DNA of 64,000 bases from Herbiconiux sp. VKM Ac-1786. Lineage in GTDB: Bacteria; Actinomycetota; Actinomycetes; Actinomycetales; Microbacteriaceae. Shown here one piece after another: positions 1 to 64,000 of the stretch (the first letter of the stretch is position 1; every line of letters begins with the position of its first letter). Location: assembly GCF_015350805.1 (NCBI RefSeq), contig NZ_JADKSG010000002.1, positions 868,001 through 932,000 on the forward strand, in the 5' to 3' direction. A program made the translations under genes and the position numbers. The notes under the pieces are model-generated. The model saw nothing but the letters and a program-made list of their open reading frames with translations, ran no database searches and had not been told where the DNA came from.

Positions 1-231
1 CCCACGATCGAGGTCGAGATCGGGCGGCCCGGCTCCCTCAGCGGGCCCGACGCTCTGGATAGGATGGTGCTCCCGATAGCCATGTCGGTCGGCGAGATCC
101 CCCGGCGCCGCATCGACCCGGCTGTCTGGTCGGCCCTTTCCCGAGTCGGCCAGTACTCCGTCGACGGCCGCACCGGCCGCCTGCGGGTCAGTGTCGACGC
201 CCATGTTGTCGTGCCGGACGCCTCGCGGTGA
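1..231 (+). CDS. C-terminal end of an unrecognised protein (5' end outside window)
   Basis: Frame 1 is open from the first base to a TGA at 229-231, giving a 76-residue C-terminal fragment with ordinary actinobacterial composition. I recognise no motif. It ends 22 nt before the response regulator start, so the two are probably in one operon. A sensor kinase would be the expected partner by position, but the visible part shows no kinase motif, so that is only a guess from context. Confidence 0.55.
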   Translation, partial: PTIEVEIGRPGSLSGPDALDRMVLPIAMSVGEIPRRRIDPAVWSALSRVGQYSVDGRTGRLRVSVDAHVVVPDASR

Positions 232-253
232 GCCGGACAGAAGGAGACCTGTG

Positions 254-961
254 GTGACGATCACACGCGAACCCATCCGACTGGCCATCGTCGACGACCA
301 CCGGATGCTCCTCGGCGCCCTGACCGAATGGATCCGCGGCGCCGCCGACGACATCTCGATGGTCGCGGCCGTGACGACCTGGCCCGACCTGCTCACCCAC
401 CCGGAGTTCCCCGTCGACGTCGTGCTGCTCGACCTCGACCTGAAGGACAACCTCCCGGTCTCGGTGAAGCTGCGGGCCCTGAAGTCGGCGGGCGTGAAGA
501 CCGTGCTGATGAGCACCTACTCCGAGCCGGTGGTCGTGCGCGAGGCCATCGCGGCCGGCGCCCTCGGCTACCTCGTCAAGAGCGAGGAGGCCGACATGAT
601 CGTCGAGGCAATCCGCGCCGCCTCGGCCGGCGACAGCTTCATCTCCACCGAGCTCGACCTGGCCCTCGCGGCCGACGACCTCGACTCCTCCCCGCGGCTC
701 TCTGCCCAGGAGCGGCGGGTGATGGCGCTCTACGGCGGCGGCGAGCCCGTGAAGCAGGTCGCGAAGGCGCTCGACATCTCGGAGGAGACCGCGAAGTCCT
801 ACCTCAAGCGCATCCGCGAGAAGTACCGCCTGGTCGGCATCGACGTCGGCACGAAGGTGGCGCTGCGGAAGCGCGCCATCCAGGACGGGCTGCTGCCCCG
901 CGACGAGTACCTCGGCAACCAGAGCGCCGAGGACTTCGAGGACGACGTGCTGCCGAGCTAG
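254..961 (+). CDS. NarL/FixJ-type response regulator, LuxR HTH
   Basis: About 235 aa. The N-terminal receiver domain has the acidic pocket (VDDH), the phospho-acceptor region DVVLLDLDL, the conserved Thr in STYSE and the Lys in LVKS. The C-terminal part (about residues 150-210) is a LuxR-type helix-turn-helix (LSAQERRVMALY, then EETAKSYLKRI). It should bind DNA when phosphorylated by a cognate kinase. GTG 254 is chosen because AAGGAG at 241-246 sits 7 nt upstream; GTG 251 is also in frame and cannot be excluded. The 3' end overlaps the convergent gene stop by 4 nt. The target genes are unknown. Confidence 0.85.
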   Translation: MTITREPIRLAIVDDHRMLLGALTEWIRGAADDISMVAAVTTWPDLLTHPEFPVDVVLLDLDLKDNLPVSVKLRALKSAGVKTVLMSTYSEPVVVREAIAAGALGYLVKSEEADMIVEAIRAASAGDSFISTELDLALAADDLDSSPRLSAQERRVMALYGGGEPVKQVAKALDISEETAKSYLKRIREKYRLVGIDVGTKVALRKRAIQDGLLPRDEYLGNQSAEDFEDDVLPS

Positions 962-1281
962 GTGCGGCGCTCGAGCGCCGCTTCCAGGCGCTCGACCTTG
1001 CCGGTCAGCTCACCCGAGTGCCCGGGCCGGATGTCGGCCTTCAGCACCAGCGAGACCCGCGAGCCGTAGGCGCCGACGGCCTCGGTCGCCCGCTTGACGA
1101 CGTCGAACACCTCGTCCCACTCGCCCTCGATGGTCGTGAACATCGAGTCGGTCGAGTTCGGCAGCCCGGATGCCCGCACCACCTCGACCGCGGCGGCGAC
1201 GGCGTCGTGCACGCTCGCCCCGTCGCCCTCACCCGCGGGGGAGGCCCCGCCCGACGGTGCCACCGAAAACGCCACGAGCAT
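958..1281 (-). CDS. Thiamine-binding protein, YkoF/MTH1187 (UPF0045) family
   Basis: 107 aa, ATG start. The sequence opens MLVAFSVAPSG, carries TTIEGEWDEVFDVV and ends in a charged helix, matching the small ferredoxin-like YkoF/MTH1187 proteins, some of which bind thiamine or hydroxymethylpyrimidine. A purine-rich GGAAAGG lies about 9 nt before the ATG, inside the coding region of the upstream membrane protein, with which it overlaps by 53 nt on the same strand. It is probably co-transcribed with that gene. Ligand identity is known only for the family. Confidence 0.75.
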   Translation of the reverse strand: MLVAFSVAPSGGASPAGEGDGASVHDAVAAAVEVVRASGLPNSTDSMFTTIEGEWDEVFDVVKRATEAVGAYGSRVSLVLKADIRPGHSGELTGKVERLEAALERRT

Positions 1282-2545
1282 GCTGATCCGCCTTTCCCGA
1301 TCCGCGTCTACTCTGCCACAGCATGACCACCGCGATCACGAGCATCGTGATGCTCAGCAGGTTGCGCAGGGTGAGCACCGTGAGCATCACCGGGTCGAGC
1401 CCGAGGATGGCGTCGTACGCGATCGGGTAGATGACCTGGGTCAGCCCGGCCATCACGAAGGCGAGCACGGCCGGCCAGAAGAACCGGCGCCCCTGCGTGA
1501 CGAGGCCCAGGATGATCGGGGCCGACAGCCACACCATGAACTGGGGCGATCCGACCTTGTTGAACACGATCAGGGCCATCACCAGCGCGAGCGCGAGCGG
1601 CGGCAGCACGTGGGTCGCCGGAGCACCCTTCCGCACCACGTAGACGGCGAACAGCAGCACCGCGGCGACCGCGACCACGAGCAGCGGGGTCATCAGCATC
1701 GCCGCGACGTCGCTGCCCGGGCCGGTGACCTGGAAGGTGAGGATCTGCATGTCGTAGTAGACCTCGGAGCCACCACCCGCGTAGGCCGACCAGAGCCAGA
1801 ACACCGAGGTCGGCGCCTCGACCTGCATGCCCCGTCCGGTCTGCTCGGAGACGAAGCTGAAGGCGTTCAGTCCCGCCCCGAGCGCCAGCGCCCCGGCCAG
1901 CACCGCGACGAGGGTGACGGCCGCGGCGACGGCCGTGCGCATCCGTCGACGCAGCGTGATGACCACCGCGGCGATCATCGCGGCGGGCCAGACCTTCACC
2001 CAGGTGGCGATCGCGAGCAGCACGCCCGCGAGCACCGGCCGGTTGCGGGCGACGAGCAGCCCGGCGATCACGATGTCGACGGTGATGATGTCGATGCGCC
2101 CGAGCGCGACCGGGCCGAGCAGCAGCAGGAACAGCAGCCACCACCAGGCGGCCGCGAGGCGGAGGCGCTCCCCCGTCTCGAGCGGGCGCGTGCCCTCGGC
2201 GCGACCGACGCGGCGGCGGGTGGTGAGGTAGGCGAAGATGGCCGCGTCCGCGATGGTCACCACGATCATCCAGCCGATGCCGTAGAGGCCGGGGCCGAGA
2301 GCCATCGCGGCGAGCATCGGCACGAAGGCGAGGATCGGGTAGACCCACGGGCCGTCGATGCCGAGCCGGTAGCCGTCGAGGGACTGCTCCACCCAGCCCT
2401 TGTACACGCTCGTGACGTCGCCGAACGGCTGGTTCGGGTGCGTCAGACCGTCGTAGCCGAGCCAGACGTGGAGGGCGAGGAAGGCCGCCCAGAGCACGAG
2501 GGGGTTGGCCGCGAGGCGAGGGAGGCGTGTCAGCACGAGGGTCAT
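1229..2545 (-). CDS. Polytopic GT87-like (DUF2029) mannosyltransferase
   Basis: 438 aa from ATG 2545. There are about ten hydrophobic segments. The first extramembrane loop holds FGDVTSVYKGW, and later segments carry GRIDIITVDIVIAGLLVARN and ATWVKVWPA. This is the layout of GT-C polyprenyl-phosphate-dependent mannosyltransferases of actinobacteria (GT87), which extend lipoglycans outside the membrane. The acceptor is not deducible. The C-terminal tail is charged and overlaps the next gene by 53 nt. No strong ribosome binding site is seen. Confidence 0.65.
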   Translation of the reverse strand: MTLVLTRLPRLAANPLVLWAAFLALHVWLGYDGLTHPNQPFGDVTSVYKGWVEQSLDGYRLGIDGPWVYPILAFVPMLAAMALGPGLYGIGWMIVVTIADAAIFAYLTTRRRVGRAEGTRPLETGERLRLAAAWWWLLFLLLLGPVALGRIDIITVDIVIAGLLVARNRPVLAGVLLAIATWVKVWPAAMIAAVVITLRRRMRTAVAAAVTLVAVLAGALALGAGLNAFSFVSEQTGRGMQVEAPTSVFWLWSAYAGGGSEVYYDMQILTFQVTGPGSDVAAMLMTPLLVVAVAAVLLFAVYVVRKGAPATHVLPPLALALVMALIVFNKVGSPQFMVWLSAPIILGLVTQGRRFFWPAVLAFVMAGLTQVIYPIAYDAILGLDPVMLTVLTLRNLLSITMLVIAVVMLWQSRRGSGKADQHARGVFGGTVGRGLPRG

Positions 2546-2705
2546 CCTAGGGTGTGCCCCGTGAGTGGGCCGTGTGCGCGGGCCGTGCGGCTGGGCCGTG
2601 CGACTGGGCCGGGACCGCGGCCCAGCCCCCGCACCGGTCGTTCTCAGCCCGCAACCACCTTTCCTTGGTTCACTGGGATCACTCCCACCGAACCGGAAGT
2701 CCTTC

Positions 2706-3395
2706 GTGAACAGATCCGCCAAGACCGCCGTCGCCCTGATGGCCTCGGTCGCCGCCATCGGCGCCGTCGCCCTGGTCGCCGTGCCGATCCTCGCGCGCAG
2801 CATGACGCTCGATCAGAGCGCCACGGTGCAGGCCGTCATGCCGACCGTCTTCGGCACCCCCGACGACGAGCTCGACAGCTCGGTCGAGACGACGAGCTTC
2901 TCGATCGACCGCTCCTCCTCCATCGGCTACCGCATGCAGAGCGCCTCGGGCGACGACCTCGTCTCGGCCGAGACCGACGAGATCTCGGGCGTCATCGCCC
3001 GCACCGGCGACACCATCACCACCGCCGAGTTCATGGTCGACCTCGCCACGCTCGCGGGCGACGGCGGGCCGCGCAACGCGGTGCTGAGCGCCCTGCTCGC
3101 GGCGACCGGCGGCAACTCGACGGCCTCCTTCGTGCTCTCCGACCCGGTGGACCTGCCCGAGGCGGGCGGCGATCCCGTCGAGACGACCATCACGGGCACG
3201 CTCACGGTGCGCGGCATCAGCCACGAGGTGCAGGCGCAGGCCGAGATCGGCTTCGACGGCGAGTCGGGCACGCTCACCGGCAGCATCCCGATCGCGCTCT
3301 CCGACTACGGATTCTCGAGCACCGCGCTGGCCGTGGTGGGGGCGTCCGACACGGCGCACATCGACATCGACCTGGTGGCGGCGCCCGCGAACTGA
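2706..3395 (+). CDS. YceI-like protein with N-terminal membrane anchor/signal
   Basis: 229 aa from GTG 2706, which has GGAAG 6 nt upstream; the longer reading to 2565 has no good start. Residues 1-30 are a basic then hydrophobic signal/anchor segment (MNRSAKTAVALMASVAAIG). The rest follows the YceI lipocalin-like fold, including the hallmark TITGTLTVRGISHEV near the C-terminus and a closing beta strand rich in Asp/Ala. YceI proteins bind isoprenoid or amphiphilic ligands in the periplasm or at the cell surface. Function here is inferred from fold only. Confidence 0.75.
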   Translation: MNRSAKTAVALMASVAAIGAVALVAVPILARSMTLDQSATVQAVMPTVFGTPDDELDSSVETTSFSIDRSSSIGYRMQSASGDDLVSAETDEISGVIARTGDTITTAEFMVDLATLAGDGGPRNAVLSALLAATGGNSTASFVLSDPVDLPEAGGDPVETTITGTLTVRGISHEVQAQAEIGFDGESGTLTGSIPIALSDYGFSSTALAVVGASDTAHIDIDLVAAPAN

Positions 3396-3484
3396 GGGGC
3401 GGTGATGGTGCGGGTGCTGGTGCCGGTGCTTTTCGTCGGCAGCTGACTGCTCGTGCTCGCGTGCTCGCGTGCACGCTGCGCGCG

Positions 3485-4399
3485 TCAGTCCGCGACGCCG
3501 CTGACCAGGCGGGCGATCACGCGGGGCACGGCCTCGGCGATGTCGAGGGCCGCGACGGGGCCGCGATCGGATGCGCGCTCCGCCGCCCAGGCGTGCACGA
3601 ACGCCCCCGTGGCCGCGAGGGCGACCAGCAGCTCCGGGTCGGCGAGCACCTCGTCCGAGTGGGTCGCGACGAGGGATCCGACGACGCCCCCCAGCACGTC
3701 CCCGCTGCCCGCGGTCGCCGCCCAGCTCGACGGCGCCTGCACGCGCGCGCCGACCCTCGGGCCTTCGCCGCGGAGCGGGGCGCAGACGTGGGTCGTTCGC
3801 CCCTTGAGCAGCACGACGTGCCCGGTGGCGTCGGCGGCGCGGGCGGCCCAGCGCTCGGGGTCGGCGCTCACGGTGGCGCGGTCGACCTCGGTGCCCGCCG
3901 CCTTCAGCAGGGTGACGAGCTCGCCCGCGTGCGGCGTGAGCACGGCCGGGGCGCCGAGGCGGCCGACGAGATCGAGCGCTCCGGCGTCGACCACGAGGGG
4001 AACCCCGTCGGCGATCGCGTGCTCGAGGGCGGCGGCGGTCGCCTCGTCGCGGTTCGCGGCGGTCTGGCCCGAGCCGATCAGCCACGCCTGCACCCGACCG
4101 GGCGCCGTCACGACCTCGGGCCGTCGGCGCAGCACGAGGTCGGCCGCGCGGGCCGCCCCGAGGTAGCGCACCATGCCGACGCCCGTGCGCACCGCGGCGT
4201 CGACGCCGAGCACGGCAGCGCCCGGGAACTCGTCGCCGCCCGTGACCACGCCGAGCACTCCCCGGCTGTACTTGTCGTCGTCGGGCCCGGGCACCGCGAT
4301 GTTCTCCGAGGCGGAGAGCTCGGTCCAGTCGCGCCACTGCACGGGGGTGTCGTCACGGGCATCGTCGCGGGCGTCGGGAATAGCGGCGGGGTCGGACAT
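3485..4399 (-). CDS. nnrD: ADP-dependent NAD(P)H-hydrate dehydratase
   Basis: 304 aa, the size of a stand-alone NnrD domain without the NnrE epimerase domain. It repairs hydrated NAD(P)H (NAD(P)HX) in the cytoplasm using ADP as phosphate source. Visible ribokinase-fold motifs are DKYSRGVLGVVTGG near the start, TPHAGE in the middle and ATAGSGDVLGG near residue 235, the anion hole and catalytic Asp. The ATG overlaps the ATG of the divergent Old Yellow Enzyme gene, and a TATCGT box lies 6 nt upstream, so the mRNA may be leaderless. Confidence 0.9.
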   Translation of the reverse strand: MSDPAAIPDARDDARDDTPVQWRDWTELSASENIAVPGPDDDKYSRGVLGVVTGGDEFPGAAVLGVDAAVRTGVGMVRYLGAARAADLVLRRRPEVVTAPGRVQAWLIGSGQTAANRDEATAAALEHAIADGVPLVVDAGALDLVGRLGAPAVLTPHAGELVTLLKAAGTEVDRATVSADPERWAARAADATGHVVLLKGRTTHVCAPLRGEGPRVGARVQAPSSWAATAGSGDVLGGVVGSLVATHSDEVLADPELLVALAATGAFVHAWAAERASDRGPVAALDIAEAVPRVIARLVSGVAD

Positions 4400-5498
4400 G
4401 GTTCCACGATACGTGCCCCAGACCGCTCTGTTCCGTCCGTTCACCCTGCGCTCCGTCACCACCCGAAACCGGGTCTGGGTGGCGCCGATGTGCCAGTACT
4501 CCGTGGAGGCCCGCGACGGCGTCCCCACCGACTGGCACTTGATGCACCTCGGCCAGTTCGCGGCCGGCGGGGCGGGCCTCGTGATGACGGAGGCCACCGC
4601 GGTCGTGCCCGAGGGCCGGATCAGCCCCCAGGACCTCGGTCTCTGGAACGACGTGCAGCGCGACTCCCTCGCCCGGATCGCCGCCTTCATCCGCGCGCAG
4701 GGCGCCGTGCCCGCGATTCAGCTCGCCCACGCCGGACGCAAGGCCTCGACCTTCCGCCCGTGGGACGCCCGGCGCGGCACGGTGCCCGCCGAGGACGGCG
4801 GCTGGCCGACCGTCGGGCCGTCGGCGATCGCCTTCGGCGACTACGCCGAGCCCCGTGCCCTCGACGCCGCCGAGCTGCCCGCGCTCGTCGCGGCCTTCGG
4901 CGACGCGGCCCGTCGCGCCCTCGAGGCCGGCTTCGAGGTGTTCGAGGTGCACGCGGCGCACGGCTACCTGCTGCACCAGTTCCTCTCCCCCCTGTCGAAC
5001 ACGCGCACCGACGCCTACGGCGGCTCGCTGGAGAACCGGGCACGGCTCGTGCTCGAGGTCGTCCGCGCCGTGCGGGCCGCGGTCGGCGAGGAGCTGGTGG
5101 TGTTCGTGCGTTTCTCCGCGACCGACTGGGCCGAGGGCGGCTGGGACGAGGCGGAGACCGCCATCGTCTCGGGGTGGGTGCGCGACGCCGGCGGCGACCT
5201 GGTCGACGTGTCCAGCGGCGGGAACGTGCGTCATCAGAGCATCCCGGTCGGCCCGCTCTACCAGGTGCCGCTCGCCGAGGCCGTCAAGGACGGCTCGGGC
5301 CTGCCGGTGTCGGCCGTCGGGCTGATCACCACACCGCAGCAGGCCGAGGACGTGGTGGCCTCGGGGCGCGCCGACGCGGTCATGCTGGCCCGCGAACTGC
5401 TCCGCGACCCGCACTTCGCGCTGCGCGCGGCGGAGGAGCTCGGCGCGGAGATCGACTACTGGGCGCCGCAGTACGTGCGGGCGCGCCCGACCCGCTAG
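4398..5498 (+). CDS. NADH:flavin oxidoreductase, Old Yellow Enzyme (YqjM/NamA-like)
   Basis: 366 aa FMN-dependent TIM barrel. Visible OYE features: VAPMCQYS (the thermophilic-like YqjM class carries Cys here), QLAHAGRKAS, HAAHGYLLHQFLSP with the substrate-binding His pair, RTDAYGGSLENR, and the C-terminal phosphate-binding GLITTPQQAED. It should reduce activated C=C bonds with NAD(P)H. ATG 4398 overlaps the start codon of nnrD on the other strand; GTG 4413 is an in-frame alternative that would relieve this. The 3' end overlaps the convergent CNNM gene by 4 nt. Confidence 0.9.
   Translation: MVPRYVPQTALFRPFTLRSVTTRNRVWVAPMCQYSVEARDGVPTDWHLMHLGQFAAGGAGLVMTEATAVVPEGRISPQDLGLWNDVQRDSLARIAAFIRAQGAVPAIQLAHAGRKASTFRPWDARRGTVPAEDGGWPTVGPSAIAFGDYAEPRALDAAELPALVAAFGDAARRALEAGFEVFEVHAAHGYLLHQFLSPLSNTRTDAYGGSLENRARLVLEVVRAVRAAVGEELVVFVRFSATDWAEGGWDEAETAIVSGWVRDAGGDLVDVSSGGNVRHQSIPVGPLYQVPLAEAVKDGSGLPVSAVGLITTPQQAEDVVASGRADAVMLARELLRDPHFALRAAEELGAEIDYWAPQYVRARPTR
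4406..4411 (-). promoter_or_regulatory. Candidate -10 box (TATCGT) of nnrD
   Basis: TATCGT lies 6 nt before the nnrD ATG, fitting a leaderless transcript. It falls inside the first codons of the divergent OYE reading frame. Confidence 0.35.
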
Positions 5499-6535
5499 CG
5501 CACGCGCCGGGTGGCGTCGTGCACCTCGCCGACGAGCTCCTCGATGATGTCCTCGAGGAAGAGCACGCCCGTCGTCAGCCCCGACTCGGTGAACGAGCGG
5601 GCGAGGTGGGCACCCGACTTGCGCATGCTGGCCAGGGCGTCCTCGAGCTCGGTCTTCTCGAACAGCGAGGGCAGCTGGCGCACGCGCTTCGCGGGGATCG
5701 GGTCGTCGAACTCGTCGTCGTCGAGGTCGATGACGTCCTTGAGATGCACGTAGCCCGCGGGCATCCCCTCGTCGTCCAGCAGCACGTAGCGTGAGAAGCC
5801 GTACTTCGCCACGGCCCGCTCGACGTCGGCGGGGGTCGCGTCGGGCGGCAGGCTGACGAGGGAATCGAGCGGCACCGCCACGTCGGCCACCGTCTTGGCC
5901 GTGAACTCGAACGCCGCGGTGAGCGTGCCGGCCGTGTCGGAGAGCACGCCCTCCTTCTGCGACTGGGCGACGATCGTCGACACCTCGTCGAGCGTGAAGG
6001 CGCTGGCCGCCTCGCTCTTCGGCTCCACCCGGAACAGCCTCAGCACGCCGTTCGCGGTGGCGTTCAGGGCGACGATGGCGAACTTCAGCACGCGGGCGAT
6101 CGCGACGAGCGGCGTCGCGAGCAGCAGCACCGCGCGGTCGGGCACCGAGAACGAGATGTTCTTCGGCACCATCTCGCCGAGCACCACGTGCAGGAACGAC
6201 ACGAGCACGAGGGTGATCACGAAGGCGACGGCGCCGCTCGCCTCCTCGGGCAGGCCCACCAGGTGCAGCGGCCCCTCGAGCAGGTGGTGGATGGCGGGCT
6301 CGGAGACGTTCAGGATCAGCAGCGAGCACACCGTGATGCCGAGCTGCGTCGTCGCGAGCATGAGCGTCGCGTGCTCCATCGCCCAGAGCGCCGTCTTCGC
6401 GCTCGCCTTCCCCTGCTCGGCCAGCGGCTCGATCTGGGAGCGGCGGGCGGAGATGACGGCGAACTCGGCCGCGACGAAGAAGGCGTTGCCGGCCAGCAGC
6501 ACGATGAGCCAGACGATCCCGAGCCAATCAGCCAC
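5495..6535 (-). CDS. CNNM/CorC-type membrane protein with CBS domains
   Basis: 346 aa, GTG start. Residues 1-190 are a DUF21/CNNM transmembrane domain (AEFAVISARRSQIEPL, then VVLGEMVPKNISFS), followed by a CBS pair (KTVADVAVPLDSLVSLPPD, then LFLEDIIEELVGEV). It lacks the C-terminal CorC_HlyC domain that its upstream partner keeps. Family members take part in Mg2+ or other divalent cation homeostasis. The start overlaps the preceding gene's stop by 8 nt, indicating translational coupling and probably a two-subunit complex. Confidence 0.85.
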   Translation of the reverse strand: MADWLGIVWLIVLLAGNAFFVAAEFAVISARRSQIEPLAEQGKASAKTALWAMEHATLMLATTQLGITVCSLLILNVSEPAIHHLLEGPLHLVGLPEEASGAVAFVITLVLVSFLHVVLGEMVPKNISFSVPDRAVLLLATPLVAIARVLKFAIVALNATANGVLRLFRVEPKSEAASAFTLDEVSTIVAQSQKEGVLSDTAGTLTAAFEFTAKTVADVAVPLDSLVSLPPDATPADVERAVAKYGFSRYVLLDDEGMPAGYVHLKDVIDLDDDEFDDPIPAKRVRQLPSLFEKTELEDALASMRKSGAHLARSFTESGLTTGVLFLEDIIEELVGEVHDATRRVR

Positions 6536-7871
6536 GGGGCACCTCCTCAGGGTTGACCGCGGGCGACGCGTCGACAGCGGGCGACGGCACGTAGCGCAGC
6601 CGGTCGATGCGGCGGCCGTCGAGCCGTTCGACCCGCAGCGCGCCGTCGGGCAGGGCGACCGTGTCGCCCACCACGGGCATCCGGCCGAGCGCGCTCATCA
6701 CGAAGCCGGCGACCGTCTCGTAGGGGCCGTCCTCGGGAACCGCGATGCCGGCCTGGTCGGCCAGCTCGTCGGGGCGCAGCATGCCGGGGAAGGTGGTGCC
6801 GGCGCGGGTGCGCACGACGCCGGCGCGGGAGCGGTCGTGCTCGTCGACGAGCTCGCCCACCAGCTCCTCCACCAGGTCTTCGAGGGTCACGACCCCGGCG
6901 GTGCCGCCGTACTCGTCGATCACCACGGCCATCTGGTAGCCCTGGCCGCGGAGCTCGCCGAGCAGCAGGTCGAGGGTCATCGTCTCGGGCACGCGCACCG
7001 TCTCGGTCATGATCGCCACGGCGGGCACGTCGCCGCGCCGGTCGCGCGGGATCGACACCGCCTGCTTCACGTGCACCAGCCCCACGATGTCGTCGATGTC
7101 GTCGTCGACGACCGGGAAGCGGGAGTGCCCGGTGCTGCGGGCGAGCTCGAGCACGGCCGACGCCGACTCGTCGCGCTTGACGCTGACGATGCGCGGCCGC
7201 GGGGTCATCACGTCGGAGGCGTCGTGCGAGGAGAACAGGAGCGTGCGGTTCAGCAGCGTCGCAGTGTCGACGTCGAGGCTGCCCTGCACCGCCGAGCGGC
7301 GCACCAGCGACGACAGCTCCTCGGCCGTGCGGGCGCCCGACAGCTCCTCCTTGGGCTCGATTCCGATCAGCCGCAGCAGCGCGTTCGCGCTGTTGTTCAG
7401 CAGCGCCACCGCCGGCCGGAAGACCATCGTGAAGGCGAGCTGGAACGGCACCACGATGCGCGCGGTCTTCAGCGGCAGCGCCAGTGCGAAGTTCTTGGGC
7501 ACGAGCTCACCGACGATCATCGAGAGCAGGGTGGCGAACAGGATGCCCACGGTGGCGCTGATGGCCGGGACGACGCCCTCGGGGATGCCGACACCGGTGA
7601 GCGGGGCCTCGAGCAGGCTCGAGACGGCGGGCTCCATCGTGTAGCCCGTGAGGAGCGTCGTCAGCGTGATGCCGAGCTGGGCGCTGGAGAGGTGCGTGGA
7701 GGTGTGCCGCAGCGCGGTGATCGCCGGCTGGAGCCCCTTCTCGCCGCGGGCGGAGCGCGCCTCGAGATCGGACCGGTCGAGGTTGACGAGCGAGAACTCG
7801 CTGGCCACGAAGAACCCCGTGCCGACCGTGAGCAGCAGCCCGACACCGAGCAGAATCCATTCGAGAGCCAT
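6528..7871 (-). CDS. CNNM/CorC-type membrane protein with CBS pair and C-terminal CorC domain
   Basis: 447 aa. ATG 7871 is preceded by GGGAG, which fixes the start; the longer reading to 7973 is not supported. It has an N-terminal DUF21 membrane domain ([34 protein letters not shown]), a CBS pair ([34 protein letters not shown]), then a CorC_HlyC domain ending about residue 425 and a disordered tail. Paralogous to the next gene and encoded in the same two-gene unit. Likely a cation efflux or homeostasis protein at the plasma membrane. Confidence 0.87.
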
Positions 7872-8010
7872 TGTCTCCCTGACTCTACAGCCGCCCGAAC
7901 GGAGCCGGGAAAGGTTTAGGGTTGAAGCTGCACGTGTCCGCGCGTGAACACGCAGCGAAGCAGACACCGGCACGTGCCATCACGAGGCAACGGGAAGTGG
8001 GCGATCGGCT

Positions 8011-11000
8011 TTGGCTAGCCAATTGACGGGTACGAATACAGACGAGGGCGCGTCGGGCGAGTTCGGCGCGAACGAATGGCTCGTCGACGAGCTGTACGAG
8101 CAGTACCTCGCCGACAAGGACTCGGTCGACAAGTCGTGGTGGCCGGTGCTCGAGAGCTACCGCTCGCACCAGCAGGCGAAGTCGGGCGCAGCGGCGCCGG
8201 CTCAGGCTCAGGCTCCGGCTCCGGCTGCAGCGGCCCCGGCAGCGTCGGCCCCCGCCGACCAGGGCGCCGCCCCGGCCGAGACCAGCGCCGCCGTTCCGCA
8301 GACGGAGTCGGCGCAGGTCGCCGAGGCCTCCGGCGCCCGTCCGGCGACGCAGCCGGTCGCGAAGACCACGAGCATCGAGGCGAAGCCCCAGCCCATCCCC
8401 GCTGAGGCGCCCTCGACCCGCACCAGCACCGCCGAGGAGGCCGCCAAGGACGCGGCCGCCGACGCCGAGAAGGACGTCGTCAGCCCGCTCCGCGGCATGG
8501 CGAAGTCGCTCGCCACGAACATGGACGCCAGCCTCACGGTGCCCACGGCCACGAGCGTCCGCTCGATCCCGGCGAAGCTGCTGATCGACAACCGCATCGT
8601 GATCAACAACCACCTGCGCCGAGCCCGCGGTGGCAAGGTCTCCTTCACCCACCTCATCGGCTGGGCGCTCGTGCAGGCGCTGAAGGAGTTCCCGAGCCAG
8701 AACGTCTACTACGACGAGGTCGACGGCAAGCCCTCGGTGATCGCCCCCGCCCACGTGGGCCTCGGCATCGCGATCGACATCCCGAAGCCCGACGGCTCGC
8801 GGGCACTGCTGGTGCCCGGCATCAAGCGCGCCGACACCATGTCGTTCAACGAGTTCCTCGCCGCCTACGAAGACCTCGTGCGCCGGGCCCGCGGCAACAA
8901 GCTGACCGCCACCGACTTCCAGGGCACGACGATCTCGCTCACCAACCCGGGCGGCATCGGCACCGTGCACTCCGTGCCGCGTCTGATGAAGGGGCAGGGC
9001 GCCATCATCGGCGCCGGTGCCCTCGAGTACCCGGCCGAGTTCCAGGGCGCCTCGCCCCGCGTGCTCTCCGACCTCGGCATCGGCAAGGTCATCACGCTGA
9101 CGAGCACCTACGACCACCGCGTCATCCAGGGCGCCGGCTCCGGCGAGTTCCTGAAGAAGGTGCACGAGCTGCTGCTCGGCGAGCGCGGCTTCTACGAGAA
9201 CATCTTCGCCGAGCTGCGCATCCCCTACGAGCCCATCCACTGGGCCGCCGACATCTCGGTCGACGAGGCGAGCGCCATCGACAAGACGGCCCGCGTGCAG
9301 GAGCTGATCAACGCCTACCGCGTGCGCGGCCACCTGATGGCCGACATCGACCCGCTGGAGTACCGCCAGCGCACCCACCCCGACCTCGACATCGCGACCC
9401 ACGGCCTGACCTTCTGGGACCTCGACCGCGAGTTCGTCACCGGTGAGTTCGGCATGACCCGCCAGGCCTACCTGCGCGACATCCTGGGCGTCCTCCGCGA
9501 CTCCTACTGCCGCAAGATCGGCATCGAGTACATGCACATCCAGGACCCGGCGCAGCGTCGCTGGATCCAGGAGAAGATCGAGCGCCCCTACGCCAAGCCG
9601 GGCCACGACGAGCAGATGCGCATCCTGGAGAAGCTGAACGAGGCCGAGGCCTTCGAGACGTTCCTGCAGACCAAGTACGTGGGCCAGAAGCGGTTCTCGC
9701 TCGAGGGCGGCGAGTCGACGATCGCGCTGCTCGACGCCATCATCCAGGGCGCCGCCGAGGAGGGCCTCGACGAGGTCGCCATCGGCATGGCGCACCGCGG
9801 CCGCCTGAACGTGCTGACGAACATCGCCGGCAAGACCTACGGCCAGATCTTCCGGGAGTTCGAGGGCACGCAAGACCCTCGCACCGTGCAGGGCTCGGGC
9901 GACGTGAAGTACCACCTCGGCACCGAGGGCACCTTCACCGCCTCCGACGGCAAGGAGATCCCGGTCTACCTGGCCGCGAACCCCTCGCACCTCGAGGCCG
10001 CCGACGGCGTGCTCGAGGGCATCGTGCGCGCCAAGCAAGACAGGAAGCCGATCGGCACCTTCTCGACGCTGCCGATCCTGATCCACGGCGACGCGGCCCT
10101 CGCGGGCCAGGGCGTCGTGGTCGAGACGCTGCAGATGTCGCAGCTGCGGGGCTACCGCACCGGTGGCACCATCCACGTGAACATCAACAACCAGGTCGGC
10201 TTCACCACTCCCCCGAGCGAGTCGCGCAGCTCGGTGTACTCCACCGACGTGGCGAAGACGATCCAGGCGCCGATCTTCCACGTGAACGGCGACGACCCCG
10301 AGTCGGTCGTGCGGGTGGCGCAGCTCGCCTTCGAGTACCGCCAGAAGTTCCACCGCGACGTCTTCATCGACCTGATCTGCTACCGCCGCCGCGGGCACAA
10401 CGAGGGCGACGACCCCTCGATGACCCAGCCGCTGATGTACAACCTGATCGAGGCGAAGCGCTCGGTGCGCAAGCTCTACACCGAGGCCCTCGTCGGCCGC
10501 GGCGACATCACCGAAGAGGAGTACGAGGCAGCGCACCGCGACTTCCAGGACCGCCTCGAGCGCGCCTTCGCCGAGACGCACGCGGCGCAGACCGCGTCGA
10601 TCCCGGTGATCACGGCCGACACCCAGGCGGTGTCCGACCTCGAGCGCCCCGAGGCGCAGCGCGACGACAGCACGACGGCTCCCTTCGAGACCGCCGTGTC
10701 GCTCGACGCCCTGCACTCCATCGGCGACGCCTTCGACAACAAGCCCGCCGGCTTCACCGTGCACCCGAAGCTGCAGCAGCTGCTCACCAAGCGCGTCGAC
10801 ATGAGCCGCAACGGCGGCATCGACTGGGCCTTCGGCGAGCTGCTCGCCCTCGGCTCCCTGCTGAACGAGGGCACCCCGGTGCGTCTCGCCGGTCAGGATG
10901 CGCGTCGCGGAACCTTCGTGCAGCGCCACGCCGTGCTGCACGACCGCGAGAACGGCCAGGAGTGGCTGCCGCTCGCGAACCTCAGCGACAAGCAGGCGCG

Positions 11001-11838
11001 GTTCTGGATCTATGACTCGCTGCTCAGCGAGTACGCGGCCATGGGCTTCGAGTACGGCTACTCGGTCGAGCGCCCCGACGCGCTCGTGCTCTGGGAGGCG
11101 CAGTTCGGCGACTTCGCCAACGGCGCCCAGATCATCATCGACGAGTTCATCTCCTCGGCCGAGCAGAAGTGGGGCCAGCGCTCGTCACTCGTGCTGCTCC
11201 TGCCGCACGGCTACGAGGGCCAGGGCCCCGACCACTCCTCCGCCCGCATCGAGCGCTACCTGCAGATGTGCGCCGAGGACAACATGACGGTCGCCCGCCC
11301 CTCGACCCCGGCGTCGTACTTCCACCTGCTCCGCCGCCAGGCCTACGCCCGGCCGCGGAAGCCGCTGATCGTCTTCACCCCGAAGGCGATGCTGCGCCTG
11401 CGCGGAGCGACGAGCTCGGTGGAGGACCTCACCACGGGTCGCTTCGAGCCGGTGATCGACGACAGCCGCATCACCGACAAGGGCGCGGTCACGAAGGTGC
11501 TGCTGCACTCGGGCAAGATCCACTACGACCTCGCCAGCGAGCTGCAAAAGAACCCGAACGACGCCATCGCGCTCGTGCGGCTCGAGCAGTTCTACCCGCT
11601 GCCGATCGAGGAGATCACGGCCGCGCTGGCCGGCTACCCGAATGCCGAGCTGGTCTGGGTGCAGGACGAGCCCCAGAACCAGGGCGCCTGGCCGTTCATC
11701 CTGACCGAGCTGGCGCGTCACCTCGAGGGTCGCACCATCTCCGTGGTGTCCCGTCCGGCCGCGGCCTCCCCCGCCGCCGGCAGCGCCAAGCGGCACGCCA
11801 CCGAGCAGACGGCGCTGATCGCCCGCGCGCTCAGCTAG
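8011..11838 (+). CDS. kgd: Multifunctional 2-oxoglutarate decarboxylase/dehydrogenase E1 with E2-like domain
   Basis: 1275 aa, the normal length of actinobacterial Kgd (OdhA). It decarboxylates 2-oxoglutarate with thiamine diphosphate and can act as the E1o/E2o component of oxoglutarate dehydrogenase in the TCA cycle. Order of parts: N-terminal helices ([20 protein letters not shown]), Ala/Pro-rich linker about 52-150, E2-like acyltransferase core with TYDHRVIQG (His about 369), ThDP-binding E1 core ([12 protein letters not shown] about 595, [10 protein letters not shown]) and a transketolase-like C-terminal half. TTG 8011 is used because the family N-terminus (xSQLTG) begins here; no good ribosome site is seen. 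The linker codes for hexanucleotide-like CAGGCT repeats near 8203-8225. Confidence 0.97.
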
Positions 11839-11850
11839 GTCGAGCAACGA

Positions 11851-11889
11851 AGAAGGGCCCCGCCGGCAGCTGCCGGGCGGGGCCCTTCT
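11851..11889. terminator. Bidirectional hairpin between kgd and rsrA
   Basis: Arms at about 11851-11869 and 11870-11889 pair over roughly 19 bp with one bulged base. The hairpin starts 12 nt after the kgd stop and ends 35 nt before the rsrA stop. There is little U-tract, as is usual in high-GC actinobacteria. It can serve both convergent transcripts. Confidence 0.8.
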
Positions 11890-11924
11890 CGGTGACCAGG
11901 ATGCATCGTGAGCGGATGCGACGA

Positions 11925-12164
11925 CTAGTGCGTCTGCACCTCGCGGAGGCGGGCCAGCAGCTGGTCCCGCAGCTCCTCGGGAGCGGTCTCCTTGCAGGCT
12001 CGCTGCACCGTCTGAGTCAGCACCACTCCGATGTGCAGCTCCGACTGACAGCCCTCGCAGGTCTCCAGGTGGTCTCGGATGTCCGCCGCATCGGTCGTGC
12101 AGATCTCGTTGCGCAGATACTCCTCGAGCTCGGCACGCGCCTTGTCGCAGCCGCAGTCACTCAT
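11925..12164 (-). CDS. rsrA: Zinc-binding anti-sigma factor, RsrA type
   Basis: 79 aa. It carries the redox-active zinc site as HLETCEGC (His32, Cys36, Cys39) plus N-terminal CGC and further Cys residues. In the family, disulfide formation releases zinc and frees the sigma factor; mycothiol-system members are called RsrA. It overlaps the sigR stop by 4 nt (ATGA), so the two are made in stoichiometric amounts. It is shorter than Streptomyces RsrA because the N-terminal extension is missing. Confidence 0.9.
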
Positions 12165-12763
12165 TTCTTGCTCCCTTTGGCGGTGGCGGTGGCGACCTCG
12201 AGGCCGCGGGACCGCGCGTAATCGGTCAGTAGTCCACGAAGCAGCCGCCGGCCTCGGTGCAGGCGGCTCATCACGGTTCCTACGGGGGTCTTCATGATGT
12301 CGGCGATCTCCTGGTAGGAGAAGCCCTCCACGTCGGCCAGGTAGACGGCCAGCCGGAAGTCCTCCGGGATCGACTGCAGCGCCTCCTTGACGTCGCTGTC
12401 GGGCAGGTGGTCGATGGCCTCGGCCTCGGCCGAGCGGCTCGACATGCTGGCGGTCACCGACTCGGCGGTGCCCAGCTGCCAGTCCTCCATCTCGCTGGTG
12501 GAGCCCTGGTAGGGGTCGCGCTGCTTCTTGCGGTACGTGTTGATGAACGTGTTCGTCAGGATGCGGTAGAGCCACGCCTTGAGGTTCGTGCCCTGCTCGA
12601 ACTGGCCGAACGCGGCGTAGGCCTTGACGAAGGTCTCCTGCACCAGGTCTTGGGCGTCGCTGGGGTTGCGCGTCATGCGCAGCGCAGCACCGTAGAGCTG
12701 ATCGAGGAACGGGATGGCCTGCTCTTCGAAAAGGGCGCGCGGATCAGGGGTGGTATCACTCAT
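12161..12763 (-). CDS. sigR: ECF-type sigma factor of the SigR/SigH thiol-stress class
   Basis: 200 aa from ATG 12763. Region 2 is seen at [20 protein letters not shown] through [17 protein letters not shown], and region 4 at [20 protein letters not shown] through [12 protein letters not shown]. With RsrA it should control thioredoxin, mycothiol recycling and proteolysis genes during disulfide stress. In-frame GTG 12766 and TTG 12811 give longer forms; a longer, unstable SigR isoform from an upstream start is known in Streptomyces, so TTG 12811 deserves attention. A TAGACT box lies 8 nt before the ATG. Confidence 0.93.
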
Positions 12764-12771
12764 CACCGGCC

Positions 12772-12777
12772 AGTCTA
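12772..12777 (-). promoter_or_regulatory. Candidate -10 box (TAGACT) of sigR-rsrA
   Basis: TAGACT ends 8 nt before ATG 12763, compatible with a leaderless transcript starting at the ATG or the adjacent GTG. No matching -35 hexamer and no clear SigR-type GGAAT/GTT pair was found nearby. Confidence 0.35.
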
Positions 12778-12862
12778 CGACCGGGCGGTCCAACACGGCG
12801 GTCGCGGTCAAATCGCTCCTCCAGAGGGCTCTGCTGCACCGGCAGCGGATGCTGCAGGCGAC

Positions 12863-12868
12863 TATTCT
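12863..12868 (+). promoter_or_regulatory. Candidate -10 box (TATTCT) of aroA
   Basis: TATTCT ends 8 nt before the aroA ATG, and there is no Shine-Dalgarno sequence in between, so a leaderless message is likely. Confidence 0.4.
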
Positions 12869-12876
12869 GATAACCG

Positions 12877-14262
12877 ATGCCTGTCCAGAGATATTCCGCT
12901 CCGCAGTTCAACCCCTACGGCGACGACTCCCCGCAGGCGGTCGACGAGCACTGGCCCGCGCCGCGCGCGAGCGGCCCCGTCTCGGCCGTGCTGTCGCTGC
13001 CCGGCTCGAAGTCGCTGACCAATCGCGAGCTCGTGCTCTCGGCACTGGCCGACGGCCCGTCGCGGCTGCGCGCTCCCCTGCACTCCCGTGACAGCTCCCT
13101 GATGACGGATGCTCTGCGAGCCCTCGGCACCACCATCGTCGAGGTGCCGGGCGAGGGCGCCTTCGGCCCCGACCTGCTCGTCACCCCCGCCGCGGAACTC
13201 GTCGGCAGCACCACGATCGACTGCGGCCTCGCCGGCACCGTCATGCGCTTCCTCCCGCCGGTCGCCGCCCTCGCGCTCGGCCCGGTCACCTTCGACGGCG
13301 ACGAGGGCGCCCGGCGCCGGCCGATGTCCACGACGATCTGCTCTCTGCGGGAGCTCGGCGCCGACATCGCCGACGACGGCCGCGCCGCGCTCCCCTTCAC
13401 CCTGCACGGCTCCGGCCGCGTCGAGGGCGGCCCCCTCACCATCGACGCCTCCGCCTCGAGCCAGTTCGTCAGCGGCCTGCTGCTCGCCGCCGCCCGCTTC
13501 GAGAACGGCCTCGAGCTGCAGCACGAGGGTTCCCGCCTGCCGAGCCAGCCGCACATCGACATGACCGTCGCCGCGCTCGTGCGCCGCGGCGTCGACGCCG
13601 AGTCGGAGGAGGGCGGCCGCTGGCGCGTCGCCCCCGGGCCGATCGCGGGCATCGAGATCGACATCGAGCCCGACCTGTCCAACGCCGCGCCGTTCCTCGC
13701 CGCCGCTCTGGTCACGGGCGGCAGCGTCACGATCACCGGCTGGCCGGAGTCGACCACGCAGGTCGGGGCCGACCTCGAGCAGCTGCTGCCGCTGTTCGGC
13801 GCCACCGTCGAGCGCGAGGGAGACCGGCTGACGGTGACCGGGGGCGCGAGCATCCGGGGCGTCTCGATCGACCTGTCGACCGGGGGTGAGCTGGCCCCGC
13901 CGCTGGTGGCCCTCGCCGCACTGGCCGACGAGCCCAGCCGCATCACGGGGATCGGCCACATCCGGCACCACGAGACCGACCGGCTCGCCGCCCTCGCCAC
14001 CGAGATCAACAACCTCGGCGGCGAGGTGAAGGAGCTGGAGGACGGTCTCGAGATCACGCCGCGGCCCCTGCACGGCGGGCTCTGGTCGAGCTACGAGGAC
14101 CACCGCATGGCGACGGCCGGCGCCCTGATCGGGCTCGCCGTCGACGGGGTGCTCGTCGACGACATCGCGACCACCGCCAAGACGCTGCCGCAGTTCCCCG
14201 AGCTCTGGGCGTCGATGCTCGCGGGAACCTCTCCCGAGCAGTCGGTTGTGGGGCGCGGATGA
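12877..14262 (+). CDS. aroA: 3-phosphoshikimate 1-carboxyvinyltransferase (EPSP synthase)
   Basis: 461 aa. Transfers the enolpyruvyl group of PEP to shikimate-3-phosphate in the chorismate pathway. Motifs: [14 protein letters not shown] (about 42-55), [13 protein letters not shown], the substrate-binding SSQFVSGLL, and [11 protein letters not shown] near the C-terminus. The first about 35 residues are an extension before the barrel. It overlaps rsgA by 4 nt (ATGA). The head-to-head arrangement with sigR-rsrA leaves 113 nt for two promoters. Confidence 0.97.
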
Positions 14263-15302
14263 GCTGGTGGGACTCGGCCGACGACGATGACGACGAGGAC
14301 GACTTCGACGAGTCGGCCGTGCGCATCCGCCCGAACCCGAAGGGCAACCGGCCGCGCACGAAGCAGCGCCCCGACCACAAGGACGCGGTCACCGGCCGCA
14401 TCATGACCGTCGACCGCGGGCGCTTCGCCGTGCTGATCGGCGAGGACACCCCCGACGAGCACGAGATCACCGCCTCGCGCGCCCGGGAGCTCGGCCGCAC
14501 GCCCATCGTCACGGGCGACCGGGTCGACCTGGTCGGCGACGTCAGCGGCGAGCCGGGCAGCCTCGCGCGGGTCGTGCGCGTGCAGGAGCGGTCGACGCTG
14601 CTGCGCCGGAGCGCCGACGACTCCGACGCCGTGGAGCGGGTGATCGTCGCGAACGCCGACCAGATGCTGATCGTGGTCGCCGCCGCGAACCCCGAGCCGC
14701 GGGCTCGCCTGATCGACCGCTACCTGGTGGCGGCGTTCGACGCCGGCATCACCCCCATCCTCTGCATCACGAAGACCGACCTCGCCGACCCGGACGAGCT
14801 GCTGTCCGAGTTCGCGTGCCTCGACATCCGGGTGATCACGCTGTCGCGCGACGAGGTGCCGCTCGAGGAGCTGACCGACCTGCTGGTGGGCCACACCACC
14901 GTGACCGTCGGACACTCCGGCGTCGGCAAGTCGACGCTCGTGAACGAGTTGGTGCCGGGCGCCGACCGCGCGACCGGCGTCGTGAACACCGTCACCGGCC
15001 GCGGGCGGCACACCTCGTCCTCGACACTGTGCCTCAGGCTCCGCGCCGCCGACGGGCGCACGGGGTGGATCATCGACACGCCGGGCGTCCGCTCCTTCGG
15101 CCTGGGGCACGTCGACCCGGCGAACATCCTGCGGTCGTTCGCGCAGACCGCGCGGGTGCCCGAGGGCGAGCCGCCGGGCGGCATCCCGCTCACCGAGGCG
15201 CACGACTGGGAGATCGTCGACCGGGTCGAGGCCGGCGAGCTCGGCGAGAGCGGGCGGGCGCGCCTGGAGTCGCTGCAGAAGCTGCTGCAGACCACCGCCT
15301 GA
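14259..15302 (+). CDS. rsgA: Ribosome small subunit-dependent GTPase A, without the zinc-binding knuckle
   Basis: 347 aa. Circularly permuted GTPase that aids late 30S maturation. Order seen: acidic N-terminus, OB-fold, G4 (ITKTDLAD), G1 (GHSGVGKSTLVNE), G2 region (TGRGRHTSSS), G3 (DTPGVRSFGL). The C-terminal domain normally carries a Cys/His zinc site; here the equivalent stretch (about residues 285-325) contains no cysteine at all. Its start overlaps aroA by 4 nt, so expression is coupled to aroA. Confidence 0.95.
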   Translation: MSWWDSADDDDDEDDFDESAVRIRPNPKGNRPRTKQRPDHKDAVTGRIMTVDRGRFAVLIGEDTPDEHEITASRARELGRTPIVTGDRVDLVGDVSGEPGSLARVVRVQERSTLLRRSADDSDAVERVIVANADQMLIVVAAANPEPRARLIDRYLVAAFDAGITPILCITKTDLADPDELLSEFACLDIRVITLSRDEVPLEELTDLLVGHTTVTVGHSGVGKSTLVNELVPGADRATGVVNTVTGRGRHTSSSTLCLRLRAADGRTGWIIDTPGVRSFGLGHVDPANILRSFAQTARVPEGEPPGGIPLTEAHDWEIVDRVEAGELGESGRARLESLQKLLQTTA

Positions 15303-15315
15303 GCGGCTCGCCCGC

Positions 15316-15321
15316 TAGCCT
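15316..15321 (+). promoter_or_regulatory. Candidate -10 box (TAGCCT) of hisN
   Basis: TAGCCT ends 6 nt before the GTG start of hisN, 14 nt after the rsgA stop. This is typical leaderless spacing. Confidence 0.45.
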
Positions 15322-15327
15322 GGTCGC

Positions 15328-16251
15328 GTGAGCTCCGCGACGCCCCGCCCCGAGTCCCTGACCGACCTCTCCGACGACCTGGCCCTCGCCCTGGCGCTGG
15401 CCGACGCCGCCGACGTGCTCTCGCAGCAGCGCTTCCGCGCGCACGACCTGCACGTCACCACGAAGCCCGACCGCACGCCGGTGACGGATGCCGATCAGGC
15501 CGTGGAACGGTCGATCCGCGACGGGCTCGCGAACGCGCGCCCGGGCGACGCCGTCCTCGGTGAGGAGTACGGGGAGACCGAGGGCGAGCCCGATCCCGAC
15601 GAGACGGCCGACGAGGGCGGGGCGCCGGGCGCCGCCGATGCCGGACGGAGCGGCCGCGCATCCGGAGCCCACCCCCACCGCCAGTGGATCGTCGACCCCA
15701 TCGACGGCACCGCGAACTTCCTGCGCGGGGTGCCCGTCTGGGCGACCCTGATCGCGCTCGCCATCGACGGCGTGCCCGTCGTCGGGGTCGTGTCGGCACC
15801 CGCCCTGGGCCGGCGCTGGTGGGCGGCCACCGGGCTCGGCGCCTTCACCAGCGACCGGCTGGATGCTCGGGGTGACGGCGCCCGGCCCATCCGCGCCTCG
15901 GGCATCTCCTCGCTCGAGGACGCGTCGCTCAGCTACAACAGCCTCAAGGGCTGGGACGAGGAGGGCCGGCTCGACGAGCTCGTCGCCCTCTCGCGGTCGG
16001 TCTGGCGCACCCGGGCGTACGGCGAGATGTGGTCGTACATGATGGTCGCCGAGGGCCAGCTCGAGCTCGCGGCCGAGTTCGACCTCAAGCCGTACGACAT
16101 GGCGGCGCTCGCCCCGATCGTCGAGGAGGCCGGCGGGCGGTTCACCTCGGCCGACGGGGCCGACGGGCCGTGGGGCGGCAGTGCCCTGGCGAGCAACGGG
16201 CTGCTGCACGACGAGGCGCTGCGCCTGATCGGCCGCCCCACCGCCCGCTGA
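15328..16251 (+). CDS. hisN: Inositol monophosphatase family, probable histidinol-phosphatase
   Basis: 307 aa, GTG start. Mg2+-dependent phosphatase fold: GEEYGE (metal ligand Glu), WIVDPIDGTANFLRG (the IMPase signature) and AYGEMWSYMMVAEGQLEL with the later DLKPYDMAALAPIVEEAGG. Between the first two motifs is an acidic, Gly-rich insertion of about 35 residues that is not part of the fold. Next to aroA it fits the actinobacterial HisN assignment (histidine biosynthesis), but inositol-phosphate activity cannot be excluded. Confidence 0.82.
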   Translation: MSSATPRPESLTDLSDDLALALALADAADVLSQQRFRAHDLHVTTKPDRTPVTDADQAVERSIRDGLANARPGDAVLGEEYGETEGEPDPDETADEGGAPGAADAGRSGRASGAHPHRQWIVDPIDGTANFLRGVPVWATLIALAIDGVPVVGVVSAPALGRRWWAATGLGAFTSDRLDARGDGARPIRASGISSLEDASLSYNSLKGWDEEGRLDELVALSRSVWRTRAYGEMWSYMMVAEGQLELAAEFDLKPYDMAALAPIVEEAGGRFTSADGADGPWGGSALASNGLLHDEALRLIGRPTAR

Positions 16252-16399
16252 CGAACCGGCAGCGAGAACGATCGAGGCCGTGCCCCCGAAATGGGCACAC
16301 CCGGGCCATAATGGTCACGCGGGGGCCTGCACAGCCGTTTCCCAGGTGCTGTTGCCGGGGGCGGCGCCCTCGGCGTTCCATCCCTACATCGGAGGCCTC

Positions 16400-16903
16400 A
16401 TGGCGATTTCCCCGTCCAAACTCTCGCTCGCCGCTGCTGCGGTGCTCATCGCCGGGCTCTCGCTCTCGGGCTGCACCGCGCTGTTCCCGAGCTCCGCGCC
16501 GCCGGCCACCGACTCCTCCACCGGCGAGGAGATCGAGCAGACCGACACCGACGTCTTCGCCCTCAGCGTCGGCGAGTGCCTGAACGACACCGACGGCACA
16601 GAGGTCAGCGAGGTGCCCCTGGTCGACTGCGCCGACGAGCACGACTTCGAGGTCTACTCCGACTTCGAGCTGACTGGCGACGAGTTCCCCGGCACCGACG
16701 CGATCAACACCGAGGCCGACGCGAAGTGCCTGACCGAGTTCGAGAGCTTCGTGGGCATCTCCTACGACGACTCGACCCTCGGCTACACCTACTTCACGCC
16801 CACCGAGGGCTCCTGGACCGACGGCGACGACCGCCTCGTGTCCTGCCTCATCGGCGACCCGAACGGCAAGGTCACCGGCACGCTCAAGGGCGCGGCCAAG
16901 TAG
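16400..16903 (+). CDS. Septum-formation family lipoprotein
   Basis: 167 aa from ATG 16400, chosen because GGAGG lies at 16391-16395 and a signal peptide follows. The lipobox LSLSGC places the lipidated Cys about residue 24. The mature part has FALSVGECLND and VPLVDCADEHDFEVY, the paired-cysteine pattern of the actinobacterial septum-formation domain (PF13845-like), and a second Cys pair later. Exported and anchored at the outer face of the membrane. Role in septation is family knowledge only. Confidence 0.75.
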   Translation: MAISPSKLSLAAAAVLIAGLSLSGCTALFPSSAPPATDSSTGEEIEQTDTDVFALSVGECLNDTDGTEVSEVPLVDCADEHDFEVYSDFELTGDEFPGTDAINTEADAKCLTEFESFVGISYDDSTLGYTYFTPTEGSWTDGDDRLVSCLIGDPNGKVTGTLKGAAK

Positions 16904-16934
16904 CCTCCGTCCTGCACGGGAGGATCAACGGGGC

Positions 16935-17792
16935 ATGGCTGCACGGGCCCTCGTCGGGATCTCCGGTTGGCGCTACCCGCGCTGGCGCGGCGACTGGTAC
17001 CCGGCGGGGCTCGCGCAGCGGCGGGAGCTCTCCCACGTCGCCGAGCGGCTGGACAGCGTCGAGCTGAACGGCTCGTTCTACTCCCTGCAGCGGCCCGAGA
17101 GCTACCGCCGCTGGCGCTCGGAGGTGCCGCCCGGCTTCGTCTTCGCGGTCAAGGGCGGCCGCTTCATCACCCACATGAAGCGGCTCGCCGGGGTGGAAAC
17201 GGCTCTCGCGAACTTCTTCGCCTCGGGGGTGCTGGCACTAGGACCGCAGCTCGGTCCGGTGCTGTGGCAGCTCCCCGAGCGCCAGGAGTTCGACGGGCCG
17301 CTGCTCGAGCGATTCTTCGACCTGCTCCCCCGCAGCGCCGGCCAGGCGCTGACGCTCGCCCGCCGGCACGACGAGCGACTCGAGGGCCGGGCGCACCTCG
17401 AGATCGAGGGCGACGCCCCGATCCGGCACAGCCTCGAGGTGCGGCACGGCTCGTTCCTCGGCGACGTACCGGCCGCCCTGCTGCGGGCGCACGGCATCGG
17501 CCTCGTGATCGCCGACACGGCCGGGCGCTGGGTGGAGCCGCAGGCGATCACCTCGAGCCTCGTCTACGTGCGGCTGCACGGCTCCCGCGAGCTGTACACG
17601 AGCGGCTACACCGACGAGGAGCTCGACGGCTGGGCCGCCCGCATCGGGCGGTGGCTCGACGGCACCGGCACCCCCGACGGCGATCCGCGCGACGTGGTGG
17701 TGTACTTCGACAACGACGCCGCCGGCCACGCGCCGTACGACGCCGAACGTCTGCGCGAGCGGGTGCGGGCGCTGCCCGGCGCTCGGCCGTAG
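16935..17792 (+). CDS. DUF72 (YecE-like) TIM-barrel protein
   Basis: 285 aa. Starts GISGWRYPRWRGDWYP, continues VELNGSFYSLQRPESYRRW and FVFAVKGGRFITHMKRL, and ends with YFDNDAAGHAPYDAERL, all typical of the DUF72/YecE family of unknown biochemical function. A GGGAGG-like sequence precedes the ATG by about 11 nt. It follows the lipoprotein gene by 31 nt and may share its transcript. Confidence 0.85.
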   Translation: MAARALVGISGWRYPRWRGDWYPAGLAQRRELSHVAERLDSVELNGSFYSLQRPESYRRWRSEVPPGFVFAVKGGRFITHMKRLAGVETALANFFASGVLALGPQLGPVLWQLPERQEFDGPLLERFFDLLPRSAGQALTLARRHDERLEGRAHLEIEGDAPIRHSLEVRHGSFLGDVPAALLRAHGIGLVIADTAGRWVEPQAITSSLVYVRLHGSRELYTSGYTDEELDGWAARIGRWLDGTGTPDGDPRDVVVYFDNDAAGHAPYDAERLRERVRALPGARP

Positions 17793-17795
17793 GCT
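17790..17795 (+). promoter_or_regulatory. Candidate -10 box (TAGGCT) of the histidine phosphatase gene
   Basis: TAGGCT overlaps the stop codon of the DUF72 gene and ends 7 nt before ATG 17803. Confidence 0.4.
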
Positions 17796-17802
17796 GGTGG
17801 GG

Positions 17803-18462
17803 ATGCGACTCCTCCTGATCAGACACGGCCAGACCATCGACAACGTCAAGGGCGAGATCGGCACCGTGGTGCCGGGGCCCGGGCTGACCGAGCTCGGGAA
17901 GGAGCAGGCCGCCGCCGTACCGGCCGCGCTCGTCGCCGAGTCGATCGACGCGATCGCCGTCTCCACCATGCGGCGCACCCAGGAGACCGCCGCACCGCTC
18001 GCCGCCGCGCTCGGCCTCGACCCCGTCGTGCTCGAGGGCCTGCAGGAGATCTCCGCCGGCGACCTCGAGGGCCGGAGCGACCGCGAGTCGGTGACGACCT
18101 ACATGCGCACGCTGCTGTCGTGGTGGACCGACATCGACGCGCGCATCCCGGGCGGCGAGAACGGGGCAGAGTTCGTCGAGCGCTACTCGGCGGCCGTCGC
18201 CTCGCTGTGGGCCGCGCATCCGGAGGGCACGGTGGCGGTGTTCAGCCACGGCGCCGCGATCCGCACCTGGGCGGCCTGGTTCTCGGAGAACATCGACGAG
18301 TCGACGACCCTCGCGCTCGAGCTGGCGAACACCGCGGTGGTCGTGCTCGAGGGCTCCCCCGAGGGCGGCTGGGTCTGCCTCGAATGGGCGGGCGAACCGC
18401 TCGGCGGCGCCGCGCTCGACGACCCCACGGCCCCCGACCCCACGGGCGAGTCCGCGCTCTAG
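17803..18462 (+). CDS. Histidine phosphatase (phosphoglycerate mutase-like) family protein
   Basis: 219 aa. LLLIRHGQTIDN holds the catalytic RHG, GLTELGKEQAAA and STMRRTQETA follow, and VFSHGAAIRTW carries the second catalytic His. The C-terminus is Ala/Pro/Asp-rich. Substrate unknown; the family includes phosphoglycerate mutases and small-molecule phosphatases. GTG 17797 is an in-frame alternative, but ATG 17803 is preferred for its -10 spacing. Confidence 0.85.
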   Translation: MRLLLIRHGQTIDNVKGEIGTVVPGPGLTELGKEQAAAVPAALVAESIDAIAVSTMRRTQETAAPLAAALGLDPVVLEGLQEISAGDLEGRSDRESVTTYMRTLLSWWTDIDARIPGGENGAEFVERYSAAVASLWAAHPEGTVAVFSHGAAIRTWAAWFSENIDESTTLALELANTAVVVLEGSPEGGWVCLEWAGEPLGGAALDDPTAPDPTGESAL

Positions 18463-18517
18463 CGCCCGCGCCCGCCCCGCGACGTGGAGCTGGGCGCCAT
18501 CCGCCCTGACGAGGGGG

Positions 18518-18965
18518 CAACAGCGTACGACAACGGCGCTGGTGGAGATGGGGGGAATTGAACCCCCGTCCACTACTGTGATTCCGCGCCTTCTACGGGC
18601 GTAGCCTGTGCAGGCGTTCTGCTCGGCCCCGACCTTTGCCACAGGCACCTAGGTCGACGGGCCCAGTCACAGTGCAAGTCCCACGTGACCCTGAGACACA
18701 GTCACGCAGCAATCTCTCTAGATAATGCCGGAACCCGGGTAGAGAGCATTCCCGGACCGACAGTTGCTATTTAGCTAGGAAGGAAGACCTAGGCCGCGAG
18801 GGCGAAGGTGGCCTTCTTGGCCGCAACAGTGCTGTTTGAATTGGCACTTATGTTTTGCGGAGGGCGTTAACGAGATAACCCCGCATCCTCGGCCCGCTTC
18901 TCGCAGTTTCGCAGGCAGTGTCGAAACCGATCATCCCCGCGATGGGCCGTTGTCGTACGCTGTTG
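18518..18965. repeat. Perfect 20-bp inverted repeat flanking ssrA
   Basis: The 20 bases at 18518-18537 are the exact reverse complement of 18946-18965. One arm ends 2 nt beyond the encoded CCA of tmRNA and the other stops 7 nt before its 5' end. In the precursor RNA the arms would form a terminal stem that extends the acceptor stem. See the related finding. Confidence 0.9.
18540..18938 (-). ncRNA. ssrA: Transfer-messenger RNA (tmRNA)
   Basis: About 399 nt, one-piece. The 5' end GGGGATG (from 18938) pairs with CATCTCC before the encoded ACCA at 18540. The T-arm (GGGGG TTCAATT CCCCC) and the 5' GGGGATGATCGGTTTCGACA signature are clear. The resume codon is GCC at 18845-18843; the tag reads ANSNSTVAAKKATFALAA and ends at TAG 18791-18789, with the usual ALAA degradation signal. 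Rescues stalled ribosomes together with SmpB, encoded 1.8 kb away. Annotated 5' and 3' ends are inferred from base pairing. Confidence 0.97.
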
Positions 18966-19006
18966 AGTTTCCAAATGCACCGGATGCTCATCCGCTGCAG
19001 CCCTCT

Positions 19007-19012
19007 AGTATA
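19007..19012 (-). promoter_or_regulatory. Candidate -10 box (TATACT) of ssrA
   Basis: The best -10 match upstream of tmRNA. A start about 7 nt downstream would give a roughly 60-nt leader that contains the complete 5' inverted-repeat arm. No clear -35 hexamer. The same bases read on the plus strand could also serve the SIMPL gene. Confidence 0.4.
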
Positions 19013-19050
19013 CGTCAGCGGCGGCACGGTGCGCCACCAGGGTCATGGGC

Positions 19051-19056
19051 TAGCGT
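19051..19056 (+). promoter_or_regulatory. Candidate -10 box (TAGCGT) of the SIMPL gene
   Basis: TAGCGT ends 6 nt before ATG 19063. The GAGG in between is too close to the ATG to act as a ribosome site. Confidence 0.4.
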
Positions 19057-19062
19057 GAGGGC

Positions 19063-19746
19063 ATGCCAGAGACCATCATCACCGTCGCCGGCACCGGCCG
19101 GCTGCGCCGCACCCCCGAACGCGCGAAGGTGCGCATCGGCATCGGCTTCGAGGGCTCCAAGCGCGACAGCGTGCTCGCCGCCACCCGCGCCGCCCACGAG
19201 TCGGTCACGGGCTCCCTCGTCACGCTCCTGCACCCCGACGGCGGCCCCGTCATCGACTGGACCTCGGAGGACATCCGGGTCTGGGGCCAGCGCCCCTACA
19301 GCCCCGACGGCTCCCGGCTGCCGGTCGAGTTCCACAGCGCCGTCTTCGTCGACGCCGAGTTCGGGGACTTCGAGGCGCTCTCCGAGTGGATCGACGTCGT
19401 CTCCGCCGGTGACGGCATCGCGGTCGACGGCATCGAGTGGCGTCTTGCCCCCGACACCGAGGCCGAGCTGCAGCGCGAGGTGCGCCAGGCGGCGATCCAG
19501 GATGCGCTGACCAAGGCCCGCGAGTACGCCGACGCCCTCGGGCTCGGCACGGTCACCGCGCTCTCGCTGAGCGACCCCGGGTTGCTCGACGACCCCTCGG
19601 CGGGCTCCTCCGGCGGCGGCCAGCCGCGCATGCTGGCGATGGCTAAGTCCTCCGGCGGCGGCGGGATCGAGCTGCGACCGAACGCCATCGTGATCGAGGC
19701 CTCGGTGCACGCGCGCTTCAGCGCCGCTCCCCCGGTCGCCCGATGA
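19063..19746 (+). CDS. SIMPL (DUF541) domain protein
   Basis: 227 aa. ITVAGTGRLRRTPERAKVRIGIGFEG is the N-terminal strand pattern of SIMPL proteins, followed by DALTKAREYADALGLGTVTA in the middle. Most relatives are exported, but this one has no signal peptide. A Gly/Ser-rich loop lies about residues 183-205. It overlaps the downstream SDR by 4 nt (ATGA). Function unknown. Confidence 0.8.
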   Translation: MPETIITVAGTGRLRRTPERAKVRIGIGFEGSKRDSVLAATRAAHESVTGSLVTLLHPDGGPVIDWTSEDIRVWGQRPYSPDGSRLPVEFHSAVFVDAEFGDFEALSEWIDVVSAGDGIAVDGIEWRLAPDTEAELQREVRQAAIQDALTKAREYADALGLGTVTALSLSDPGLLDDPSAGSSGGGQPRMLAMAKSSGGGGIELRPNAIVIEASVHARFSAAPPVAR

Positions 19747-20669
19747 ACGACGAGCTGCGTGGGCGCCACGTCGTCGTCACCGGCGGCACGGGCGGGCTCG
19801 GCTACTGGGCGAGCGAGCAGCTGGCCGCCCGCGGCGCCTCGGTCGTGATCGCCGCCCGCTCCCCCGAGAAGGGTGCGGCCGCGCTGGCCTCCCTCGAGCG
19901 GCACGTCCCCGGCGCCGACGCGCGCTTCGTGCGCCTCGACCTCGCCGACCTCGCCTCGGTCGAGGCGGCCGCCGCGGAACTGGCCGCGCTCCCGCCGATC
20001 GACGCCCTGATCGCCAACGCCGGCGTGCTCTCGAGCCACGGCCGGCAGCTCACCGCCGACGGCTTCGAGTCGATGATCGGCACCAACCTGCTCGGCCACA
20101 CCGCCCTGATCGGCCGCCTGCTGCCGCGGATGCTCGAGCAGGACAGCACGCCCGGCCACCCCGCTCCCCGCATCGTGAGCCTCGGCTCGATCAGTCACGA
20201 GTTCTTCCGGCTGGACCTCGACGAGCTGCAGAGCGAACGCGGACGGTTCCGCGAGTTCCGCACCTACGGGCGGTCGAAGCTCGCCGTGATGACGTTCGCC
20301 TTCGAGCTCGACCGGCGGCTGCGCGCGGCGGGGGCCGACGTGGCGAGCCTGGTCGCGCATCCGGGGTTCGCGGTCGACGAGCTCACGCCGTCGCGCGACA
20401 TCCTGCCGACGCCCAAGACGGCGGGCGCCCTCGTGCGGGCCGGCTACCGTGTCGGCGCGCAGGGCAAGGACGCCGGGGCGCTGCCCCTCGTGGCCGCCGC
20501 CGTCGATCCGCGCTCCGCGGGCGGACAGTACTGGGGTCCGAGCGGCTGGCGCCAGCTGAAGGGCCGCCCCGCGATCGTGGCCGCGAAACCGTACGCGCGG
20601 GACTGCGCCGTCGCCGAGCGGTTGTGGGCCGCCGCCGAGGAGCTCACGAGCATCCGTTACCCGGTCTGA
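19743..20669 (+). CDS. Short-chain dehydrogenase/reductase
   Basis: 308 aa. Rossmann motif TGGTGGLG near residue 14, LDLADLAS, the NAG motif (ANAGVL) and the catalytic YGRSK (about residue 177), with Ser in GSISHEFF upstream. The sequence resembles the retinol-dehydrogenase/protochlorophyllide-reductase-like SDR branch by length and spacing. Substrate unknown. Translationally coupled to the SIMPL protein. Confidence 0.85.
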   Translation: MNDELRGRHVVVTGGTGGLGYWASEQLAARGASVVIAARSPEKGAAALASLERHVPGADARFVRLDLADLASVEAAAAELAALPPIDALIANAGVLSSHGRQLTADGFESMIGTNLLGHTALIGRLLPRMLEQDSTPGHPAPRIVSLGSISHEFFRLDLDELQSERGRFREFRTYGRSKLAVMTFAFELDRRLRAAGADVASLVAHPGFAVDELTPSRDILPTPKTAGALVRAGYRVGAQGKDAGALPLVAAAVDPRSAGGQYWGPSGWRQLKGRPAIVAAKPYARDCAVAERLWAAAEELTSIRYPV

Positions 20670-20718
20670 CCAACGGCGCCCGACGCCCCGCAGCGGGCCG
20701 CCCAGGCGGAGGCGAGGC

Positions 20719-21195
20719 TCAGTCGCCGAGGTTGCGGCGGCCGGCCATGGCGCGGTCGGCCTCGCGCTTGTCCTGGCGCTCGCGCAGGGTCTGGCGCTTG
20801 TCGTACTCGCGCTTGCCCTTGGCGACCGCGATCTCGACCTTCGCCCGGCCGTCGAGGAAGTAGAGCCGCAGGGGGACGAGCGTGTAGCCGCCCTCTTTGG
20901 TCTTGTGCGAGATCTTGATGATCTGCTCCTTGTGCAGGAGCATCTTGCGCTTGCGGCGGGGCGGGTGGTTGTTCCACGTGCCCTCGTTGTACTCGGGGAT
21001 GTGCACGGCGTCGAGCCAGGCCTCCCCGCCGTCGATGAAGGCGTAGCCGTCGACGAGCGAGGCGCGGCCGGCGCGCAGCGACTTGACCTCGGTGCCGGTG
21101 AGCACGAGGCCGGCCTCGTAGGTGTCTTCGATGGTGTAGTCGTGGCGCGCCTTGCGGTTGGTCGCGACGACCTTCTCTCCGCGTTCGCGGGGCAC
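20719..21195 (-). CDS. smpB: SsrA-binding protein SmpB
   Basis: 158 aa, GTG start with AGGAG 6 nt upstream. Core motifs: [47 protein letters not shown], and the basic [20 protein letters not shown] tail that enters the decoding centre. Binds the tRNA-like end of tmRNA and delivers it to stalled ribosomes. Lies downstream of ftsX in the conserved order prfB-ftsE-ftsX-smpB, 80 nt after ftsX, so it may be read from the same transcript. Confidence 0.97.
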
Positions 21196-21275
21196 GGGCT
21201 TCTCCTGGGGTTCGAATCGATGGGCAGCCGGATGCGGCAGCCCATCAGTCTAGCCGGTCGGACGACCGGGGGTGG

Positions 21276-22190
21276 TCAGACCTTCAGGTAGCGCGTGATC
21301 GCGAACTTCGCCGAGAAGGCGGCCAGCACGGCGCCCACCACCAGGAGGATCGGTGCCACCAGCAGGGCGTCGCCGATGCTCACGAACGAGGTGAACGGCA
21401 GCGCCGGCACGAGGAAGTCGCGCACGAAGAACTGCACGATCGCCACGATCGCTCCCCCCGCGAGGATCGATCCGATCAGCGCGGCGATCACCCCCTCGAG
21501 GATGAACGGCGTCTGGATGAACCGGTTCGAGGCGCCGACGAGCCGCATGATGCCGATCTCCCGGCGTCTCGAGAAGGCGGAGAGCCGGATGGTGGTGGCG
21601 ATCAGCAGCACCGCCGCCACGAGCATCAGCGCGGCGATGCCGATCGCCGTGTAGCTGGCGGCGTTCAGGATCGAGAAGATCTGCTCGAGGTAGCTGCGCT
21701 GGTCGGTGACGCTGTCGACGCCGGCGAGGCCCGAGAGGCTCTCGACCAGCACGTCGGACTGGGTCGGGTCGACGAGGTTCACCCAGTAGGTCTGGTTCAG
21801 CAGGTCGGGAGTGACGTACTCGGTGACCGGGTTGCCGGCGAACTGCTTCTGGAAGTTCTCGTAGGCCTGCTCGTGGTCCTCGAAGTAGAACCGGTCGATG
21901 AACGGCGCGAGCGTCGGCGACTCGAGCTGCCCCTGCACGGCCGCGATCTGGTCGGGCGTCGCCTCGCCGCCGGCGCAGTTGTCGCCGCCCGAGGTCGCGG
22001 TGCACATGTAGACGGCGACCTGCGCCTTGTCGTACCAGAAGTTCTTCATCTGGCCGATCTGCATCTGCAGCAGGATGGCCGTTCCGACGAAGGTGAGCGA
22101 GATGAAGGTAACGAGCACGACGGAGATGACCATCGAGACGTTGCGGCGGAGGCCGGTGCCGACCTCGCCCAGGATGAGTGCGAATCTCAC
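21276..22190 (-). CDS. ftsX: Cell division ABC transporter permease FtsX
   Basis: 304 aa, four membrane segments: one near residues 18-42 and three after residue 185. The large external domain between them carries a Cys pair ([15 protein letters not shown]) and [33 protein letters not shown] is the typical cytoplasmic coupling region. With FtsE it activates peptidoglycan hydrolases at the septum. GTG start overlaps the ftsE stop by 4 nt. Confidence 0.95.
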
Positions 22191-23347
22191 GTCGTCGGCC
22201 CCACGTTCTGGTCGTTCGCCGGGTCGGCCGGAGCGCCGGGAGCCCGGAGGCCGAGCTTCTCGGCCAGGGTGAGCGACTCGGTGGCCGGGTCGCGGGGATC
22301 GTGCGGTGCGCCCTGCGGCGGGAGGGGCGGAGCCGCGGCGGCCGCGGCGGCCGCACGGTTCTGCTGCACCTGCTGGAGGGCCGCGGCCTGCTGGGCGGCC
22401 GCCTGCTGCTGGGCGGTGGCGCGCTGCTGACGGGCGGCCTGCTCCTGCGCATCCGCCGTCTGCTCGGTCGCGGCCGGAACGGTGACGCGCTCGCGCTCAG
22501 GCTCGGCCGGGCGCACGACGGGCGTGGCCGCTGTCGCGGGGGGCATGGGCGGCACCTGACGCACCGGCGCCGTGTGCGGCTGGGCGGGACCGGTCGGCCG
22601 CACGAGTCCCTCGGAGAGGGCGATCTCGGCGGTGAGGCCGGAGTCTTGGAGGGCGATCTCGGCCGTCATGCCGTAGCCGCCCTGGTCTTCGTCGCGCACG
22701 ATCTGACCGGTCACGAGCTCGACGACGCGACGCTTCATGTGGTCGACGATCGCGTTGTCGTGGGTGGCCATCACGACGGTGGTGCCACCGGCGTTGATGC
22801 GCTCGAGCACGGTCATGATGCCGGCGCTCGTGGAGGGGTCGAGGTTACCGGTCGGCTCGTCGGCCAGCAGGATGGCGGGCTTGTTGACCACCGCGCGGGC
22901 GATCGCCACGCGCTGCTGCTCACCGCCCGAGAGCTCGTGCGGCAGGCGGTTCGCCTTCTCGGCGAGACCGACCATCTGCAGCACGTCGGGAACGGCCTCC
23001 TGGATGAAGCCACGGGACTTGCCGATGACCTGCAGCGTGAACGCGACGTTGTCGAAGACGTTCTTGCCGGGCAGCAGCCGGAAGTCCTGGAAGACCACAC
23101 CGAGGTTGCGCCGGAAGTAGGGCACCTTGCGGTTGGAGATGGCGTTCAGGTCCTGCCCGAGCACGTGGATGTTGCCGCCCGTGGGGCGGTCCTCCTTGAG
23201 CACGAGGCGGAGGAAGCTGGACTTGCCGGAGCCCGAGGCGCCGACCAGGAACACGAACTCGCCCCGGAGGATTTCGAGGTCGATCGAGTCGAGTGCCGGA
23301 CGCTTGGTGCCCCGGTAGGTTTTGGATACGTGATCAAACCGAATCAT
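22187..23347 (-). CDS. ftsE: Cell division ATP-binding protein FtsE with long C-terminal extension
   Basis: 386 aa, where FtsE is usually about 229. Residues 1-228 are a standard ABC ATPase: [13 protein letters not shown] (Walker A), [16 protein letters not shown] (signature), [12 protein letters not shown] (Walker B), MATHD (switch). Residues about 229-386 are an added segment: Pro-rich, then a Gln/Ala-rich probable coiled coil, then [13 protein letters not shown] near the end. It pairs with FtsX (4-nt overlap). The extension may bind a divisome partner; this is inference. Confidence 0.95.
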
Positions 23348-23356
23348 GACGTGATG

Positions 23357-23362
23357 ACTCTA
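23357..23362 (-). promoter_or_regulatory. Candidate -10 box (TAGAGT) of ftsEX
   Basis: TAGAGT ends 9 nt before the ftsE ATG, without a ribosome binding site between. It lies downstream of a hairpin after prfB, so ftsEX probably has its own start. Confidence 0.35.
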
Positions 23363-23381
23363 AGCAGAGCCCCCGGCGATC

Positions 23382-23400
23382 CCAGCGCGCGACGCGCTGG
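23382..23400 (-). terminator. Hairpin after prfB
   Basis: An 8-bp perfect GC-rich stem (23382-23389 with 23393-23400) and a 3-nt loop, 60 nt after the prfB stop and 35 nt before ftsE. No U-tract. Confidence 0.45.
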
Positions 23401-23460
23401 ACGCGCCGATTCATAGAATCCACACGAAGCGGATCCTTACGAAGCGCGCCCGACCGGTGG

Positions 23461-24567
23461 CTAGTCCTGCTTGCGCTTGCGCCAGCGGATGCCCGCGTTG
23501 ATGAACCCGTCGAGGTCGCCGTCGAACACCGCCGAGGGATTGTTGACCTCGTGGTCGGTGCGCAGGTCTTTCACCATCTGGTACGGCGCGAGCACGTAGC
23601 TGCGCATCTGGTCGCCCCAGCTCGCGGTGATGGTGCCGGCGAGCTCCTTCTTCTGGGCCGCCTCCTGCTCGCGCTGGATCAGCATCAGGCGCGACTGCAG
23701 CACGCGCATCGCGGCGGCACGGTTCTGGATCTGGCTCTTCTCGTTCTGCATCGAGACCACCGTGCCCGTCGGGAGGTGGGTGATCCGCACCGCGGAGTCG
23801 GTGGTGTTGACCGACTGCCCGCCGGGACCCGAGGAGCGGAACACGTCGACGCGGATGTCGTTCTCGGGGATCTCGATCACCGCGGCCTCCTCCATCAGCG
23901 GGATGACCTCGACCGCGGCGAAGCTGGTCTGGCGCTTGCCGGCGGCTCCGAACGGGCTCATCCGCACCAGGCGGTGGGTGCCCGCCTCGACCGAGAGGGT
24001 GCCGAAGGCGTAGGGCGCGTCGATCTCGAAGGTGGCCGACTTGATGCCCGCCTCCTCGGCGTAGCTCGTCTCCATCACCGTGCTGGAGTAGCCGTGCTTC
24101 TCGGCCCAGCGGAGGTACATGCGCATCAGCATCTCGGAGAAGTCGGAGGCGTCGACGCCCCCGGCCCCGGCGCGGATGGTGATGACCGCGGGACGCGCGT
24201 CGAACTCACCGTTCAGCAGCGTCTGCACCTCGAGGTCGCCGAGCACCTTCTGCAGCGAGACGAGCTCGGCGCGGGCCTCGTCTGCCGATTCCTCGTCGCC
24301 CGCCTCGTTGGCGAGCTCGATCAGCACCTCGAGGTCGTCGAGCCGCGACTCGATCGACTCGATCTTCGCCAGCTCGCCCTGCCGGTGGCTGAGGGCGCTC
24401 GTGACCTTCTGCGCCTTCTCCGTGTCGTCCCAGAGGTCGGGCACGCCGGCCTCCTCGCTGAGGCGCGCGATCTCGGCCCGCAGGGCGTCGACGTCGACCA
24501 CCGTCCGGATGTCGTGGAAGGTGCTTCGCAGCTGGGCGATCTGTTCACTGAGGTCTAAGTCGAGCAT
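23461..24567 (-). CDS. prfB: Peptide chain release factor 2
   Basis: 368 aa. SPF tripeptide for UGA recognition in [14 protein letters not shown] motif in [16 protein letters not shown], and N-terminal helical domain. The gene is one continuous frame: the in-frame UGA/+1 frameshift autoregulation known in many bacteria is absent. Heads the prfB-ftsE-ftsX-smpB block. Start supported by TAGACT 9 nt upstream and by the family N-terminus. Confidence 0.97.
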
Positions 24568-24576
24568 TATGCGAGA

Positions 24577-24582
24577 AGTCTA
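24577..24582 (-). promoter_or_regulatory. Candidate -10 box (TAGACT) of prfB
   Basis: TAGACT ends 9 nt before the prfB ATG. Only 55 nt separate prfB from the divergent MFS gene, and each side has one such box. Confidence 0.4.
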
Positions 24583-24608
24583 CCGGGCGGGCGAATCGTT
24601 AGCAGGGG

Positions 24609-24614
24609 TAAACT
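24609..24614 (+). promoter_or_regulatory. Candidate -10 box (TAAACT) of the MFS gene
   Basis: TAAACT ends 5 nt before GTG 24620 and 8 nt before ATG 24623. Confidence 0.4.
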
Positions 24615-24622
24615 AATCGGTG

Positions 24623-25885
24623 ATGAGCGACGCACAGACCGACACCTTCCGGTTCCGCTCCATAGCGCTCCCGGCCCTGCTCCCCTCCCTCCTCTTCGCG
24701 ATCGGCGAGGGCGCGGTCATCCCGATCATCCCGGGCATCGCCCACTCCCTCGGCGCCGGGCTCGCGGGCGCCGGCCTGATCGCCGCCATGATCGTGGTGG
24801 GGCAGCTCGTCGGCGACATCCCGAGCGGCTGGCTGGTGTCGCGCATCGGCGAGCGACGCTCGATGATCGCCGCGGGCATCCTCTCCCTCTTCTCCGTCGT
24901 GCTGGCGATGCTGGCGCCGAACGCCGTGCTGTTCGGCGTCGGCATCTTCCTGCTCGGGCTCTCGGCCGCGGTGTTCGCGCTCGCCCGCCAGGCGTTCATG
25001 ACGAGCTTCGTGCCGGTGCGCATCCGGGCCCGTGCCCTGTCGACGCTCGGCGGCGCCTTCCGGGCCGGCTGGTTCGTGGGGCCGTTCCTCGGCAGCGCGG
25101 TGATCGCGCTCACCGGCAGCGTCTGGACCGCCTTCGGGGTGCACATCGTCTGCCTGGTGGCCGTCGTGATCATCCTGCTCCGGATGCCCGACCCGACCGC
25201 CCGCCTCACGCAGCCCGATGCCGGACGCACGCTCGTCGAGGCCGAGGCGAAGGGACTGTTCCGCACCATCGCCGACAACCGCGGCGTGCTGCTGCGCGTC
25301 GGATCGGGCGCCGGCGTCGTGGGCGCCCTCCGCGCGAGCCGGATGGCCATCCTGCCGCTCTGGGCCGTGAGCATCGGCCTCTCCCCCTCGACGACCGCGC
25401 TCGTGATCGGTCTCGGCGGTGCCGCCGACTTCGCGCTGTTCTACACCAGCGGCTGGATCATGGACCGCTTCGGCCGGCTCTGGAGCGTCGTGCCCTCGAT
25501 GGTCGGCATGGGCGCCGCGCTGATCACCCTCTCCTTCACCCACGACCTGGCGAGCGCGGCGCAGTGGTTCGTCGTGATCGCGATCGTGATGGGCGTGGCG
25601 AACGGCGTGGGCAGCGGCATCATCATGACGCTGAGCGCCGACCTCGCGCCGCGCGAGAACCCGGCGCCGTTCCTCGGCGCCTTCCGCTTCACCGCCGACG
25701 CGGGCGCGGCCCTCGCCCCGCTCGGCGTCTCGGCCGTCGTGGCGGTGGCGACGCTGCCGCTTGCCACGGGACTCGTCGGCGTCGTGGGCATCGTCGGAGC
25801 GGGCATCCTGATCAGGGCGATCCCCCGGTATCTGCCGCGTCCGGGCCGCGCGGCGGCGCTCGAGACCGCTCCGCCCGCACGCTGA
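24623..25885 (+). CDS. Major facilitator superfamily exporter (DHA1-like)
   Basis: About 420 aa with 12 predicted membrane helices. The loop 2-3 motif A is seen as GWLVSRIGERRSM and its repeat in the second half as GWIMDRFGRLW. Drug/H+ antiporter-like; substrate unknown. Start at ATG 24623, or GTG one codon earlier. Ends 41 nt before tRNA-Leu. Divergent from prfB. Confidence 0.8.
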   Translation: MSDAQTDTFRFRSIALPALLPSLLFAIGEGAVIPIIPGIAHSLGAGLAGAGLIAAMIVVGQLVGDIPSGWLVSRIGERRSMIAAGILSLFSVVLAMLAPNAVLFGVGIFLLGLSAAVFALARQAFMTSFVPVRIRARALSTLGGAFRAGWFVGPFLGSAVIALTGSVWTAFGVHIVCLVAVVIILLRMPDPTARLTQPDAGRTLVEAEAKGLFRTIADNRGVLLRVGSGAGVVGALRASRMAILPLWAVSIGLSPSTTALVIGLGGAADFALFYTSGWIMDRFGRLWSVVPSMVGMGAALITLSFTHDLASAAQWFVVIAIVMGVANGVGSGIIMTLSADLAPRENPAPFLGAFRFTADAGAALAPLGVSAVVAVATLPLATGLVGVVGIVGAGILIRAIPRYLPRPGRAAALETAPPAR

Positions 25886-25926
25886 CAAGCCGCCGACGAC
25901 CCACCCCCTACACTGGATTTGCGTCT

Positions 25927-26008
25927 GCGGGAGTGGTGAAATTGGCAGACACGCAGGATTTAGGTTCCTGTGCTTTCGAGCGTGAGGGTTCAAGTCCCTT
26001 CTCCCGCA
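25927..26008 (+). tRNA. tRNA-Leu (anticodon UAG)
   Basis: Acceptor GCGGGAG (25927-25933) pairs with CTCCCGC (26001-26007). Anticodon stem CAGGA/TCCTG with loop TTTAGGT gives anticodon TAG at 25961-25963. A long class II variable arm follows (TGCTTTCGAGCGT) and then the T-arm with GGTTCAAGTCC. CCA is not encoded. A TACACT box at 25909-25914 is the likely -10. Confidence 0.95.
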
Positions 26009-26063
26009 CTCTCATCGATTTGCCGCCGGGCGGACCGCCGCCCCGACGACTGGAGAACCGACC

Positions 26064-26828
26064 GTGATCGCCGCCGCACCTGCCGCCCTCATCCCCTGGC
26101 TCGACCCCAACACACTGCTGAGCGGCGTTTTCGGGCCGGTGGCCCTGCTCGTCGTCTGCGCGATCGTGTTCGCCGAGACCGGCCTGCTCGTCGGCTTCCT
26201 GCTGCCGGGCGACACCCTGCTGTTCTTCACCGGCGTGCTCGCCGTGGGCGGCAAGTTCGGCATCGACATCTGGTGGGTCTGCCTCGCCATCTCGCTCGCC
26301 GCCTTCCTCGGCGGCGAGGTCGGCTACCTGATCGGCCACAAGCTCGGCCCGAAGGTGTTCGAGCGCAAGGAGTCCGGCCTGTTCAGCGTGCGCAACGTCG
26401 AGCGCACCAACGCCTTCTTCGAGCGCTTCGGCGCCCTCGCCGTGATCATGGCGCGCTTCGTGCCGATCGTCCGCACCTTCGCCCCCATCGCGGCGGGCGT
26501 CGGGCACATGAACTACAAGCGCTACTCGCTCTACAACGCCATCGGCGCCCTGATCTGGGGCTCGGGCATCGTGCTTCTCGGCTTCGCCCTCGGCCAGATC
26601 GAGCCGGTGCGCGAGTTCACCGAGAAGTACCTCGACGTCGTGCTGATCGCCGTCGTCGTGCTCACGGTCATCCCGACCGTCTTCCACTACATCCGCGAGT
26701 CGCGCAAGGCCAAGCGCGACGTGCTCGAGGCCGAGGCCGAAGAGGTCGAGATCACCGGCGCCGCCGAGAAGCTCACGCTCGAGCCCGAGGTGTTCGGCGG
26801 CGACGTCGACACCAAGCCCAAGGGCTGA
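26064..26828 (+). CDS. DedA family membrane protein
   Basis: 254 aa, GTG start with GGAG 8 nt upstream. ETGLLVGFLLPGDTLLF, FLGGEVGYLIGHKLG and FFERFGALAVIMARFVPIVR are the DedA/SNARE-associated signatures; relatives flip undecaprenyl phosphate or phospholipids. The C-terminal about 40 residues are an acidic cytosolic tail. Convergent with the CDF exporter. Confidence 0.9.
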   Translation: MIAAAPAALIPWLDPNTLLSGVFGPVALLVVCAIVFAETGLLVGFLLPGDTLLFFTGVLAVGGKFGIDIWWVCLAISLAAFLGGEVGYLIGHKLGPKVFERKESGLFSVRNVERTNAFFERFGALAVIMARFVPIVRTFAPIAAGVGHMNYKRYSLYNAIGALIWGSGIVLLGFALGQIEPVREFTEKYLDVVLIAVVVLTVIPTVFHYIRESRKAKRDVLEAEAEEVEITGAAEKLTLEPEVFGGDVDTKPKG

Positions 26829-26864
26829 CGACCCGCGGCTCGCGACCCGGCGGGCTGCCCGCTC

Positions 26865-27806
26865 CTAGCGGTGCGGGTTCTCCTCGTGCCGCGCGTGCTC
26901 GACCGGCTCCAGCTGGAACGTCGAGTGCTCGACGTCGAAGTGCCCCTCGAGGCACTCCCCCAGCGAGTCGAGCAGCAGCCCCGTCTCCCCGCGCTCGAAC
27001 ACGACCGGCTCGACCACCACGTGGGCCGAGAACACGTAGCGGCCCGAGGTGATGGCCCAGACGTGCACGTCGTGAACCTCGACCACGCCGGGCTCGTCCA
27101 TGATGTGCGAGCGGATGCCCGCCACGTCCATGCTCGGCGGGGTCGCCTGACTCAGCACCTGCACGACGTCGCGGAGGAGCGAAACCGCGCGCGGCACGAT
27201 CATCGCCGCGATCGCGAGCGAGGCGATCGCGTCGGCCTTCTCGAAGCCCGTGGTCAGGATGACGACGGCCGCCACGATCACGGCGATCGACCCCAGGAGG
27301 TCGCCCAGCACCTCGAGGTAGGCGCCCCGCATGTTGATCGAGGTCTTCGCTCCCCCGCGCAGCACCAGCAGCGAGACGAAGTTGGCCACGAGGCCCACCG
27401 CGGCCACGACGAGCATGAGCAGCCCCTGCACCTCGCCGGGCTCGCTCGAGAGCAGCCGACCCACGGCCTCGACGGTGACGAAGACCGCGACGACGATCAG
27501 GATCAGGCTGTTGATCAGGGCGCCGAAGACCTCGGCGCGCTGGTAGCCGTAGCTGTGCCGCTCGTTCGCCGGGCGGGCGGCGACCACCGTGGCGATCAGC
27601 GCGACGATCAGGCCGATCAGGTCGGAGAGCATGTGCCCGGCGTCGGCGAACAGCGACAGGGAGCCGGAGAGCACGGCGCCGGCCGCCTCGAGCACGAGCA
27701 CCAGCGACACGATCGCGATGGCGACGGTCAGCCGGCGGCGGTTCGCGCCCGCGCCGTGCGATTGACCGTGGGAGTGACCCTCGGCAGTGCGCTGCGCATC
27801 CGTCAT
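26865..27806 (-). CDS. Cation diffusion facilitator, Zn2+/Co2+ exporter type
   Basis: 313 aa, six membrane helices. A His-rich N-terminus (GHSHGQSHG) precedes LSLFADAGHMLSDLIG, the metal site of helix 2, then NERHSYGYQRAEVFGALIN and YLEVLGDLLGSIAV for helix 5. Exports Zn2+ or related ions in exchange for protons. The C-terminal cytosolic domain has VHDVHVWAITSG. ATG 27806 is preferred over GTG 27815. Confidence 0.9.
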   Translation of the reverse strand: MTDAQRTAEGHSHGQSHGAGANRRRLTVAIAIVSLVLVLEAAGAVLSGSLSLFADAGHMLSDLIGLIVALIATVVAARPANERHSYGYQRAEVFGALINSLILIVVAVFVTVEAVGRLLSSEPGEVQGLLMLVVAAVGLVANFVSLLVLRGGAKTSINMRGAYLEVLGDLLGSIAVIVAAVVILTTGFEKADAIASLAIAAMIVPRAVSLLRDVVQVLSQATPPSMDVAGIRSHIMDEPGVVEVHDVHVWAITSGRYVFSAHVVVEPVVFERGETGLLLDSLGECLEGHFDVEHSTFQLEPVEHARHEENPHR

Positions 27807-27813
27807 ACCGACC

Positions 27814-27819
27814 ACCGTA
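27814..27819 (-). promoter_or_regulatory. Candidate -10 box (TACGGT) of the CDF gene
   Basis: TACGGT ends 7 nt before ATG 27806; no ribosome binding site is seen. Confidence 0.35.
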
Positions 27820-27852
27820 ACCGCCCGCGGGTGCCCCGAGGGCGGGTTCGGG

Positions 27853-28449
27853 CTAGTCGGGAATGACGTTCATTCTCAACACCGGGATGGCGGCCTCGAA
27901 GGCCCGCGCGCGGTGGCTGATCGTGTTCTTCTCGGCGGCCGTCAGCTCGGCAGCCGAGACCTCGAGGCCCTCGGGCACGAAGACGGGGTCGTAGCCGAAG
28001 CCGCCGGCTCCCGCGGCCTCGCGCGCCAGGCGGCCGGGCCAGCGGCCCGAGACGACCTGCTCGAAGCCCGTCGCCGGCACGACGATCGCGATGTGGCAGG
28101 CGAAGCTCGCCGCGCGGTGCTCGTCGCGCACGTCGGAGAGCTGGTCGAGCAGCAGCTCGACGTTCGCGCGATCGCCCTTGCCGTGGCCGGCCCAGCGCGC
28201 CGAGAAGATGCCGGGGGCGCCTCCCAGCACGTCGACGCAGATGCCGGAGTCGTCGGCGAGGGCCGGCAGCCCCGTGTGCTCGGCCGCGGTGCGCGCCTTG
28301 ATCAGGGCGTTCTCGGCGAAGCTCACGCCGTCCTCCACCGGTTCGGGGCCGTCGTAGGCGACGATCTCGAGCTCGGGCAGGGCCTGGCCGAGGATGTTCT
28401 GGAACTCCTCGACCTTGTGGGCGTTGTGGGTCGCGAGCACGACGCGCAT
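27853..28449 (-). CDS. rdgB: Non-canonical purine NTP pyrophosphatase (RdgB/HAM1)
   Basis: 198 aa. LATHNAHKVEEFQ at the N-terminus, FAENALIKART, LADDSGICVDVLGGAPG, GFGYDPVF and ISHRARAF near the end are all diagnostic. Hydrolyses ITP, dITP and XTP to keep deaminated purines out of nucleic acids. Start codon shares one base with the rph stop (TGATG), so translation is coupled. Confidence 0.96.
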   Translation of the reverse strand: MRVVLATHNAHKVEEFQNILGQALPELEIVAYDGPEPVEDGVSFAENALIKARTAAEHTGLPALADDSGICVDVLGGAPGIFSARWAGHGKGDRANVELLLDQLSDVRDEHRAASFACHIAIVVPATGFEQVVSGRWPGRLAREAAGAGGFGYDPVFVPEGLEVSAAELTAAEKNTISHRARAFEAAIPVLRMNVIPD

Positions 28450-29216
28450 CAGGCGGACTCCCCCGCTGCGTCATCCACCAGCACCGCTGTCTGCAGCGTC
28501 GCGAGCTCGGCGGTGCCGTTCAGGGCGAGGTCGAGCAGGGCGTTCAGCTCGGTGCGATCGAACGGCGCGCCCTCGGCGGTGCCCTGCACCTCGACGAAGA
28601 GGCCGCGGCCGGTGACCACGACGTTCATGTCGGTCTCGGCGCGCACGTCCTCGACGTAGGCGAGGTCGAGCATCGGGGCGCCGTCGATGATGCCGACCGA
28701 GACGGCGGAGACCGAGTCGATCAGCGGCTGCGACTTCTGCCCGATGAACTTCTTCTGGCGGGCCCACTCGATGGCGTCGGCCATCGCGACGTAGGCGCCC
28801 GTGATCGCCGCGGTGCGGGTGCCGCCGTCGGCCTGCAGCACGTCGCAGTCGATCACGATGGTGTTCTCCCCCAGCGCCTTCATGTCGACCACCGCGCGGA
28901 GCGAGCGGCCGATCAGGCGGGAGATCTCGTGGGTGCGCCCGCCGATGCGGCCCTTGACCGACTCGCGGTCGGTGCGGGAGTTCGTGGCGCGGGGCAGCAT
29001 CGAGTACTCCGCCGTCACCCAACCCTTGCCCGAGCCCGACTTCCAGCGCGGCACGCCGTTGGTGAAGGATGCGGTGCAGAGCACCTTCGTGCGACCGAAC
29101 GACACCAGGGCCGAGCCCTCCGCGTGCTCGCTCCAGCCGCGCTCGATCGTGACGCGACGCAGCTGGTCGGCGGTGCGGCCGTCCTTGCGGGGGCCGGTGG
29201 TCGGGGAATCGGTCAC
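28449..29216 (-). CDS. rph: Ribonuclease PH
   Basis: 255 aa. [13 protein letters not shown] at the start, [20 protein letters not shown] and [18 protein letters not shown] carry the phosphate-binding and catalytic residues. Phosphorolytic 3' end trimming of tRNA. GTG start overlaps the murI stop by 4 nt. Middle gene of the murI-rph-rdgB operon. Confidence 0.96.
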
Positions 29217-30049
29217 GGTGCTCTCCTTGCGGGATGGGGGATGGGGATGACGCCGGTCTCGACGAGCTCGACCCGGGATACCTCGGGGCCGAGGAACATC
29301 TCGGCCAGGCGCAGGAACTCCTGGGCGCTGCCGCCGGTGGCCTCGTAACGGTACTCGGGCGGCGCGGTGCTCGTCCGCTCCATGCCGGTGCGCACGAGGG
29401 TGCGGTAGACGTCGTTGGCCGTCTCGGTGTCGCTGGAGACGAGCCGCACGCCCTCCCCCACGACGTAGGAGATGGCGCCCTTCAGGAACGGGTAGTGGGT
29501 GCAGCCGAGCACGAGGGTGTCGATGTCCTGGGCGACCAGCGGCGCCAGGTAGCGCTCGGCGAGGGCGACGAGCTCGCGGCTCGTGGTGTCGCCGGCCTCG
29601 ACGTGGTGCACGAACTCGGGGCAGGCCTGCGTGAAGAGCTCGAGGTGGGGCGCGGCCGCGAAGGCGTCGTTGTAGGCGCGGGAGGTGATGGTCGCCTCGG
29701 TGCCGATGACCCCCACCCGGTTGTTGCGGGTGACGGTGACGGCGGTGCGGACGGCCGGCTGGATGACCTCGATGACCGGCACGTCGTAGCGCTCCCGGGC
29801 GTCGCGGAGCATGGCCGCGGAGGCGGTGTTGCAGGCGATGACGAGCATCTTCACGTCCTGGGCGACGAGATCGTCGAGCACGTCGAGCGCGTAGCGGCGC
29901 ACGTCGGCGAGCGGCTTCGGGCCGTAGGGCGAGTGGGCGGTGTCGCCGACGTAGAGGATGGACTCGCGCGGGAGCTGGTCGCGCACCGAGCGGGCGACCG
30001 TCAGCCCGCCGACTCCGGAGTCGAAGATCCCGATCGGCGCGTCACTCAC
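29213..30049 (-). CDS. murI: Glutamate racemase
   Basis: 278 aa from GTG 30049. [36 protein letters not shown] (first catalytic Cys) and [10 protein letters not shown] (second catalytic Cys) are present. Makes D-glutamate for peptidoglycan. The frame stays open far upstream, antisense to pncB, but the conserved GIFDSG start fixes the N-terminus. First gene of an operon with rph and rdgB. Confidence 0.96.
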
Positions 30050-30057
30050 GGTAGACC

Positions 30058-30063
30058 AGCCTA
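30058..30063 (-). promoter_or_regulatory. Candidate -10 box (TAGGCT) of murI-rph-rdgB
   Basis: TAGGCT ends 8 nt before GTG 30049. It lies in a 39-nt divergent gap shared with pncB. Confidence 0.45.
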
Positions 30064-30076
30064 GCCCCGCCCGTTC

Positions 30077-30082
30077 TAAGCT
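30077..30082 (+). promoter_or_regulatory. Candidate -10 box (TAAGCT) of pncB
   Basis: TAAGCT ends 6 nt before GTG 30089. Confidence 0.45.
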
Positions 30083-30088
30083 CGAGCC

Positions 30089-31411
30089 GTGACCTCCTCC
30101 GCCGCATCCACAGCCCTCCTGACCGACCGCTACGAGCTGACCATGGTCGATGCCGCGCTGCGGGCCGGCACGCACGACCGGCCGAGCGTCTTCGAGGCCT
30201 TCGGCCGCTCGCTGCCGCGGGGACGGCGCTACGGGGTGGTCGCGGGCACCGGGCGGCTGCTGGAGCTGATCGCCCGCTTCCGGTTCGGCGACGACGAACT
30301 CGAGTGGCTGCGGGCTCACGAGGTGGTGAGCGCCCCGACCCTCGACTGGCTCGCCGACTACCGGTTCACCGGGACCATCACGGGCTATCGCGAGGGCGAG
30401 GTCTACTTCCCCGGCTCCCCCCTGCTCGTGGTGGAGTCGAGCTTCGCCGAGGGCGTGGTGCTCGAGACGCTGATCCTGAGCGTGCTGAACTACGACTCCT
30501 CGGTCGCGGGCGCCGCCGCGCGGATGGTGTCGGCCGCACGGGGGCGTCCACTCGCCGAGATGGGATCGCGCCGCACCGGGGAGCGCTCGGCGGTCGCCGC
30601 CGCGCGGGCCGCGTACATCGCCGGGTTCGGCGCCAGCTCGAACCTCGAGGCCGGCCGCAGCTGGGGCGTCCCGACCATGGGCACCGCCGCCCACGCCTTC
30701 ACGATGCTGCACGACTCCGAGGAGGAGGCGTTCCGCGCCCAGGTCGACGCGCTCGGACCCTCGACGACGCTGCTCGTCGACACCTACGACGTGCCCACGG
30801 GGGTCGCCACCGCCGTGCGGGTCGCCGGCACCTCGCTCGGCGCCGTGCGGCTGGACTCCGGTGACCTGCTGACGCTGGTGCACGACGTGCGCGAGCAGCT
30901 CGACTCGCTCGGGGCGACCGACACGAAGATCACCGTCACGAACGACCTCGACGAGTACGCGATCGCGGCGCTGGCCGCCACGCCCGTCGACTCCTACGGG
31001 GTCGGCACCTCGCTGGTGACGGGCTCCGGGCATCCGGCGGCAGGGATGGTCTACAAGCTGGTGGCGCGCCAGGGCGCCGACGGGGCCTGGGTGTCGGTGG
31101 CCAAGAAGTCGGCCGAGAAGGCCACGCACGGGGGGCGGAAGCATCCGGTGAGGCTGCTCGGAGCATCCGGGACCGCGGTGTCGGAGACGATCTACGTCGG
31201 CGACGCGGCACCGGCCTCGGCGCTCTCCGCGGGGCGGGCGCTGCACGTGCCGCTCGTCGTGGACGGGGTGCTGCAGGACGGGTTCACGGGATCGGAGGGG
31301 GTGCGGGCCGCCCGCTCCCACCACGCCTCGGCCGTGGCCGAGCTGCCGGGTGAGGCGCTCCGGCTCGCGGCCGGTGAGCCGGTCATCCCGACCGTCTACG
31401 AGGCCGTCTGA
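30089..31411 (+). CDS. pncB: Nicotinate phosphoribosyltransferase
   Basis: 440 aa, GTG start. [16 protein letters not shown] at the N-terminus, [16 protein letters not shown] with the nicotinate-proximal Arg residues, [11 protein letters not shown] with the autophosphorylated His, and [11 protein letters not shown] are present. Converts nicotinate and PRPP to nicotinate mononucleotide in NAD salvage. Head-to-head with murI. Confidence 0.94.
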
Positions 31412-31452
31412 GCAGCTGCTGCGGTACGGGCCGAGCACCCCGCGACGCGTTC

Positions 31453-31458
31453 TAGAAT
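31453..31458 (+). promoter_or_regulatory. Candidate -10 box (TAGAAT) of the DUF3039 gene
   Basis: TAGAAT ends 7 nt before ATG 31466, a leaderless layout. Confidence 0.45.
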
Positions 31459-31465
31459 CGTCTCC

Positions 31466-31759
31466 ATGTCCGATCCTCTCGCGCGCACCTCCGAACCCGG
31501 CGACCTCCCCGACGGTGGTGGCGGAACCACGACCCTCGACCGCGAGCTCGAGGAGCTGCTGAACACCGAGAACATCGATCCGGGAGATCACGAGCGCTTC
31601 TCGCACTACGTCGAGAAGGACAAGATCCTCGAGTCCGCCATGACCGGCAAACCCGTCAAGGCGCTCTGCGGCAAGAAGTGGACCCCGGGCCGCGACCCGG
31701 AGAAGTTCCCGATCTGCCCCACGTGCAAGGAGATCTACGAGCGCCTGCTCGACGAGTGA
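31466..31759 (+). CDS. DUF3039 protein, probable small zinc protein
   Basis: 97 aa. An acidic, disordered N-terminal half, then [16 protein letters not shown] and the conserved core [15 protein letters not shown] plus [11 protein letters not shown]. The three cysteines could bind a metal with a nearby His. The family is widespread in Actinobacteria and of unknown function. Leaderless start. Confidence 0.85.
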
Positions 31760-31769
31760 TCGTCCGGGG

Positions 31770-31797
31770 CTAGTTGCGCTGGGCTAGTTGCGCTGGG
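31770..31797. repeat. 14-bp perfect tandem duplication at the 3' end of the ABC permease gene
   Basis: CTAGTTGCGCTGGG occurs twice head to tail (31770-31783, 31784-31797). Each copy contains a TAG stop for the minus-strand gene; the gene uses the copy at 31784. Confidence 0.9.
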
Positions 31798-33367
31798 CGG
31801 CCGCGAGGATCTCGGGGCCGCGGCGGTCGAAGATGCGGGCGCCGGCGATGACGCCGACCACGAGCACCACGACACCGACGCCGAGGCCGGTCCAGAGCGA
31901 GACCCAGAGGTACATCGGGTCGACGAAGACGCCCAGTACGCCGTAGACGAGTGCGGGGGTGGACAGCGCGATCGTGCCGAACAGCGAGAACAGCTGCGCC
32001 AGCACCGAGGTCGGGCCGGTCGACTGGGGCTGCGTGAAGGCGCTGTCGCCCGGGCGCGTCGCCGCGTAGGGGAAGCGCGCCGAGAAGATGCTGCCGAGTC
32101 CGAGGCCGGTGAGCACGAGGCAGGTGCAGACGCCCAGCACGGCGGGCAGCGCATCCAGGTCGTCGGCGAAGAGCACGCTGAGGAACGAGCCGATGCCGAT
32201 CAGCGGCACGGCGATCAGCACGACCGGGATCATGCGCCCGATGCGATCGGCGAGGCCCACGCGGCCGGCGACGAGGTGCAGCCAGACGGCGGTGTTGTCG
32301 AAGGCGGTGTCGTTGTGCACGACCCAGCCGAGGAACACGCACATCATCGGCAGCGGCAGGAGGGCCGTGTACTCGATCGGCACCCCGACGAACGCGAACA
32401 CCAGCACGGCGAGCACCGCGGGGGCCGGCACGATGACCAGCTGCGCGAAGTAGCGGGGGTCGCGGGCCCAGTAGGTGAGCACGCGGGCGGCGATGGCGCC
32501 GGTGGGGGTCGACGGGGTGCGGCCGAACCAGCCGAGGCCGGCCTCGTCGCGGAGCTCGTCGTCGCGGGTGCCGGGCGAGACCAGCATCAGGGCGACGAGG
32601 CCCCGCCAGGCGAGCCAGAGCAGGCCGACCGTGGCGAGGGCGATCAGGAGCTTCAGCACGGCGTAGACCCACTGGCCGTTCACGGCGTCGGCGGGCACGG
32701 CCCAGGCGGCGCCGAGCGGCGTCCAGCCCAGGGCGCCGGCGAGGGCCGGGAGCACCCCGTCGCCGGCCGAGGCGTTGCCGCCCCAGCTGGTGATCATGAG
32801 CAGCAGCAGGCCGGGCACGAGCACGACGACGGCGAGAACCCCCACCACGGCGCCGACCTCGCGGGCGCGGCGGCTGGTGAAGGCGAACGAGGCGAGCGAG
32901 ACCGAGATGCGGGCGCCGAGCACGCAGGTGACCGCGCCGACGAGCCCGGTGACGAGGGCGAGCAGCGTCGAACCGGGCGACTGCGACCACGTGATGGCGG
33001 TCGCGAGGCCCACGATCGTGACGACGAGGGCGGGCACGCCGAGGAACGCGGCGACCAGCAGGCCGATCGCGAGGCGGCCGTCGGTGACGCCGAACAGGGC
33101 GAAGGAGCGCGGGTCGAGGCGGTCGGTCAGCCCGAACACCACGGGCACCAGCCAGAAGGCGGCCACCACGACGCTGCCGGAGATGACGACGATCGTGCGC
33201 GCCAGGTCGGGGTCGGCGTCGCGCAGGGTGACGAGGCCCGCCACGAGCGCGATCGTCATGACCGCCGCGTAGGCGAGGCCGATCAGCACCCCCACGAGCT
33301 GCGACGCCGGACGACGCCCGGCGTTGCCGAGCAGACGCAGTCTCAGTCGGAGGAACTCAGCAACCAT
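31784..33367 (-). CDS. Large ABC-2-like exporter permease
   Basis: 527 aa with about 12 hydrophobic segments and no extracytoplasmic domain, laid out as two half-sized permease units. It begins 25 nt inside the end of the ATPase gene, so it is the membrane part of that exporter. Near the centre is a short cytosolic stretch (SPGTRDDELRDEAGLGWFGR). Substrate unknown. Confidence 0.75.
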   Translation of the reverse strand: MVAEFLRLRLRLLGNAGRRPASQLVGVLIGLAYAAVMTIALVAGLVTLRDADPDLARTIVVISGSVVVAAFWLVPVVFGLTDRLDPRSFALFGVTDGRLAIGLLVAAFLGVPALVVTIVGLATAITWSQSPGSTLLALVTGLVGAVTCVLGARISVSLASFAFTSRRAREVGAVVGVLAVVVLVPGLLLLMITSWGGNASAGDGVLPALAGALGWTPLGAAWAVPADAVNGQWVYAVLKLLIALATVGLLWLAWRGLVALMLVSPGTRDDELRDEAGLGWFGRTPSTPTGAIAARVLTYWARDPRYFAQLVIVPAPAVLAVLVFAFVGVPIEYTALLPLPMMCVFLGWVVHNDTAFDNTAVWLHLVAGRVGLADRIGRMIPVVLIAVPLIGIGSFLSVLFADDLDALPAVLGVCTCLVLTGLGLGSIFSARFPYAATRPGDSAFTQPQSTGPTSVLAQLFSLFGTIALSTPALVYGVLGVFVDPMYLWVSLWTGLGVGVVVLVVGVIAGARIFDRRGPEILAAAQRN

Positions 33368-34653
33368 TCCATGCCTTCCGCGCTCTTGCGGCCGCCGGCC
33401 AGCTCGATGAAGCGCTCTTCGAGCGTGCCGCCCTCGCGCACCTCGTCGACCGTGCCCTTGCTGAGCACCCGGCCCTCGACGATGATGGCGACGCGGTCGC
33501 AGACGCGTTGGATCATGTCCATGCTGTGGCTGGAGAGCACGACCGTGCCGCCGCCCGCCACGTAGCGCTCGAGGATCTCGACGACGTTCGCCGCCGACAC
33601 CGGGTCGACCGACTCGAACGGCTCGTCGAGCACCAGGATGCGCGGCGAGTGGATCATCGAGCTCGCCAGGGCGATCTTCTTGGTCATGCCGACCGAGTAG
33701 TCGGAGACGAGGCGGTTGATCGCGTCCTCGAGACCGAAGGCCACGGTGAGGTCGTCGGCGCGCTGGCGCACCGTCGCGGAGTCGAGGCCGCGGAGCGTGC
33801 CGGAGTAGTGCAGCAGCTGACGGCCGGTGAGGCGGTCGAACAGGCGCAGGCGATCGGGCAGCACGCCGATCAGGCGCTTCGCCGCCGCCGGGTCGCGCCA
33901 GACGTCGTGGCCGAAGACCGTGATGGACCCGCCGCCGGGGCGGAGCAGGCCGGTGGCCATGGAGAGCGTGGTCGTCTTGCCGGCGCCGTTCGGGCCGACG
34001 ATGCCGTAGAAGGAGCCCTGGGGAACGTCGATGTCGATGCCCGCGACGGCGGTGGTGCTGCCGAACTTCTTCGTCAGGCCCGAGATCGAGAGGCTGATGC
34101 GGTTGGGGTCGAGGTCGCGCACGACGGAGGCCGGGGCCGGGCGCTGGGCCGGGCGGCGCGCCGGGGTGCGGGGCTTGGAAGGGGTGCGGGGGGCGGCCTT
34201 GGGGGCTGCCGGGGTGGACGCGCCGGTCGTGGCGGAGGCGGCTGCGGGCTTGCGCTGCACCGGCTTGCGGGGGCTGGCGGGCTTCTTGGCCGGGGGCTTC
34301 ACGGTGGGCGTGGCAGGGGCTGCCGCCTCAGGGGTCGCCGGCGCCTCGGGGGCGGGCTGCGCATCCTGAACCGTCGCCGACCCGGTGGTCTCGTCGGGAG
34401 CCGCCTCGGCTGCCGTCGACTCGGCCGCCGTCGCCTTGGCTGCGGCGGTCTTCGCGGCCGCCGTTCGAGCGGCGGCGGTCTTCGCGGCGGTCGTGCGGGC
34501 CGCGGCCGTCTTTGCGGCGGGTGCGCGCTTCACCGGCTTGCGGGGCGCTGCGGAGCTCGTGGCCGCCGCCGAGGTGGCCGGCGTCGTGCGAGGTGCGCGC
34601 TGATCGCCCGAGCGCGCTCCCCCAGCGTTTGGAGTGTCTGACTCTGAGCTCAC
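33343..34653 (-). CDS. ABC exporter ATPase with long Ala/Lys/Pro-rich N-terminal extension
   Basis: 436 aa, GTG start. The first about 185 residues are low complexity: tandem (T/K)AAA(K/R) repeats such as KTAAARTTAAKTAAARTAAA, then Pro/Ala/Lys. Residues about 190-415 are the ATPase: VGPNGAGKTTTLSMA (Walker A), a degenerate signature DYSVGMTKKIALAS, ILVLDEPFESVD (Walker B) and VLSSHS (switch). The tail resembles histone H1-like or ribosome-associated basic tails, so it may bind nucleic acid or lipid; inference only. Confidence 0.85.
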   Translation of the reverse strand: MSSESDTPNAGGARSGDQRAPRTTPATSAAATSSAAPRKPVKRAPAAKTAAARTTAAKTAAARTAAAKTAAAKATAAESTAAEAAPDETTGSATVQDAQPAPEAPATPEAAAPATPTVKPPAKKPASPRKPVQRKPAAASATTGASTPAAPKAAPRTPSKPRTPARRPAQRPAPASVVRDLDPNRISLSISGLTKKFGSTTAVAGIDIDVPQGSFYGIVGPNGAGKTTTLSMATGLLRPGGGSITVFGHDVWRDPAAAKRLIGVLPDRLRLFDRLTGRQLLHYSGTLRGLDSATVRQRADDLTVAFGLEDAINRLVSDYSVGMTKKIALASSMIHSPRILVLDEPFESVDPVSAANVVEILERYVAGGGTVVLSSHSMDMIQRVCDRVAIIVEGRVLSKGTVDEVREGGTLEERFIELAGGRKSAEGMEWLLSSSD

Positions 34654-34659
34654 CGCACC

Positions 34660-34665
34660 AACCTA
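34660..34665 (-). promoter_or_regulatory. Candidate -10 box (TAGGTT) of the ABC exporter operon
   Basis: TAGGTT ends 6 nt before the GTG at 34653. Confidence 0.4.
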
Positions 34666-34781
34666 TCAATCCCGTCGAGACGCCGCACCGGCCCCAGGCG
34701 CACGTTCACGAAGCCCCCAGTCTGACACCCTCGGCCCCCCGCCGACGCATCACGAAACAGAAACGATACACGGCTTTCCCC

Positions 34782-34809
34782 TTGCCCCGAAAAGGGGTCA
34801 TAGTACGCT
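34782..34809 (+). promoter_or_regulatory. Promoter of the nucleotidyltransferase gene
   Basis: TTGCCC (34782-34787), a 16-nt spacer and TACGCT (34804-34809). The spacer contains a CCCC/GGGG dyad. A start near 34816 gives an about 83-nt leader, longer than most here, ending in the strong ribosome site AGAGGAG at 34887-34893. Confidence 0.5.
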
Positions 34810-34898
34810 GTCAGGAGGCATGAAGACGTGTCTGGAACATGACCATGTGGTTAACCAGGCCCGAGAACTGGCCGAACCCATCGACCAGAGGAGAAAAC

Positions 34899-35591
34899 AT
34901 GACAACGCAGGTCGTCATTCTCGCCGCCGGCATGGGCAGCCGCTTGGGCCGCTCACTTCCGAAGCCGCTCACCGAGCTGAGCGACGGGCGCACCATCATG
35001 GGGCAGCAGTTCGACAACATCCGGCACACCTTCGGCAACGCCGCCAAGGTCACCGTGGTCGTCGGCTACAAGCTCGAGCACATCATCGAGGCGTTCCCCG
35101 ACGCGTCCTTCGTCTACAACGAGGAGTACGACCAGACGAACACCTCGAAGAGCCTGCTGCGCGCCCTCCAGGCGTCGACCTCGGGTGGTGTGCTGTGGAT
35201 GAACGGTGACGTCGTCTTCTCCCCCAGCGTGCTCGACCGCACCGTTCCGCTGATCGCGCGCGACCAGTCGTTCGTCACCGTCAACACCGCCAAGGTGTCC
35301 GACGAGGAGGTCAAGTACACGACCACCGCCGAGGGCTACATCGACGAGCTGTCGAAGACCGTCGTGGGCGGGCTCGGCGAGGCCGTGGGCATCAACTACA
35401 TCTCCTCGCGCGACAAGGCGGCGTTCATCCGCCACCTCCAGCGGGTCAACGACCAGGACTACTTCGAGCGCGGCCTCGAGCTCGCCATCGAGAAGGACGG
35501 CGTGCTCGTCGAGCCGATCGACATCAGCGACCTGTACGCGGTCGAGGTCGACTTCGCCGAAGACCTGGAGCGGGCCAACCTGTTTGTCTGA
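34899..35591 (+). CDS. NTP-transferase family nucleotidyltransferase (LicC-like)
   Basis: 230 aa from ATG 34899, fixed by AGAGGAG 5 nt upstream. ILAAGMGSRLGRSLPKPLTE is the nucleotide-binding signature; MNGDVVFSPSVL gives the metal-binding Asp, and VEPIDISDLYAVEVDFAEDL resembles the C-terminal end of LicC-type cytidylyltransferases and sugar-1-phosphate transferases. It makes an activated precursor, exact sugar or alcohol unknown. It precedes the glycopolymer exporter genes but is separated from them by a hairpin. Confidence 0.85.
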   Translation: MTTQVVILAAGMGSRLGRSLPKPLTELSDGRTIMGQQFDNIRHTFGNAAKVTVVVGYKLEHIIEAFPDASFVYNEEYDQTNTSKSLLRALQASTSGGVLWMNGDVVFSPSVLDRTVPLIARDQSFVTVNTAKVSDEEVKYTTTAEGYIDELSKTVVGGLGEAVGINYISSRDKAAFIRHLQRVNDQDYFERGLELAIEKDGVLVEPIDISDLYAVEVDFAEDLERANLFV

Positions 35592-35596
35592 TCTCT

Positions 35597-35623
35597 GATT
35601 TCGGCGTCCTCGCCGCCGAAATC
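35597..35623 (+). terminator. Hairpin after the nucleotidyltransferase gene
   Basis: A perfect 10-bp stem (35597-35606 with 35614-35623) with a 7-nt loop, beginning 6 nt after the stop. No clear U-tract. Confidence 0.7.
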
Positions 35624-35676
35624 GCTTCGGCGAGCGTCGGCGGCGTGCTGGGTGCCGCCCGCTGGGCTCGGGGCGT

Positions 35677-35682
35677 TAGGCT
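35677..35682 (+). promoter_or_regulatory. Candidate -10 box (TAGGCT) of the Wzm/Wzt-like exporter operon
   Basis: Lies 30 nt before GTG 35713; GAAAGGG at 35698-35704 is the ribosome binding site, so this transcript has a short leader. Confidence 0.4.
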
Positions 35683-35712
35683 GAGCGCTCAGGCGACGAA
35701 AGGGCACCATCC

Positions 35713-36516
35713 GTGAGCGCAGCGACACAGCTGCCGCCGGCGCGCAAGGGCGGCGGATGGTCGCGGTACCGCCATTCGCTCTGGCTGCTCACCCGTCGCG
35801 ACCTGCGGGTGCGCTACTCCACGTCGGCCCTCGGCTACGTCTGGTCGATCCTCGACCCGCTCGTCATGGCGGGCATCTACTGGTTCGTCTTCACCCAGGT
35901 GTTCCAGCGGCCGGTCGGCGCCGAGCCGTACATCGTCTTCCTGCTCTCGGCGCTACTGCCGTGGATGTGGTTCAACGGCTCCGTCTCCGACTCGACCCGC
36001 GCCTTCCTCCGGGAGGCGAAGCTCATCCGCTCGACGAAGATCCCGCGCACGATCTGGGTGAACCGCCTCGTGCTCTCCAAAGGGATCGAGTTCGTGGCGA
36101 GCATCCCGGTGCTGGCCTTCTTCGCGATCTTCTCGGGCGCGGCCGTCAACGTCGACCTCGTCTGGTTCCCGCTCGGCATCCTGCTGCAGGCCGTGCTGAC
36201 CGTCGGCGTGACGCTCATCGTCGCGCCGCTCGTGGTGTTCTTCCGCGACCTCGAGCGGGCCGTGAAGCTCGCGCTGCGCTTCCTTTTCTACGCCTCGCCC
36301 ATCATCTACGGCACCCACGACCTGCCCTCCGAGCTGCAGAGCTGGGCGGCCTTCAACCCGCTGAGCGGCATCTTCTCGCTCTATCGGGCCGGCTTCTTCC
36401 CCGACCAGCTCGACTGGTACCAGGTCGGCATCGGCGCGCTGATGTCGCTGGTGCTGCTGGCGATCGGCGTCCTCGTCTTCCAGCGCTCGGAGCGCTCGGT
36501 GCTGAAGGAGATCTGA
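35713..36516 (+). CDS. Glycopolymer ABC exporter permease (Wzm/TagG-like)
   Basis: 267 aa, six membrane helices. RRDLRVRYSTSALGYVWSIL before helix 1 and RFLFYASPIIYG with FNPLSGIFSLYRAG near the end are typical of ABC-2 permeases that export teichoic acids or O-antigen-like polysaccharides. GTG start. The next gene begins at its stop codon (TGATG). Confidence 0.9.
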   Translation: MSAATQLPPARKGGGWSRYRHSLWLLTRRDLRVRYSTSALGYVWSILDPLVMAGIYWFVFTQVFQRPVGAEPYIVFLLSALLPWMWFNGSVSDSTRAFLREAKLIRSTKIPRTIWVNRLVLSKGIEFVASIPVLAFFAIFSGAAVNVDLVWFPLGILLQAVLTVGVTLIVAPLVVFFRDLERAVKLALRFLFYASPIIYGTHDLPSELQSWAAFNPLSGIFSLYRAGFFPDQLDWYQVGIGALMSLVLLAIGVLVFQRSERSVLKEI

Positions 36517-37280
36517 TGGTCGCGGGCACTGATCCAACGGTCGGCACGGGTCACGACGTGATCGCGGTCGAGAAGGTGGGCATCCGCTTCAAACGGAACC
36601 GCCGCGCCCGCCGCAGCTTCAAAGACCTGTTCGCAGGCCGCACCCGCCGTTCGCGCCCCGACGAGTTCTGGGCGCTGCGCGACGTGAGCTTCACCGTGAA
36701 GCAGGGCGAAGCGATCGGCGTGATCGGCCGGAACGGTCAGGGCAAGTCGACGCTGCTGAAACTCGTCGCCGAGGTGGTGCTGCCCGACGAGGGCCATGTG
36801 GGCGTGTTCGAGGGCGTGGCACCGCTGATCGAGATCACCGGCGGCTTCGTCGACGACCTCTCGGTGCGCGACAACGTCTACCTGACCGCAGGCCTGCACG
36901 GCATGACGCGCAAGGAGGTCGACGCGCGCTTCGACTCGATCATCGAGTTCGCCGAGATCGGCGACTTCCTCGACACGCCCTACAAGCACCTGTCGAGCGG
37001 GATGCGCGTGCGGATCGCCTTCTCGGTCATCGCCCAGCTCGAGGAGCCGATCATCCTGGTCGACGAGGTGCTGGCGGTGGGCGACAAGGGCTTCCGGGAG
37101 AAGTGCTACCGGCGCATCGAGGAGCTGCTCGCCGGAGGGCGCACGCTGTTCTTCGTCTCGCACAACGAGCGGGACCTGCGCCGCTTCTGCACGCGGGGGC
37201 TGTACCTCGACAAGGGGCGGCTCGTGTTCGACGGGGCGATCGACGAGGCGCTCGCGCGGTACGCGGCCGACACGGCCTGA
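36516..37280 (+). CDS. Glycopolymer ABC exporter ATPase (Wzt/TagH-like)
   Basis: 254 aa. VIGRNGQGKSTLLKLVAEV (Walker A), LSSGMRVRIAFSV (signature), ILVDEVLAVGD (Walker B) and FVSHNERDLRR (switch) match the polysaccharide-export class; the SSGM signature and DEVLAVGD are characteristic. There is no C-terminal carbohydrate-binding domain. Translationally coupled to the permease. The polymer synthases are not in the window. Confidence 0.92.
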   Translation: MVAGTDPTVGTGHDVIAVEKVGIRFKRNRRARRSFKDLFAGRTRRSRPDEFWALRDVSFTVKQGEAIGVIGRNGQGKSTLLKLVAEVVLPDEGHVGVFEGVAPLIEITGGFVDDLSVRDNVYLTAGLHGMTRKEVDARFDSIIEFAEIGDFLDTPYKHLSSGMRVRIAFSVIAQLEEPIILVDEVLAVGDKGFREKCYRRIEELLAGGRTLFFVSHNERDLRRFCTRGLYLDKGRLVFDGAIDEALARYAADTA

Positions 37281-37427
37281 GTCGTGGGGCGGGCGGGCCG
37301 TTCCCGTCCCGTCGAGCGGGGTCGTCCACTCCCGCACTCGCCTGTGCACTTCTCGATTCTCTCCACAAGCGCGAGCCGGCGGCCCCCGACAGCCCCTACC
37401 GTCAGTGGCACCCGGTGGTATTGCCCC

Positions 37428-37733
37428 ATGGCCACCACCCCCATCACGAGTCCCAGAACCAGTCCGATCGCCTACCAGGTCCCGCTGCGGCTCGACCGTC
37501 GCGGCGCCCCGCACCGCTACCTCCTGAAGAACGTCGGCGACGAGCCGCTCCGCGGGCTGTCGTTCAGCCTGCTCGGCGCCGGGCTGATGAAGGCCAGTCC
37601 CCCGCTGCTGCTCGCGCCGGGCCAGGAGGTGCGGCTGGGCATCCGCGGGGCCACGCTGCCGCTCACGGCGGTGCTCGTGGTGCGGTGGTTCCGGCCGAAC
37701 GGCGACGAGTACCTGTGGCGGGTGAGCTTCTGA
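37428..37733 (+). CDS. Hypothetical protein, 101 aa
   Basis: ATG 37428. A basic N-terminus followed by an all-beta-looking segment (LKNVGDEPLRGLSFSLLGAG, then VLVVRWFRPNGDEYLWRVSF). It resembles a small immunoglobulin-like or beta-sandwich domain, but I do not recognise a family. TACCGT at 37397-37402 may be its -10. Convergent with the XRE regulator. Confidence 0.55.
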   Translation: MATTPITSPRTSPIAYQVPLRLDRRGAPHRYLLKNVGDEPLRGLSFSLLGAGLMKASPPLLLAPGQEVRLGIRGATLPLTAVLVVRWFRPNGDEYLWRVSF

Positions 37734-37765
37734 GCGGGCGCCGCGGGCGGCTGCCCCACTGCCGG

Positions 37766-38068
37766 CTAGGGCGTGGCGCCCGACTCGCGGGCGCGGATGA
37801 GGTCGGCGACCGTCACCTTGTGCGGCCGCTCGGGCAGCATGTCGGGCGTCATCCCGTCGATCAGCACGGCGGGGTTGAGGTTCAGCGCCCCGGCGATCCG
37901 CAGAATGGTGTGCAGCGACGGGTTCGCCTGGCCCCGCTCGATCTTGCCGAGGTTCGTGAAGTGCAGGCCGGCCAGTTCGGCCAGCTCCATCTGGTTGATG
38001 GCGAAGCGCTGACGCTCCTCACGGATGCGGGTGCCCAGCAGCCGCGCCGCATCCGAGTTCGAAGTCAC
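37766..38068 (-). CDS. XRE-family transcriptional regulator
   Basis: 100 aa, GTG start. A single Cro/CI-type helix-turn-helix (LGTRIREERQRFAINQMELA, then FTNLGKIERGQANPSLHTIL) and a short tail. It lies 100 nt downstream of the ATP-grasp/SRPBCC pair on the same strand and may regulate it or share its transcript; a TAGGCA box just upstream suggests an independent start. Confidence 0.85.
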   Translation of the reverse strand: MTSNSDAARLLGTRIREERQRFAINQMELAELAGLHFTNLGKIERGQANPSLHTILRIAGALNLNPAVLIDGMTPDMLPERPHKVTVADLIRARESGATP

Positions 38069-38168
38069 ACCCCATGCCTACCTGCCCCACGCTCAGGGAA
38101 CCAGAGCGGCTGGAGCACATGCGTTGCCACCTCACGCTTTGCGGCTGTCAGCGGAGCCGCGGGCCGGC

Positions 38169-40988
38169 CTACAGGCCCTGCCGTACGAGCACCGGCACCG
38201 CCACTCGCGTGAGCACCGTCTCGAGCACGCCCCACGCCAGCCGGCGCCGCCACGGCAGATGCCGCACGTACACCGCGGTGTACTCGAGCTCGGCCTCGCC
38301 TCCGCGGTGGCGCTTGAAGTCGGCGACCCCGCTCGAGGCGTGCAGCTCGGCGCCCTCGTCGTGGGCCCGGCGGGCGACGAGCCAGCTGAGCATCCGATAC
38401 AGCCCCGTCTCGGGCGGGAGGGAAGTGTCGTAGCCGAAGACGGGTGCGGCGAGGAAGCCGTGGGCGGTGCGCGTGCCCATGACGCCGTCGATGCGCCCGG
38501 CGCCGGTGCCGGCGGTGGTGTCGGGGCCGGGCGTGGTCACGGGGGCATCGCGCCGCACCAGCAGGGTGAAGTCGAGGAAGCCGCTGCGCTGGGCCGCCGC
38601 GACGAAGGCCGGCGTATAGGCGGGGTTGAGGCGCGAGTACTTGTCGAGGTAGAGCAGGCGGTAGAGCTCGACGATGCGCTCGCGCGTGGCCAGGTCGGAC
38701 GCGCCCGTGCGCGGGTCGATCGGCGCCGGCACCGCTTCGTAGCCCGACGCCTCGAACAGCTGGCGGTCGCGACGCACGTCCCGGAGACCCAGCCACTCGT
38801 CACCGCGGGTCGGCGCGAAGAACACGCTGCGCGACGGGAGCAGGCGGTAGCCGCTTCTCCGAAGTGTCTCGGGCAGCAGCATCCCGCGGCCGTGCACGCT
38901 GCGCCAGCCGATGGCCCGCTGTGGATGCTCGCGCCGCAGCCGCGCCGTCACCTCCGCCACCCCGCGCTCACCCGCGTCGGGCAGCAGATTGGTCGAAACG
39001 AGGCCGTTGCCCATGAGCACGATGTCGTCGACCCGGCCCGCATCCAGGATCGCGCCGAGACCCCACAGCAGCAGACCCGCGGCCCGGCGTGCCGACGCGG
39101 ACGTCAGTTCGCCGAGCTCCTCGCGGGCGTAGTCGACGTAGTGCGTGAAGGGCGAGACGACGTAGCTCGGGGGTGGCGCGTCGGCCTGCTCGGTTCCCTG
39201 GGCCGGCCGGTCATCCGGCTGGCGGTGGGTCGATCCCTGGCGGCCGGTCGATCCCCGGTGCCCAGTCGAGCTCCGACGGTGGGTCGATCTTTGGCGGTGG
39301 GTCGAGACGGTCAGTGGCAGCTCATGGTCACCCACTCGCACTGTGCGGAGCTCGGCGGTCGCGTTCGTCACCGCGGCGGCCACTCCCCCGGCCTCGGCGA
39401 CTGCAGCCGCGAGGGCGCCGGCCCATCCGTCGTCCGGTGTCGACCGGTTCGCGCCCGTCGGCCGCACCGGTTCGGCTCCTGGGTCGGCGGGCGACGGTTC
39501 CGGTCGCAGCGACTCGCCGTTCCACTCGAGGTCGTGGGTCGAGGCGGCCAGGAGTCCGACGCGGGCGCGGCGACTCTCGCGCAGCTGCACCGCCAGCGAT
39601 CGGACGAGAGCCGCGAGAGGGAGGCGATCCTCGGGCGGTCGCAGCGCATCCGGGTACCGCAGTTGTCTCGTGAAGGTGAGCGCGCGCGCCACAGGGGGGC
39701 CGAGCGGCGGGTACATCGCGTGCGGCAGGCCGAGCCGGGCGGTCGCACGGGACGCCTGGATCGGCGGCGCGCTCGGCGCGGCCGTGGCCTCGGGCTCAGA
39801 CTCGGGCCCGTGCTCGGGCTCGGGCTCGTGGGACGGGACCGCGGGACTCGCGGGACTCGCGGGGCGGCGCGCGAGATGCGGCAGGAACGCGCGGGCCAGG
39901 TGATCGGATGAGGCGAAGAGGTGGATGCCACTCGTCGCACGCGGGTTGCACTCGAGCACCACGACGCGAGCCTCAGCGTCGGCGCCCACGCGGGCACCCG
40001 CGCCGGCACCGGCGTCGCCGGGGCGGGGCGGTCGGTGCATCAGGTCGAGGCCGAACTGTCCGGTGAGGGTGAGGGCCGCTGCCAAGCGGGCGGCGATGCG
40101 GCGGGCCTCACGCACGGGGGCGGTCGCCGGGTCGAGCCGCTCGAAGGCGACGCCGGCGCCCGTGTCGCCGCGTCGGCCCGCGCGCCAGACCGGACGGTAC
40201 GCCACGAAGGCCGTGAGCCGCCCCTCGATCGCCACGGCGTAGGTGCAGAACTCGGTGCCCTCGACGTGCTCCTGCAGAACCCAGCGCTCGTGGCGGGTGA
40301 CACGTGGGAGATCCGGGAGGGGCTGGTGCGGCTCGATGACGCGGGTGCGGGTGCCGAAGCGCGAGAAGGTCGGCTTGAGCACGAGGCGGGCGGGGGCGTG
40401 TGTGCCGCCACGGTCCAGCGCGCGCTCGCGCGCCTGCGCGCGGTGGCGCCAGTCGATCGCGGAGTCGACCACCTCCGTCGCGGGGTGCGGCAGGTCCAGC
40501 TCGCTGAGCAGCGCCGCGAACTCGGCCTTGTCGTGCAGGCGGCGCAGCACCTCGATCGGAGGCGCGAAGAGCAGCTGCCCGAGCGCGACCGCGGCTTCGC
40601 GGCCTTCGGGCGGCGCAGAGACGCTCGACGGATCCGGGGCGGCGAGTGAAGCTGCAACGGCCGCCGCGGCAGAGCTTGCGGCACCAGCCACCGCAGAGGT
40701 TGCGGCGGCAGGGGCGGCGGCAGCGGCGGCGAGCCAGAAGGTCTCCTCGCAGGTGGGGACGACGAGGTCGGCGACGTGGCGGGCGGCGATGCCCGCGACG
40801 GCCGCCGCGAACTCCCTCGGGCGGAACCGCGGCGAGGGGACACGGTAGGCCGCGTCGACCGCGTTCGACGACGAGGTGATCGCCGGCTGGCTGTCGGCGA
40901 CGACGACGCGGACGCCGTCATCCGCGAAACGGCGGGCGAGGTCGAGCGTGGCCGGCGCCCGCGACCCGGTCAGCACGACCGTCGTCAT
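38169..40988 (-). CDS. ATP-grasp ligase-like protein with large C-terminal domain of unknown function
   Basis: 939 aa from ATG 40988. Residues 1-375 form a CarB-like ATP-grasp unit: Rossmann-like N-terminus (VVLTGSRAPATLDLARRFAD), Ala-rich insert about 86-118, LVLKPTFSRFGTRTR (about 202-216), WVLQEHVEGTEFCTY (about 236-250) and VVVLECNPRATSGIHLF (about 342-358, Mg-binding Glu and Asn). A Pro/Glu linker follows (about 378-400), then a less conserved region with a five-fold SxxR-rich repeat, and residues about 640-939 form a separate domain (LYLDKYSRLNPAYT, RIDGVMGTR, PPETGLYRMLSW) that could be GNAT/FemAB-like. Product unknown. Confidence 0.75.
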   Translation of the reverse strand: MTTVVLTGSRAPATLDLARRFADDGVRVVVADSQPAITSSSNAVDAAYRVPSPRFRPREFAAAVAGIAARHVADLVVPTCEETFWLAAAAAAPAAATSAVAGAASSAAAAVAASLAAPDPSSVSAPPEGREAAVALGQLLFAPPIEVLRRLHDKAEFAALLSELDLPHPATEVVDSAIDWRHRAQARERALDRGGTHAPARLVLKPTFSRFGTRTRVIEPHQPLPDLPRVTRHERWVLQEHVEGTEFCTYAVAIEGRLTAFVAYRPVWRAGRRGDTGAGVAFERLDPATAPVREARRIAARLAAALTLTGQFGLDLMHRPPRPGDAGAGAGARVGADAEARVVVLECNPRATSGIHLFASSDHLARAFLPHLARRPASPASPAVPSHEPEPEHGPESEPEATAAPSAPPIQASRATARLGLPHAMYPPLGPPVARALTFTRQLRYPDALRPPEDRLPLAALVRSLAVQLRESRRARVGLLAASTHDLEWNGESLRPEPSPADPGAEPVRPTGANRSTPDDGWAGALAAAVAEAGGVAAAVTNATAELRTVRVGDHELPLTVSTHRQRSTHRRSSTGHRGSTGRQGSTHRQPDDRPAQGTEQADAPPPSYVVSPFTHYVDYAREELGELTSASARRAAGLLLWGLGAILDAGRVDDIVLMGNGLVSTNLLPDAGERGVAEVTARLRREHPQRAIGWRSVHGRGMLLPETLRRSGYRLLPSRSVFFAPTRGDEWLGLRDVRRDRQLFEASGYEAVPAPIDPRTGASDLATRERIVELYRLLYLDKYSRLNPAYTPAFVAAAQRSGFLDFTLLVRRDAPVTTPGPDTTAGTGAGRIDGVMGTRTAHGFLAAPVFGYDTSLPPETGLYRMLSWLVARRAHDEGAELHASSGVADFKRHRGGEAELEYTAVYVRHLPWRRRLAWGVLETVLTRVAVPVLVRQGL
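39221..39310. repeat. 18-bp tandem repeat, five units, inside the ATP-grasp gene
   Basis: Five imperfect 18-bp units encode a six-residue repeat (pattern STHRQx/STGRxG). They lie in the linker between the ATP-grasp half and the C-terminal domain and preserve the frame. Probably length-variable. Confidence 0.8.
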
Positions 40989-41578
40989 GCGAAGGGGCGC
41001 GCGCCGCCCGAAGGAAGCGGTCCGCCTGGCGCGGACGGGGCTGGCGCCGCGGCGGGCGGCTCGTAGCCGTCGGTGCCGTGGGCCGCCGCCACGCAGACCG
41101 CCATGCTCCGGCGCATGTAGGCGCGCCAGACGGGCCCGATCAGGTGCTCGACCGCGAAGCGGCGGCCGGGCAGGGGGCGGAATCCGTAGGTCCAACGGAT
41201 GCGCGAGCGCACCCCCGAGGCGTCACCGGGCTCGGCGGGCTCGAAGCGCCACTGCGCCTCGGCGTCGGAGACGAGGTGCGCGAGGGTCTTCGTGTAGTCG
41301 GTGACGGTGTAGTCGAAGCGGCCCAGCACATCCGGAACCGTGGGCGGCTCGTAGACGTCGAGGTGCTCGCGGAAGCGACTGCCGTCGGAGAGGTGGACGG
41401 TGCGGGTGCGGCCCGGGGTGTCCCAGGGGCCGGTCGCGTCGGTGACCCCCGTCACGCCCGGCAGCACGAGGAAGCGGTGGAAGAGCGTGCTGTCGTCGCG
41501 CGGCACGACCCGCTCGAAGGCGACCGCCGCGGGCACCGCCGTGTCGCCGACGGTCTCGAACACCACGAGCTGCTGCAT
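40985..41578 (-). CDS. SRPBCC-fold protein coupled to the ATP-grasp gene
   Basis: 197 aa. Starts MQQLVVFETVGDTAVPAAVAF and has paired Trp/Phe-rich strands (GRFDYTVTDYTKTLAHLV, WRFEPAEPGDASGVRSRIRW) and a C-terminal helix (PVWRAYMRRSMAVCVAAA), the outline of a polyketide cyclase/START-like ligand-binding fold. Its stop overlaps the next gene's start by 4 nt (ATGA). Ends in a Pro/Ala-rich tail. Likely binds a hydrophobic small molecule; ligand unknown. Confidence 0.7.
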   Translation of the reverse strand: MQQLVVFETVGDTAVPAAVAFERVVPRDDSTLFHRFLVLPGVTGVTDATGPWDTPGRTRTVHLSDGSRFREHLDVYEPPTVPDVLGRFDYTVTDYTKTLAHLVSDAEAQWRFEPAEPGDASGVRSRIRWTYGFRPLPGRRFAVEHLIGPVWRAYMRRSMAVCVAAAHGTDGYEPPAAAPAPSAPGGPLPSGGARPFA

Positions 41579-41646
41579 GTGCTCACCGTAGCGCGGGTCG
41601 ACGGATGCGCCGCGGAGGTCGTGGGTCGGCGGGCGCCGGGGTCCCT

Positions 41647-41652
41647 TACGCT
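41647..41652 (+). promoter_or_regulatory. Candidate -10 box (TACGCT) of the 96-aa hypothetical gene
   Basis: TACGCT ends 6 nt before ATG 41659; no ribosome binding site. Confidence 0.4.
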
Positions 41653-41658
41653 GTGGGC

Positions 41659-41949
41659 ATGCCTTCGTACCGTGTGACCATGATCGTCGGATCGCTCGAG
41701 CTCGGCGTGCGCCCCGAGGAGGTGCTGCCGACGCTGACGCAGGCCATCGCCGACTTCACCACCGTCGAGGCGTCGGACGTGACCGTCGTGAAGGGCTCGC
41801 CGCGCGTCGTCGTGCGGTTCACGGCCGACACCGACGAGGCCGCGTACCTCATCGCGGAGCAGGGCGTCGACGGCTCACGGGTCTCGGTCGAGCCGATCGC
41901 GTGGCAGCTGACGCGCCGCGTCGGCGGCTCCTGGGAGCTGCTGCAGTAG
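41659..41949 (+). CDS. Hypothetical protein, 96 aa
   Basis: ATG 41659. Alternating strand/helix pattern (YRVTMIVGSLELGVRPEEV, VVKGSPRVVVRFTADTDEAA, then WQLTRRVGGSWELL), consistent with a small ferredoxin-like alpha/beta fold. Not recognised. Divergent from the SRPBCC operon and followed by the 44-bp repeat array. Confidence 0.6.
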   Translation: MPSYRVTMIVGSLELGVRPEEVLPTLTQAIADFTTVEASDVTVVKGSPRVVVRFTADTDEAAYLIAEQGVDGSRVSVEPIAWQLTRRVGGSWELLQ

Positions 41950-41970
41950 TCGCATCCCCGCTCGCTCGGC

Positions 41971-42176
41971 GCACGTGGTCACGTTCGTCGGTGAGGTCCG
42001 GATGCTCGGCCACCGCACGTGGTCACGTTCGTCGGTGACGGCCGGATGCTCGGCCACCGTACGTGGTCACGTCCGTCGGTGACGGCCGGATGCTCGGCCA
42101 CCATGCGTGGTCACGTCCGTTGGTGAGGGCCGGATGCTCTGCCCCCTCAGCGGTCACGCCCTTCGGTGACGAGGCC
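41971..42176. repeat. 44-bp tandem repeat array
   Basis: Units at 41971-42014, 42015-42058, 42059-42102 and 42103-42146 are 44 bp each; units 1-3 differ at only a few positions, unit 4 is more diverged and a degenerate part-unit runs to about 42176. Each unit begins with a near-palindrome (ACGTGGTCACGT in units 1-3), followed by CGTCGGTGA and GGATGCTC. The array fills the 286-nt convergent gap between the 96-aa gene and the helicase fusion. No open frame is conserved, since 44 is not a multiple of three. Confidence 0.92.
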
Positions 42177-42235
42177 GCGCGGCTGTCGTGGGTGCCGCTC
42201 ATCCACGGGGACGAAGGGGCGAGCGCACTCGGCGC

Positions 42236-45200
42236 CTAGGGGGTCGGCGGGTGGGTGAGGCGGAGGAAGGCCGAGAGGGTCGCGAGCTCGGCGGGGTTCA
42301 GGGGCAGGTGGTCGGTGAGCGCCGGGGAGTAGACGAGGTGCGCCGCCCACTTGGCGCGGGAGATCGCCACGTTGAGGCGGTTCTTCATCAGGAGGAAGGC
42401 GATTCCGCGGGGGACGTCGGCCGCTGAGGACGCCGCGAGCGAGACGATCGCCACCGGGGCCTCCTGGCCCTGGAACTTGTCGACCGTGCCGACCCGCACC
42501 CCCGGGAAGCCGGCCGCCGTGAGGTGGGCGCGGAGGCGCTCGACCTGGGCGTTGTAGGGCGCGACGACGATGATGTCCTCCGGCAGCAGCGGGCGACCGG
42601 CGGCCGGGGCCGCGGGCGACGCCTGCGGCTCGGCGGGGGCGGGCGGTAGGGCTGCCGCCGGGTGCGGGGCCGTCGGGCCCACCGCGGGTCCGGGCGCGGC
42701 CTCGGCGGAGGCGCGCGGCGGGTCGGCGGGGTCGTGCCAGGGGCGGCCGACGGCCGCGCGGACGAGGGCGACGACGCGGTCGGCCTCCTCGGGGGAATCG
42801 GTGGAGTTGCCGTGGTGGAGCACCGGGTGGAGGTGGAGGCCGGGGGCGACACCCTCGAGGGAGCGGGACGTGGTGGCGGTGGGCTCCGAGTGCAGCTCGC
42901 CCTCGTAGGAGAGGGCGCTGACCGGGGCGCAGACCGCGGGGTGCATACGCCAGCTCACCGCCAGGAAGTAGCCGAGCGACGGAGGCAGCACGTCGTGACC
43001 CTCGGTCAGCCAGCCGAGCGCCGAGGAGTCGACCGGCTCGGGGTGGGTGCCCTGCGTGACCTGGGGCAGCTGCTGGGGGTCGCCGAGGAGCAGGAGGTTG
43101 CGGGCCGAAACACTGACCGCGATGGTGTTGGCGAGGGAGTACTGGCCGGCCTCGTCCACGACGAGGAGGTCGAGTTCGCGGCGGTCGATGCGGGTGGGGT
43201 TCGTGAAGTCCCAGGCGGTGCCGCCGATGACGGCTCCGGTGCCGTTCGCGGACGCGGCGTCGAGGAAGCGGCGGTGGGCGTTCTTGGCGAGGGGGGTGAA
43301 CCGTGCATCCGGATTCTCGCTGACCTTGCCGACCAGGGCGGGGTCGACGCCGGCGCCGACGATGGCCGAGAGCATGTTCTCGACGACCGCGTGGGACTGG
43401 GCGACCACGCCGACGCGCCAGCCGTGGTCGCGCACGAGATCGGCGACGACGCGGGCGCCGGTGTAGGTCTTGCCGGTGCCCGGTGGGCCCTGCACGGCGA
43501 GGTAGGAGTCGTCGAGGGCGAGGAGGGAGTCGCGGATGGCGTCGATGGCGCCCCGCGGATGCTCGGCCACCGGCTCGAGCGGGCGGCCGTCGCGGCGGCG
43601 GGGGGCCCGGCGGCGGAGGATGTCGACGGCCGCGTCGTTCGGGAAGGTCGGCAGGGAGTCGGCGAGGGCGCGGCCCCACTCGGCGATGGCGTCCTGCAGG
43701 GAGGCGGTCTTCGGTGGCGCGGCCGGGGCGACGGCGACCGGGAGGGCGTCGTAGGGGTCGGCGCCGACGGTGAGGGCCTCCTCGAAGACGTACTGGGTGA
43801 CGCCGTTCGGGAGCTCGCGCACCTCACGGAGCACGGTGCGGGCGTGGGCGACGCGGTCGGCGGGGCGGGTGCGCGGGGCGGGCCACGGATGCGGGGGGTC
43901 GTAGACGAAGAAGCGCCCGTTCGCGCCGGGCTCGAGCCGACTGCCGGGGGCGAGCGTGCCGCGCAGGCGGAGCTCGCGGCGGTCGGCGCGCTGGCCGGCG
44001 TTGCGGTACCAGGGGCGGTCGACGACGGCGGTCTCGACCGTGAGGACGTCGCGGGTGTCGGACCACTCGGCGAGGGGCTGCTCGAGGCGGTTGAAGTGCT
44101 CCCACCAGAAGGACTTGTCCTCGCGGCGGTGGTAGTCGATGGCGGCGGCGGCCACGGCGACCGCCAGCTCGTCGGCGCTGCGGCCCGCGGCGGCCGGATG
44201 CGCGGGGTCGCGGCTCCCGGGTGGCGGGGCGGCGGCGGCGAGGGCGGCTGCGTGGGCCAGAAGGTCGCGGTGGAGGGGGCTCTCCTCGAACTCGAAGGAG
44301 GCGGGGTCGTCGTGGTCGGGGTCGCGGCCGGTGGACGCCGCGGGGTCGGCGAGGGACGCAAGGTCGAGGAGGGCGGAGGGGTCGTCGGAGATGGCCGCAC
44401 GAGTGGCGGAGGCTGCCGCGAGTCGGGATGGGCCTAGCGGCCCGGCGTCGAGCTCGGCCGCCCGGGCGAGCAGCCAGTCGCGCAGCCGCAGCGTCGAGAG
44501 GCAGTCGTACTCGTTGTAGTCGGCGATGTCGGCGAGCTGGCGGTCGGCGGCGAGAGCGGCGGCGGGGTCGGTGCGGCCCGCGTCGCGGAGCGACGTGTAG
44601 TGCACGTAGGCCGTGATGGAGTCGGCACCGTTGGTGACGTCGCTCTGCCGCAGCTGGTCACCCATGTAGAGCGGCTCGAGCTTCTTCAGGCTGTACGAGC
44701 GCGAGCTCACCCGCACGCTCTTCTTGACGACCGGGTAGAGGTCGACGAGCACGTTGGCGCGCAGGAGCTCGTCGAGCTGCTCCTCCCCCACGCCGTGTCG
44801 GGCACAGAGCAGCTGCAGGTGGGCGCGCTCGTAGTTGGCGTAGTGATAGACGTGCAGCCCGGGATGGGTGCGCAGCCGCGCGGTGACGTGGTCGAGGAAG
44901 GCCCGCAGCGCCTCCTTCTCCTCGGCGTAGGAGTGCGCCCAGTAGGGCAGGAACACCGTCTCGCCCGGGCGGTCGGGGTCGTGCTCGATGAGGCCGAAGA
45001 GGTAGTCGAGGCCCCAGTCGGCCCCGTCGCCTTCGGAGTAGAGCGGATCGCCCTCGAAGTCGAAGAAGATGTCGCCCGGGTCGGGCTCGGGCAGGCCGTC
45101 GAGCGCGGTGGTGTCGTAGACGCGGGCGGCCAGACCGTGGCGGCCGTCGCGCTGCATGCGGGCCTGGTCGCGCAGGTTCTCGAGGGTCGTGGCCGGCAGC

Positions 45201-46054
45201 GCGTCGACCGGGCCCTCGGACAGCGCCAGCTCGTCGAGCGTCGAGATGCCCGCCGCGAGCAGCTTGGCGCGCTGGGCCACGCGGATGCCCGCCACCAGCA
45301 GCAGGTCGTCGTGCGCCTCGACCTCGGGCGCGCAGACCTCGCAGCGACCGCAGATGGCGTAGCGGGGGTCTCCCCAGCGCACGGCGGGCTCGTGCATCCG
45401 CTCGTCGAGGAGGGCCTCGAGGCGGTGGCGCCGATCGAGGTAGACCGGGAGGATGTCGCGCAGCTCGTGGGTGGAGCGGCTGCCGTCGCCGAGCAGCAGG
45501 TGCACCTCGTCGCCGAGCGGCACGTCGAGCCGGTCGAGCTGGTCGGCGTAGGCGGCGAGCTGCAGCAGCGCGGTGATCTTGGCGTGCCGGGCGAGCTTGG
45601 TGTCGTAGACCTCGTAGCGATGGGGGGCGGATGCGGTGGCCGCGCCGGTCGCGGGAGGCGCCTTCACGAGGAAGTCGGCGAAACCGAGGAAGCGGCCGTC
45701 GAAGAAGGTGGCCTGGAAGACGACGTCGGCGCCGGCGTGGAGCGCCTCGAGCGTGAGGCGCTGGTGCTCGAGCAGCGCCTCGGGGGTGGGGCGGTCGGGC
45801 CGCGGGATCTCGGCGACGCCGCGCGGATGGACGCCGTCGAAGGGCCCGTAGAGCTCGCGGAAGGCCTCGAGGGTGCGCAGCTCATGGGCGTCGCCGAGCC
45901 GGGCGGTGCGCTCGAGCATCTCGTCGACGACCTCGGGCACGGGCTCGATGCGGCCGAGCTTCGCGTCGAGGCGGCGCACCAGGGCGAACTCGCAGACCGC
46001 CGCGGCCGTGAGGTCGGTGGCGCTGTAGAGCACGCGGTCGCCGGCGACGATCAT
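42236..46054 (-). CDS. RecB-like nuclease / RNase H-like / SF1 helicase fusion (TM0106-type)
   Basis: 1272 aa. Residues about 1-260: TM0106-type RecB-like nuclease (VFQATFFDGRFLGFADFLV, YEVYDTKLARHAK) with a Cys cluster YAICGRCEVC near 235. About 320-530: RNase H-like exonuclease (DIFFDFEGDP, YNEYDCLSTLRLRDWLL). About 820-1270: SF1 helicase with VQGPPGTGKTYTG (about 855), LVVDEAGQYSLAN, LLGDPQQLPQV, KFQGQEAPVAIVS and NVAISRAKW. A Pro/Ala-rich insert interrupts the helicase core. Probably processes DNA or RNA ends in repair or defence; substrate unknown. Single-gene unit. Confidence 0.85.
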   Translation of the reverse strand: MIVAGDRVLYSATDLTAAAVCEFALVRRLDAKLGRIEPVPEVVDEMLERTARLGDAHELRTLEAFRELYGPFDGVHPRGVAEIPRPDRPTPEALLEHQRLTLEALHAGADVVFQATFFDGRFLGFADFLVKAPPATGAATASAPHRYEVYDTKLARHAKITALLQLAAYADQLDRLDVPLGDEVHLLLGDGSRSTHELRDILPVYLDRRHRLEALLDERMHEPAVRWGDPRYAICGRCEVCAPEVEAHDDLLLVAGIRVAQRAKLLAAGISTLDELALSEGPVDALPATTLENLRDQARMQRDGRHGLAARVYDTTALDGLPEPDPGDIFFDFEGDPLYSEGDGADWGLDYLFGLIEHDPDRPGETVFLPYWAHSYAEEKEALRAFLDHVTARLRTHPGLHVYHYANYERAHLQLLCARHGVGEEQLDELLRANVLVDLYPVVKKSVRVSSRSYSLKKLEPLYMGDQLRQSDVTNGADSITAYVHYTSLRDAGRTDPAAALAADRQLADIADYNEYDCLSTLRLRDWLLARAAELDAGPLGPSRLAAASATRAAISDDPSALLDLASLADPAASTGRDPDHDDPASFEFEESPLHRDLLAHAAALAAAAPPPGSRDPAHPAAAGRSADELAVAVAAAAIDYHRREDKSFWWEHFNRLEQPLAEWSDTRDVLTVETAVVDRPWYRNAGQRADRRELRLRGTLAPGSRLEPGANGRFFVYDPPHPWPAPRTRPADRVAHARTVLREVRELPNGVTQYVFEEALTVGADPYDALPVAVAPAAPPKTASLQDAIAEWGRALADSLPTFPNDAAVDILRRRAPRRRDGRPLEPVAEHPRGAIDAIRDSLLALDDSYLAVQGPPGTGKTYTGARVVADLVRDHGWRVGVVAQSHAVVENMLSAIVGAGVDPALVGKVSENPDARFTPLAKNAHRRFLDAASANGTGAVIGGTAWDFTNPTRIDRRELDLLVVDEAGQYSLANTIAVSVSARNLLLLGDPQQLPQVTQGTHPEPVDSSALGWLTEGHDVLPPSLGYFLAVSWRMHPAVCAPVSALSYEGELHSEPTATTSRSLEGVAPGLHLHPVLHHGNSTDSPEEADRVVALVRAAVGRPWHDPADPPRASAEAAPGPAVGPTAPHPAAALPPAPAEPQASPAAPAAGRPLLPEDIIVVAPYNAQVERLRAHLTAAGFPGVRVGTVDKFQGQEAPVAIVSLAASSAADVPRGIAFLLMKNRLNVAISRAKWAAHLVYSPALTDHLPLNPAELATLSAFLRLTHPPTP

Positions 46055-46159
46055 GGGGCCTCCCTGGGGTCGGGTTCAGGGTAGTGCGAGCCTCCGACAG
46101 CGGGCCGGGATAGGGTGCGGAGGGTCGTCCGCGCGGGCGACAGGACGAGGAGCGGACGC

Positions 46160-46975
46160 ATGGCGGGCAAGGTCATCGTGATCACGGGTGCGAGCGACGG
46201 CATCGGGGCGGCGGCGACGCGGGCCCTGAGCGAGCGGCACACGGTGGTCGTCGTGGGGCGGTCGGCCGAGAAGACGCGGGCGGTGGCCGAATCCGTGGGC
46301 GCCGAGTGGCTGCTGAGCGACTTCTCGCGGCTCGACGAGGTGCGAGAGCTCGGCGCGACCCTGCTCGAGCGCTACGAGCGCATCGACGTGCTCGCGAACA
46401 ACGCCGGCGGCATCATGGGCCCGCGCACCGAGACCGTCGACGGGCACGAGCTGACGCTGCAGGTGAACCACCTCGCGCCGTTCCTCCTGACGCAGCTGCT
46501 GCTGCCGCGGCTGCTCGACAGCCGGGCCACCGTGATCGCCACCTCGAGCATCGCGCACCGCTACGGATCCTTCGACTTCGACGACCTCGAGGCGCGCCAG
46601 GGCTACCGGCCCGAGCGCGCCTACGGCACCGCCAAGCTCGCGAACCTCCTGTTCGTGCGGGAGCTGCACCGGCGCTTCCACGACCAGGGCCTGTCTGCGG
46701 CGGCGTTCCACCCGGGCGTCGTGTCGACGAGCTTCGCCGGGCAGACCAACAGCGCGCTGCGGCTGGTCTACACCTCCGTGCTGAAGCGGCTGCTGCGCAC
46801 CCCCGAGCAGGGCGCCGAGACGCTCGTCTGGCTGGCCGCCGGCACCCCCGGCATCGACTGGGAGAGCGGCGGGTACTACGTCAAGCGCGCCCCGGCGGCG
46901 ATCCGGCGCGGGGCCGACGACCCGGCTCTGGCGCTCGCGCTGTGGGAGCACACCGAAGCGCTTCTCGCCGAGTAG
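46160..46975 (+). CDS. Short-chain dehydrogenase/reductase
   Basis: 271 aa from ATG 46160, with GAGGAG upstream. TGASDGIGAAATRAL, LANNAGGIMGP, the catalytic Ser in SSIAHRYG and YGTAKLANLLF (YxxxK) are present. Similar in layout to retinol-dehydrogenase-like SDRs. Divergent from the helicase fusion and convergent with the TetR gene. Confidence 0.87.
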   Translation: MAGKVIVITGASDGIGAAATRALSERHTVVVVGRSAEKTRAVAESVGAEWLLSDFSRLDEVRELGATLLERYERIDVLANNAGGIMGPRTETVDGHELTLQVNHLAPFLLTQLLLPRLLDSRATVIATSSIAHRYGSFDFDDLEARQGYRPERAYGTAKLANLLFVRELHRRFHDQGLSAAAFHPGVVSTSFAGQTNSALRLVYTSVLKRLLRTPEQGAETLVWLAAGTPGIDWESGGYYVKRAPAAIRRGADDPALALALWEHTEALLAE

Positions 46976-47000
46976 CAGAGCGAGCGGATGCACGTGCCGC

Positions 47001-47657
47001 TCAGGCGCGCGGGGCCGAGAGGCCGACGGCCGGCAGCACCACGCCGTCGATGATCGACAGCAGGTACTCCCGGTCGACCGGACGCTGCGTGACGAGGAGG
47101 CGGTAGGCCGTCATCGACGGCGCCACGAGGGCGATCGTGGCGATGTCGACCTCGGCCGAGATCTCGCCGCGGGCGATGGCGCGTTCGAGGAGTCGCCGGT
47201 TGACCTCGGCGCGGGGGGCGACGATCGCCGAGTTGATGGCGTCGACCAGCTCGGGCGATCGTGAGAGCACCGACATGAGGCCGGCCATGACCTGCATCTT
47301 GCGGTCGGCCTCCTCGAGCGTGCGCGGCTTGATCATCGCCACGAGGTCGCCTCGGAGAGTGCCCGTGTCGGGGAGGTTGTCGACGTCGAGGTCGCGCGAC
47401 TTCATGCACGCCACCGCGTCGACCACCAGCTCGCCCTTGGACGGCCAGCGGCGGTAGAGCGTCGCCTTGCCGGCCTTCGCGCGGGCGGCGACCATCTCCA
47501 TCGTCATGCCGTCATAGCCCTCCTCGGCGAGCACCTCGATGGCCGCGTCGAGGATCTCGGGGTCGCGCGAGTGGTCGCGACGGCGGCCGGGGCGGCCGGG
47601 TTGGCCGGGTCCGGGCGATGCCGGGGCGGGCGTGGAGTCGATCAGGTCGAGCGGCAT
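47001..47657 (-). CDS. TetR-family repressor
   Basis: 218 aa from ATG 47657, preceded by AAGGAGGAG about 9 nt upstream. After a Pro/Gly/Arg-rich N-terminus the HTH is DPEILDAAIEVLAEEGYDG, then MVAARAKAGKATLYRRWPSK. The C-terminal ligand domain resembles the TetR_C-terminal families of actinobacterial efflux regulators. Divergent from the adjacent MFS pump, its probable target. Confidence 0.9.
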   Translation of the reverse strand: MPLDLIDSTPAPASPGPGQPGRPGRRRDHSRDPEILDAAIEVLAEEGYDGMTMEMVAARAKAGKATLYRRWPSKGELVVDAVACMKSRDLDVDNLPDTGTLRGDLVAMIKPRTLEEADRKMQVMAGLMSVLSRSPELVDAINSAIVAPRAEVNRRLLERAIARGEISAEVDIATIALVAPSMTAYRLLVTQRPVDREYLLSIIDGVVLPAVGLSAPRA

Positions 47658-47699
47658 CGTCGCGGCTCCTCCTTCGGGACGTGGGCGGGACACCTCGAT

Positions 47700-47721
47700 T
47701 CTGTCACGAGATGTTTACAGA
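47700..47721. promoter_or_regulatory. Candidate TetR operator in the TetR/MFS divergent region
   Basis: Inverted repeat TCTGT (47700-47704) and ACAGA (47717-47721) with a 12-nt spacer, between the two divergent starts. A second, weaker dyad lies around 47719-47741. Confidence 0.3.
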
Positions 47722-47753
47722 ACCGATGGTATCCGAAACTGACGAGTTCCGTA

Positions 47754-47759
47754 TATAGT
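47754..47759 (+). promoter_or_regulatory. Candidate -10 box (TATAGT) of the MFS pump
   Basis: Inside TATATAGT, ending 6 nt before ATG 47766; a leaderless layout and the most consensus-like -10 region in the window. Confidence 0.5.
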
Positions 47760-47765
47760 CCCTCC

Positions 47766-49262
47766 ATGCCTGAAAATTCTTCGCGTCGCTGGCTCACCCT
47801 CACCACGGTCGCCCTCGCCCAGCTGATGGTCGTGCTCGACGCGACCGTCGTCAACATCGCCCTGCCGTCGGCGCAGGCCGACCTCGGCTTCTCCGACGGC
47901 GACCGCCAGTGGATCGTCACCGCCTACTCCCTCGCCTTCGGCAGCCTGCTGCTGCTCGGCGGCCGCCTGTCCGACCTGATGGGCCGGAAGCGCGCCTTCA
48001 TCATCGGCCTGATCGGCTTCGCCGCCGCCAGCGCCCTGGGTGGCGCCGCCGACAGCTTCGGCCTGCTCGTCGCGGCTCGCGCGATGCAGGGCGTGTTCGG
48101 CGCGCTGCTCGCCCCGACCGCGCTGGCGGTGCTCACCACGACCTTCACCATCCCGAAGGAGCGGGCGCGCGCGTTCGGCATCTTCGGCGCGATCGCCGGT
48201 GCGGGCGGCGCGGTCGGACTGCTGCTCGGCGGCCTGCTCACCGAGAACTTCAGCTGGCGCTGGAACCTCTACATCAACGTCGTCATCGCGGTCATCGCGG
48301 TCATCGGCGCGATGATCTTCGTGAGCACCCCCCGGCGCGAAGGCGCCCGCCCGAAGCTCGACCTGCCGGGCACCGTGCTCGTCTCGGCCGCGCTGTTCGC
48401 CCTGGTCTACGGCTTCTCCAGCGCCGAGACGAACGACTGGGACTCGCCGCTGACCTGGGGCATGCTCGGCGCGAGCGTCGTGCTGCTGGTGGCGTTCGTG
48501 CTGTGGCAGCGGCGGGCCGCGCATCCGCTGCTGCCTCTCTCGATCGTGCTCGACCGCAACCGGGGAGCCGCCTACAGCTCGGTGCTGATCGCCGGCGCGG
48601 GCATGTTCGGCATCTTCCTGTTCGTCACCTACTACCTGCAGACGACGCTGGGGTACACGCCGATCCAGACGGGGCTGTCGTTCCTGCCGATGATCCTGCT
48701 GCTGATCACGGCGGCGCAGCTGTCGACGAACATCTTCGTGCCGCGGTTCGGGCCGAAGGTGATGGTGCCGATCGGCATGACGCTGGCCGCGCTCGGGATG
48801 GTGTGGCTGACGCACCTCGACGTGACCGCCGTGTACGCGGTCGACGTGATGCCGCCGCTGATGCTGCTCGGGCTCGCGATGGGCACGATCATGCCGGCGT
48901 CGATCCAGACGGCGACGCTGGGGGTCGACCGGCGGTTCGCCGGGGTCGCCTCGGCGATGGTGAACACCTCGCAGCAGGTCGGCGGATCGATCGGCACGGC
49001 GCTGCTGAACACCCTCGCGGCGACCGCGGCGGCGAACTACGTGGCCGACAACCTGCCGGCGACGGCCGAGGTGGCGGCGCAGGCCGCGGTGCACAGCTAC
49101 GCCACGGCCTACTGGTGGGGCGCGGGGTTCTTCGCGGTGGGGGCCGTGATCGCGGCGCTGCTGTTCCGGCGCAAGGGCCAGGGGCTCACGGTGGGCGTCG
49201 CGGTGCCGGAGGAGCGGAGCGGCGAGGCGACGCCCGAGCCGGAGCCGGTGCTCGGGCACTGA
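47766..49262 (+). CDS. MFS multidrug exporter, DHA2 (EmrB/QacA) type
   Basis: 498 aa, 14 predicted helices. LDATVVNIALPSAQADLGF is the DHA2 motif in helix 1, GGRLSDLMGRKRAFI is motif A, and GAIAGAGGAVGLLLGGLL is the antiporter motif C region. Proton-driven efflux of drugs or metabolites, probably repressed by the divergent TetR protein. C-terminus acidic. Confidence 0.92.
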   Translation: MPENSSRRWLTLTTVALAQLMVVLDATVVNIALPSAQADLGFSDGDRQWIVTAYSLAFGSLLLLGGRLSDLMGRKRAFIIGLIGFAAASALGGAADSFGLLVAARAMQGVFGALLAPTALAVLTTTFTIPKERARAFGIFGAIAGAGGAVGLLLGGLLTENFSWRWNLYINVVIAVIAVIGAMIFVSTPRREGARPKLDLPGTVLVSAALFALVYGFSSAETNDWDSPLTWGMLGASVVLLVAFVLWQRRAAHPLLPLSIVLDRNRGAAYSSVLIAGAGMFGIFLFVTYYLQTTLGYTPIQTGLSFLPMILLLITAAQLSTNIFVPRFGPKVMVPIGMTLAALGMVWLTHLDVTAVYAVDVMPPLMLLGLAMGTIMPASIQTATLGVDRRFAGVASAMVNTSQQVGGSIGTALLNTLAATAAANYVADNLPATAEVAAQAAVHSYATAYWWGAGFFAVGAVIAALLFRRKGQGLTVGVAVPEERSGEATPEPEPVLGH

Positions 49263-49325
49263 CGGGCGGCCCGAGCGGCCCGGGCGGCCCGAGCGGGCCG
49301 GGCGGGCCGGGCGGCTCGGCCGCGG
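49263..49325. repeat. GC-only low-complexity tract with internal symmetry
   Basis: Nearly A/T-free sequence made of repeated GGGCGGCCCGAGCGGCC-like blocks that can fold on themselves, between the convergent MFS and PhzF stops. Probably acts as a transcription terminator for both sides. Confidence 0.5.
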
Positions 49326-49341
49326 GGTGCGCGCCGCGACG

Positions 49342-50178
49342 CTAGGCGTCGATGGTGCGGGACTCCGCGGCCGCGCTGCGTCCGCCCACCTCGACGGCTC
49401 CGTGCGGCAGCACCCGGGTGAGCAGGCGCGAGCCGCGGCCCTGGTCGATGGCGAGATCGCGGCCGAGGCGGGCGGTCAGCGCGACGGCCGCCGAGCCGGT
49501 CGCCTGATCCTCGGGCACGCCGAGCGCGGGGGCGAACATCCGCGATCGCAGGTGACCGGCCGTCTCGTCGACCCAGGCCCAGGCGTAGTGGCGACCCGCC
49601 GCGAAGCCGGACGGGTCGAGCGCGTCGACCTCGCCGGGCGAGCCCAGCCGGTGGAACGCGAAGTCGGGCGCCCAGGCGGCCCGTCCGGTGATCCAGACGA
49701 GATCGCCGGTGTCCCGCACCGCCACCGGGCCGGCCGGGGTGTCCAGGGCGAGAACGGGCGTGCCCTGCCGCGCCAGCCACCAGGCCGTGCCGACGCAGGG
49801 GTGGCCGGCGAACGGCAGCTCGGTCGCCGGGGTGAAGATGCGGATGCGCGCCCGGCGCCCGCCCGCAGCGGTGCCCGCTCCCCCGCCGCCCTCGACCAGC
49901 TCGTCGAGGAAGACGGTCTCGCTGAATCCCAGCGCCGTCGCGATGCGCTGCTCGGCGCCGTGGGTGCGCTCGGTCGAACGGACGATGCCGAGGGGATTGC
50001 CGTGGTCGCCGCGCGCGTCGGTGAACACGGTCACGACGTGGACGTGGACGTGGACAGAGGCGTCGGCCTGGTCGTCGACGCGGGCGACGGTGGGCCGGCC
50101 GGCTGGGTCGGAGGTGGCGCCGGCGGCGTCGTCGGCGGTGTCGTCAGCGGTGTCGTCGGCGGGGAGGCGGGAGGTCAT
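49342..50178 (-). CDS. PhzF-family isomerase/epimerase-like protein
   Basis: 278 aa. HGNPLGIVRS, IRIFTPATELPFAGHPCVGTA and PEDQATGSAAVALTARLG are the diaminopimelate-epimerase-fold motifs of PhzF. Reaction unknown; no phenazine genes are nearby. The first about 40 residues are an Asp/Ala repeat (DDTADDTADDAAG) from a short tandem DNA repeat, absent from typical PhzF proteins; a later start may be used, for example the GTG within VHVHVHVVTVF. Confidence 0.85.
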   Translation of the reverse strand: MTSRLPADDTADDTADDAAGATSDPAGRPTVARVDDQADASVHVHVHVVTVFTDARGDHGNPLGIVRSTERTHGAEQRIATALGFSETVFLDELVEGGGGAGTAAGGRRARIRIFTPATELPFAGHPCVGTAWWLARQGTPVLALDTPAGPVAVRDTGDLVWITGRAAWAPDFAFHRLGSPGEVDALDPSGFAAGRHYAWAWVDETAGHLRSRMFAPALGVPEDQATGSAAVALTARLGRDLAIDQGRGSRLLTRVLPHGAVEVGGRSAAAESRTIDA

Positions 50179-50242
50179 CCCCCGAGTGTGCTCTCCGGCC
50201 GCAGGCGGCTCAAGCGGCCACCGACGACGCCGTGGCCTCGGA

Positions 50243-50884
50243 TCAGGCCTTCACCGCGATGTTCTGCGCGATCGGCACCCAGCCCGCACCGACCGTCATG
50301 TACTCGGTGTGCAGCCAGACGCGCGTGCTCTCAGCGCCGAGCCGCAGCGTGGCGCCGTGCGAGCCGAAGGAGTCGGGCGAGAGGCAGACGGCCTCGGGCT
50401 CCGCGAGGGTGAGCGAGGGCACCGGCAGCGTCGGGGCCGCGGTCGTCGGCGGGCCGAAGCCCTCCGAGACGACTGCAGGGGCTGACGGCGTCGGCGTCGG
50501 CGTGGCGCCCGGCGCGACGGCACCGGGCGAGGACGAGGTCGTGGTCGTGGGAGTGGGCGACGGGGTCGCCAGCAGGTCGGCCGGCGCCGGGGCCGCGATG
50601 AAGCAGATGTCGTCGGCGGAGGTGGCTCCGACCCAGAAGGCGGTGCCGTCGTGCTCGGCGAGCAGGCGAACGCTGGAGTCGACGAGGTCGGCGTCGACGT
50701 TCGGCACCACGGGCGGCACGATGTGGTCGGCGACGGGGGTGCCCTGGTCGAGGTGCGCCATGCGCGACAGGGCCGCGGTGGGGCTCGCCGCGCATCCGCT
50801 CAGAAGCAGCGGCACCAGCGCGACGACCGACAACCCCAGGGCGATCGATGCGCCCGCCCCTCGCCCGTGCAGCCGCCCGTGCAT
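50243..50884 (-). CDS. Lipoprotein of unknown function
   Basis: 213 aa from ATG 50884, with GGGAG upstream; ATG 50929 is an alternative. Signal peptide and lipobox LLLSGC give a lipidated Cys near residue 31. A Thr/Pro/Ser-rich linker lies in the middle (about 105-140). Two further Cys residues may form a disulfide. Ends TVGAGWVPIAQNIAVKA. Exported; role unknown. Confidence 0.65.
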   Translation of the reverse strand: MHGRLHGRGAGASIALGLSVVALVPLLLSGCAASPTAALSRMAHLDQGTPVADHIVPPVVPNVDADLVDSSVRLLAEHDGTAFWVGATSADDICFIAAPAPADLLATPSPTPTTTTSSSPGAVAPGATPTPTPSAPAVVSEGFGPPTTAAPTLPVPSLTLAEPEAVCLSPDSFGSHGATLRLGAESTRVWLHTEYMTVGAGWVPIAQNIAVKA

Positions 50885-51042
50885 CCGCTCCCTCTCCGGC
50901 CCGCCACTCGGCGGGTCGCTCCGACCCATGACCGTAGCCCACGAACCCGACCGTCAGCTTCGGGCGGGCCGGGAGACGACGCGGCGCTCTGCCGTCGGCA
51001 GAACGGGTGGATCGGCACCGCCCCGCACGATTGACTCGGAGC

Positions 51043-52164
51043 ATGGTCGAACGGGTGCTGGTGCTGGGCGGGACGGAGTTCGTGGGGCGCGCGGTCGTGG
51101 AGGCCGCGCTCGCCCGCGGCGCCGAGGTGACGGTGCTGAACCGGGGGTGGAACGAGGCTCCCGCCGGGGTGCGGTCGCTCGTCGCCGACCGGCGGGTTCC
51201 GGATGCCCTCGCCCACGCCCTCCGCGACGGGCTCGCCGCGCCCGCCGACGAGGGCTGCCGCTTCGACCTCGTCGTCGACACCTGGTCGTGGGAGCCGGCG
51301 GCGGTGCGGGAGAGCGCCCGGCTGCTCGAACCGCTGGCCGAGCGGTACTGCTACGTCTCGTCGCGCTCGGTGTACGCCGATCCGGGGGCCGGAGCGGACG
51401 AGACGGCGGCGCTGGTGGAGGTCGGGACCGGAGACGGCGACGGGGGCGGGAACGGCGACGGGGACGGCGGTGACTACGCGTGGCGGAAGGCCGCGGCCGA
51501 ACGGGCCGTCGAGGAGGTGTTCGGCGGTCGGGGGCTCCTGGTGCGGCCCGGGTTGATCCTCGGGCCGTGGGAGAACGTGGGGCGGCTGCCCTGGTGGCTC
51601 GGGCGGATGGCGCGGGGCGGGGAGGTGCTCGCGCCGGGCGAGGCGGGGGCGGGCATCCAGTACATCGATGCGCGCGATCTGGCGTGGTGGGTGCTGGGGC
51701 TGCCGGCCGCGGTGCCGGTGGTGGGGGCGGCGGGGCCGGTGCCGGATCCGGCGGGGCCGGTGAGGGCGGCGGCCGGCCCGGGACGGAGCCCGGCCTTCGA
51801 CGCGGTGACGCCGGTCGGCCGGCACACGATGGGCGAGCTGCTCGACGCGTGCGCCGCCGTGGCGGGGGTGGACGTGCGGCTGGTGTGGGCGCCCGAGGAA
51901 GTGCTGCTCGCGGAGGGTGTCGCGCCGTGGATCGAGCTGCCCGTGTGGCTGCCCGCCGGCCCCGATCACGACTCGCTGCACGGCTCGGACGTGTCCAAGG
52001 CGCTCGCGACGGGGCTGGCGTTCCGGCCGCTCGCCGAGACGGTGGCCGACACCTGGGCGTGGCTCGGCGAGCGGGGCGGGGTGCCGCCGCAGCGGTCCGA
52101 CCGGCCGGTGCTCGGACTCGCGCCCGAGAAGGAGCGCCGCGTGCTGGAGCGGCTGGCGCGCTGA
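51043..52164 (+). CDS. NAD-dependent epimerase/reductase family protein
   Basis: 373 aa. VLVLGGTEFVGRAVVEAAL is the Rossmann start, typical of the extended SDR reductase group, followed by LVVDTWSWEPAAV, YVSSRSVYADPG and YAWRKAAAERAV (YxxxK equivalent). A Gly/Asp-rich loop lies about residues 128-145. Substrate unknown; related actinobacterial genes are annotated as reductases. Lies 42 nt before the M18 peptidase. Confidence 0.8.
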   Translation: MVERVLVLGGTEFVGRAVVEAALARGAEVTVLNRGWNEAPAGVRSLVADRRVPDALAHALRDGLAAPADEGCRFDLVVDTWSWEPAAVRESARLLEPLAERYCYVSSRSVYADPGAGADETAALVEVGTGDGDGGGNGDGDGGDYAWRKAAAERAVEEVFGGRGLLVRPGLILGPWENVGRLPWWLGRMARGGEVLAPGEAGAGIQYIDARDLAWWVLGLPAAVPVVGAAGPVPDPAGPVRAAAGPGRSPAFDAVTPVGRHTMGELLDACAAVAGVDVRLVWAPEEVLLAEGVAPWIELPVWLPAGPDHDSLHGSDVSKALATGLAFRPLAETVADTWAWLGERGGVPPQRSDRPVLGLAPEKERRVLERLAR

Positions 52165-52205
52165 CGGCGGACGGCCCGGCCCGCGCCGGGTGGTTGGATG
52201 GAGGG

Positions 52206-53477
52206 ATGATCGACACCGCCGCGCACATCGACGACTTCGCCGCCTTCATCCGCGAGTCGCCCTCGTCGTACCACGCGGCCGCCGAGACGAGCCGGCGGCT
52301 GCAGGAGGCGGGGTTCAACGCGCTCGACGAGGCGGACGAGTGGCCGCGCGAGCCCGGCCGCTACGTCGTGGTGCGCGACGGAGCGGTGATCGCCTGGGTC
52401 GTTCCCGAGGGGGCCACGGCGCTCAGTTCGTTCCGGGTGCTCGGCGCGCACACCGACTCCCCCGGCTTCAAGCTCAAGCCGAAGCCGACCACCGGCTCGA
52501 ACGGCTGGCTGCAGGCCGGGGTCGAGATCTACGGGGGGCCGCTGCTGAACTCCTGGCTCGACCGCGAGCTCGAGCTGGCCGGCCGGCTGGTCACCCGCGA
52601 CGGCACCGAGCACCTCACGCGCACGGGGCCGTTCCTGCGCATCCCCCAGCTCGCCATCCACCTCGACCGCGACGCCAACACCGGCCTCACGCTCGACCGG
52701 CAGCGGCACACCGCGCCGGTGTTCGGCGTGGGCGAGCTCGGCCAGGCCGATCTGCTCGCGGTGCTCGCCGAGGCGGCCGGCGTCGACGTCGACGAGGTGG
52801 CGGGCTACGACGTACTCACGGCCGACACGGCCGCCCCCGCCCGCTTCGGGCTCGACCGGGCGCTGTTCGCCGCGGGCCGGATGGACAACCTCAGCTCGGT
52901 GCACGCGGGGCTCACGGCGCTTCAGACCGTGGGGCTCGACGGCGACACCGTGTCGGTGCTCGCGGCCTTCGACCACGAGGAGCTCGGCTCCGAGTCGCGC
53001 TCCGGCGCGAGCGGGCCGCTGCTGGCCGACGTGCTGGGGCGGGTGCAGAACGGTCTCGGCGCGAGCGAGGAGCAGCGGGCGCGGGCGTTCGCCGCCTCGT
53101 GGTGCCTGTCGTCCGATGCCGGCCACTCCGTGCATCCGAACTACCCCGAGAAGCACGACCCGGTGAACCGGCCGGTCGCGGGCGGCGGGCCGCTGCTGAA
53201 GATCAACGCCAACCAGCGCTACGCCACCGACGCGCACGGCGCCGCGCTCTGGCGCCGGGCCTGCGAGCAGGCGGGGGTCGACTATCAGGAGTTCGTGTCG
53301 AACAACACGGTGCCCTGCGGGTCGACGATCGGGCCGCTGACGGCGACCCGCCTCGGCATCCGCACCGTCGACGTGGGCGTGCCGCTGCTGTCGATGCACT
53401 CGGCGCGCGAGCTCGCGCACGTCGACGACCTGGTGGCCCTGTCGGCCGCTATCGGCGCGTTCTTCGCCGGGGCCTGA
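52206..53477 (+). CDS. M18 family aminopeptidase
   Basis: 423 aa from ATG 52206, GAGGG just upstream. Zinc ligands and catalytic motifs: GAHTDSPGFKLKP, AGRMDNLSSVHAG, FDHEELGSESRSGA, SSDAGHSVHPNYPEKHDP and SMHSARELAH. Cytosolic dodecameric aspartyl-aminopeptidase-like enzyme. Probably co-transcribed with the preceding reductase. Confidence 0.94.
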   Translation: MIDTAAHIDDFAAFIRESPSSYHAAAETSRRLQEAGFNALDEADEWPREPGRYVVVRDGAVIAWVVPEGATALSSFRVLGAHTDSPGFKLKPKPTTGSNGWLQAGVEIYGGPLLNSWLDRELELAGRLVTRDGTEHLTRTGPFLRIPQLAIHLDRDANTGLTLDRQRHTAPVFGVGELGQADLLAVLAEAAGVDVDEVAGYDVLTADTAAPARFGLDRALFAAGRMDNLSSVHAGLTALQTVGLDGDTVSVLAAFDHEELGSESRSGASGPLLADVLGRVQNGLGASEEQRARAFAASWCLSSDAGHSVHPNYPEKHDPVNRPVAGGGPLLKINANQRYATDAHGAALWRRACEQAGVDYQEFVSNNTVPCGSTIGPLTATRLGIRTVDVGVPLLSMHSARELAHVDDLVALSAAIGAFFAGA

Positions 53478-53486
53478 CGCCGCGAC

Positions 53487-54098
53487 TCAGACCGTGCCGC
53501 AGCGGGAGATGCTCCGCAGCGTCAGGGTGGTGCCGGCGTCGCCCGGCGCGATGTCGGCGGTCACGGGCACCAGGTTCAGCCCGATCAGGGTGACGCTGAA
53601 GCCCCCGTCGTCGCCCGGTCTCCCGGTGACGACGTTCCAGCCCTTCGCCTCGTACGAGGCCTCGACGGCCGCCGCCCACGCCGCCGGATCGAACCCCGGC
53701 GCCAGGGTCAGCACGCGCTCGAGCTCGTACTGCTGCCGGTCGCTCTCGTCGACGCAGGGTGCGACGGCCGAGTCGTCGACGACCGAGACGGGCGGCTCGG
53801 GCAGGGTCGCGGTCAGCTCGTCGGCCTGCGCGGTCGCCTCGGCCCTCGCCCCCTCGAGCGTCGTGGGAGCAGACGATCTCGACACCGACAGCCCGACCAC
53901 GACGGCCACCACGAGCACGATCCCGATGCCGAGCCAGACGAGCGTCGCCGGCCGGAGGAGCCCCGCCCACTTCTCGCCCTTGGGCGGGATGACGGGGAGC
54001 TTCCGGCGCGGCAGCAGGCGGAAGCCGTCGAGCGCCGTCGCGGCGGTGGGTTCACGACCCGGCAGCGCCGGGTCGCGGGGGGTGCGGTCCTCGGGCAT
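53487..54098 (-). CDS. Single-pass membrane protein of unknown function
   Basis: 203 aa. Cytosolic basic N-terminus (residues 1-50), one transmembrane helix about 51-72 (ATLVWLGIGIVLVVAVVVGL), then an external domain with two Cys residues that could form a disulfide and ends ISRCGTV. Convergent with the M18 peptidase gene (9 nt apart). Confidence 0.65.
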   Translation of the reverse strand: MPEDRTPRDPALPGREPTAATALDGFRLLPRRKLPVIPPKGEKWAGLLRPATLVWLGIGIVLVVAVVVGLSVSRSSAPTTLEGARAEATAQADELTATLPEPPVSVVDDSAVAPCVDESDRQQYELERVLTLAPGFDPAAWAAAVEASYEAKGWNVVTGRPGDDGGFSVTLIGLNLVPVTADIAPGDAGTTLTLRSISRCGTV

Positions 54099-54169
54099 CG
54101 GTCCCCTTCCGTCATGGCCGGCCCGATGCTACCGGAGCGGTCCCGGAAGGACCTGATCGCGGAGCGGCC

Positions 54170-54427
54170 CTAGCCGTCGAGCGTGCCCGACTCGTCGCTC
54201 GAGCTGGGCGCGGGCGTCGGGAAGTCGGACTCGGCGGGCGTCGGGGTCGCCGACTGGAACGGCGAGGGCGTGATGTCGTCGTCGGGCGCGACGGGCGTTC
54301 CCGACGAGGTGCGCTCGGGATAGGGCGTCTGCGCGTCGGCGTCGCAGCCGGCGAGACCGGTGACGGCTCCGCCCGCGAGCAGGGCGGCGGCGGAGAAGGT
54401 GAGGAGGCGGCGGCGGAGGGTGGTCAT
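54170..54427 (-). CDS. Small lipoprotein
   Basis: 85 aa from ATG 54427, GGAAGGA 6 nt upstream. TLRRRLLTFSAAALLAGG resembles a twin-arginine-type signal; the lipobox is GLAGC at about residue 28. The mature part is a disordered Pro/Ser/Thr/Asp tail. Function unknown. Confidence 0.65.
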   Translation of the reverse strand: MTTLRRRLLTFSAAALLAGGAVTGLAGCDADAQTPYPERTSSGTPVAPDDDITPSPFQSATPTPAESDFPTPAPSSSDESGTLDG

Positions 54428-54517
54428 GGGTTCGTCCTTCCAGGGCGATCGGCTCCTTCCAGCAAACCCCGGTGCGCCACCGCCCGCCAGGAGGCTGGAC
54501 AAAGCCGCTCAGGGGGC

Positions 54518-54871
54518 CTACGGGGCAGCGCGCACGATCTGGCGCAGGTACACCACGCTCAGCAGATCGCCGACGACGAGCAGCACCAGCGCGGCGGGCA
54601 GGGTGAGCGGATGCGCGTGCCCCACCGGCCCGATCAGCACCGCCGCGCATCCGGCCGTCGTGATCGCGAGCCCCGCGACCAGCAGCCCGACGGCGACCCC
54701 GCGTCGCCCGGCCTCCTCGTGCGCACCGAACGCGATCGCCGCGAGGAGCACCCCGATCGCGGCCACCGCGGCGAGCAGCAGCAGCTCGGGCGACCCGGTC
54801 GGCAGCGCGAGGAGCGCCAGCGCGGTCGTGCCGAACGCGTCGACGGTGAAGGCGGCGAGGTAGCGGCTCAT
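54518..54871 (-). CDS. Small four-helix membrane protein
   Basis: 117 aa, four hydrophobic segments. No recognised family. Its ATG overlaps the stop of the upstream hydrolase gene by 4 nt, placing it in the same operon. Confidence 0.65.
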   Translation of the reverse strand: MSRYLAAFTVDAFGTTALALLALPTGSPELLLLAAVAAIGVLLAAIAFGAHEEAGRRGVAVGLLVAGLAITTAGCAAVLIGPVGHAHPLTLPAALVLLVVGDLLSVVYLRQIVRAAP

Positions 54872-55542
54872 GGACGCGCCGCCGCCTCCACGGTGACCGC
54901 CAGCGTCGTGGGGTGCCGGAGCACGCGGAAGTGCCCGCCGACCCGCACCTTCACGTTCTCGGCCCCGGGCAGCACGCTGGACTCGGGGATGATCGGGTCG
55001 TACTCGCCGAAGACCGAGGTGATGCGGTCGTTCACCCGGTCCTCCTTGTTCAGCAGCACCGTGAGCGGGTCGTTCGCACGGAACGCCCGCAGGGTGCGGT
55101 TCGGCGCGAAGTCCGCGTAGCGGGAGCCCGAGAAGGGCGTGGCGATCGCGACCATGCGCACGAAGCGGCTGTCGGGGTCGAGCTCGAGCATGGCGTACTT
55201 GCCGATCAGCCCGCCCTTGCTGTGCGCCGCGATGAAGACGTCGCCGAGGCCGTGCTGCCGCACGAAGTCGGCGACCACGGCGGCGCTGTCGATGACGGGA
55301 CGGCGGTTGTGCCGCAGCGCCTCGATCACGAACACCGGATGCCCGCGCCCGTGCAGCGCCTCGATCACCGGCGCCATGAAGTGCCAGGTCTCGTACACGC
55401 CGGGGATCACGATGCAGGGGCGCCCGGACCCGGTCTGGTAGTCGGCGGGGTCGGAGCGGGAGGCCATACCGGCGAGCTGGAGGCCGGCGGCGGTGGCGTA
55501 GTCCTCGACGAACCAGCGGGCGCGGGCGACGAGGCCCGTCAT
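54868..55542 (-). CDS. Alpha/beta hydrolase, lipase-like
   Basis: 224 aa. VIPGVYETWHFMAPVIEALH, the nucleophile elbow AHSKGGLIGKYA, and the late Asp (FGEYDPIIPE) and His (GGHFRVLRHP) form a catalytic triad of the lipase/esterase type. Cytosolic by sequence. Sits between the other hydrolase and the small membrane protein, with 4-nt overlaps on both sides. Confidence 0.82.
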   Translation of the reverse strand: MTGLVARARWFVEDYATAAGLQLAGMASRSDPADYQTGSGRPCIVIPGVYETWHFMAPVIEALHGRGHPVFVIEALRHNRRPVIDSAAVVADFVRQHGLGDVFIAAHSKGGLIGKYAMLELDPDSRFVRMVAIATPFSGSRYADFAPNRTLRAFRANDPLTVLLNKEDRVNDRITSVFGEYDPIIPESSVLPGAENVKVRVGGHFRVLRHPTTLAVTVEAAARP

Positions 55543-56282
55543 CGCGCCGCCTCGGCCGGCTCGGCCTGCTCGGCCAGGTCAGCCTGCTCGGCCAGCTCGG
55601 CCACGAACTGCTCGATCGAAGCGGCCACCGTGCGTGCGGCTGAGCGCTGCACGACGTGGCCGTGACCCCGCACCTCGAGCAGTCGCCCGTCGGCGGCCCG
55701 GGACGCGAGCTCCCGGCACCACGGCTCCCGGGCGATAGGGTCGCGGCTGCCGCGCACCACGAGCACCGGCGCCTGCACCGCGGCGACCGCCTCGGCGGTC
55801 GGATAGCGGAGCATCGGGCCGAGCTCGGTGAAGAACCAGCAGACGCCCGTGCGCAGGTAGTCCGACGCGACGACGAGATTCGTGCCCAGCGGCTCGCAGA
55901 AGGTGTCCGCGGCCAGGTCGAGTGCCTGCTGCCTGGCGGTGGCCCGGGTCGGGTCGGTCACCGGCCCGATCAGCACCAGGGCGCCGACGAGGTCGGGGCG
56001 GAACCGCGCGAGCTCGAGCGCGAACTGCGCCCCCATCGAGTGGCCGATCACCGTGCGGGCCGCCAGGCCGCGGGCGTCGAGGGCGGCCGCCACGACCTCG
56101 GCGTGGTCGGCGACGGTGAACGGCCGGGGCGGGCGCGGGGTGCCGGCGAATCCGGGCAGGTCGAACGACAGGGTGAGGCGGGTGTCGGAGAGCTCCTCCT
56201 GCAGCCGGTCGTTGTAGCGGTGCGAGACGCCGATGCCGTGCAGGATGACGGCGGCCGGCACCGGCACGTCAGGCGGCGGCAC
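55539..56282 (-). CDS. Alpha/beta hydrolase
   Basis: 247 aa, GTG start. ILHGIGVSHRYNDRLQEEL, FDLPGFAGTPRP, GHSMGAQFALELA (nucleophile Ser), VVRGSRDPIA and GHGHVVQRS (Asp and His) are clear. The C-terminal AELAEQADLAEQAEPAE stretch comes from a short DNA repeat. The start overlaps the preceding 85-aa gene by 14 nt. Confidence 0.87.
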   Translation of the reverse strand: MPPPDVPVPAAVILHGIGVSHRYNDRLQEELSDTRLTLSFDLPGFAGTPRPPRPFTVADHAEVVAAALDARGLAARTVIGHSMGAQFALELARFRPDLVGALVLIGPVTDPTRATARQQALDLAADTFCEPLGTNLVVASDYLRTGVCWFFTELGPMLRYPTAEAVAAVQAPVLVVRGSRDPIAREPWCRELASRAADGRLLEVRGHGHVVQRSAARTVAASIEQFVAELAEQADLAEQAEPAEAAR

Positions 56283-56526
56283 TCGTGTACGCCGCCACCA
56301 CCGCGTCCCCGGCAGCGAGGGTGTCGCGGATGCGGCCGAAGGCGTCGTCGAGCTCCGGCGTGAGCACCACCTCGTACGGCGGCAGCACGTCGATCGCCTC
56401 GTAGCCCTCGGCGCACCGGGTGATGTAGCCGATGCAGTCCCAGGTCGGGTCGACCCGGACCTCCCACTCGAGGCCGGAGGTCTGCACCAGGTGCACGTCG
56501 ACGGTGGCGGGGGCGAGACGGCTCAT
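56269..56526 (-). CDS. Hypothetical protein, 85 aa, first gene of the hydrolase operon
   Basis: ATG 56526. Pattern VDVHLVQTSGLEWEVRVDP, then WDCIGYITRCAEGYEAIDV, containing two Cys. Not recognised. It overlaps the next gene by 14 nt and starts an operon of four (56526 to 54518). The reading frame continues upstream, but the TAGGGT box supports this start. Confidence 0.55.
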   Translation of the reverse strand: MSRLAPATVDVHLVQTSGLEWEVRVDPTWDCIGYITRCAEGYEAIDVLPPYEVVLTPELDDAFGRIRDTLAAGDAVVAAYTSAAA

Positions 56527-56533
56527 GCGAGCG

Positions 56534-56539
56534 ACCCTA
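56534..56539 (-). promoter_or_regulatory. Candidate -10 box (TAGGGT) of the hydrolase operon
   Basis: TAGGGT ends 7 nt before ATG 56526. Confidence 0.4.
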
Positions 56540-56591
56540 CGACGCCGCCCGGCAAGGACCGGGGGCCTTGACAACAGCTCCCGCACCGGGT

Positions 56592-57947
56592 TCACGAGGA
56601 CTTCCGCTTCGTGGCCGCGGCGAGCGCCGCGAACGAGCCGTGGAAGGCCCGCTTGGGGTGGCGGGCCGAGGGCAGGGCGACGAGCTCGCGGCCGGCGATC
56701 GCCTCGGCGATCCAGCCGAGCAGCACCCGGGCCTTCCGCCCCGTGGTGGGCAGGGCGAGCAGGTGGTAGCTGCGGTGGGCGAGCCAGGCGGGCACGCCCT
56801 TCAGCCGCACGCCCTTGATGTTCGCCGCCCCGTCGCCGATGCCGTAGCTCGCCACGGTGCCGAGGGAGACATGCCGGTACTCCTCGGGCTCCCGGCCGGC
56901 GAGGTCGGCGAGCACGTTGCGGGCGGCCACGGGCCCCTGCCGCATGGCGTTCTGGGCGTTGGGCGGGTAGTACGCGGGCTGCGAGGCGGCGGTGAGGTCG
57001 GGGATCTGGGCGACGTCGCCGACGGCCCACACGCCCTCCACGGGGGTGCCGTCCTCACGCACCACGCGGAGGGTGGCGTCGGCCATCAGGTGGCCCTTCG
57101 GCCCCCGGGGGAGGTCGGTGGCGTCGAGCACCGGGTTGGGCTGCACGCCGGCGGTCCAGACGACCGTGCCGGCGGGGAAGCGCTCCCCCGTGCTCAGCTC
57201 GACCACGGCGTCCTCGACGCTCTTCACCGTGGTCTCCAGCCGCACGTCGATCCCCTTGTCCCGGAGATGCCCGAGGGTCCACTTGGACAGCTCGGGGCCG
57301 ACCTCGGGAGCCACGCGGTCGAGGGCCTCCACGAGCACCCAGCGGAGGTCGCCCCGGGAGAGGTTCGCGTGCTGCGCGACCGCGCGGACGCTCAGGTCGG
57401 CCAGCTCCGACAACCCCTCGACCCCGGTGTAGCCGCCACCGACGACGAGGAAGGTGAGGGCCTTCGCCCGCTCGGCGGGATCGTCGGTGCCGGCGGCGCG
57501 CTCGACCTGCTCGATCACGTGGTCGTGCAGGAAGGCGGCCTCCTCCACCGTCTTGAAGCCGATGCCGTGCTCCTCGAGACCGGGGGTGGGGAAGACCCGG
57601 GAGATCGCTCCGAGCGCGACGATCAGCTCGTCGTAGCCGAGGGTCGTGTCGGTTCCGTCGGCGGTGCGCAGGGCGACGCTCTTCGCCGCCGAGTCCACGC
57701 CGGTGACCGAGGCCTGCAGCACCCGGGAGCGGCGCAGTGTGCGGCCGAGCGGCACGGTGACGTCGCGGGGGGCGACGTGCCCGCCGGCCACCTCGGGCAG
57801 GAGCGGCTGGTAGGTCATGTAGGTGTTCGGGTCGACGACGGTGACCTCCAGGTCACGGTCGACGTGCCGCTCGAGCAGCCGGGCCGCCATCAGGCCGCCG
57901 TAGCCGCCGCCGAGGATCAGCACGCGGGCGATTCCGCCTGTTCTCAT
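56592..57947 (-). CDS. ndh: Type II NADH dehydrogenase (NDH-2)
   Basis: 451 aa. FAD-binding GGGYGGLMAARLLERH at the start, NAD-binding VVGGGYTGVEGLSELAD about residue 165, VVWTAGVQPNP and WAVGDVAQIPD near 310. Transfers electrons from NADH to menaquinone without proton pumping, peripheral to the membrane. AAGGAG precedes the ATG by 6 nt. DUF6766 follows the same strand upstream and may be co-transcribed. Confidence 0.85.
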   Translation of the reverse strand: MRTGGIARVLILGGGYGGLMAARLLERHVDRDLEVTVVDPNTYMTYQPLLPEVAGGHVAPRDVTVPLGRTLRRSRVLQASVTGVDSAAKSVALRTADGTDTTLGYDELIVALGAISRVFPTPGLEEHGIGFKTVEEAAFLHDHVIEQVERAAGTDDPAERAKALTFLVVGGGYTGVEGLSELADLSVRAVAQHANLSRGDLRWVLVEALDRVAPEVGPELSKWTLGHLRDKGIDVRLETTVKSVEDAVVELSTGERFPAGTVVWTAGVQPNPVLDATDLPRGPKGHLMADATLRVVREDGTPVEGVWAVGDVAQIPDLTAASQPAYYPPNAQNAMRQGPVAARNVLADLAGREPEEYRHVSLGTVASYGIGDGAANIKGVRLKGVPAWLAHRSYHLLALPTTGRKARVLLGWIAEAIAGRELVALPSARHPKRAFHGSFAALAAATKRKSS

Positions 57948-57980
57948 GGTCGTCTCCTTCTCGTGTTCGGGTGGATGGGG

Positions 57981-58580
57981 TCAGGTGCCGGTATGGGCGT
58001 GGCTCGCCCCCACGGGCTTGGACTCGGGCGAGCCGCTCTGGCGGAGGTAGATCGACAGGGCGACCATGCTCCCCACCGCCAGGAACTCGGACTGCCAGTT
58101 CTGCAGCGTGCGGTTCCAGAAGTCGGGTTCGAGGAGGTACTCGGCCCAGGTCACCGGGCGCTGGAGGTCGATGATCTGCTGCTCGTCGAAGGCGGCCACG
58201 TAGAGCACCTGGCGAAGACCCTCGGCCGCGGCCGAGCGGGGCGAGTCCGACCCCGCGTAGCGGCCCACCCGCTGATCGGCGTCGGACCCCGGGCCCTCGT
58301 CGCCCGGTCGCTTCGACTCGGGCGACCCGCGCTGCACGAGCCAGATCGTGGCGCCGATGTAGAGGAAGAACTGCAGGTACTCCGACTGCCAGTTCTCGGC
58401 GACGTCGGCGGCGAAGCTCGACGAGGTGACGTAGGCGAGGTAGCCGATCGGCTCGAGCCGCGCGCTCACCTGCTCGTCGTCGAACACGGCGTGACCGGCG
58501 AAGGACTGGCCGACGAGGGCGAGCACGAAGATGAGACCGAACCCGAGGGCCAGCCCGTTCTCCTTCAGGAAGCGCTTCAT
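57981..58580 (-). CDS. DUF6766 membrane protein with internal duplication
   Basis: 199 aa. It has an N-terminal helix (GLALGFGLIFVLALVGQSF) and two copies of a unit ending in ENWQSEYLQFFLYIG...QRGSPESK and QNWQSEFLAVGSMVAL...SGSPESK. The SxSPESK(P) motif is typical of DUF6766. Function unknown. Its ATG overlaps the stop of the 27-aa peptide gene by 4 nt. Confidence 0.75.
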   Translation of the reverse strand: MKRFLKENGLALGFGLIFVLALVGQSFAGHAVFDDEQVSARLEPIGYLAYVTSSSFAADVAENWQSEYLQFFLYIGATIWLVQRGSPESKRPGDEGPGSDADQRVGRYAGSDSPRSAAAEGLRQVLYVAAFDEQQIIDLQRPVTWAEYLLEPDFWNRTLQNWQSEFLAVGSMVALSIYLRQSGSPESKPVGASHAHTGT

Positions 58581-58660
58581 CGCTGCAGCAGCCCGATCGC
58601 GAACATCGCGACGAGCCCGAGCGCGATGACGACGAGGTAGCCGACGAACACCGCGCGCAT
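58577..58660 (-). CDS. 27-aa single-pass membrane peptide
   Basis: MRAVFVGYLVVIALGLVAMF... ending in LLQR is one hydrophobic helix. A strong ribosome site, GGAGGGAAG, lies about 5 nt upstream. Its stop overlaps the DUF6766 start (ATGA), and its ATG shares one base with the stop of the preceding gene (TGATG), so three genes are coupled in a row. Probably an accessory subunit of the DUF6766 protein. Confidence 0.6.
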   Translation of the reverse strand: MRAVFVGYLVVIALGLVAMFAIGLLQR

Positions 58661-58941
58661 CAGCTTCCCTCCAGCACGCAGTCGAACGGGGCGTCGCCCT
58701 GCTCCACGCAGCCGGCGGCACGCACCCGCCACTCCGATCCCGACACGGCCAGGAAGACCGTGTCGTGCTCGAGCTCGACGAACGCGGCCCGGCCGGAGGC
58801 CTGCCGGTCGAGCACGGCGCCCGACTCGGGCAGCCCGAGCGCGAGCACCCCGGTCTCGCAGCGACCGCCGTTCTCGGCGGCCTCCTCCTCGGCGGCCGGC
58901 ACGAGCAGCGCGCAGGCCTCCGCACCGCGTCCTGCGGCCAC
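58660..58941 (-). CDS. Hypothetical protein, probably 5'-truncated
   Basis: 93 aa from GTG 58941. The Cys-containing pattern continues upstream of this GTG in the same frame (RCLDLAQRFSEAVAAG about 59000), but no start codon occurs there before the stop of the metallo-hydrolase at 59044-59046. GTG 58941 has no good ribosome site. The C-terminal part (WRVRAAGCVEQGDAPFDCVL) looks like an intact extracytoplasmic Cys-pair motif. A signal peptide is missing, so the 5' part was probably lost. Confidence 0.4.
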   Translation of the reverse strand: MAAGRGAEACALLVPAAEEEAAENGGRCETGVLALGLPESGAVLDRQASGRAAFVELEHDTVFLAVSGSEWRVRAAGCVEQGDAPFDCVLEGS

Positions 58942-59043
58942 GGCCTCCGAGAACCGCTGGGCGAGGTCGAGGCACCGGTCATGGCCGAGACCATACTCGC
59001 GGGCGGCGCCTTCCGCAGGGGGTGCCGGACGGGGCGGCGGCGC

Positions 59044-59658
59044 TCAGTGGGCACCGGCCGCCCGCGCCGCCTCCACGGCGGCCCGGATCCCGGTGCGGAG
59101 CGGCTCGCCGTGCCCCGGCAGCACGATCCGGGCACCGGTCGCGGCGAGCGCGTCGAGCGAGCGGAGGGCCGTCGAGGAGTCGGAGGTCGCCGCCCCCGCC
59201 ACGATCTGCGGTCCGACGAGCCCGGTGTACGGGTCGAGGGTCACGAGGGCGTCGCCGGTCAGCAGGGCGTCGCGCTCGGGCAGGTGCAGCCCGATGTGGC
59301 CGTCGGTGTGCCCGGGCGTGCGCACCACCTGCGGGCGGCCGGGCACGTCCAGGGTGCCGCTCTCGGGCACGGTCTCGGTGAAGGGCACCCCCTTCACCCG
59401 GAGCGCTCCCGCCCGGGTCATCGCGCCGATCACCGGCACGCACCGCGGGTGGGCGACGGGGTAGAGCAGCCGTGACCGCTCGTGCCGGTAGCGGTACGGA
59501 TGCGCGGCCAGCCGCCGGTCGTCGATCAGGTAGAGGTTCACGTGGGCGTGCTCCAGGCGGTGCACGCCGGGGGCGACGTTCCGCGTGAGCCGGGGCCGCG
59601 ATCGGGGCGCGGGACGGGAGCGGGGGGACGGGGAGGTCGGGTGGCCGGTCGTGGTCAT
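59044..59658 (-). CDS. Metallo-beta-lactamase-fold hydrolase lacking its first metal motif (probably inactive)
   Basis: 204 aa from ATG 59658. The start (PGVHRLEHAHVNLYLIDD) and the second half (VVRTPGHTDGHIGLHLPERD, LLTGDALVTLDPYTG, RIVLPGHGEPLRTG) are good MBL-fold sequence with the later His and Asp ligands. The segment between LIDD and RLAAHPYRYRHERSRLLY is missing about 60-65 residues that would carry the THxHxDH motif. The frame is kept. Without that motif the metal centre cannot form normally. Confidence 0.75.
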   Translation of the reverse strand: MTTTGHPTSPSPRSRPAPRSRPRLTRNVAPGVHRLEHAHVNLYLIDDRRLAAHPYRYRHERSRLLYPVAHPRCVPVIGAMTRAGALRVKGVPFTETVPESGTLDVPGRPQVVRTPGHTDGHIGLHLPERDALLTGDALVTLDPYTGLVGPQIVAGAATSDSSTALRSLDALAATGARIVLPGHGEPLRTGIRAAVEAARAAGAH

Positions 59659-59798
59659 GCGGCCAGACTCCCCCGGGCGGGCATCCGCGCAACCGGGCTT
59701 GACGATGCGCCCGCCCGGAGTACGGTGCACCGCACACCCGGGCACCACCGCCACGGGCACCGGCGCCGCCCTCCGGCGCCCGCGAGAGGAGAGCAGTC

Positions 59799-60779
59799 AT
59801 GTCCAAGCACCGTCCGGTCGTCGTCATCACGGGGGCATCCAGCGGGATCGGTCGCGCCACCGCCCTGCGGTTCGCCGGTCGCGGGGCGCGACTCGTGCTC
59901 GCCAGCCGCAGCACCGCCGCGTTGGAGCGGCTGGCGGAGCTCTGCCGGGAGGCGGGCGGCGAGGCCGTCGCCGTGACGAGCGACGTGACCTCGCCCATCG
60001 ATCTGGAGCGGGCAGCCCGGCGCGCGGTGGCCGAGTTCGGCCGCCTCGACGTCTGGGTCAACAACGCCTCGGTGTCGTCGTTCGGGCGCATCGACGAGCT
60101 GCCGCTCGAGGACGTGCGCCGGGTGATCGAGGTCGACCAGCTCGGCTACGTGCACGGCGTGCGCGCCGCCCTCGGGCAGATGAGGCCCGCCGGCCGCGGG
60201 GTGATCGTGAACGTGGCCTCCATCGTCGGGGAGGTGCCGCAGCCCTACACCGCCCCCTACGCGATGTCGAAGGCGGCGGTGCGCGCGCTCTCGGTGAGCC
60301 TGCGCTCCGAGCTCGCGCTCGCGGGCGAGAAGCGCATCCGCGTCGCCACGGTGCTGCCGCCGACCATCGACACCCCGTTCTTCCAGCACGCCGCCAATCA
60401 CACCGGGCGACGCGTGATCGCCATGCCGCCGGTGTACCCGGCGGACGACGTGGCGAAGGCGATCGTCTCGCTCGCGGCCAGACCGAAGGACGAGTTCGTG
60501 GTCGGCCGGCTCGGCCGCACCCTGGTGCGCCAGCACCGAGCCACCCCGCAGGCCGTCGAGGCGCAGATGGCGGCGCTCACCGAGGCCGGACAGCTGTCGC
60601 CGACCGAGCACGCGCCCGACAGCACGGGCATCCTGTACCGGCCGGTGCACGCCTCGAAGGCCTCCGTCTCGGGAGGCTGGCATGGCACCCGACGCCGCAC
60701 TGTGCGGGGTCTGCTGGGCTGGCTCGCCGTCGCCGGCGCCGCGGTCTACGTCGTCGCGAAGGTGCGCAAGGCGGGCTGA
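59799..60779 (+). CDS. SDR family oxidoreductase with C-terminal membrane helix
   Basis: 326 aa, strong GAGAGGAG upstream. TGASSGIGRATALRF, NNASVSSFGRIDEL, NVASIVGE and YAMSKAAVRAL are standard. Residues about 300-320 (LLGWLAVAGAAVYVVAKV) form a single membrane helix, a layout common in actinobacterial stress-island SDRs. Substrate unknown. Confidence 0.87.
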   Translation: MSKHRPVVVITGASSGIGRATALRFAGRGARLVLASRSTAALERLAELCREAGGEAVAVTSDVTSPIDLERAARRAVAEFGRLDVWVNNASVSSFGRIDELPLEDVRRVIEVDQLGYVHGVRAALGQMRPAGRGVIVNVASIVGEVPQPYTAPYAMSKAAVRALSVSLRSELALAGEKRIRVATVLPPTIDTPFFQHAANHTGRRVIAMPPVYPADDVAKAIVSLAARPKDEFVVGRLGRTLVRQHRATPQAVEAQMAALTEAGQLSPTEHAPDSTGILYRPVHASKASVSGGWHGTRRRTVRGLLGWLAVAGAAVYVVAKVRKAG

Positions 60780-60914
60780 CGACGGTCGGAGCGGGCGCGG
60801 GTCTGCGGTGCGCGCTCCCGGGTGTCAACCCCCTCGTGGCTTTCCCGGGCAGCCGTACCGTGGCCCGCAACGGCGCCGACCCGCTCGGCGCACCCGGACC
60901 AGATCGGAGATCAG

Positions 60915-61796
60915 ATGTTCTTCCACAAGCAGGAACTGCAGTTCAAGGCCACGCCGGCGAAGCCCGACGCACTGTTCGCGCGACGGTTGCAGGAGGTGCT
61001 GGGCGGCCAGTACGGCGAGATCACGGTGGCGATGCAGTACGGCTTCCAGGCCTGGAACTCCCACGAGCCCGGCAAGTACCGCGACCTGCTGTTCGGCATC
61101 GGCGCCGAGGAGTTCGGGCACGTCGAGATGCTGGCGATCACGATCGCCCAGCTGCTGGAGAAGGCGCCGATCGAGCAGTCCGAGGCCGCCGCGGCCTCCG
61201 ACCCCGTGCTCGGAGCCGTGATGGGCGGGATGGACGTGCAGCACGCCATCGTCGCCGGAGCCGGCGCCCGCGCCGTCGACTCCAACGGCAACCCCTGGCA
61301 GGGCTCGTACATCACCGCCAGCGGCAACCTGCTGGCCGACTTCACCGCGAACGCGAACGCCGAGATGCAGGGCCGGCTGCAGGTCGCCCGGCTGTACAAC
61401 ATGACCGACGACCACGGCGTGCGCGAGCTGCTGTCGTTCCTGCTCGCCCGCGACACCATGCACCAGAACCAGTGGACCGCCGCGGCCGCCGAGCTGCGCG
61501 CCGAGGGCCGTGAGGATCTGCCGGTGCCGAGCAACTTCCCGCTCTCGCAGGAGTACCGTGACGTCTCGTACCAGTACATCAACTTCTCCGACGGCGCCGC
61601 CGCGGCCGAGGGCAGCTGGGCGAGCGGACCGACGCCGGACGGCAAGGGCGAGTTCACCTACCTCGACGCGCCGGGCACCTCGGCGCCGATGCCGCCGGCG
61701 ACCCAGCCCGACGAGCGCTACTACGGCACCACGCCGAAGCCGAACATCGTCGAGAAGGCCGCCGGGGTCGTGAAGGACAAGCTCAGCACCAAGTGA
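60915..61796 (+). CDS. Manganese catalase
   Basis: 293 aa from ATG 60915, GGAG 5 nt upstream. Ferritin-like four-helix bundle with dinuclear Mn ligands: GEITVAMQY (Glu), GAEEFGHVEM (Glu, His), NANAEMQGR (Glu) and LARDTMHQNQW (His). Decomposes hydrogen peroxide in the cytoplasm. The last about 40 residues are an added Lys-rich tail. A glycosyltransferase gene overlaps its stop by 4 nt (GTGA). Confidence 0.95.
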   Translation: MFFHKQELQFKATPAKPDALFARRLQEVLGGQYGEITVAMQYGFQAWNSHEPGKYRDLLFGIGAEEFGHVEMLAITIAQLLEKAPIEQSEAAAASDPVLGAVMGGMDVQHAIVAGAGARAVDSNGNPWQGSYITASGNLLADFTANANAEMQGRLQVARLYNMTDDHGVRELLSFLLARDTMHQNQWTAAAAELRAEGREDLPVPSNFPLSQEYRDVSYQYINFSDGAAAAEGSWASGPTPDGKGEFTYLDAPGTSAPMPPATQPDERYYGTTPKPNIVEKAAGVVKDKLSTK

Positions 61797-62659
61797 CGAA
61801 CCATCGACGAGACACCGGCGGACGACCCGCCGGACGACCCGCCGGAGCACCCGACCGGCCCGCCGACGCCCCGCCCACGATCTCGGTCGTGATCCCGGTG
61901 CGGGACGACGCCGACGGGCTCCGGCGGTGCCTCCGCGCCCTCGCGGCGCAGACCCTGACGCCGCTGGAGATCGTGGTGGTCGACAACGGGTCGAGCGACG
62001 ACAGCGCCGCCGTGGCGCTGGCCGGCGGCGCCCGGGTCGTGCCCGAGGACGAGGAGGGCATCCCCGCCGCGTCCGCCCGCGGGTTCGACGAGGCCCGGGG
62101 CGACATCGTCGCGCGGCTCGACGCCGACTGCGTGCCGCCGGCCGACTGGCTGGCCGGCATCGCGCGGGCGTTCCGCGAACGGCCCCGGCTCGTCGCCGTC
62201 ACGGGCGGCGCGCGCTTCGCGGACGGGCCGCGGCTGCTGCGCCGGCCCCTCGCCGTCGTGTACCTGGGCGCCTACACCCTGTTCTCGGCGCCGGCTCTCG
62301 GCCATCCGCCGCTCTTCGGCTCGAACTGCGCCGTGCGCCGCGAGGCCTGGCTGGCCGTGCGCGACGAGGTGCACCGGCACGACCTGCTCGTGCACGACGA
62401 CCTCGACCTGTCGGTGCACCTCGGCGCCCTGCCGGCGGCCGCGCAGGGTGCGCGGGGCCGATGGCGCCGGCCGGGCATCCGCCTCGACCGCCGGATCGCG
62501 ATGGGCATCTCGATGCGGCCTTTCGCCGACCCCCGGGCCTTCCTGCTGCGGGTGCGGCGCGGCGTGCACAGCCTGACCGTGCACGGCGGTCGCGAGCTGC
62601 CCCGGCCGCTGCTGCCCCGCCCGACGCCGCTGCGCTCCGCGCTGCCGCCCGCCCCCTGA
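61793..62659 (+). CDS. Family 2 glycosyltransferase
   Basis: 288 aa, GTG start. A Pro/Ala/Arg-rich N-terminus of about 28 residues, then SVVIPVRDDADGL, VVVDNGSSDDSA, ARLDADCVPPADWL (metal-binding DAD) and LVHDDLDLSVHLG (catalytic base region). No membrane helix. Product unknown; coupling to Mn catalase suggests co-expression in a stress unit. Confidence 0.85.
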   Translation: MTNHRRDTGGRPAGRPAGAPDRPADAPPTISVVIPVRDDADGLRRCLRALAAQTLTPLEIVVVDNGSSDDSAAVALAGGARVVPEDEEGIPAASARGFDEARGDIVARLDADCVPPADWLAGIARAFRERPRLVAVTGGARFADGPRLLRRPLAVVYLGAYTLFSAPALGHPPLFGSNCAVRREAWLAVRDEVHRHDLLVHDDLDLSVHLGALPAAAQGARGRWRRPGIRLDRRIAMGISMRPFADPRAFLLRVRRGVHSLTVHGGRELPRPLLPRPTPLRSALPPAP

Positions 62660-62669
62660 CAGGAACGGC

Positions 62670-63759
62670 ATGATCGCCCGACTCCGCACGCCCGACTCCA
62701 CGCTCCGCTTCCTCGCCCAGGGCTACACCTTCGTGCGCCGGCAGCGTGCAGACGCTCGAGGGCGCGGCGCACGACCACCGCAAGCTGATGTTCCTGGCCA
62801 CGCAGCGTGAGGAGCAGCTCGCGCTCCTGATCGGGGTGTTCCGCGAGGAGTGGGCCGAGGCCGCGGAGCGCTGGCAGCGACTGCCCGAGGTGGACCTCTA
62901 CCGCGAGTCGGTCGGGGTGCTCGCCCGCAGCGCCACGCGGTGGGCGGGACTCGAGCCCGCGCCCGAGTGGCTGGCCGACACGCTGAGCACGATGGTCGAC
63001 CGCGCCGCCACCGTGGGCCCGCCGAACTGGGCCGCTCGGGCGAAACGCCGCCGCGCCGAGCGCTGGGCCCGGGAGGTCGTGCAGGAGATCCGGTCGGGTG
63101 CCCGCACCCCGCCCGAGGGCTCGCTCGCGCGCACCGTCGCCGAGCATCTCGACCTCGAGGGGCGGCTGGTGCCGGCGGAGGTCGCCGCGGTGGAGCTGCT
63201 GAACATCCTGAGGCCCACCGTCGCGGTGGCCCGCTTCATCGTGTTCGCCGCCCTGGCCCTGCACCATCACCCGGGCTGGGCGGGGTGGGTGGCCGTCGAC
63301 GCGGACGACCGGCTGCACTTCGCGCAGGAGGTGCGGCGCTTCTACCCGTTCTTCCCCGTCATCGGCGGGGTCGCGACCCGCGAGCTGGAGTTCCGCGGCG
63401 AACGACTGCGGCCGGGCCAGTGGGTGCTGCTCGACCTCTTCGGCACCAACCGCGACGAGCGCAGCTGGGCGCACCCCCAACGCTTCGACCCCGACCGGTT
63501 CGCCGGCTGGGACGGCGATCCCGACACGCTCGTGCCGCAGGGCGCCGACGACGTCGCGCACGGCCATCGCTGCCCCGGCGAGACCGCCACGGTGGCCCTG
63601 GTGGTCGAGGCGACCCGGCTGCTCAGCGCGGGGCTGGAGTACCGCGTGCCTCCGCAGGACCTGCGGATCGGGCTGCGGCGGATGCCCGCACTGACCGTCG
63701 ACGACTTCACGCTCACCGACGTGCGGGTGCGTGGGGGCGCCATCGTCAGTTCTGCCTGA
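62670..63759 (+). pseudogene. CYP152-type fatty-acid hydroxylase P450, broken by an internal deletion
   Basis: ATG 62670 starts a CYP152-like N-terminus (FLAQGYTFVRRQR), but after about 26 residues the frame shifts: homology resumes at GTG 62746 (VQTLEGAAHDHRKLMF) in the +1 frame and runs to the stop at 63757-63759. About 60 residues that normally lie between are missing. The rest keeps the Arg of LLNILRPTVAVARF, EVRRFYPFFPVIGG and the haem ligand GHRCPGET. Family members oxidise fatty acids with H2O2. It follows the GT2 gene by 10 nt. Confidence 0.75.
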
Positions 63760-63775
63760 TCGTCAGCTCTGCCTG
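63742..63775. repeat. 17-bp tandem duplication at the convergent P450/YihY gene ends
   Basis: Two head-to-tail 17-bp copies (63742-63758 and 63759-63775) differ at one base. They span the stop codons of both genes. Confidence 0.8.
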
Positions 63776-64000
63776 ATCCGGCGGCCCTCCTGCTCCTCGC
63801 GCTCCTCGCGCTCGGCAGCCTTGCGGCTCTTCCGGGTGTCGCGCGGGGGCAGCTGGATGTCCTCCTCCGCCTCGATGCCGGCCTGCAGCTGGCGGGCGCG
63901 TTCGATCTCGGCGTCGAACTCGGCGCCGAACAGCAGCGCGTTGTTCGCGATCCAGAGCCAGAGCAGGAAGATCACGACCCCGGCGAGCGAGCCGTAGGTG
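63763..64000 (-). CDS. YihY/BrkB family membrane protein (C-terminal part)
   Basis: The window ends inside this gene. The visible 79 residues begin TYGSLAGVVIFLLWLWIANN and NALLFGAEFDAEIERARQLQ, the last membrane helix and the charged tail of YihY/BrkB proteins. The tail is rich in Arg/Glu. The 5' part is outside the window. Confidence 0.8.
   Translation of the reverse strand, partial: TYGSLAGVVIFLLWLWIANNALLFGAEFDAEIERARQLQAGIEAEEDIQLPPRDTRKSRKAAEREEREEQEGRRIRQS

Follow-up and report, generated by a model that had tools for sequence, protein, structure and literature searches.

A leader-trailer helix and an rRNA-type leader motif at the tmRNA gene of Herbiconiux and other Microbacteriaceae

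Passages of a study of Escherichia coli (PMC10250234) state that the helix between rRNA leader and trailer needs 17 bp or more and that boxC lies within it; in one model described there, boxC stays at the polymerase until the trailer arrives. The sequence of boxC counted for far less than the helix, which speaks against the motif being strictly required, and the same passages call the role of boxC for rRNA unclear (PMC10250234). For Mycobacterium tuberculosis, a passage of PMC6614801 describes binding of NusA to boxC of the rrn leader. This element also forms one strand of the duplex for RNase III, and the passage proposes that NusA presents the boxC strand to its partner. In the actinobacterium Propionibacterium acnes, the complementary sequences flanking 16S and 23S rRNA carry mapped staggered cuts that have been ascribed to RNase III (in a passage of PMC3848588 that does not treat the tmRNA ends). 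RNase III is also involved in maturation of the Bacillus subtilis small cytoplasmic (4.5S) RNA, for which the passage concerned does not mention an rrn-type leader motif (PMC3386247). The 4.5S RNA and tmRNA both derive from precursors of small housekeeping RNAs, but RNA and lineage differ. The precursor of E. coli 10Sa RNA (tmRNA) is also trimmed at both ends. RNase III reportedly has an effect on its maturation, and we know of no closing stem in 10Sa RNA comparable to the helix described here.

The locus analysed here is ssrA of Herbiconiux sp. VKM Ac-1786, in a window of 64,000 nucleotides (the whole stretch of DNA studied). As in rRNA leader-trailer helices, the RNA is closed by complementary flanks, here of 20 bp, and its leader strand has the same motif as the rrn operons of its own genome. 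It differs from rRNA in being a tmRNA of about 400 nt made from a putative promoter of its own, for which we infer a cut by RNase III. The rRNA leader-trailer module is the closest known kind for this stem. A limited search of titles and abstracts in the open-licence literature found no description of an rrn-type leader or of this module on ssrA.

The tmRNA precursor and its closing helix

The following features were assigned, with their basis in brackets:

18540..18938, minus strand: tmRNA gene (ssrA) with tag ANSNSTVAAKKATFALAA (ARAGORN, and RF00023 at 158.7 bits)
18946..18965, minus strand: 5' arm of the leader-trailer helix (exact repeat, fold, covariation)
18518..18537, minus strand: 3' arm of the same helix, starting 2 nt past the CCA (exact repeat, fold, covariation)
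18939..18945, minus strand: 7-nt spacer from the 5' arm to the mature 5' end (tmRNA ends and repeat position)
18960..18974, minus strand: rrn-type (nut-like) leader motif TTGGAAACTCAACAG, which shares its 3' part with the 5' arm (pattern census, rrn leaders, kept where unpaired)
18976..18999, minus strand: leader hairpin immediately upstream of the motif (seen in the window; shuffle tests on relatives)
19007..19012, minus strand: putative -10-like element TATACT, predicted start near 19000 (read by eye)

The match to the RF00023 covariance model, together with the encoded tag and CCA, identifies the gene as tmRNA. An exact inverted repeat around it had been reported in the initial annotation, and the two arms are indeed reverse complements at 20 of 20 positions; ARAGORN and RF00023 also agree with the reported placing of the 3' arm 2 nt past the CCA and of the 5' arm 7 nt before the mature 5' end. 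When the precursor (19010-18500) is folded, the arms form a single uninterrupted 20-bp helix that closes it, with a minimum free energy of -225.6 kcal/mol (z -4.4) that none of 100 shuffles equalled. The arm 20-mer has no second copy in the window, where shuffling expects 0 even with 3 mismatches, and is single in the whole genome with up to 3 mismatches allowed. A sigma-70 consensus scan reported no promoter match, TATACT at 19012-19007 included; read by eye, this hexamer may be the -10-like element of ssrA, with a predicted start near 19000, and given its place upstream of the 5' arm, the transcript should include the arm. In the same window smpB (20719-21195, minus strand, recognised from its translation) is separated from ssrA by two plus-strand open frames (19063-19746 and 19743-20669).

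The gene is present in all 16 searched genomes of the genus, and its flanks always contain two complementary arms, with letters that vary between species. A structure-blind MAFFT alignment was made of 15 of these 16 loci, omitting L017, the contig of which ends early. Over the 20 pairs, 92.3% of the cells are standard pairs, against 21.0-45.7% when the partner is slid by 1-3 columns, and both-sided changes occur in 10 of the 20 pairs (27 cells). None of 500 shuffles matched the alignment in cells paired, both-sided pairs, both-sided cells or covariation score, and further pair types were fewer than in shuffles (11 vs 13.4). A wider set of 153 distinct stem-type loci comprised 62 from the family, 15 from the genus, 6 from the order and 70 from a named set, the latter selected by an exact pattern requiring the motif (at least 119 stretches and at least 80 loci, of which 75 were usable and 70 distinct). 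Here 44 loci have their own trailer as the best partner of all 153 and 102 have it among the top 5%, the own-pair scores sum to 6446 compared with a permuted mean of 3681 and a maximum of 3896 in 2000 permutations, relatedness being left in, and the stem score is at least 30 in 132 loci.

The inverted repeat is an RNA helix kept by selection. A long complementary leader and trailer (20/20) close the ssrA precursor and compensatory change keeps them paired, both as in an rRNA-type leader-trailer processing helix. The initial annotation had made its proposal of processing depend on conservation and covariation of the flanks in Microbacteriaceae; both were found, and the proposal is supported at the level of structure. 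A comparison of G-U with A-C mismatches between the strands was equal overall (76 to 76) and 40 to 20 at the freely varying positions 11-24, which is weak evidence for the sense strand.

A leader motif shared with the rRNA operons

The ssrA leader has the sequence AACTCAACAGCGTAC across the outer part of the 5' arm, and this arm begins inside the rRNA-leader motif. The exact sequence AACTCAACAGYGTRC occurs at three places only in the whole genome, at ssrA and near both ends of a single contig. These contig ends are rrn leaders, as one continues into 16S (L037) and the other has a nearly identical leader up to the contig end (L038); the 16S-23S spacer of this genome carries TTTGAGAACTACACAGTGGACGC. 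A sequence is thus common to ssrA and the rrn leaders of the same genome, as it would be for a nut-like (boxC) element. In the rrn operons the motif is one strand of both closing helices: its region in the pre-16S leader pairs with the 16S-23S spacer over 20 pairs (CTTGAGAACTCAACAGCGTGCA with TGCACGCTGTTGGGTCCTGAGG), and its region before 23S pairs with the 23S trailer over 43 pairs. Because the ssrA 5' arm overlaps the rRNA leader motif itself, the parallel to pre-rRNA stems is closer than first proposed in the initial annotation. The first half of the rrn motif, ACTTTGAGAA, is found again just after 5S in both rrn operons (end of L039, L040 and L041).

Among the 16 genomes of the genus, TTGRNAACTNNACAG has 66 exact matches, of which 28 are of the rrn-leader type TTGAGAACTCAACAG, 17 of the rrn-spacer type TTGAGAACTACACAG, and 13 lie at ssrA by coordinates; the remaining 8 are seven copies of TTGAAAACTGGACAG (G006, G014) and one of TTGAGAACTAGACAG (G014). 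The reversed motif gave 0 matches in each genome. The rrn context was confirmed in the own genome and is deduced elsewhere from identity, plus a spacing of about 2 kb when on one contig, and the comparison of rrn with ssrA motifs covers one genus. In the three other ssrA leaders (G007, G012, G014) the motif has one mismatch. The rnpB gene served as a control: in these 16 genomes it carries the motif within two mismatches in 0/16 cases, and its stem scores are 14.5-32.5, with 2/16 over the ssrA null cut of 29.4, compared with at least 36 for ssrA in 16/16. The sequence TTGAAAACTGGACAG is present in only two members of the genus, G006 and G014, in 3 and 4 copies, respectively, some within 110 nt of a contig start; the open reading frames of one such locus of 1.5 kb (L436) include no obvious transposase.

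Constancy of the motif was assessed in 72 stem-bearing loci of the genus and family; the stem and one half of the motif, ACAG (or ATAG), were the criteria of choice. In the other half, AACT, the two adenines and the thymine are invariant where unpaired (A 63/63, A 49/49, T 30/30), whereas the C is variable (57 C, 10 T, 5 G). As these three letters are fixed even where unpaired, the 5' strand seems to serve a separate function in addition to pairing.

The NusA-bound RNA of the M. tuberculosis rrn nut site, which we take to be GAACUCAAUAG, matches 9 of 11 positions of the ssrA leader (AAACTCAACAG) and 10 of 11 of the own rrn leader (GAACTCAACAG). Like boxC of M. tuberculosis, which is both bound by NusA and a strand of the processing duplex, the ssrA motif is a helix strand, and NusA may bind it as well; partly through these assumed letters, we infer a link of the ssrA motif to boxC and NusA. 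Text searches of the open-licence literature gave no match for these letters and, for GAGAACTCAA, 64 matches, of which the 15 listed look unrelated by title. The boxA of B. subtilis is TCTTTGAAAACT, and part of the ssrA motif may be boxA rather than, or besides, boxC.

Taxonomic range of the helix and of the motif

For the range of the stem, 269 tmRNA loci were collected, of which two could not be oriented (L282, L288) and four had short flanks (L131, L240, L258, L284), so that 263 were used. They are the best-scoring loci per search plus hand-picked stretches, hence no random draw, mostly one per genus within the family and one or few per family at higher ranks. The 95 nt that precede the gene were scored for local pairing with the 32 nt that follow it, and the score was compared with a null in which partners were swapped from more distant loci, with its 99% point as cut. 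The stem exceeds this cut in 16/16 loci of the genus and 58/72 of the family Microbacteriaceae, and in 3/47 of other families of the order, 2/66 of the class and 2/62 of the phylum, the last two counts being near chance level. A lineage-specific route, raised as a possibility in the initial annotation, agrees with this distribution, as the stem is largely restricted to Microbacteriaceae and rare elsewhere in order, class and phylum. Two other scores were discarded: duplex energies over 110-nt flanks discriminated poorly (11/16 genus and 5/72 family loci under the 1% null), and with 80-nt trailers a looser score of pairing mainly picked up terminator hairpins. Both gave way to the 32-nt trailers and a motif-anchored test.

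The anchored test starts from the motif and reaches 70 nt into the trailer, with a cut of 30.0 (the 99% point of 880 swapped pairs). It was passed by 78 of the 88 genus and family loci. Two of the ten failures lie at the cut (L057, 30.0; L175, 29.5), the motif of L172 and L187 lies immediately at the mature 5' end, and L054, L058, L183 and L187 are from genomes of 0.9-1.5 Mb. With a stricter score 137 stems were obtained, with a median of 20 Watson-Crick pairs. Since the stem is absent in most of the class and in these ten loci, it is not needed for tmRNA as such. The 7-nt spacer of the initial annotation holds for this genus but not for the rest of the family, where 19 to 77 nt separate the end of the motif from the mature 5' end in 62 of the 64 loci with a motif.

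Among the matches listed for the named set, an upstream-displaced motif was found in many genera of Microbacteriaceae, in Nostocoides, Phycicoccus, Knoellia and Janibacter, and in one Streptomyces. Four order-level loci of one family (f17: L207, L095, L085, L087) would belong to the Phycicoccus group, judging from the likeness of L095 to L320. In a distant actinobacterial ssrA (L268 of G387, phylum level), TTTGACAGCTGAATACG starts a closing stem of 21 pairs that scores 31.0 against a null 99% point of 28.9; this may be an ancient or separately evolved instance of the arrangement, or may be due to chance. Some relatives (G083, G163, G225) have two tmRNA genes above the family cut-off; those of G083 are about 1 kb apart on the same strand (C7:175332-175707 and 176728-177104).

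The motif itself ranges more widely. Allowing up to 2 mismatches to TGANAACTNNACA, it was found in 16/16 loci of the genus, 64/72 of the family, 39/47 of the order, 37/66 of the class and 11/62 of the phylum, compared with 0, 2, 1, 2 and 1, respectively, for its reverse complement as control. It ends no more than 2 nt from the mature 5' end in 29/39 order and 33/37 class loci, but in only 2/64 of the family and 0/16 of the genus. These positions indicate two architectures, i.e. a motif at the 5' end without a stem in much of the class, and a motif displaced by the stem in Microbacteriaceae. The hairpin before the motif folds under the 5th percentile of its own shuffles in 9/16 genus and 25/64 family loci (0.8 and 3.2 expected), and in 8/39 order and 11/37 class loci. 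In the rrn leaders of the own genome, a boxB-like hairpin folded no better than shuffles.

A proposed maturation route and its alternatives

A gene for RNase III was found in all 40 genomes tested, stem-bearing and stemless alike, and its presence therefore fails to separate the two. In an rnc mutant of Streptomyces venezuelae ssrA RNA goes up; the passage concerned suggests stress as one cause and states that ssrA was not found in the RNase III induction data (PMC12096830). No stem was seen at the Streptomyces-like class loci, the lineage of S. venezuelae. A terminator-like hairpin with a T-run follows ssrA in 0/16 genus, 19/57 stem-bearing family and 39/96 stemless order and class loci, and the hairpins start at a median of 28 nt after the CCA in the stem-bearing family loci and of 6 nt in the stemless ones. 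A perfect hairpin of at least 7 bp after the CCA is present in 76 of the 96 stemless loci, against 34 in shuffles. The lack of a T-run hairpin in the genus is in line with a role of the helix in 3'-end formation, but is not proof of it.

We propose, as the probable explanation, that pre-tmRNA has an rrn-type maturation module, consisting of a nut-like motif and a leader-trailer helix, held by NusA and other Nus factors and probably cut by RNase III. This scheme applies to ssrA the models described above for rRNA. The nascent ssrA leader would expose the motif TTGRNAACTNNACAG, also present in the leaders of 16S and 23S in that genome, and NusA with its partners would hold it at RNA polymerase during synthesis of the tmRNA of about 400 nt. 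The emerging trailer would then pair with the held leader strand to form the helix, in this genome of 20 bp. A cut by RNase III, the enzyme that cleaves the corresponding rRNA helices of other bacteria, would probably follow, after which RNase P would generate the mature 5' end and exonucleases would trim the few nucleotides after the CCA. As the genus loci showed no hairpin of the terminator type with a T-run behind ssrA, the helix may also set the 3' end of the transcript.

An alternative is that the helix chiefly serves as a cap that protects against exonucleases or forms the 3' end, without an RNase III step, and that the 5' arm merely follows a conserved leader. Its position, where stemless order and class loci often have a hairpin after the CCA, would suit such a cap, as would the missing T-run hairpin of the genus; the 19/57 stem-bearing family loci that also have a terminator-like hairpin, however, show that stem and terminator coexist, and a cap leaves the rrn motif on the 5' strand unexplained. 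We consider this reading unlikely. Still less credit is given to the motif acting alone, as an antitermination or elongation signal on ssrA, with the helix as a by-product that removes leader and trailer. The wider spread of the motif than of the stem (37/66 class loci, 33 of them at the mature 5' end, vs 2/66 in the control) speaks for it, but the strong covariation shows that pairing itself is selected, and a gene of about 400 nt hardly needs antitermination for processivity.

The flanking repeats could also be taken for the ends of a mobile element or for a duplication at an integration site, as tmRNA genes are known integration sites and the repeats flank the gene. Integration sites, however, yield direct repeats. 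The arms are unique in the genome and change together base by base across species and genera, on which grounds this reading was ruled out and is given practically no weight.

In Microbacteriaceae, the presence around ssrA of a leader signal and a closing stem as around rRNA suggests that the same machinery makes and trims both RNAs. In a broader and more tentative reading, which we hold to be possible rather than probable, tmRNA of Actinomycetes would join the rRNAs as the third client of their antitermination and maturation machinery, with NusA recruited to ssrA by a nut-like leader element across much of the class and the full rrn module of Microbacteriaceae tying the supply of rescue RNA to ribosome synthesis. 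A short single-gene transcript with a nut-like site and a helix would also be a compact system for studying the role of NusA and boxC in leader-trailer pairing. If the proposed route is true, the ribosome-rescue RNA depends on the very signals of rRNA for its transcription and trimming, and the tmRNA supply of these bacteria may follow ribosome synthesis.
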